21,662 nucleotides of DNA from a virus. Below are positions 1-21,662 of this stretch, piece after piece. The number at the start of each line of letters is the position of its first letter. The first letter of the stretch is position 1. The notes below the pieces were generated by a model, which worked only from the letters and a program-made list of their open reading frames with translations, searched no databases and was not told where the DNA came from. Made by a program: the position numbers and the translations under genes. The DNA lies in the IMG/VR virus record IMGVR_UViG_3300000101_000219, positions 1 through 21,662 of that record. One strand, written 5' to 3'.

Positions 1-395
1 GTATGTATCAGATATATCAACAATTTACAATTGAGCATTTTGTAAACCCAATATTTCAATCTTGGTTAGAGATGGCAATATCTACGGGTCGTATTAATCT
101 ACCAATAGGTAAGTTTGATAAATTCTCTAATTCAGTAAACTTTATACCAAGAAGTTTTGCTTGGATTGACCCATTAAAAGAAATGCAATCAAATGTACTT
201 GGTTTACAAAACGGAACAATAAGTTATTCAGATATAGCTGCTGCTTATGGTAGAGATACTGAAGAGCTATTTGAACAACATCAAAAAGAGATTGAACTAG
301 CTAAACAATATGGCATTGAACTGGCATATCAACCATTTGGTCAGAAACAGCCAGTAGAAGCCAATATCAATGGTGGAGATCAAGACGATGAGTAA
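1..395 (+). CDS. Portal protein, lambda gpB type (C-terminal part, cut by window edge)
   Basis: This is the C-terminal end of a phage portal protein, the ring at the capsid vertex through which DNA is packaged and to which the tail attaches. The frame is already open at base 1, and the first visible Met (base 3) is probably internal. About 130 residues are visible. The segment with FIPRSFAWIDPLKE followed by a long helical, Glu/Gln-rich end (ELFEQHQKEIELAKQYG) is typical of the lambda-type portal family (Phage_portal_2). The last residues are polar (NGGDQDDE). The gene overlaps the following head gene by 8 bases, which suggests translational coupling. The upstream terminase genes expected in such phages lie outside the window. 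The family is assigned by reading motifs, not by a search. Confidence 0.85.
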   Translation, partial: MYQIYQQFTIEHFVNPIFQSWLEMAISTGRINLPIGKFDKFSNSVNFIPRSFAWIDPLKEMQSNVLGLQNGTISYSDIAAAYGRDTEELFEQHQKEIELAKQYGIELAYQPFGQKQPVEANINGGDQDDE

Positions 396-2694
396 ACCAA
401 CTCAAAGTATGAAATCTGAAGCTAGAAAGGGTTTGGATTGGAGAAAAGAACATGGAAGAGGTGGCACTAGAATTGGTGCTGAGAGAGCTAATCAGATTTT
501 AAATGGCGAAAACCTTTCTGATGAAACTATAAAAAGGATGTATAGTTTTTTTAGCAGACATGAGGTTGACAAAAAAGCTGAAGGATTTAGACAGGGAGAG
601 AAAGGCTACCCATCAAACGGAAGAATAGCATGGGCATTATGGGGTGGAGATGCTGGATTTAGCTGGTCAAGAAAGCTAGTAAATCAAATGAAAAATGAAA
701 AAAGTTTTGACTTGAAAGAGTTAGAAAAACATCCTTTATTAACAAATGAAGAGGAGAAATCTATGAATAAAGAAGATAGACATATCCTTAATGTTACTGA
801 GACTGACAATACTGTTATTGTTGAGTTTGAGAAGCATGAGGATGTAGAACATGAAGGTGAAGAATTGGAAGCAACTGATGAAGTCTCTATGGATGAATCA
901 AGTGAAGAAGAAAGGAAAGTAATCGATATGCCTATGAAATTTAGGACTATTGATCTATCTAAACATTCTTATCTTGATGAAGAAAAGAGAATAGTTCGTA
1001 TAGGAGTTTCTAGTGAAGAACCTGTAGAACGTAGTTTTGGCATGGAAGTGCTAGGACATTCTGCTGAAGATATAAACATGGAGTTTATTTCATCAGGCAG
1101 AGCACCATTATTACTTGACCATGATATGGAAAAGCAAATTGGTGTGATTGAAGAATTCAAATTGGATGAGACTGCAAAGAGGACAACTGCAGTAGTTAGA
1201 TTTGGTAAATCTGCTTTAGCTCGTGAAGTATTTGAAGATGTAGCTGATGGTATACGAATGAACATTTCAGTTGGTTACAGAGTCGATAAATTAACAAGAA
1301 TGAACAAAGACGATGAGACTTACTACAAAGCTCAATGGACACCTATGGAAGTTTCTTCCGTAAGCGTTCCTGCTGACCAGTCAAGACTTGTTGGGGTTGG
1401 TCGTTCTAAAGATAAACAAACTATTAATAATATAGAGGTAATAACAATGGAAAATAAAGATATTAATCTTGACGAAGTTAGAACTCAGACTATTGATGAA
1501 GCTAAAGCTGAATTTAAAAGAAACTCAAAAGAGATCATAGATTTAGCAGCTAGACACAATAAAAGAGATTTAGCTGACAAAGCAATTGCAGATGGCGTAT
1601 CTGTAGAAGAATTTAGAGGTGTATTATTGGAAAATATTTCTAACAATCAACCACTAGAAACTCCTTCAGAAATCGGTATGAGCAAAGAAGAAGTCAGAGA
1701 CTTTAGCTTAATCAAAGCTATAAGAGCAATGGCAAACCCTTCAGATAGAAAAGCACAAGAAGATGCAGCATTTGAATTTGAATGTTCTGCTGAAGCTGCT
1801 AGACAGTATGGCAAAGATGCACAAGGCATTATGCTTCCTGCTGAAGTTCTAAGAAGCTGGGGTAAAAGAGACTTAAACACATCTGATGATTCAACTCTAG
1901 TAGCTGAAGATTACAGAGGAAATGACTTTATTGATATACTCAGAAATGAGTCATCAGTAATGCAAGCTGGAGCAACAGTTTTAAGAGGATTACAAGGAAA
2001 TGTTGTAATACCTAAGAAAACTGCTGGTGCTTCTGCTGGTTGGATTGCAACTGAAGGTGCAGCTTCTGCTGAGTCTGAGTTCACTGCTGGTTCAGTAACT
2101 ATGACTCCTAAAGTAATTGGTGCTCATACTGATGTAACAAGACTTTTACTACAACAATCTTCTTTAGATGTTGAGAACTTAATCAGAGATGACCTAACAA
2201 AATCAATCGCTACTGCAATTGACTTAGGTGCTTTAGCTGGTTCAGGTTCAAGTGGTCAACCAACAGGTATTGCTAATACTTCAGGTATTAACACTACTAC
2301 TTTTGCTGCTGCTAACCCAACATGGGCTGAGATCGTAGCTATGGAAAGTGCTGTTGCTAATGACAACGCATTAAATGGTTCTTTAGGTTACATTTGTAGA
2401 CCTGCTGACTTTGGTACTTTAAAAACAACTGAAAAGGCTACTAATACTGCTCAGTTTGTTGTTTCTCCTGACAATAGCATGAATGGCTATAATGTTGTCA
2501 GAAGTAATCAAGTAACAAGTGGTGACTTCTACTTTGGTAACTTTGCAGACCTATTAATTGGTATGTATGGTGGTTTAGACATTACTGTTGACCCTTACGC
2601 ATTATCAACATCAGGCGGAGTAAGAATTGTTGCTCTTCAAACTGTTGATGTAGCTGTAAGACATGCAGTATCTTTCTGTAAATCTTCAGACTAA
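388..2694 (+). CDS. Fused head protein: unassigned N-terminal domain, HK97-type prohead protease and major capsid protein
   Basis: One 768-residue frame contains three parts. Residues 1-110 form a compact domain with GRGGTRIGAERA, FFSRHEVDKK and GYPSNGRIAWALWGGDAG, which I recall as common but unnamed in phage head genes. Residues about 182-340 look like the HK97 prohead protease (U35/S78 type): LLLDHD carries the likely catalytic His245 and NISVGYRV the likely Ser294. From about residue 354 on is an HK97-fold capsid protein: a helical, charged delta-like region, then WIATEG, VTMTPKVIGAHTDVTRLLLQQ, GSGSSGQPTGIAN and a C-terminal LQTVDVAVRHAVSF. The protease should cut scaffold or delta segments during prohead maturation. 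I chose ATG 388 because GGAG at 375-378 sits 9 bases upstream; ATG 370 is also possible. In-frame internal starts at 763 and 1447 have their own binding sites, so separate protease and capsid chains may also be made. Confidence 0.88.
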   Translation: MSKPTQSMKSEARKGLDWRKEHGRGGTRIGAERANQILNGENLSDETIKRMYSFFSRHEVDKKAEGFRQGEKGYPSNGRIAWALWGGDAGFSWSRKLVNQMKNEKSFDLKELEKHPLLTNEEEKSMNKEDRHILNVTETDNTVIVEFEKHEDVEHEGEELEATDEVSMDESSEEERKVIDMPMKFRTIDLSKHSYLDEEKRIVRIGVSSEEPVERSFGMEVLGHSAEDINMEFISSGRAPLLLDHDMEKQIGVIEEFKLDETAKRTTAVVRFGKSALAREVFEDVADGIRMNISVGYRVDKLTRMNKDDETYYKAQWTPMEVSSVSVPADQSRLVGVGRSKDKQTINNIEVITMENKDINLDEVRTQTIDEAKAEFKRNSKEIIDLAARHNKRDLADKAIADGVSVEEFRGVLLENISNNQPLETPSEIGMSKEEVRDFSLIKAIRAMANPSDRKAQEDAAFEFECSAEAARQYGKDAQGIMLPAEVLRSWGKRDLNTSDDSTLVAEDYRGNDFIDILRNESSVMQAGATVLRGLQGNVVIPKKTAGASAGWIATEGAASAESEFTAGSVTMTPKVIGAHTDVTRLLLQQSSLDVENLIRDDLTKSIATAIDLGALAGSGSSGQPTGIANTSGINTTTFAAANPTWAEIVAMESAVANDNALNGSLGYICRPADFGTLKTTEKATNTAQFVVSPDNSMNGYNVVRSNQVTSGDFYFGNFADLLIGMYGGLDITVDPYALSTSGGVRIVALQTVDVAVRHAVSFCKSSD
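751..765 (+). promoter_or_regulatory. Internal ribosome binding site and in-frame start for the protease part
   Basis: GAGGAGA at 751-757 lies 6 bases (counting from the GGAG core) before an in-frame ATG at 763. Translation from here would begin MNKEDRHIL and omit the N-terminal domain, giving a protease plus capsid product. The position falls exactly at a linker between domains, which makes chance less likely. Use in vivo is inferred. Confidence 0.5.
1435..1449 (+). promoter_or_regulatory. Internal ribosome binding site and in-frame start for the capsid part
   Basis: GAGGT at 1435-1439 lies 7 bases before an in-frame ATG at 1447. The product would begin MENKDINLDEVRTQ, right after the protease domain ends, and would be about 415 residues, a usual length for an HK97-fold capsid precursor with its delta region. 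This would let the phage make many capsid chains per protease. Confidence 0.6.
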
Positions 2695-2715
2695 TTAACT
2701 GATGCTTAAATGGAA

Positions 2716-2735
2716 TGGGGGTGGAAACACCCCTA
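2716..2735 (+). terminator. GC-rich hairpin with GAAA tetraloop after the capsid gene
   Basis: An 8-pair stem (one G-U pair) encloses the loop GAAA at 2724-2727, a GNRA-type tetraloop. It begins 22 bases after the capsid stop codon in otherwise AT-rich DNA. No U-run follows, so a classical intrinsic terminator is not supported. It may instead protect the 3' end of capsid mRNA or reduce read-through into the next genes. Confidence 0.4.
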
Positions 2736-2743
2736 CCTTAAAT

Positions 2744-2959
2744 ATGAAAAAATATAAAATATTACAAGATACAATGGCTGGCGGTTCTAAAGTTCATGCT
2801 GGAGATATAGTAGAGCTTAATGAGGTTGAAGGTCATTCTTTATGTGGTTATCAAAAGGCAGAGGTTTGTGTTGAAAAGCCAAAACCTAAAAAGACTGAAA
2901 GAAGTGTTGGTTTAGAAACTTCTGAAGTAAAGCCTGTTAAAAAGAGAGCCAAGAAGTAA
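2744..2959 (+). CDS. Small conserved lysine-rich head-region protein
   Basis: A 71-residue protein begins MKKYKILQDTMAGGSKVHAGDIVEL and ends in a very basic tail (KPVKKRAKK). The first half resembles short phage proteins of the form 'K-Y-x-V-L-x-D ... G-x-x-Y-x-x-G-D-x-V-x-L' found near capsid and head-tail connector genes, with a small beta-rich fold. The function is unknown. The frame also allows an earlier ATG at 2702 (85 residues), but that would translate the hairpin and add an unlikely MLKWNGGGNTPTLN extension. Neither start has a clear ribosome binding site. I chose 2744 because the conserved-looking part begins there. The gene ends 2 bases before the next start, so the two are probably translated together. 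Confidence 0.6.
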   Translation: MKKYKILQDTMAGGSKVHAGDIVELNEVEGHSLCGYQKAEVCVEKPKPKKTERSVGLETSEVKPVKKRAKK

Positions 2960-2961
2960 TT

Positions 2962-3309
2962 ATGCCAATGGAATTTGATAGAGATTTCGATGGCTACTTA
3001 GATGCCACCTATGGTCATGGTATTAAAGTTACCTACACACCTACAGGTGGTTCATCTTCTTCTATCAACGTCATCCTGAATCAAGAATATGTAGATATAG
3101 ATACAGCAGGATTACCAGTTCAAGGGTATCAACCAGTAGCACAAAGTAAGACTACTGATATACCAAGTATAGCTTTTGGAGATACTATCGTTGCTCCAGC
3201 TATAAAAAATTTAGATGGTACACAAATAAAACCATCAACAACTTATAAAGTTATAAATTACGAGCATGACAACTTAGGCATGACCTCATTACTACTTGAG
3301 GTTCAATAA
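2962..3309 (+). CDS. Head-tail joining protein, lambda gpFII-like
   Basis: A 115-residue protein. Its start (EFDRDFDGYLDATYGHGIKVTYTPTGG) and its ending (TYKVINYEHDNLGMTSLLLEVQ), separated by a strand-rich middle containing IPSIAFGDTIVA, follow the pattern of lambda gpFII and similar connector proteins that cap the filled head and form the site for the tail. The size fits (gpFII is 117 residues). Position between the capsid and the tail completion and tail tube genes supports the role. The stop codon shares a base with the next start (TAATG), a coupling arrangement. Assignment rests on fold pattern and order; sequence similarity to lambda itself is weak. Confidence 0.6.
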   Translation: MPMEFDRDFDGYLDATYGHGIKVTYTPTGGSSSSINVILNQEYVDIDTAGLPVQGYQPVAQSKTTDIPSIAFGDTIVAPAIKNLDGTQIKPSTTYKVINYEHDNLGMTSLLLEVQ

Positions 3310-3755
3310 TGGCTAATCATGTAAGACAACAGATCAGAGAATACTTTGGCACTACATTAAATGGTCTAACAACAACAGGCTCTAATGTTTATGAGTCTAG
3401 GGTCTATACACTACAAGAAGATACCCTTCCTTCTTTAGTTATATATACAAAATCAGAATCATCTGAGCCTATGGTAATAGGTGTTGATAGGGTTATGAGC
3501 AGAGAACTAGCAGTGGTTGTGGAAGCATATTGCAAAGCGACTAGCAACTTTGATGATACTATTGATACAATAAGTAAAGAAGTTGAAGAAGCGATTTCTG
3601 CTGATAGAACTCTAGGAGGTTTAGCAAAAGATACTTATGTTGAATCAACTGAAATAGAATACACAGGAGATGGAGAACAGCCAGTAGGTTATGTAACTCT
3701 AACTTTTTTAACAAACTACTATGTTCAGGAAACCAATCCTGATGTGGCAGTATAA
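3309..3755 (+). CDS. Tail completion (terminator) protein, lambda gpU-like
   Basis: A 148-residue protein with an N-terminal helix (NHVRQQIREYFGTTLNGL), a strand-rich core (LPSLVIYTKSE, ELAVVVEAYCKA) and a middle stretch FDDTIDTISKEVEEAISADRTLGGLAKD followed by STEIEYTGDGEQPVGYVTLTFLTNYYV. This arrangement is common in siphoviruses just before the tail tube gene, where the protein caps the tail tube and joins it to the head connector. It starts by TAATG overlap with the upstream gene. I am confident of the family type, less so of calling it strictly gpU. Confidence 0.65.
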   Translation: MANHVRQQIREYFGTTLNGLTTTGSNVYESRVYTLQEDTLPSLVIYTKSESSEPMVIGVDRVMSRELAVVVEAYCKATSNFDDTIDTISKEVEEAISADRTLGGLAKDTYVESTEIEYTGDGEQPVGYVTLTFLTNYYVQETNPDVAV

Positions 3756-3767
3756 TAGGAGACAATT

Positions 3768-3938
3768 ATGAAATTAATTAGTCCAAATGGTAAAAATTCA
3801 GTAATAGCTCAACCTTTAAAAGTTGAGTCATTTAAGAATATGGGTTGGAAGGAAGAAGCAATCCAGTCGCAAGACAAAGTTAAACCTTCTTCCAAGAAAA
3901 AGTCGAAAGACGAGGTAAAAGAAAATGGCGATACATAA
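3768..3938 (+). CDS. Small 56-residue protein between tail completion and tail tube genes
   Basis: A short gene coding for 56 residues, MKLISPNGKNSVIAQPLKV and onward, ending in a lysine-rich, charged tail (PSSKKKSKDEVKENGDT). It has an excellent ribosome binding site, AGGAG at 3757-3761, 6 bases before the ATG, and it overlaps the tail tube gene start by 14 bases. Both facts argue that it is real despite its size. The pattern 'K-L-I-S-P-x-G-K ... W-K' is seen in other short phage proteins at the same position. Function unknown; a role in tail assembly is only suggested by place. Confidence 0.7.
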   Translation: MKLISPNGKNSVIAQPLKVESFKNMGWKEEAIQSQDKVKPSSKKKSKDEVKENGDT

Positions 3939-4311
3939 AGGAAGTGAAGGTACTGTTCATGTAGGAACAGATGCAATAGCTGAAATTAAGTCTTATTCTG
4001 TTGAAGAAACTTCTGATACTATTGAGGTAACAACTATGGGTGATGGTTTTAGAGACTATCTACCAAGTTTAACTTCTTTCTCAGGAAGCATAGATGTTTT
4101 TTGGGATGAATCAGATACAGCACAACAAGCATTACAGCCTAGCACAGAAGTTACTTTAAAGTTCTATGTTGAAGGAGCTGATACTGGTGATAAGTATTAC
4201 ACAGGAACAGCTATTGTTACTGGTTTAAGTGTTTCATCATCATTCGATGGTATGGTTGAAGCATCTATATCTGTACAAGGCAAGTCTGCTCTTACATTAG
4301 CGACAGCATAA
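3925..4311 (+). CDS. Major tail tube protein
   Basis: A 128-residue protein with the usual look of a siphovirus tail tube subunit: N-terminal KGSEGTVHVGTDAIAEIKSYSVEET, then TIEVTTMGDGFRDYLPSLTSFSGSIDVFWDE, a polar middle and a beta-rich C-terminus (TGLSVSSSFDGMVEASISVQGKS). Stacked hexamers of this subunit form the tail tube through which DNA passes. GAGGT at 3912-3916 is 8 bases upstream of the ATG. It is followed by the tail assembly chaperone and tape measure genes, the standard order. Length is short but usual for the family. Confidence 0.88.
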   Translation: MAIHKGSEGTVHVGTDAIAEIKSYSVEETSDTIEVTTMGDGFRDYLPSLTSFSGSIDVFWDESDTAQQALQPSTEVTLKFYVEGADTGDKYYTGTAIVTGLSVSSSFDGMVEASISVQGKSALTLATA

Positions 4312-4315
4312 TAAT

Positions 4316-4654
4316 ATGTCAGTAATAGATAACGCGAAAAAACATTTTGATAGCTTAGAAACTAAAATTATAGAAGTCCCTGAATGGGGTGATGATGAAG
4401 ATAGTCCGTTAAAGATTTATTGTAAACCAATGACTCTTTCAGAGACTTCTAGGTTTATGAAGTTAGCTCAAGATGATGAAGTCCAGTTATTAGCCTATGC
4501 TTTAATTTATAAAGCATTAGACGAAGCTGGAGAAAAGTTATTTACTATCGCTGATAAAAAGGCCTTATTGGAGAAGGTTGACAGAGATGTATTGATTAGA
4601 GTATCTAGCGAAATGATGAATAATATTTCGCAGGAACAAATTAAAAAAAAGTAA
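4316..4654 (+). CDS. Tail assembly chaperone, short (gpG-like) product
   Basis: A 112-residue protein translated in the normal frame, equivalent to lambda gpG. It includes a beta start (IIEVPEWGDDEDSPLKIYCKPMTLSE), a helical middle (LLAYALIYKALDEAGEKLFTIADK) and an end of VDRDVLIRVSSEMMN. It should bind the tape measure protein and keep it soluble before tube assembly. The stop codon directly follows a run of eight A residues that contains a -1 slippery site, where some ribosomes shift to make the longer product. No clear ribosome binding site precedes the ATG, which lies 4 bases after the tail tube stop, so reinitiation is likely. Confidence 0.85.
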   Translation: MSVIDNAKKHFDSLETKIIEVPEWGDDEDSPLKIYCKPMTLSETSRFMKLAQDDEVQLLAYALIYKALDEAGEKLFTIADKKALLEKVDRDVLIRVSSEMMNNISQEQIKKK

Positions 4655-4800
4655 TTGAAGATAAGCAGCTATTTATTAAATATGCTTTAGCTGAAAAATT
4701 GAACAAAACTCTAGCTGAACTTGAAGAGATTACAGTAGAGGAGTTTCAGGGTTGGCTAGCTTATCTTGAAATAAAGGAAGAACAAAATGGCTCTCAGTAA
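4316..4800 (+). CDS. Tail assembly chaperone, long frameshifted (gpGT-like) product
   Basis: A -1 shift at A AAA AAG (4645-4651) continues reading at 4651 with VIEDKQLFIKYALAEKLNKT and then LAELEEITVEEFQGWLAYLE, ending at TAA 4798-4800. This adds 49 residues, for about 161 in total. The added segment matches the T-domain style of lambda gpGT-type proteins (LAEKLNKTLAELEE, EFQGWLAYLE). It overlaps the tape measure start by 14 bases. The T domain normally recruits the tail tube protein to the chaperone-tape measure complex. The frame has no good start of its own between 4655 and the T-domain region, which supports production by frameshift. A shift by transcription slippage on the A-run is an alternative route to the same product. 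Confidence 0.85.
4645..4651 (+). other. Programmed -1 frameshift site A AAA AAG
   Basis: The heptamer A AAA AAG is in the correct phase of the chaperone frame and is followed at once by the zero-frame stop TAA. AGGA at 4632-4635 lies 9 bases upstream, similar to the Shine-Dalgarno-like stimulator of the E. coli dnaX frameshift. I did not identify a strong downstream stem. Confidence 0.85.
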
Positions 4801-6622
4801 AGGAATGAAGTATCAAATAGATTTGTTAGCAAATAACAAGTCAGGAGCTGCTTTAAAGAAGTTTAAAGGCGATATAAATAGCGTTCACAATCAGGTCACT
4901 AGACTTGGTGCTACTATAGTAGCAGCCTTTGGTACTAGAGAGATAGTTCAAGCAGCCAACGTAATGGTTGGTGTAGAGAATAGAATGAACGCCTTAACTG
5001 GCAGTGCTACCGCTACAGCACACGCTATGGATAGCATGAAGCGAATAGCAATGGAATCAAGATCAGATTTTGATTCTGTGGCGATGTTATATACAAGACT
5101 AGCTTTAGCTACAGAACACTTAGGCACTACCCAAGATCAACTAGCTGCTGCCACACAGATGGTAGCCAATACTTTTATTATTGCTGGCTCTCATACTCAA
5201 GAAGCAAATAACTCAGCTAGACAGTTAGCACAGGGTTTGGCTTCAGGAGCTTTAAGAGGAGATGAGTTACGTTCAGTTATGGAAAACAACGTAATTTTAA
5301 CCAAGATGTTAGCCAAAGGTCTTAATATGACTGTTGGCGAGCTTAGAGAGTTCGGACATCAGGGTGGACTTACTGCTGAAAAAGTATTGCCTATATTAAT
5401 AGCTGGTGTTGAGGAAACTAATGAAACCATAGCAGACATGCCTATGACATTAGGACAGGCTGGGGTTTCTTTAAGAAATAGCTTTCAATTTATGATTGGT
5501 GATATACAAAAAACCACCAATGCTTTTGGAATTATTGCTGGAGCTGCAACATTTTTTGCTAAGAATATTAAAGAAATATTAATACCAGCAATAACATTGC
5601 TTACAATAAATGCAATTCCAAAATTGATACATGCATTTACTTTATTAAGAGTTGCAATGTTAGCAAACCCAATAACAGCAGTCGCAACAGCTTTTGCAAC
5701 AATGGCTGCCGTTGTTGACTCTGCAATAAAAAAGAATAGAGAATACGGAACAACAACCGAAGAATTAAATGCTTCTTTAACAAAACAAAAGAACTTACTT
5801 AAAGATATAGAAGATAGGCAGAAAAACGCTGGTAGTAGTGATGAAGCAGCTCTTATGGAAAAATCAGCAGAAGCTGTAAAAGAGAGAATACTTTTAATTC
5901 AAGAGCTTATAGATATAAAAAAGATAGCTGCAACTATAGATAATGATTTAAACGAATCAGCATCTTTTACTATAGAGGACATAATAGCACAGACAAAAGA
6001 TGCCATAACTATTACAAAATCATTCGGTGAGACTGTAGAGGGCAAGCTAACAAATGCTTGGGTTGATTTCTTTGATATAACTAATAAAAAGTTTTTAGAA
6101 TTTAAGAGTTTAGCTATGGCTGTAACCCAAGCTGTTATAAGAGAGCTTTTAGAAGTGTATGTTGTTAAAAAGCTCGTCAGCGGAATTACAGGAGGAATTG
6201 ATAATTTTCTTGATATGTTAGGTAGTGATGGCTCTTCTGAAAAAAGTATAAAAACAATGATGCCAGAAGGTGGTGGTTACTTCCTAAAAGATGCAGATGG
6301 TTTTTTTGATGGTGGTTCTACCACAACAATAGGAGAAAAAATACCAAGCAATGAGGGTGGTGGTTTTACGGGTATGGGAGCAAGGGCAGGTGGTCTTGAT
6401 AATAAAGGAGGTTTTTTAAGTATACTACATCCTAACGAAACTGTTATAGACCACACAAAAGGACAACCTCAACAAACTCAACAAGCAGCACCCACAGTAA
6501 ACTTCAACATATCAACAGTTGATGCTGCTGGATTTGACCAGTTACTAACATCAAGAAAAGGACTAATAACACAAATAATTAACAACGCCATGAATACTCA
6601 AGGCAAAATGGGAATAGTATAA
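4787..6622 (+). CDS. Tape measure protein
   Basis: A 611-residue protein. Residues about 55-235 match the tape measure N-terminal domain style (ENRMNALTGSATATAHAMDS, ARQLAQGLASGALRGDELRSVMENN, MPMTLGQAGVSLRNSFQFMIGD). Residues about 247-310 are hydrophobic and may cross or enter the host membrane at DNA injection. A charged helical stretch follows. Near the C-terminus is the Gly-rich segment GARAGGLDNKGGFLSILHPNETVIDHTKG, common in this family. The protein sets tail length; at roughly 0.15 nm per residue this gives a tail near 90 nm, which is short for a siphovirus. AAGGA lies 8 bases before the ATG. The start overlaps the frameshifted chaperone end. The stop shares a base with the next start (TAATG). 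Confidence 0.92.
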   Translation: MALSKGMKYQIDLLANNKSGAALKKFKGDINSVHNQVTRLGATIVAAFGTREIVQAANVMVGVENRMNALTGSATATAHAMDSMKRIAMESRSDFDSVAMLYTRLALATEHLGTTQDQLAAATQMVANTFIIAGSHTQEANNSARQLAQGLASGALRGDELRSVMENNVILTKMLAKGLNMTVGELREFGHQGGLTAEKVLPILIAGVEETNETIADMPMTLGQAGVSLRNSFQFMIGDIQKTTNAFGIIAGAATFFAKNIKEILIPAITLLTINAIPKLIHAFTLLRVAMLANPITAVATAFATMAAVVDSAIKKNREYGTTTEELNASLTKQKNLLKDIEDRQKNAGSSDEAALMEKSAEAVKERILLIQELIDIKKIAATIDNDLNESASFTIEDIIAQTKDAITITKSFGETVEGKLTNAWVDFFDITNKKFLEFKSLAMAVTQAVIRELLEVYVVKKLVSGITGGIDNFLDMLGSDGSSEKSIKTMMPEGGGYFLKDADGFFDGGSTTTIGEKIPSNEGGGFTGMGARAGGLDNKGGFLSILHPNETVIDHTKGQPQQTQQAAPTVNFNISTVDAAGFDQLLTSRKGLITQIINNAMNTQGKMGIV

Positions 6623-7221
6623 TGAGCGGTGCATTTCCAACAGACCCAAACTTTAGGTCAATAAACTTTCAAGACAACAGGCCTACATTACTGAATCAAA
6701 CACTATCGGGCAAAAAGTCTGCAAGACAAATAGGTGCTCAATACTTTTCATTCACAGTTCAAATGCCACCAATACAACAAGAGAAAGCACAGGAGATATT
6801 TGCTTTCTTACAAAAACAAAAAGGTGCTATTGGTGACTTTACAATACAAGCACCATTAGATAATTTAGGTGCAAGTAAAAACGAAGCAGACATACTTGTA
6901 AACACCGCACATTCAGCAGGTGCTGAGACTGTAAATATGGATGGTTTTTCAGCAACTACAGGCGTTCTCAAAGCTGGTGATCTAATTAAATTCGCGAATC
7001 ATTCAAAAGTATATATGGTGCAAGAAAATGAAAATGCATCAGGCGGTGCTGCTACTGTAAAAATATCTCCAAATCTTGTTAGCTCTCTAGCAAATAATGA
7101 AGCTGTAACTGTAAACAAGCCATCTTTTACTGTATATCTTGAAAATAATGATATTATGTATAGTACAGATGCTAGTGGTTTTTACAGCATTTCATTTGAT
7201 GTTAGAGAGGTAATAACATAA
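6622..7221 (+). CDS. Probable distal tail / minor tail protein
   Basis: A 199-residue protein directly after the tape measure gene. It starts SGAFPTDPNFRSINFQDNRPTL and contains GAQYFSFTVQMPPIQQEKAQ, a fold-like segment shared by tail-tip ring proteins that place short helices after a strand, and a C-terminal strand pattern FYSISFDVREVIT. Lambda gpM and the gene transfer agent distal tail protein occupy the same place. It probably forms the ring joining the tail tube to the tip hub. The middle part (residues about 90-165) looks like an extra beta domain. Start and stop both use TAATG overlaps. The role is inferred mainly from position. Confidence 0.55.
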   Translation: MSGAFPTDPNFRSINFQDNRPTLLNQTLSGKKSARQIGAQYFSFTVQMPPIQQEKAQEIFAFLQKQKGAIGDFTIQAPLDNLGASKNEADILVNTAHSAGAETVNMDGFSATTGVLKAGDLIKFANHSKVYMVQENENASGGAATVKISPNLVSSLANNEAVTVNKPSFTVYLENNDIMYSTDASGFYSISFDVREVIT

Positions 7222-7769
7222 TGCCAAGAAGTTTATCAACAGATTTACAAGCACAAGTATCATCACAACAAACTAAAACAGCATTTCTTGTTGAATTGGG
7301 TTTATCTACAACTGTAAGATTAACTGATTGGTATTCAGATGTTACTTATGATTCTAATTCTTATGAAGCTGGCGGCTCTTTTCTAACAGTGGATTCAGTT
7401 GTGGAAACTGGTCAATTGCAAATAGATGAAATAAATCTTGGTTTTTCAAATGTTACCAACCAAGTAAGAAGTTTAGTTCAAAGTGGTGCATTTACAGATA
7501 AAACAGTAGAAATAAATTTAGCTTACTTTAATGAGAATGAAACTTTGGTAGGTGCTATAAATTATTTCACAGGGCAAATTAGAAGTGTATCTATCTCAGA
7601 AAGTATAGATAATTCTGTGTTAGCAATGACTGTGGCTTCTCATTGGGCAAATTGGAATTTAACAAAAGGTAGGCATTATTCAGACGAATCTCAGAAATCA
7701 GCTTATACAGGTGATAGAGGTTTAGAGTTTGCCACACAAGTAAAATCAGACGTAAGGTGGGGTAGTTAA
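7221..7769 (+). CDS. Tail-tip protein, gpL / DUF2163-like
   Basis: A 182-residue protein with a strand-rich body (TAFLVELGLSTTVRLTDWY, VTYDSNSYEAGGSFLTVDSV, GQLQIDEINLGFSNVTNQ, GQIRSVSISES) and a C-terminal stretch HWANWNLTKGRHYSDESQK then GDRGLEF. This is the pattern of lambda gpL and of DUF2163 hub proteins of alphaproteobacterial gene transfer agents, which connect the distal ring to the gpJ-like hub. No clear iron-sulfur-type C-terminal Cys cluster as in lambda gpL is seen. The gene order distal protein, this protein, gpJ-like hub agrees. An NlpC/P60 (gpK-like) gene normally found next is absent. Confidence 0.6.
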   Translation: MPRSLSTDLQAQVSSQQTKTAFLVELGLSTTVRLTDWYSDVTYDSNSYEAGGSFLTVDSVVETGQLQIDEINLGFSNVTNQVRSLVQSGAFTDKTVEINLAYFNENETLVGAINYFTGQIRSVSISESIDNSVLAMTVASHWANWNLTKGRHYSDESQKSAYTGDRGLEFATQVKSDVRWGS

Positions 7770-10700
7770 TGTTTAATGCTATAGTTGGTTTTTTTAGAGA
7801 AATAGGCGGTGCAATAGCATCAGTATGGGCTGATGCTAAAACCTTAGAAAAAATAAACATGGTATTTATGGCAGTTACTACTGCTGTAGGTGTTAAAGGA
7901 TTCTTACAAGCAAGGCAAATGATGTCTAAAGGCCAAGACATCATGGCTAACAAAACTGCTGCTGGTGGCAAGATACCAGTCATATATGGAACAAGAAGGG
8001 TTGGTGCTCAAATTGTTTATATGGACACAGCACAAAACAGGTCAAAGGATTTGTTTGTTGTTTATGCAATATCAGTTGGTGAATGTGAAGAGATACTTGG
8101 CAGAACTATTGAGATAGATGGCAATAGTATTCTTGATGGCAATATCTATAAAGGTGGTGGATATGTGGGCTCAGACAAAATATCATCAGGTTTAAATGGT
8201 TCTTTAAACACCGCATCACAAGTTGGTGATAATCAGTATTCACAAGCAGGAACACTGGGAACAGACCCAACAAAAAGATATTCCTTTGTATTTAACTTAC
8301 ATCATGGTGCATCTAGTCAAACAGCAGACCCAATGCTTAGAGCATCTATACCTACTGAGTGGACTGCTAACCATAAGCTAAATGGCATTTGTTATATAGC
8401 AGCTTCTTTTGATTATGATAAAAAAGGAATGTATAAAGGCGTTCCACAAATAACAGTACAGGTTAAAGGTAAAAAGGTTTTTGACCCAAGAGATAGCTCT
8501 ACTAAATGGTCATCTAACCCAGCCTTATGTTTCTTAGATTACATACAAAATGATGAGTATGGTAAAGGTTTAGCAACATCACAAATTAACATGACTACTA
8601 TCAGTGCTGCTGCAACTGCATGTGAAGTAGAAGTAGATCAACCTTACTATAATGACACCTATCAAGACTTAACTTGGAGTGGAACTGCTGGTAATGACTT
8701 TATTGTTATTAATGATAATGATGACTGGTGGCAAAACAAAGTAGATGAAGTTATAGATATAAGAGATTCTAATGATGCAAGTATATTTTCTAATGCTGTA
8801 AGTATTACAGGTTCTACAAGATATCAATACTATGATTCTGTGCAAGAAAACAGGTTATATATAGATGACGTTTTAGCAAATAGTTATACAAATGAAGCAG
8901 GAAACGCTAGAGCTAAAGTTAAAAGATTTCATTGTAATGGTTATATTGACACTAACAAGAATGTCATGGATAACGCTAAAGAGCTTCTTGCAAATATGCG
9001 AGGTATCTTTCTTTATATTGATGGTAAGTATGAATTACAAATAGAAGATACAGGAACATCTACATTTAGCATCACAGATGACCACATCATAGCTGATGCT
9101 GGTATATCAGTTGATTATGGTAATAAAGATAAAAAGGCAAATAAAGTTGTTATTGAATTCTTTAATGCTAACAAGAAATACGAACTTGATACAGCTACAG
9201 TTTTGCATGATGCATCACCTGAGTATTATTCAGATGATGGTGAGGTATTAGAAGTTAAAGCTGAATTCCCTTATGTAACAGACCCATACATTGCTTACAA
9301 TATGGGTAAGGCTATCTTAACTAGAAGTAGAAATCAGACCACTATGCAGTTCTTAGGAACTCCTGAGATGTATAAATTAAATGTGGGTGATATTGTTGAT
9401 CTTACCTACTTGCCTTTAAGTTTTAATGTAAAGGTTTGCAGAGTAGAAGCATTAGAATTACAAGCAAATGGTCTTGTATCTGTTAGTTTAATTGAATACT
9501 TTGATGTTTATACATGGGAAGTACCAGCTCAAGAGCCAGTAGAAATAATAGCCCATCCGCCAAGCATAGGTGCTTTGCATCCACCTGAAGCAAATAGCAT
9601 TGTATTCACAGACACAGATGCTTCGTCAATCAATAGACCCACTTTAACTTGGACTGAGCCAACTGATTTTCCTGTAAGGCAATATAGGGTAGATGTAGTT
9701 GATAGCTCGGCAAACAATGTATTTAGTAAAATAGTAGATACACCATCAGTTGATTTAGCCTTTTTACCTAAAGCAGCAAACTATGAAGCAAGTATTACTT
9801 CTTTTAATGGCGTTGGAATTGAATCTAACGCATCTACCAAAACATTTACTATTGCAGATGACCCAGTAAAAACTACTGAAGTTGAAATGAATGGTGTTAC
9901 CTTGTCAACAGTTGAGAGTTATGGAACTGTAGCAGGGCAATCAGGTAATTGGGTTAAATTTACAAATCAAGTAGCTTTTATAGATAATGTAGATTTTGAA
10001 GACCCTGTTGTTTTTAACGATAGTGTTCAATTTGAAAATGCACCAACTTTTGCAGATGGTCTTAGCGGTCAAGGATTATTCAATATATCTGCTGGCTCAA
10101 TACAGTTTGGCTCTTACACACCATCAACCACAACTAATAATCTTTACAACGTAGGCGGTTCTTTATACTGGAATGGTCAAGCACTAGGAACTGGTACTGG
10201 TGATATTACAGCAGTAGTAGCAGGTACTAACTTAAATGGTGGTGGTACTTCAGGTTCAGTTACTTTAAATCTTGATTCTACTATTACAGGCAATCACACC
10301 TTTTCTAACAACCTAATTATCGGTGGTGACTTAACAGTTCAAGGCACTACAACAACTGTAAACACAGATGATCTAAACGTAAAAGACAAAAACATTACCC
10401 TAAACTATTCAACAGGGGATTCATCAGCTTCAGCTAATGGTGCAGGTATTACCATTCAAGATGCTGTAAGTGTAGGTAATGATGCAACTATTCTTTGGAA
10501 TACTAATTTTGATAATTTTGATTTTTCACACACTATAAGAATTCCAGACAGTCAAAAGGTAGAGTTTGGTGCTGATGCAGATTTACAAATTTACCATGAG
10601 TCTGGAAACAACCATAGTGTCATAAAAGAAACAGGTACAGGTAACTTAAAAATCCAAGCAGCCAATATTGAAATGCAGATTCCAAATGGCACGCAGAATT

Positions 10701-13700
10701 ATTTACAAGCTATCAATGGCGGTGCAGTAACCTTATACAACAATGGTTCACCTAAAATCGCTACAACCTCAAGCGGTGCTAATATTTCGGGAACGCTAAC
10801 AAGTGATGGTTTGACTGTAGAGGCTGGTATTGCACAACTACAATTAATAGATACGGGTGTGTCTGGCTCAACAAAACTAAGAACTGCAAACGCCCAAACA
10901 TGGCTTGAAGTAGACCCTGATAACGTACAAGCGTCATCTGGCTTTGCTACATATATTGATGGAAAGAGGTTTTTTAATATTGAAGATACAGGAGACATCT
11001 CATTCTATGACGATACAGGTACATCACAAAACCTAAAATGGGATGCTAGTGCAGATACCTTAAACTTTGTAGATAATGCAAAGGCACAGTTTGGTGCAGG
11101 TAATGATTTACAGATTTACCATGATGGAAATAACAGTCGTGTAGAAGATACAGGGACAGGTGGATTACGTCTTATAGGTGGTAACTTTGTATCTCTACAA
11201 AGCACTTCAGGTGAGAACATGGTTGTTGCTAATGAAAATGGTGCAGTAACCTTATACCACAACAATAGTGCAAAACTAGCCACAACCTCAACAGGCATAG
11301 ACGTAACAGGAACAGTTACGAGTGATGGTTTGACTGTTGATAGTGGCGGAACAAATATAGGAATTGTTACTAAATCCACAGACCAATTTGCATTTATTGG
11401 CTTTGAAGATAACACTTCTTCTACTTCTTCTGTTTATATAGGTGCAGATGGTAACGACTTTATTGCTAGAGCAAATAGCATAACAAGATTTAGGGCAGCC
11501 TCCAACGGAGACATCTCCTTTTACGAAGATACAGGAACTACAGCTAAGTTGTTTTGGGATGCAAGTTCTGAGAGGTTGGGTTTGGGTACAACTTCACCCG
11601 AAGAAAAAATGCAATTATTATCATCGGGCAATACTTTAATTAGAGTAACTTCAGGAACTTCAAGTATTGCAGGTATTGATTTTGGTGACACTGATGATAC
11701 TGATGTTGGAAGAATTAGATATTTAAACTCTAGCAACGCTTTACAATTCAGCACACAAGCAACAGAACGCATGAGAATAGACTCATCAGGACGATTGGGT
11801 ATTGGTACAACCAGTCCTTCTGAACAGTTAGATGTATCTGGTAATGTTTTATTTGGTTCTGGAGTAGGTTCTGGTGATGCAGTTATTAACGTAGGAAGAG
11901 GTAGAACTGCTGATGGTAATGTGTATATAGATTTACATTCTGATATAGCTACTTATACAGATTATGGTCTTAGACTTATTAAACAATCAGGAGCTAATGG
12001 TGCTTCTAGTATCTTACATAGAGGAACAGGAACATTTACTATTGAAACAGATGAAGCTGCTGCTATTAGATTTAATACAAATTCCGTAGAAAGAATGAGA
12101 ATAGACTCATCAGGTAGGTTAAACATGATGAGCAGTGCAGGTGCTTCTCCTGTTCTGTATCACGGCAACGATTTAACCAGTACTAGTCCCACTACAAACT
12201 TATCATTTGGTAATGAGCAAAATGGTGCTTTGCTTATATATACAAATAGTACAGAACGTCTAAGAATAGACTCATCAGGTAATGTGTTGGTGGGTAAGAC
12301 TAGTGCAACCGCTACAAACCTAGGATGTCAAATTGAAAATGATGGTCAAATAAAAACTACAACTAACGGACAATCTTCGCTAACTCTAAACCGAAAAACA
12401 TCCGATGGTGCTATAGCTATATTCCAAAAAGATGGATCAACAGTTGGAAATATTGGTTCACACACTTCTACTACTACAAATATGTATATTGGTAGTGTTG
12501 ATTCAGGGCTATACTTTGATAGCACTAATAATAGAATTTCGCCCTATTATGTAAATAATAACTCTTTACCTAATGGCGGTATTTCATTAGGTGGAAATAG
12601 CAACCGATTCCAAGACCTTTATCTAGCAGGTACTGCAAACTTCGGAAGCCTATCAGATGGCACAATAACCATAACAGGCTTTGTAGATCAAGATGATATG
12701 TCCTCTGATTCTGCAACGCTATTGCCAACACAACAATCTGTTAAGGCTTATGTAGATGCAAACAGCTTTACTATAAACAACAATGCAGACAATAGAATTA
12801 TTACTGGTACTGCAACCGCAGGAACTTTAAATGCAGAAACCACATTAACCTATGGTACTACAGGTGCAGACTTAGCAATTACAGGTGGCTCTATAGGTAG
12901 TGCTCCACCAATACTAAGATTAGAAGATGTAGGCAGTTCAGGCAAATTAGCTGAACTAAACCACATTACAGGAACTACAACCCTAATCTCAAGAAATGCT
13001 ACAAGTAATGGTGTTATAAAGTTTGCAGGTCATAACGGAACATCAGAAACTGAATATGGAAGGTTTGATGCATCAGGCAACGTTGGAATTGGTACAAGTT
13101 CGCCTTCAGCACTCTTGCATGTTAAAAGCACAGGCAATGGTGAAATAGAAGTTGAAAGAGCTAGTGGTGCTTTAATTAATTTACAAGCACAATCTGCAAG
13201 AGGTGTTATAGGTACAGACTCAAACCATGAACTACAATTAAAAACTAATGGTTCAGGCAGAATGACCATCAATACTGCTGGAAATATTGGAATAGGCACA
13301 ACTGCTCCAAGTTCACAGTTACACTTATCTAAAGCGGGTGGCACGTTAATTAAATTAGGAACTTCTATTAATACTTCTGAAATTGAAGCAAGAGAAGTTG
13401 GTGGCGGTCAAAGTCTTATACTCAGTTCTGTTAATTCAGCAGACCATTTAGTAATTGATGGAGCAGGAAAAGTTGGAATAGGCACAAGTTCGCCTGCTGA
13501 GTCTTTACACACCACAGGTAATATTAGATTTGGTGACTCAGCACCTGCTGAGCTTTATACAAATAGCTCTGAACTAAGATTAGGTGTTGATAGAAATAAC
13601 GATAATGGTACATCAAATATTACTTTCTATGTTAATAATAGTGAATCAGCTAGAATAGATGCATCAGGTAATTTGTTGGTGGGTAAGACGAGCAGTTCTA

Positions 13701-16126
13701 CAGGAGTTGTTGGTGCTAGATTTAGTGCAAATGGATTTTCTAACATAACAAGAGATGGCGGTGAATGTTTTAACTTAAATAGACTTACATCAGACGGAAC
13801 TATTATTGATTTTAGAAAGGACTCAGCAACAGTTGGAAGTATTGGTACTGGAGCTGGTGTTTTAGGTATCGGACAAGGTACTGGTAATCTAGGATTTTTT
13901 AACGCAACTGTTGTTCCTATGAGCAATGTAAGTGGTGGTGCTTCTAATGGACTTGTTGATTTAGGCACAGGTAATAGAAGATTCAAAGACCTTCACCTTT
14001 CAGGCACAGCTAACTTTGGAAGCACGACTAGTTTGTATGAAGGTGCAGGTGGAGATGCTTTCTTTAAAAACACTAATGCTGGTGCTGATTTATTTTTAGA
14101 CTCAGGTAGACGTATACGTTTTACTGCAAATGGCTCAGAAAGAATGCGTATAGACTCATCAGGTCGTGTTGGAATTGGTACAAGTTCTCCAGCTCAAAAA
14201 CTTCATATTGTTAGTACAGACGGCTCTAATATAATATTAAATTCAAATACTGCAGCAGAAAATAATGGTATTTTTATGACAGAAGCTCCATCTGCAAGCC
14301 CATACACGAACGGAGCATACGTTGCTTACGATGGTGCAAATAACGCTTTTAAAATAAAGACTGGTACAACAACATTATCCACAAGACTTACAATACTAAG
14401 AGATAACGGCAACGTTGGAATTGGGACAGATTCGCCAGATGCTAATCTTCATGTTCATGCAACTAGCGGTGATGGGAAGATACGAATAACAGGCGATAAT
14501 ATAACCAACTCAGGCGGTTCAATAAAAGGGTTTAATAATGGATTAGCTTTTAATGTAGCACCTTCAGGTGGTGGTAGTGAGTCTGAAGTTTTGCGAATTA
14601 ATGGCTCACAAAATGTTGGTATTGGTACAGCTTCGCCAAGTGAAAAGCTAAGTGTTGTAGGTGATGCTAGTATAAGCACGACAGGAAACAGTACGGGATT
14701 GCGTATTATAACATCAGCAACAGGCGAGGGTTATTTAATTTTTGGTGATACTGCGGACAATTCCATGGGTGGTATGGCGTATAGTAACAGTACAAATGCA
14801 CTAATGTTTGATTCTAATAATGCAGAACGCATGAGAATAGACTCATCAGGCAATGTGTTGGTGGGAACTACATCGGCTTCTATTTCAGGTGCAAATACCA
14901 CAGGTGTTGTTTTATCAGCAAATGCTGCTGCACAATTTTCAAGAAATGGTGGTCACTCTTTAGATATTAATAGAACACAAGCAGGAGAACTTGTTAGATT
15001 TAGAAGTGCAGGAACAATAGTTGGAAGTATTGGTGTTATAAATACCAACAACCTTACGATAGGTGGCTCTGTTTCAAACCATTCAGGCCTTCAATTTGGT
15101 ACTGCTGTAATTACGCCTATGAGAGCAGGTTCAGAAAGTGATGCTCAAATTGATATAGGTTTCTCTAACGCTAGATTCAAAGACCTCTACCTTTCAAATA
15201 ATATTAAAGCTCATGGTGATTCATCACCTACTCTTGATTTAAAAGACACTACTAATAATTGTAATCTTCTGGCTTATGCTCAGAACTCCACAGCAAATAT
15301 TGGAACTTATAGTAATCATCCTTTAATTTTTGATACTAATAGTTCAGAACGCATGAGAATAGACTCATCAGGTCGTTTAATTGTTGGCGGTACAACAGCA
15401 GGTGAAACTGGTGCTACAACTATTTATCCTAATGGTAATATTGCATCAGCTTCTATAACAGCAACAGGTGATGGTGTATTTAACTTCTTTAAAACCGAAA
15501 CATTTAATCCAGTATTAACAGCAAATGATAGTCAATCTGATACAGGGCAAATCATAGCAGTTCAAATTGGTGGAACTACCAAAGGTAACATAGGTATAAA
15601 TAGTGCTACTGGTAATGATATGTATATTGCAAGTGGTACTACAAGTAGTGCAGGTGTTGGTCTTAGATTTATAGATTATCAAGTTACAAACATACAACCA
15701 TGCAGAGGAAATGGCTCTACTCTTGATAATGTAATTGATTTGGGTTCTGTGGGTGCAAGGTTTGATGATATTTACGCAACTAATGGAACTATCAACACTT
15801 CTGATGAAAACGAAAAACAAGACATACAAGCCTTAACAGATGCAGAGCAAAGAGTTGCTACAGCATGTAAAGGTTTAATAAGAAGATTTAGATGGCAAGA
15901 TTCAGTAGCAGAAAAAGATAATAATCCTGATTCTGATGAAACAGCTAGATATCATTTTGGAGTCATAGCTCAAGACTTACAAGATGCATTTACAGCAGAA
16001 GGATTAAATGCAAGTGACTATGGTATGTTTATATCTAGCACTTGGACTGATGATGATGGTGTAGAACAAACGAGACTTGGTGTAAGATATAACGAATTGC
16101 TAAGTTTTATAATAACAACAATATAG
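7769..16126 (+). CDS. Giant tail hub and fibre protein: gpJ-like N-terminus, repetitive fibre, S74 autoprocessing C-terminus
   Basis: A 2785-residue protein, about 2.5 times the length of lambda gpJ. Residues 1-50 are hydrophobic and helical. Residues about 65-600 resemble gpJ/phage-tail_3 hub proteins (GKIPVIYGTRRVGAQIVYMD, NPALCFLDYI, LLANMRGIFLYIDGKYEL, NVGDIVDLTY). Residues about 610-700 look like a fibronectin type III domain. From about 730 to 2650 comes a fibre of repeats: two LQIYH modules, eight GIGTxSP motifs, about seven RMRIDSSG-type motifs and four long LVGKTS...DLYLSGTANFGS modules. The end is a Peptidase_S74 chaperone: SDENEK holds likely Ser2678 and Lys2683, the same spacing as the Ser-Lys dyad of endosialidase tailspikes. 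Self-cleavage before Ser2678 would release 108 residues after trimer folding. It should sit at the tail tip and recognise the host. It starts by a TAATG overlap. Confidence 0.9.
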   Translation: MFNAIVGFFREIGGAIASVWADAKTLEKINMVFMAVTTAVGVKGFLQARQMMSKGQDIMANKTAAGGKIPVIYGTRRVGAQIVYMDTAQNRSKDLFVVYAISVGECEEILGRTIEIDGNSILDGNIYKGGGYVGSDKISSGLNGSLNTASQVGDNQYSQAGTLGTDPTKRYSFVFNLHHGASSQTADPMLRASIPTEWTANHKLNGICYIAASFDYDKKGMYKGVPQITVQVKGKKVFDPRDSSTKWSSNPALCFLDYIQNDEYGKGLATSQINMTTISAAATACEVEVDQPYYNDTYQDLTWSGTAGNDFIVINDNDDWWQNKVDEVIDIRDSNDASIFSNAVSITGSTRYQYYDSVQENRLYIDDVLANSYTNEAGNARAKVKRFHCNGYIDTNKNVMDNAKELLANMRGIFLYIDGKYELQIEDTGTSTFSITDDHIIADAGISVDYGNKDKKANKVVIEFFNANKKYELDTATVLHDASPEYYSDDGEVLEVKAEFPYVTDPYIAYNMGKAILTRSRNQTTMQFLGTPEMYKLNVGDIVDLTYLPLSFNVKVCRVEALELQANGLVSVSLIEYFDVYTWEVPAQEPVEIIAHPPSIGALHPPEANSIVFTDTDASSINRPTLTWTEPTDFPVRQYRVDVVDSSANNVFSKIVDTPSVDLAFLPKAANYEASITSFNGVGIESNASTKTFTIADDPVKTTEVEMNGVTLSTVESYGTVAGQSGNWVKFTNQVAFIDNVDFEDPVVFNDSVQFENAPTFADGLSGQGLFNISAGSIQFGSYTPSTTTNNLYNVGGSLYWNGQALGTGTGDITAVVAGTNLNGGGTSGSVTLNLDSTITGNHTFSNNLIIGGDLTVQGTTTTVNTDDLNVKDKNITLNYSTGDSSASANGAGITIQDAVSVGNDATILWNTNFDNFDFSHTIRIPDSQKVEFGADADLQIYHESGNNHSVIKETGTGNLKIQAANIEMQIPNGTQNYLQAINGGAVTLYNNGSPKIATTSSGANISGTLTSDGLTVEAGIAQLQLIDTGVSGSTKLRTANAQTWLEVDPDNVQASSGFATYIDGKRFFNIEDTGDISFYDDTGTSQNLKWDASADTLNFVDNAKAQFGAGNDLQIYHDGNNSRVEDTGTGGLRLIGGNFVSLQSTSGENMVVANENGAVTLYHNNSAKLATTSTGIDVTGTVTSDGLTVDSGGTNIGIVTKSTDQFAFIGFEDNTSSTSSVYIGADGNDFIARANSITRFRAASNGDISFYEDTGTTAKLFWDASSERLGLGTTSPEEKMQLLSSGNTLIRVTSGTSSIAGIDFGDTDDTDVGRIRYLNSSNALQFSTQATERMRIDSSGRLGIGTTSPSEQLDVSGNVLFGSGVGSGDAVINVGRGRTADGNVYIDLHSDIATYTDYGLRLIKQSGANGASSILHRGTGTFTIETDEAAAIRFNTNSVERMRIDSSGRLNMMSSAGASPVLYHGNDLTSTSPTTNLSFGNEQNGALLIYTNSTERLRIDSSGNVLVGKTSATATNLGCQIENDGQIKTTTNGQSSLTLNRKTSDGAIAIFQKDGSTVGNIGSHTSTTTNMYIGSVDSGLYFDSTNNRISPYYVNNNSLPNGGISLGGNSNRFQDLYLAGTANFGSLSDGTITITGFVDQDDMSSDSATLLPTQQSVKAYVDANSFTINNNADNRIITGTATAGTLNAETTLTYGTTGADLAITGGSIGSAPPILRLEDVGSSGKLAELNHITGTTTLISRNATSNGVIKFAGHNGTSETEYGRFDASGNVGIGTSSPSALLHVKSTGNGEIEVERASGALINLQAQSARGVIGTDSNHELQLKTNGSGRMTINTAGNIGIGTTAPSSQLHLSKAGGTLIKLGTSINTSEIEAREVGGGQSLILSSVNSADHLVIDGAGKVGIGTSSPAESLHTTGNIRFGDSAPAELYTNSSELRLGVDRNNDNGTSNITFYVNNSESARIDASGNLLVGKTSSSTGVVGARFSANGFSNITRDGGECFNLNRLTSDGTIIDFRKDSATVGSIGTGAGVLGIGQGTGNLGFFNATVVPMSNVSGGASNGLVDLGTGNRRFKDLHLSGTANFGSTTSLYEGAGGDAFFKNTNAGADLFLDSGRRIRFTANGSERMRIDSSGRVGIGTSSPAQKLHIVSTDGSNIILNSNTAAENNGIFMTEAPSASPYTNGAYVAYDGANNAFKIKTGTTTLSTRLTILRDNGNVGIGTDSPDANLHVHATSGDGKIRITGDNITNSGGSIKGFNNGLAFNVAPSGGGSESEVLRINGSQNVGIGTASPSEKLSVVGDASISTTGNSTGLRIITSATGEGYLIFGDTADNSMGGMAYSNSTNALMFDSNNAERMRIDSSGNVLVGTTSASISGANTTGVVLSANAAAQFSRNGGHSLDINRTQAGELVRFRSAGTIVGSIGVINTNNLTIGGSVSNHSGLQFGTAVITPMRAGSESDAQIDIGFSNARFKDLYLSNNIKAHGDSSPTLDLKDTTNNCNLLAYAQNSTANIGTYSNHPLIFDTNSSERMRIDSSGRLIVGGTTAGETGATTIYPNGNIASASITATGDGVFNFFKTETFNPVLTANDSQSDTGQIIAVQIGGTTKGNIGINSATGNDMYIASGTTSSAGVGLRFIDYQVTNIQPCRGNGSTLDNVIDLGSVGARFDDIYATNGTINTSDENEKQDIQALTDAEQRVATACKGLIRRFRWQDSVAEKDNNPDSDETARYHFGVIAQDLQDAFTAEGLNASDYGMFISSTWTDDDGVEQTRLGVRYNELLSFIITTI
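10570..11346 (+). repeat. Two-copy LQIYH fibre module
   Basis: Two diverged modules of about 250 bases, at about 10570-10825 and 11094-11346, encode the same order of motifs: DLQIYH, a Gly/Asn turn, ETGTGNL or EDTGTGGL, GAVTLYNN or GAVTLYHN, then TSDGLTVEAG or TSDGLTVDSG. They are protein-level repeats of the tail fibre shaft, probably from duplication. Confidence 0.7.
11577..15372 (+). repeat. Dispersed GIGTSSP and RMRIDSSG coding repeats in the fibre
   Basis: A 26-base unit encoding ERMRIDSSG occurs identically at 11765-11790, 14825-14850 and 15347-15372, and with few changes at 12089-12114, 12254-12279 and 14138-14163; a more diverged copy ends near 13668. GIGTxSP motifs begin near 11577, 11797, 13087, 13288, 13477, 14170, 14420 and 14620. 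The exact DNA identity in spaced copies suggests recent duplication or recombination within the gene. Confidence 0.8.
12278..15800 (+). repeat. Four-copy LVGKTS...DLYLSGTANFGS fibre module
   Basis: Four modules of about 350-420 bases begin near 12280, 13670, 14850 and 15375. Each runs LVGkTS or similar, an A/G-rich segment, LNRxTSDG-like strand, a GSIG turn, a GLxF strand, an asparagine-rich loop and RFxDLYLS. The first two share a near-identical 23-base start (12278-12300 and 13667-13689). The fourth is the most diverged and leads into the S74 domain. Confidence 0.7.
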
Positions 16127-16136
16127 GAGAAAAAAG

Positions 16137-16493
16137 ATGGCAAATACATACACATGGGACTGTAAAACAGTTGATGTATATCCTGATTATGAGGGTAATA
16201 CAGACACAGTTTATAACGTCCATTGGAGATTAAATGGAACAAGTAGTGAAAAGCATGAAGTAGATGGTCAAGAAGTACCATATACCGCTAGTGTTTATGG
16301 CACTCAATCACTATCACTAGAGGACATTGGTTCAGACTTTGTACCTTTCGCTGATCTGACCAATACAATAGTAGAGGGCTGGGTAAAAAGCATTATGGGT
16401 GAAGAAGAGGTTGCTAACCTAAAAAAATCTTTAAAAGATAAAATAGACGAAGAAATAACACCTACGACTGAAACAAAAACTATAGGTGAGTAA
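16137..16493 (+). CDS. Conserved small phage protein after the tail fibre, function unknown
   Basis: A 118-residue soluble protein, starting MANTYTWDCKTVDVYPDYEG and continuing with TVYNVHWRLNG, a central loop, VYGTQSLSLEDIGSDFVPFADL, then a helical, charged end (GWVKSIMGEEEVANLKKSLKDKIDEEI). AGGAGA lies 7 bases before the ATG. I recall similar proteins directly downstream of tail fibres in marine phages, unnamed apart from a domain-of-unknown-function label. The beta N-terminal part and the helical tail might assist the fibre (chaperone or attachment), but no motif shows this. No signal peptide or membrane segment. Confidence 0.75.
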   Translation: MANTYTWDCKTVDVYPDYEGNTDTVYNVHWRLNGTSSEKHEVDGQEVPYTASVYGTQSLSLEDIGSDFVPFADLTNTIVEGWVKSIMGEEEVANLKKSLKDKIDEEITPTTETKTIGE

Positions 16494-16508
16494 TTGTTAT
16501 TACAATTA
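16491..16508 (+). other. AT-rich perfect inverted repeat after the post-fibre gene
   Basis: TAATTGT at 16491-16497 and ACAATTA at 16502-16508 form a 7-base perfect inverted repeat with a 4-base loop, starting at the stop codon. The AT-only stem is weak, so termination is doubtful; it could be a protein-binding site upstream of the candidate lysis promoter. Confidence 0.3.
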
Positions 16509-16519
16509 TAAATACACTA

Positions 16520-16547
16520 TGGTCATAGGCCTTAATTTATATATAAT
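16520..16547 (+). promoter_or_regulatory. Candidate promoter for the lysis block
   Basis: TGGTCA (4 of 6 to TTGACA) at 16520-16525, a 16-base spacer and TATAAT at 16542-16547, in one of the few real intergenic gaps of the late region. An imperfect palindrome (TTAATT 16532-16537 with AATTAA 16550-16555) overlaps the -10 box and could be an operator. The AT-richness raises the chance of false matches. Confidence 0.4.
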
Positions 16548-16582
16548 ATAATTAACTAACTTAAAACATATAGGAGAGATAT

Positions 16583-16828
16583 ATGAGTAACGAGAATGAA
16601 GTAAAAAACGATGTAATCATTAGCTTTAATGGCAGAGACTTTAAAGCAGAAGATTTAAACGAAGATCAGGCAAATATAGCTGGCAAATTAAATGTGGCTC
16701 AAAGAGAGTTACAAGAACTACAATCTGCTTATGAAAGATATGTAATTCTTGCTGACTATAGAGAGCTACAGGTCAAAGCATTTTCTGAAACTGTAGAAGA
16801 AGAAGCAGAGGAAGTAACAGAGGAATAA
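16583..16828 (+). CDS. Small acidic coiled-coil protein, function unknown
   Basis: An 81-residue protein with a short beta start (VIISFNGRDFKAEDLN) and a long helix (ANIAGKLNVAQRELQELQSAYERYVILADY) likely to form a coiled coil, ending in an acidic tail rich in Glu. GGAG at 16573-16576 is 6 bases before the ATG. Proteins of this shape, with a 'GxxYxxEDL' start and a coiled coil, occur near structural or lysis genes in marine and cyanobacterial phages without known function. No membrane segment. It lies 2 bases upstream of the XhlA-like gene and shares the candidate promoter. Confidence 0.7.
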   Translation: MSNENEVKNDVIISFNGRDFKAEDLNEDQANIAGKLNVAQRELQELQSAYERYVILADYRELQVKAFSETVEEEAEEVTEE

Positions 16829-16830
16829 TA

Positions 16831-17031
16831 ATGGCTGAACGTAAGACAATCGCATCAGTAGCATCAGATTTAGAGAAGCATGATGCGATTTGCCAAGAGC
16901 GTTGGAAGACCATCTACCGAAAAACTGATGACCTGCAAAGCTCAGTTAATAGCACAAAAGCTTGGTTGGTTGGTGGTCTTACTACAATAGTAGTTGCATT
17001 ATTTACCTTAATAGTAAAAGGCTTATTTTGA
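16831..17031 (+). CDS. XhlA-like holin-associated membrane protein
   Basis: A 66-residue protein with an N-terminal charged helix (ASDLEKHDAICQERWKTIYRKTDDLQSSVNSTKAW) and a single C-terminal membrane helix at about residues 44-65 (WLVGGLTTIVVALFTLIVKGLF). This matches the layout of XhlA (haemolysin) type proteins that help holins open the cytoplasmic membrane. AGGA at 16821-16824 is 6 bases upstream. It overlaps the holin start by 4 bases (TTGA). A spanin or a stand-alone pinholin are other possibilities, but there is no lipobox or proline-rich periplasmic domain. Confidence 0.6.
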   Translation: MAERKTIASVASDLEKHDAICQERWKTIYRKTDDLQSSVNSTKAWLVGGLTTIVVALFTLIVKGLF

Positions 17032-17420
17032 GTATTACCAAAATTGCTGAAGTAGCAAATAACGTCTTGGATAAATTTGTTCAGGATAAAGATTTAAAAG
17101 AACAATTATCACATGACTTACAAAAAGAACTTATATCGCTTGATAAAGCACAAATTAGCCTTAATGCTGAAGAAGCGAAGAACGGGAACTGGTTTGTATC
17201 GTCATGGCGACCCTGCATTGGATATGTTTGTGGGTTTAGCCTTTGCACTCATTACATTATCTTGCCTATTGCAACTTGGATAGCTGTAGTCAATGGAGCA
17301 GATTTAAAACTTGAAGCTCTTGAGTTTGATTTTTCACAACTTACAACAATACTTCTATCGTTACTGGGCATGTCATCGCTCAGGACAGCAGAGAAGTTCA
17401 GAGGAGTTCATAGCAAATAA
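17028..17420 (+). CDS. Holin, three-membrane-segment family, TTG start
   Basis: A 130-residue protein. Residues 1-55 form a charged helical domain (DKDLKEQLSHDLQKELISLD). Residues about 62-88 and 103-118 are hydrophobic segments. The hallmark SWRP at 59-62 and the C-terminal LLGMSSLRTAEKFRGV match the Holin_3TM family found in gene transfer agents and many phages. It should permeabilise the inner membrane so that the lysozyme can reach the wall. I chose TTG 17028 because AAGG at 17018-17021 lies 6 bases upstream and TTGA overlaps the preceding stop. The earlier ATG at 16962 would add an unnatural stretch inside the upstream gene. Confidence 0.8.
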   Translation: MSITKIAEVANNVLDKFVQDKDLKEQLSHDLQKELISLDKAQISLNAEEAKNGNWFVSSWRPCIGYVCGFSLCTHYIILPIATWIAVVNGADLKLEALEFDFSQLTTILLSLLGMSSLRTAEKFRGVHSK

Positions 17421-17421
17421 T

Positions 17422-17868
17422 ATGTACGATGAAATTAAAGAAATGCTAGTAAGGCATGAGGGAACTATGTGTACCCTTTATCAATGCACAGAAGATAAGT
17501 GGACAATAGGTGTTGGTAGAAATCTTACTGATAGAGGTATCACAGAAGAAGAAGCGATGTATTTGCTTGATAATGATATCAAAAGAGTTATGAATCAATT
17601 AGATGAATACTGGACTGTGTGGAGATCGTTTGAAAAACGTGGACAAATGGTTTGCCTTGATATGTGCTTTCAAATGGGTATACAAGGATTCATGGGTTTT
17701 AGAAGGACAAGAGCCTTAATGGAAATGGGTATGTGGCTAGAAGCATCAGAAGAGTTGCTAGACAGCAAATATGCTATACAAACTCCAAGCAGGGCAAATT
17801 ACAATTCAAGACAACTTGCACTATGTGTTAAAGATGCCAAAAAAGACATCGGAAGATCATCAAAGTAA
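17422..17868 (+). CDS. Endolysin, T4-lysozyme type (GH24)
   Basis: A 148-residue muramidase that cuts the N-acetylmuramic acid to N-acetylglucosamine bond of peptidoglycan. It aligns by eye with T4 lysozyme: RHEG (Glu13, equal to T4 Glu11), LYQCTEDKWTIGVG (Thr28, equal to T4 Thr26), a QMG helix, and FRRTRALMEMGMWLEASEE with QTPSRA near the end. The position of T4 Asp20 is Cys22. Cys at this site occurs in other phage lysozymes and is reported to be active in a T4 mutant, from memory. No signal peptide, so release depends on the holin just upstream. The frame runs further upstream, but the lysozyme domain starts at ATG 17422, 1 base after the holin stop. The end overlaps the nuclease gene by 35 bases. 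Confidence 0.92.
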   Translation: MYDEIKEMLVRHEGTMCTLYQCTEDKWTIGVGRNLTDRGITEEEAMYLLDNDIKRVMNQLDEYWTVWRSFEKRGQMVCLDMCFQMGIQGFMGFRRTRALMEMGMWLEASEELLDSKYAIQTPSRANYNSRQLALCVKDAKKDIGRSSK

Positions 17869-18280
17869 TTCAAGATTAGGTGCTTTGGGTGAGTCCCTAG
17901 TACAAACATTCCTACTGGAATATGCAGACTTTGTATATCCAACACAAGACAAACACCCAGCAGATATCCTGCTTGAGACAAATGGCAGAAAATATACAGT
18001 ACAAGTCAAAACAAGAAGAGAGTCTAAGCAAGGCAAATATACTTTTGCATCAGAGACATCAAGGCAAATGTCAGAAGTTTATAAGAACTACCATTGTGAT
18101 ATTCTTGCTTTTGTTTTCTACAGCCAAGAACATAAGCGAATTATCTTCAAGCCAAATACTACTTCGCAAACATACTTTACCTTTGACAAAAAGATAATAA
18201 CCCCAACCCTAGAAATAGACTCTTTACAAGAAACCTTAGATGCACTTAGCCAAGTGCCAGTTCTTAATCCTTTAAAATAA
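17834..18280 (+). CDS. PD-(D/E)XK-type nuclease
   Basis: A 148-residue protein with the classic order of this fold: GALGESLVQTFLLEY (Glu20 in the first helix), HPADIL (Asp44) and YTVQVKT (Gln57 and Lys59 in the QxK form of the active-site strand), followed by a helix-strand pattern (CDILAFVFYSQ) and IIFKPN. Such proteins include Holliday-junction resolvase-like and restriction-type enzymes in phages. It starts inside the end of the lysozyme gene (35-base overlap). ATG 17834 begins the domain; an earlier in-frame ATG at 17771 would add a non-matching segment. It may process phage DNA during recombination or packaging, or attack host or rival DNA; the sequence does not decide. It lies just before the early promoter. 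Confidence 0.75.
   Translation: MPKKTSEDHQSNSRLGALGESLVQTFLLEYADFVYPTQDKHPADILLETNGRKYTVQVKTRRESKQGKYTFASETSRQMSEVYKNYHCDILAFVFYSQEHKRIIFKPNTTSQTYFTFDKKIITPTLEIDSLQETLDALSQVPVLNPLK
18242..18257 (+). other. Weak hairpin near the end of the nuclease gene
   Basis: GCACTT at 18242-18247 and AAGTGC at 18252-18257 can pair around the 4-base loop AGCC, inside the last codons of the nuclease gene. It is followed by a loosely T-rich stretch but no clean U-run. It may weakly reduce read-through of late transcripts before the next promoter. Confidence 0.2.
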
Positions 18281-18294
18281 TTTATATATAACTA

Positions 18295-18322
18295 TTGACA
18301 TTTAAAAATACTTATGTATAAT
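18295..18322 (+). promoter_or_regulatory. Consensus sigma-70 type promoter of the early/replication block
   Basis: A perfect TTGACA at 18295-18300, a 16-base spacer and a perfect TATAAT at 18317-18322. Transcription would start near 18329, giving a leader of about 30 bases before the ribosome binding site and ATG 18359. Both hexamers match the consensus fully, which is rare even in AT-rich DNA, and the site is in the gap between the late block and the recombination/replication genes. Confidence 0.8.
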
Positions 18323-18358
18323 AGGGGTATGTTAAATAAAAGTAAGGAGTTAAATAAC

Positions 18359-18637
18359 ATGGCAGTAGGAATAAATAAAAATATTATGTATGAGTTTTAT
18401 ATCAACACTGAATATGGTGAAAGTGTTTGGCATCATAACTTAACTAAATGGCGTAATGCTTTAGTAGACTTTATAGATAATAAGAACGATGAAGGATTTG
18501 TATTTGAAATACAAATAACTTACGAAGATGGTTGCGACTTTGTAGAGATATACCCAAACAATGAAACTGATCTATTGCCAAAGTATGTAAGAAAATATGT
18601 TTACAAGGTTTTAGAAGAATCAAAAAAGGAGAGATAA
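18359..18637 (+). CDS. Hypothetical protein, first gene after the early promoter
   Basis: A 92-residue, acidic protein: KNIMYEFYINTEYGESVWHH, then TKWRNALVDFIDNKNDEGFVFEIQITYEDGCDFVEIYP and a basic end (KYVRKYVYKVLEESKKER). The strand-helix-strand look could be a small alpha/beta fold; I do not recognise the family. The start was chosen at ATG 18359 because AAGGAG at 18344-18349 is 9 bases upstream and because earlier ATGs at 18314 and 18329 lie in or near the promoter and would not be transcribed usefully. Being the first gene of a strongly promoted early block, it could be a host-takeover or regulatory protein, which is an inference from place only. Confidence 0.7.
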   Translation: MAVGINKNIMYEFYINTEYGESVWHHNLTKWRNALVDFIDNKNDEGFVFEIQITYEDGCDFVEIYPNNETDLLPKYVRKYVYKVLEESKKER

Positions 18638-18826
18638 ATGGAAGTAATATTCAACATAGTGGGTGGCGGAGAAATCTGCCTACCCAAGAGAGAGATAAGA
18701 GGTTACTACAAAGACTTCTTAACAGGCGAGACTAAAGTGCAAATCGGAGAGAGCGAGCATGAGGTTAGAGAGTCTTTAACAGAGATTAAGTATTTAATGG
18801 AGACAAGAGATGATAGAAGAGCTTAA
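18638..18826 (+). CDS. Hypothetical small protein
   Basis: A 62-residue protein, starting MEVIFNIVGGGEICLPKREI, with RGYYKDFLTGETKVQIG in the middle and a helical charged end. The short strands with turns (IVGGGEICL, GETKVQIG) suggest a small beta barrel or sheet. The family is not recognised. GGAG at 18628-18631 is 6 bases before the ATG, which directly follows the stop codon of the previous gene. The end overlaps the exonuclease start by 17 bases, indicating a shared transcript and probable coupling. Confidence 0.65.
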   Translation: MEVIFNIVGGGEICLPKREIRGYYKDFLTGETKVQIGESEHEVRESLTEIKYLMETRDDRRA

Positions 18827-19637
18827 AGAGTATAAGCCAAAGCAACAAGGCAAGGCTTGGGTTTGCGATGACATACCTAACAAGGATTACCATAAAGGCG
18901 TAGGTATAAGCAGTAGTTATATTAGAAGGTTTGGTGAATCACAGCTTCATGCAATAGAACATAAGCAAGAGACTACACCTGCAATGAGGTTTGGAACTGC
19001 TGCCCATTCGCTATTGGTTGAAGGGCAAGAAGCCTTTGATAAAGAGGTGGTTGTCATTACTGGCAGTCCATACACTAAGGCAAATAAAGAACTTAAAGAA
19101 GAGTATGAGAAGAGAGGTCTTACTGTAATTAAAGAAGCAGATGTAGAACTAATAGAGGGCATGAAGGAGAAGATGATCTATGAAGGTAATACTTATCTTG
19201 ATGCTAAAGGCAAGGTCGCAGAGTCTAGTTTTTATTGGTATGAAGATGAGGTTTTGTGTAAGTGTAGGCCTGACTTAATATGCCCACCTTTAGATGATAC
19301 TGATTCAAAAGATAAGATAGTGGTTGTTGATTACAAGACCACACAATCAGTTGAACCTTATACCTTTGGCAGATCAGTTAAGAAGTATAGTTATGATCTA
19401 CAAGCAGCATGGTATAGGCGTGGTATGGAGTCTGCTGGTTATAAGGTTGATGACTTTGTATTTGTAGCACAAGAGAAAACATATCCCTATGCATCTAAGG
19501 TATTTAAGATGACTAAAGAGCAAATGGATTTTGGTTGGTCAATCATGGAAACATACTTAGAGAACTATAAAGAATATCAGAAGGGCAAACCGCTATCTGT
19601 TTACAATAGTCCGAGTGTTGTTGAATTGGTGTTGTGA
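18810..19637 (+). CDS. RecE-like / exonuclease VIII-type exonuclease
   Basis: A 275-residue protein of the PD-(D/E)XK exonuclease group to which RecE C-terminal domains belong (PDDEXK_12 / DUF3799 type). Visible motifs in order: GISSSYIRRF, MRFGTAAHSLL with His66, a charged middle, AESSFYWYEDEVLCKCRPDLI (Glu138 and Asp155), IVVVDYKTTQSVEP (Asp174 and Lys176) and YSYDLQAAWYRRGM (Gln198). These match the metal-binding and catalytic pattern of the family. It should degrade 5' ends of double-stranded DNA to give 3' overhangs for single-strand annealing. GGAGA at 18799-18803 is 6 bases before the ATG. A RecT/Red-beta annealing gene is not seen in the window; an SSB-like gene follows about 1.1 kb later. 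Confidence 0.88.
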   Translation: MIEELKEYKPKQQGKAWVCDDIPNKDYHKGVGISSSYIRRFGESQLHAIEHKQETTPAMRFGTAAHSLLVEGQEAFDKEVVVITGSPYTKANKELKEEYEKRGLTVIKEADVELIEGMKEKMIYEGNTYLDAKGKVAESSFYWYEDEVLCKCRPDLICPPLDDTDSKDKIVVVDYKTTQSVEPYTFGRSVKKYSYDLQAAWYRRGMESAGYKVDDFVFVAQEKTYPYASKVFKMTKEQMDFGWSIMETYLENYKEYQKGKPLSVYNSPSVVELVL

Positions 19638-19795
19638 GTAAGGGCAAAAAAGATATGAGAGTAGTAGAGTATTATATGGAGAGTTTATCCTTTGCCCTTA
19701 AGGATAGTATAAGGTTTTTGGATGGAGATGTAATAAAGTCTTTGCTTTATTGCAAAATTAATTTTAATATAAATATGGAGAGTGGAAATGGATAA
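19634..19795 (+). CDS. Probable small protein with GTG start (or ATG at 19655)
   Basis: The frame from GTG 19634 codes for 53 residues and overlaps the exonuclease stop by 4 bases (GTGA); from ATG 19655 it codes for 46 residues (MRVVEYYMESLSFALKDSIR and on), with AAGG at 19640-19643 some 11 bases upstream. It contains a helix-like stretch VVEYYMESLSFALKDSIRFL and overlaps the next gene by 8 bases. The gap is otherwise unused in a very dense region, which favours a real gene. It has no recognised family, and translation is not certain. Confidence 0.45.
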   Translation: MSKGKKDMRVVEYYMESLSFALKDSIRFLDGDVIKSLLYCKINFNINMESGNG

Positions 19796-19952
19796 CAGTA
19801 CAAAAAAAGCATTATGGATTGGTGAGGAGTTACATAAAGATATAAAAATCTTTGCAATTCAAAACAATCTAACAATAGAACAAGCTACACAAATGTTAAT
19901 TAAACTTGGCATGGTGACTTATGAAGCAGAGAAAAACAGTGACACAGTTTAG
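19788..19952 (+). CDS. Small ribbon-helix-helix (Arc/CopG-like) DNA-binding protein
   Basis: A 54-residue protein too short to be obvious: KKALWIGEELHKDIKIFAIQNNLTIEQATQMLIKLGM has the ribbon-helix-helix layout of a first strand, a helix with 'EELHKDIKIFA', a turn 'QNNLT' and a second helix 'IEQATQMLIKLG'. Such proteins bind operators as dimers through the strand. GGAG at 19777-19780 is 7 bases before the ATG. It lies among early genes and might control the promoter at 18295 or host genes. No paired toxin gene is visible on either side. The family is judged by layout. Confidence 0.65.
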   Translation: MDNSTKKALWIGEELHKDIKIFAIQNNLTIEQATQMLIKLGMVTYEAEKNSDTV

Positions 19953-20115
19953 CGACATAGTAGAACTACACAGGTTAAAACTTAACCAAGAGAAAGATGA
20001 ATGGTATATCCATGTAAACAATGGAGCAGGGTATACAGAGGTTAAGCAAGGCAATACCTTAACCACTACTTACCATGCAGATGGTAGAAAAGAGGTTGTG
20101 ATAGATGCCAATTAA
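19921..20115 (+). CDS. Hypothetical small protein
   Basis: A 64-residue protein, beta-rich in its second half (DEWYIHVNNGAGYTEVKQG, TLTTTYHADGRKEVVID), with a basic start KQRKTVTQFSDIVELHRLKL. It overlaps the ribbon-helix-helix gene by 32 bases in another frame and the nuclease gene by 11 bases. There is no convincing ribosome binding site before ATG 19921, so translation may depend on coupling. The family is not recognised. The repeated Thr/Tyr strand pattern could be a small beta sheet. Confidence 0.5.
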   Translation: MKQRKTVTQFSDIVELHRLKLNQEKDEWYIHVNNGAGYTEVKQGNTLTTTYHADGRKEVVIDAN

Positions 20116-20530
20116 CAGTAGAAATAAGGGTGCAGCTTTTGAGAGAGTTATATGCAATAAGATTAATACTTATCTTGCATCTAAAGGTAGCACCAATACT
20201 GTTAAAAGAAATTTAGATCAATATCAGACTAAAGGCATGGCTGATATTTACTGGGGAAACCTAGCGATAGAATGTAAAAGATATAAGGGCAATGGTAAGA
20301 CAGACGTATTTAAAAACGACTGGTGGAATCAAGCGGTTGAGAGTGCTAATGATAACCTAATACCATTATTAATTTATAAGTATGATAGAAGGAAAATATA
20401 TTGTGTTATTCCTAATTACCTAATAGGTGAGTCTAAGGAAAAGAATTGGACACAGTTCTCTATGTTACCGCTATCAGAAGTTTGTGAGAGGTTAGATGAA
20501 GTCTTACAAAAGGCAAATGGACTTACATAG
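20105..20530 (+). CDS. PD-(D/E)XK nuclease, Holliday-junction resolvase type
   Basis: A 141-residue protein with the Hjc/VRR-like order: NKGAAFERVICNKIN (Glu13 in the first helix), TKGMADIYWG (Asp47), LAIECKRY (Glu56 and Lys58), then KNDWWNQAVESA helix and PLLIYKYDRRKIYCVIP strand. This is a common family in phages, used for resolving branched DNA or for packaging-related cutting. AGAGG at 20091-20095 is 9 bases before the ATG. Together with the exonuclease upstream and the SSB-like gene downstream it fits a recombination/replication set. RusA-type resolvase is unlikely because that fold has different motifs. Confidence 0.8.
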   Translation: MPINSRNKGAAFERVICNKINTYLASKGSTNTVKRNLDQYQTKGMADIYWGNLAIECKRYKGNGKTDVFKNDWWNQAVESANDNLIPLLIYKYDRRKIYCVIPNYLIGESKEKNWTQFSMLPLSEVCERLDEVLQKANGLT

Positions 20531-20708
20531 TTATTTGCTACAAGAGGACTTTGAAGAGTTTTGTAGGGAATCCTACGGAAAAATCCAAATTGCTTGTGAG
20601 TTCTTAGGAATCATAAATGATGAGGATTACGAGAATTTTAAGGAAAGGTGTTATGCCCAACTTGAAATTGATTATATAAACAGTATCGAAAATTTAACGA
20701 TACATTAA
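20517..20708 (+). CDS. Hypothetical small acidic protein
   Basis: A 63-residue, mostly helical acidic protein: LHSYLLQEDFEEFCRESYGK then CEFLGIINDEDYENFKERCYAQLEIDYINSI. The family is not recognised. The start chosen at ATG 20517 gives a 14-base overlap with the upstream nuclease; ATG 20496 (70 residues) is also possible and has a GAGG-like site but at short spacing. It ends 12 bases before the SSB-like gene. Its Asp/Glu-rich helices might mimic DNA or bind a protein, which cannot be shown from the sequence. Confidence 0.5.
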   Translation: MDLHSYLLQEDFEEFCRESYGKIQIACEFLGIINDEDYENFKERCYAQLEIDYINSIENLTIH

Positions 20709-20720
20709 CAGGAGTGTTAT

Positions 20721-21341
20721 ATGGACGTACTTGGTGGTATGAGCAATACCGAAAATAAACAGCAAATCTACTTGGGTTTCAAAACAAGAGATCAAAAGTT
20801 TTTTGCAAATGGTGAAACTGAAGTGCCAATAGAATATTTACAACTTGATACTGACACATTTAAGTCAGGTTGGGGTAGATATACAAAGGCAGAAGGTTTC
20901 CAATATAAATGGGACTCTAAGTTTGGCGTGGTTAATCCCAAGCCTGCTGATGAATGGAGAAGAGCTTTCTCAGCATGGGTAATGCCAAGTGGAGCTGAAC
21001 ATGCTTATTTATGGCAGAGCTTTTCTTTTGCAGAGTCTAGTGCTTTTAATAGTATCTGTGGGTTGTTTTGGGATGATAAAGCAAACAATGTAGGCAAATT
21101 GCCCGTTGTTGAATACAAAGGCTCTAAGCACATACAAGTAGGAGCAGGTAACTCATCAGAGCTATCTTTTGAGTTTGCAAAATGGGGTGATAGAAATTTT
21201 AATGTGCCTGAATGGTATATTGACCCTGATGCACCTGCTGATGATGACGATGGCTTTGTTTCTCCTAACGAGGGACTAGCAGATAAAGTAGCAGAAATGG
21301 TAGCTAAGACTGAACTTAGCGATGATGATATACCATTCTGA
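20721..21341 (+). CDS. Single-strand DNA-binding protein-like, with SSB-type DDDIPF tail
   Basis: A 206-residue protein. The first about 165 residues (TRDQKFFANGETEVPIEYLQL, FKSGWGRYTKAEGFQYKWDS, KPADEWRRAFSAWVMP, SSAFNSICGLFWDD) form the body, which is not an obvious bacterial SSB OB-fold by eye but resembles phage proteins used as single-strand-binding proteins. An acidic linker (DPDAPADDDDGF) and the very end DDDIPF are the same as the acidic tip of E. coli SSB, which recruits repair and replication partners. GGAG at 20711-20714 is 6 bases before the ATG. Its stop overlaps the primase start (TGATG). It likely protects single-stranded phage DNA and contacts the primase or nucleases. Confidence 0.75.
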   Translation: MDVLGGMSNTENKQQIYLGFKTRDQKFFANGETEVPIEYLQLDTDTFKSGWGRYTKAEGFQYKWDSKFGVVNPKPADEWRRAFSAWVMPSGAEHAYLWQSFSFAESSAFNSICGLFWDDKANNVGKLPVVEYKGSKHIQVGAGNSSELSFEFAKWGDRNFNVPEWYIDPDAPADDDDGFVSPNEGLADKVAEMVAKTELSDDDIPF

Positions 21342-21662
21342 TGCAGTCAGTAGACTGGCAAAAAATAGCACCTGAAGTTGCAAAGCAAATTCTAGGTGAA
21401 CCAAGCAGTATCTCATCGAAACAACTTCGGTGGGGTACTCATGGCTCATGCACTTTAGACCTTGAATCAGCCACATGGTATGATTTTGAAGATGAAGTTG
21501 GTGGCGGTATAATAGATTTAATTAAACATCATAATAAAGATGTAAAGACAATTTTAAACAGTTTCGGTTACGACCAAGCATTGCCTAATGACTCCTTACT
21601 CAGCGTTAGTGGACTCCCCCAAAATAACACTAACAAGGGCAATGCTAGGTCTTTTGACAGAG
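21341..21662 (+). CDS. Phage primase/helicase-like protein, N-terminal part (cut by window edge)
   Basis: The first 107 residues of a larger protein. The pattern WQKIAPEVAKQILGEPS, SKQLRWGTHGSCTLDLESAT and WYDFEDEVGGGIIDLIKHH is typical of the N-terminal region of phage primase/helicase proteins, where a short strand-rich domain with a 'GS..LDL...W.DFE...GGG..DLI' core precedes a primase or AAA+ helicase domain. No zinc-binding Cys set is seen in this part. ATG 21341 shares a base with the stop of the SSB-like gene, so the two are translationally coupled. The catalytic domain lies beyond the window, so the function is inferred from the family's start. Confidence 0.7.
   Translation, partial: MQSVDWQKIAPEVAKQILGEPSSISSKQLRWGTHGSCTLDLESATWYDFEDEVGGGIIDLIKHHNKDVKTILNSFGYDQALPNDSLLSVSGLPQNNTNKGNARSFDR

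Follow-up and report, generated by a model that had tools for sequence, protein, structure and literature searches.

In phage lambda, C and Nu3 share one frame, and an internal start yields an abundant assembly partner that lacks the protease. The overlap of the two genes has been described (PMC8508860). The herpesvirus genes UL26 and UL26.5 are nested in frame and encode a protease-scaffold and an abundant scaffold, respectively (PMC2949831), and in HK97 the protease (gp4) and the capsid protein (gp5) come from separate, adjacent genes (PMC8508860). In a further arrangement, represented by phrog_617, by NF045541 and by phages MD8, Murka and S1, protease and capsid protein are fused in one gene. 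These fusions are described as one protein, without mention of internal starts: papers on MD8, Murka and the Rhodobacter RcC phages call the gene single and its product one propeptide or a fused protein. In our search of the literature on protease-capsid fusions, which covered few subscription journals, an internal start was nowhere reported, and the database records leave an internal capsid start in these fusions unmentioned.

Here we analysed a fused gene of this kind in a 21.7-kb virus record from a marine phage (the whole stretch is referred to as the window), whose virus group is akin to the cultured roseophages CRP-811 and CRP-406. With lambda C/Nu3 the gene shares an in-frame internal start that carries a Shine-Dalgarno (SD) sequence and that, judged here from sequence, is conserved beyond its surroundings. 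It differs in what is nested: in lambda this is the scaffold, with the capsid protein E encoded by a separate gene, whereas here it would be the capsid protein with its delta domain. The UL26.5 product is likewise a scaffold rather than a capsid protein and is made from its own promoter and transcript, whereas the signal here is an internal ribosome-binding site. HK97 has two genes where this virus has one fused gene, but the domain order is shared, and the predicted product of ATG 1447 would be the counterpart of gp5.

Domain order and start signals of the fused gene

The gene occupies a single open reading frame (Table 1); elsewhere in the window, a frame of 2785 aa (7769-16126) takes up more than one third of the sequence. 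Residues 190-772 of the fused product match phrog_617, a prohead protease/major capsid fusion family, with an E-value of 2.1e-147 across both protease and capsid. For the capsid part, PF05065 scored 146.3 bits (cut-off 24.2; residues 517-771) and TIGR01554 scored 103.3, also above its cut-off (27.5). For the protease, PF04586 (peptidase S78) matched the segment 763-1446 with 26.9 bits against a cut-off of 21, while the prohead protease profile TIGR01543 scored under its own cut-off. The NCBIfam model of protease/capsid fusions, NF045541, gave 137.6 bits, under its curated cut-off of 525; the gene is a relative that falls outside that model.

Table 1. Features of the fused protease-capsid gene (window positions).
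Feature	Coordinates	Strand	Evidence
Fused frame: N-terminal module, prohead protease, delta domain, HK97-type capsid protein	370..2694	+	Open frame; PF04586, PF05065, phrog_617
Likeliest full-length start, GGAG 375-378 + ATG 388	375..390	+	SD energy; homology starts near here
N-terminal helical module, part of phrog_2859 (no assigned function)	388..702	+	Profile match; model residues 1-105
Candidate internal start 1, GAGGAG 751-756 + ATG 763; putative protease-capsid product of 643 aa	751..765	+	SD -9.1; Met and SD conservation
S78-type prohead protease core	985..1365	+	PF04586; model residues 200-326; the family's conserved H and S invariant
Hypervariable disordered linker, protease to delta domain	1366..1482	+	Model residues 327-365, pLDDT <50; alignments
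Candidate internal start 2, GAGGT 1435-1439 + ATG 1447; putative free capsid precursor of 415 aa	1435..1449	+	SD -7.1; most open context; conservation
Delta (scaffold-like) helical domain	1468..1809 (extent approximate)	+	Helices from model residue 361
HK97-type capsid domain	1918..2682	+	PF05065 residues 517-771; TIGR01554 above cut-off

An AlphaFold2 model of the fused product, built on 31 relatives (mean pLDDT 64), predicts that the N-terminal module is helical and is followed by a disordered stretch around M132, a small pair of strands, an extended acidic region, again disordered, and the protease core; after this come a second disordered stretch with M360 and then the delta-domain helices. 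Both internal start codons are thus located in disordered linkers of the model. An earlier note, made from the sequence alone, had placed the two starts exactly at domain borders. This description fits the capsid start, as M360 (nt 1447) precedes the first delta-domain helix by only 7 residues and so sits, in the model, at a domain border. It fits only partly for M132 (nt 763), which lies about 70 residues ahead of the protease core with the strand pair between; the model puts ATG 763 at the end of the N-terminal module, short of the protease border.

The same note's observation that both ATGs are in frame behind SD sequences at normal spacing was borne out: 6 nt separate GGAG from ATG 763-765, and 7 nt separate GAGGT from ATG 1447-1449. 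The computed anti-SD duplex energies, -9.1 kcal/mol at ATG 763 and -7.1 kcal/mol at ATG 1447, compare with +0.4 to -8.2 kcal/mol at those starts of other genes in the window that were tested, and the stretch AGAGGTAATAACA ahead of ATG 1447 (1434-1446) recurs ahead of the gene start at 7221. At the 5' end of the frame, ATG 388 is preceded by GGAG at 9-nt spacing (-6.4 kcal/mol) and ATG 370 has only -0.5 kcal/mol; from these signals, ATG 388 rather than ATG 370 is most likely the true gene start. Of the three starts, ATG 1447 lies in the most open context (mean unpaired 0.62, local fold -7.4 kcal/mol). The SD of ATG 763 is stronger, yet its context is more folded (mean unpaired 0.29). Because the SD of the first internal start exceeds that of the second, SD strength alone does not predict an excess of capsid protein; the openness around ATG 1447 is compatible with such an excess, though no proof of it.

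The capsid start in homologues and split relatives

We assembled 102 representatives, less than 80% identical, from viral contigs, isolate phages and bacterial genomes, excluding 19 loci whose protease motif escaped the search pattern. In each homologue the first in-frame ATG after the VPAD motif, which marks the end of the protease, was taken blindly as the capsid ATG. According to the earlier note, internal initiation would be refuted if fused homologues lacked the binding sites or ATGs; this test came out in its favour. We found an in-frame ATG 12-70 residues past VPAD, in the divergent protease-capsid linker, in 102/102 homologues, and 74% of these ATGs had an SD energy of -5 or below. The signals exceed chance: among 1400 further in-frame ATGs from these genes, only 10% reach that level (p = 3.5e-37, indicative in view of the common ancestry of the sequences). 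As a positive control, downstream gene starts, located crudely, reached -5 in 39% of cases.

Several further observations indicate that it is the nucleotide signal that is kept. In a positional plot the SD signal forms one narrow peak at -13, where 72% reach -4 or lower, with next to nothing on either side, and the SD begins in all three codon phases among the 102 homologues. The pooled signal is stronger than after synonymous recoding (z -8.5); sequence by sequence, the synonymous null gave p < 0.05 in just 10/102 homologues, and it is the pooled signal that carries the argument. The pattern persists in clusters of less than 50% and less than 45% identity. Close relatives vary in the sequence, length and codon register of the linker ahead of M360 (IEVITM, FKEITM, TKVRIM, EIIM) but keep the Met and, nearly always, an SD at ribosomal distance. 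Thus, ATG and SD persist at the capsid start while the linker, its register and its amino acids change, as the earlier proposal had predicted. Rarity of Met in the linker was dropped as support, being biased by the choice of the first ATG.

At the capsid ATG, the SD is weak in roughly one in four representatives. The Met is kept without a strong SD in cyanophages S-CBS1, S-CBS3 and S-LBS1, in two Acinetobacter prophages, in Murka and in a few others. SD pairing is less relied on in cyanobacteria, which may explain the cyanophage exceptions. L307 lacks an SD and L335 an ATG; a search of the SD-less members for GTG or TTG starts revealed no consistent alternative.

The same internal SD and ATG occur in the fused genes of Stenotrophomonas phage S1, VP882, phiHAP-1, RcCronus, a Helicobacter prophage and DCP80. 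Faecalibacterium phage Epona and Dulem virus 34 have two separate genes for protease and capsid protein, and the capsid gene starts 13-15 nt past the protease stop with SD energies of -11.5 and -12.2; the Epona start aligns to the internal Met of S1, and that of Dulem virus 34 is at most one column off. A survey of this sister clade found 59 split and 16 fused loci. In the split loci the protease stops 31-56 residues past VPAD, and most capsid starts, with SD energies of -9 to -13, lie within about 20 nt of the stop; in the fused loci the internal ATG is mostly 19-46 residues past VPAD. Since both fall at the same place and carry an SD, the simplest reading is that the internal ATG of the fused genes corresponds to the start codon of the capsid gene in their split relatives. 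Together, the conservation of SD and ATG and the position of the capsid start in the split relatives leave little doubt that ATG 1447 is a genuine capsid start.

Two side observations concern other fused genes. The Helicobacter prophage BK070157 (L255) has two adjacent in-frame ATGs, at codons 183 and 193, each with a strong SD (-8.7 and -8.5), at the protease-capsid border. MD8 (L409, 4371-6452) and F10 (L410, 4387-6468) carry a different kind of fusion, of a ClpP-like protease to the capsid protein, with candidate internal starts at M220 (-6.9) and M185 (-11.4).

The probable protease-side start and the N-terminal region

The segment that follows M132, (D/E)RHI.NV.ETD, was found in 21 representatives. 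A Met directly precedes it in 17/21, and 88% of these 17 have an SD of -5 or below (z -4.5), in line with the conservation that the earlier note had anticipated for this site; the Met is absent in 4/21. As at the capsid start, the SD peaks at -13. The cultured phage CRP-823 (L084) carries an additional T in the N-terminal part, which disrupts the frame ahead of this start, and the frame is also broken there in metagenomic locus L037; everything downstream is open in both. If real, these breaks require an internal start, but they may be sequencing errors. Together, these data support ATG 763 as a probable start, more narrowly than ATG 1447. In L033 an in-frame stop, either real or a sequencing error, lies just past this start. 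ATG 928 (MPMKF, dG -5.6) was considered as a protease start and rejected, as it is absent in relatives such as L063, L111 and L114. Synonymous-site conservation was set aside as support: in close relatives, diversity at start 1 is 0.077 versus 0.235 overall, which ranks only 53rd of 687 windows, and start 2 shows no such conservation because its linker varies.

The N-terminal region itself is changeable. The first 120 residues of the fused product partially match phrog_2859, and this module (388-702 in the window) belongs to a set of swappable N-terminal parts, which also includes DUF5824-like, Hva1_TUDOR and RPYPNEHAARL segments (L081-L083, L085, L116, L129, L133, L144). Between the N-terminal module and the ATG 763 site, some genes carry an insert of some 85 residues that otherwise near-alike genes lack; the longer form is seen in L030-L033, L038-L048 and others. 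SD sequences at in-frame ATGs are commoner in the N-terminal region (37%) than in protease and capsid (9%). PADLOC returned no match for the N-terminal modules.

Proposed nested initiation and its rivals

We conclude that translation of a single mRNA probably begins at three nested in-frame starts, ATG 388, 763 and 1447, and put the probability of this reading at roughly 0.85. Initiation at ATG 388 would give a module-protease-capsid chain, at ATG 763 a protease-capsid chain, and at ATG 1447 a free capsid precursor of delta domain and capsid, equivalent to HK97 gp5. This free precursor would build the shell; fewer fused chains would co-assemble via their capsid part and thereby carry the protease into the prohead, where it would release itself and remove the delta domains. 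The sequences show the architecture, the start signals with their conservation, and the agreement of these signals with the capsid gene start in split relatives; that all three products are made, in what proportions, and how they assemble and are cleaved is inferred from HK97 and lambda biology. An excess of capsid protein is plausible. A more speculative extension, which we regard as doubtful, is that the nested starts act as a device for graded loading: a small number of full-length chains would bring the N-terminal modules into the prohead as capsid-borne cargo, to be freed by the protease and perhaps packed or ejected with the DNA, and the two internal starts would ensure that shell subunits far outnumber protease and cargo.

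The published descriptions of the gene product as one propeptide or fused protein suggest a different account, in which the full chain alone is made and the protease cuts within the linkers, the Met and the Lys/Glu residues belonging to cleavage sites. HK97-type proteases do cut capsid precursors; however, what is conserved here is at the nucleotide level, an SD in three codon phases that encodes differing residues at a fixed distance from the ATG, and split relatives have a gene start at that very place. We therefore consider this account improbable. The use of the site as a gene start in the split sister clade could also mean that SD and ATG are left over from a time when the two genes were separate and now do little in the fused one. 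Neutral drift would erase such a relic, yet the site persists in fused homologues less than 45% identical despite a scrambled linker, and we rate this possibility as very improbable. Least credible of all is that the SD-like sites, located in linkers just ahead of folded domains, pause ribosomes between domains to aid folding: pausing has no need of an ATG 5-9 nt downstream, yet one is present in 102/102 homologues, and the SD signal is restricted to ribosomal spacing.

What is new in the nested-start reading is that the shell protein itself is nested in the protease gene, unlike the nested scaffolds of lambda and the herpesviruses. If this reading is true, many capsid genes of phages and prophages, mostly of Proteobacteria, that are annotated as one fusion in fact code for a nested set of two or three proteins, and the question of how a fusion of protease and capsid achieves the right stoichiometry would have a simple answer. 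It would also tell which N-terminus to use in expressing or modelling such capsid proteins, and the split and fused relatives would provide a natural series for studying how phages set protease dosage.
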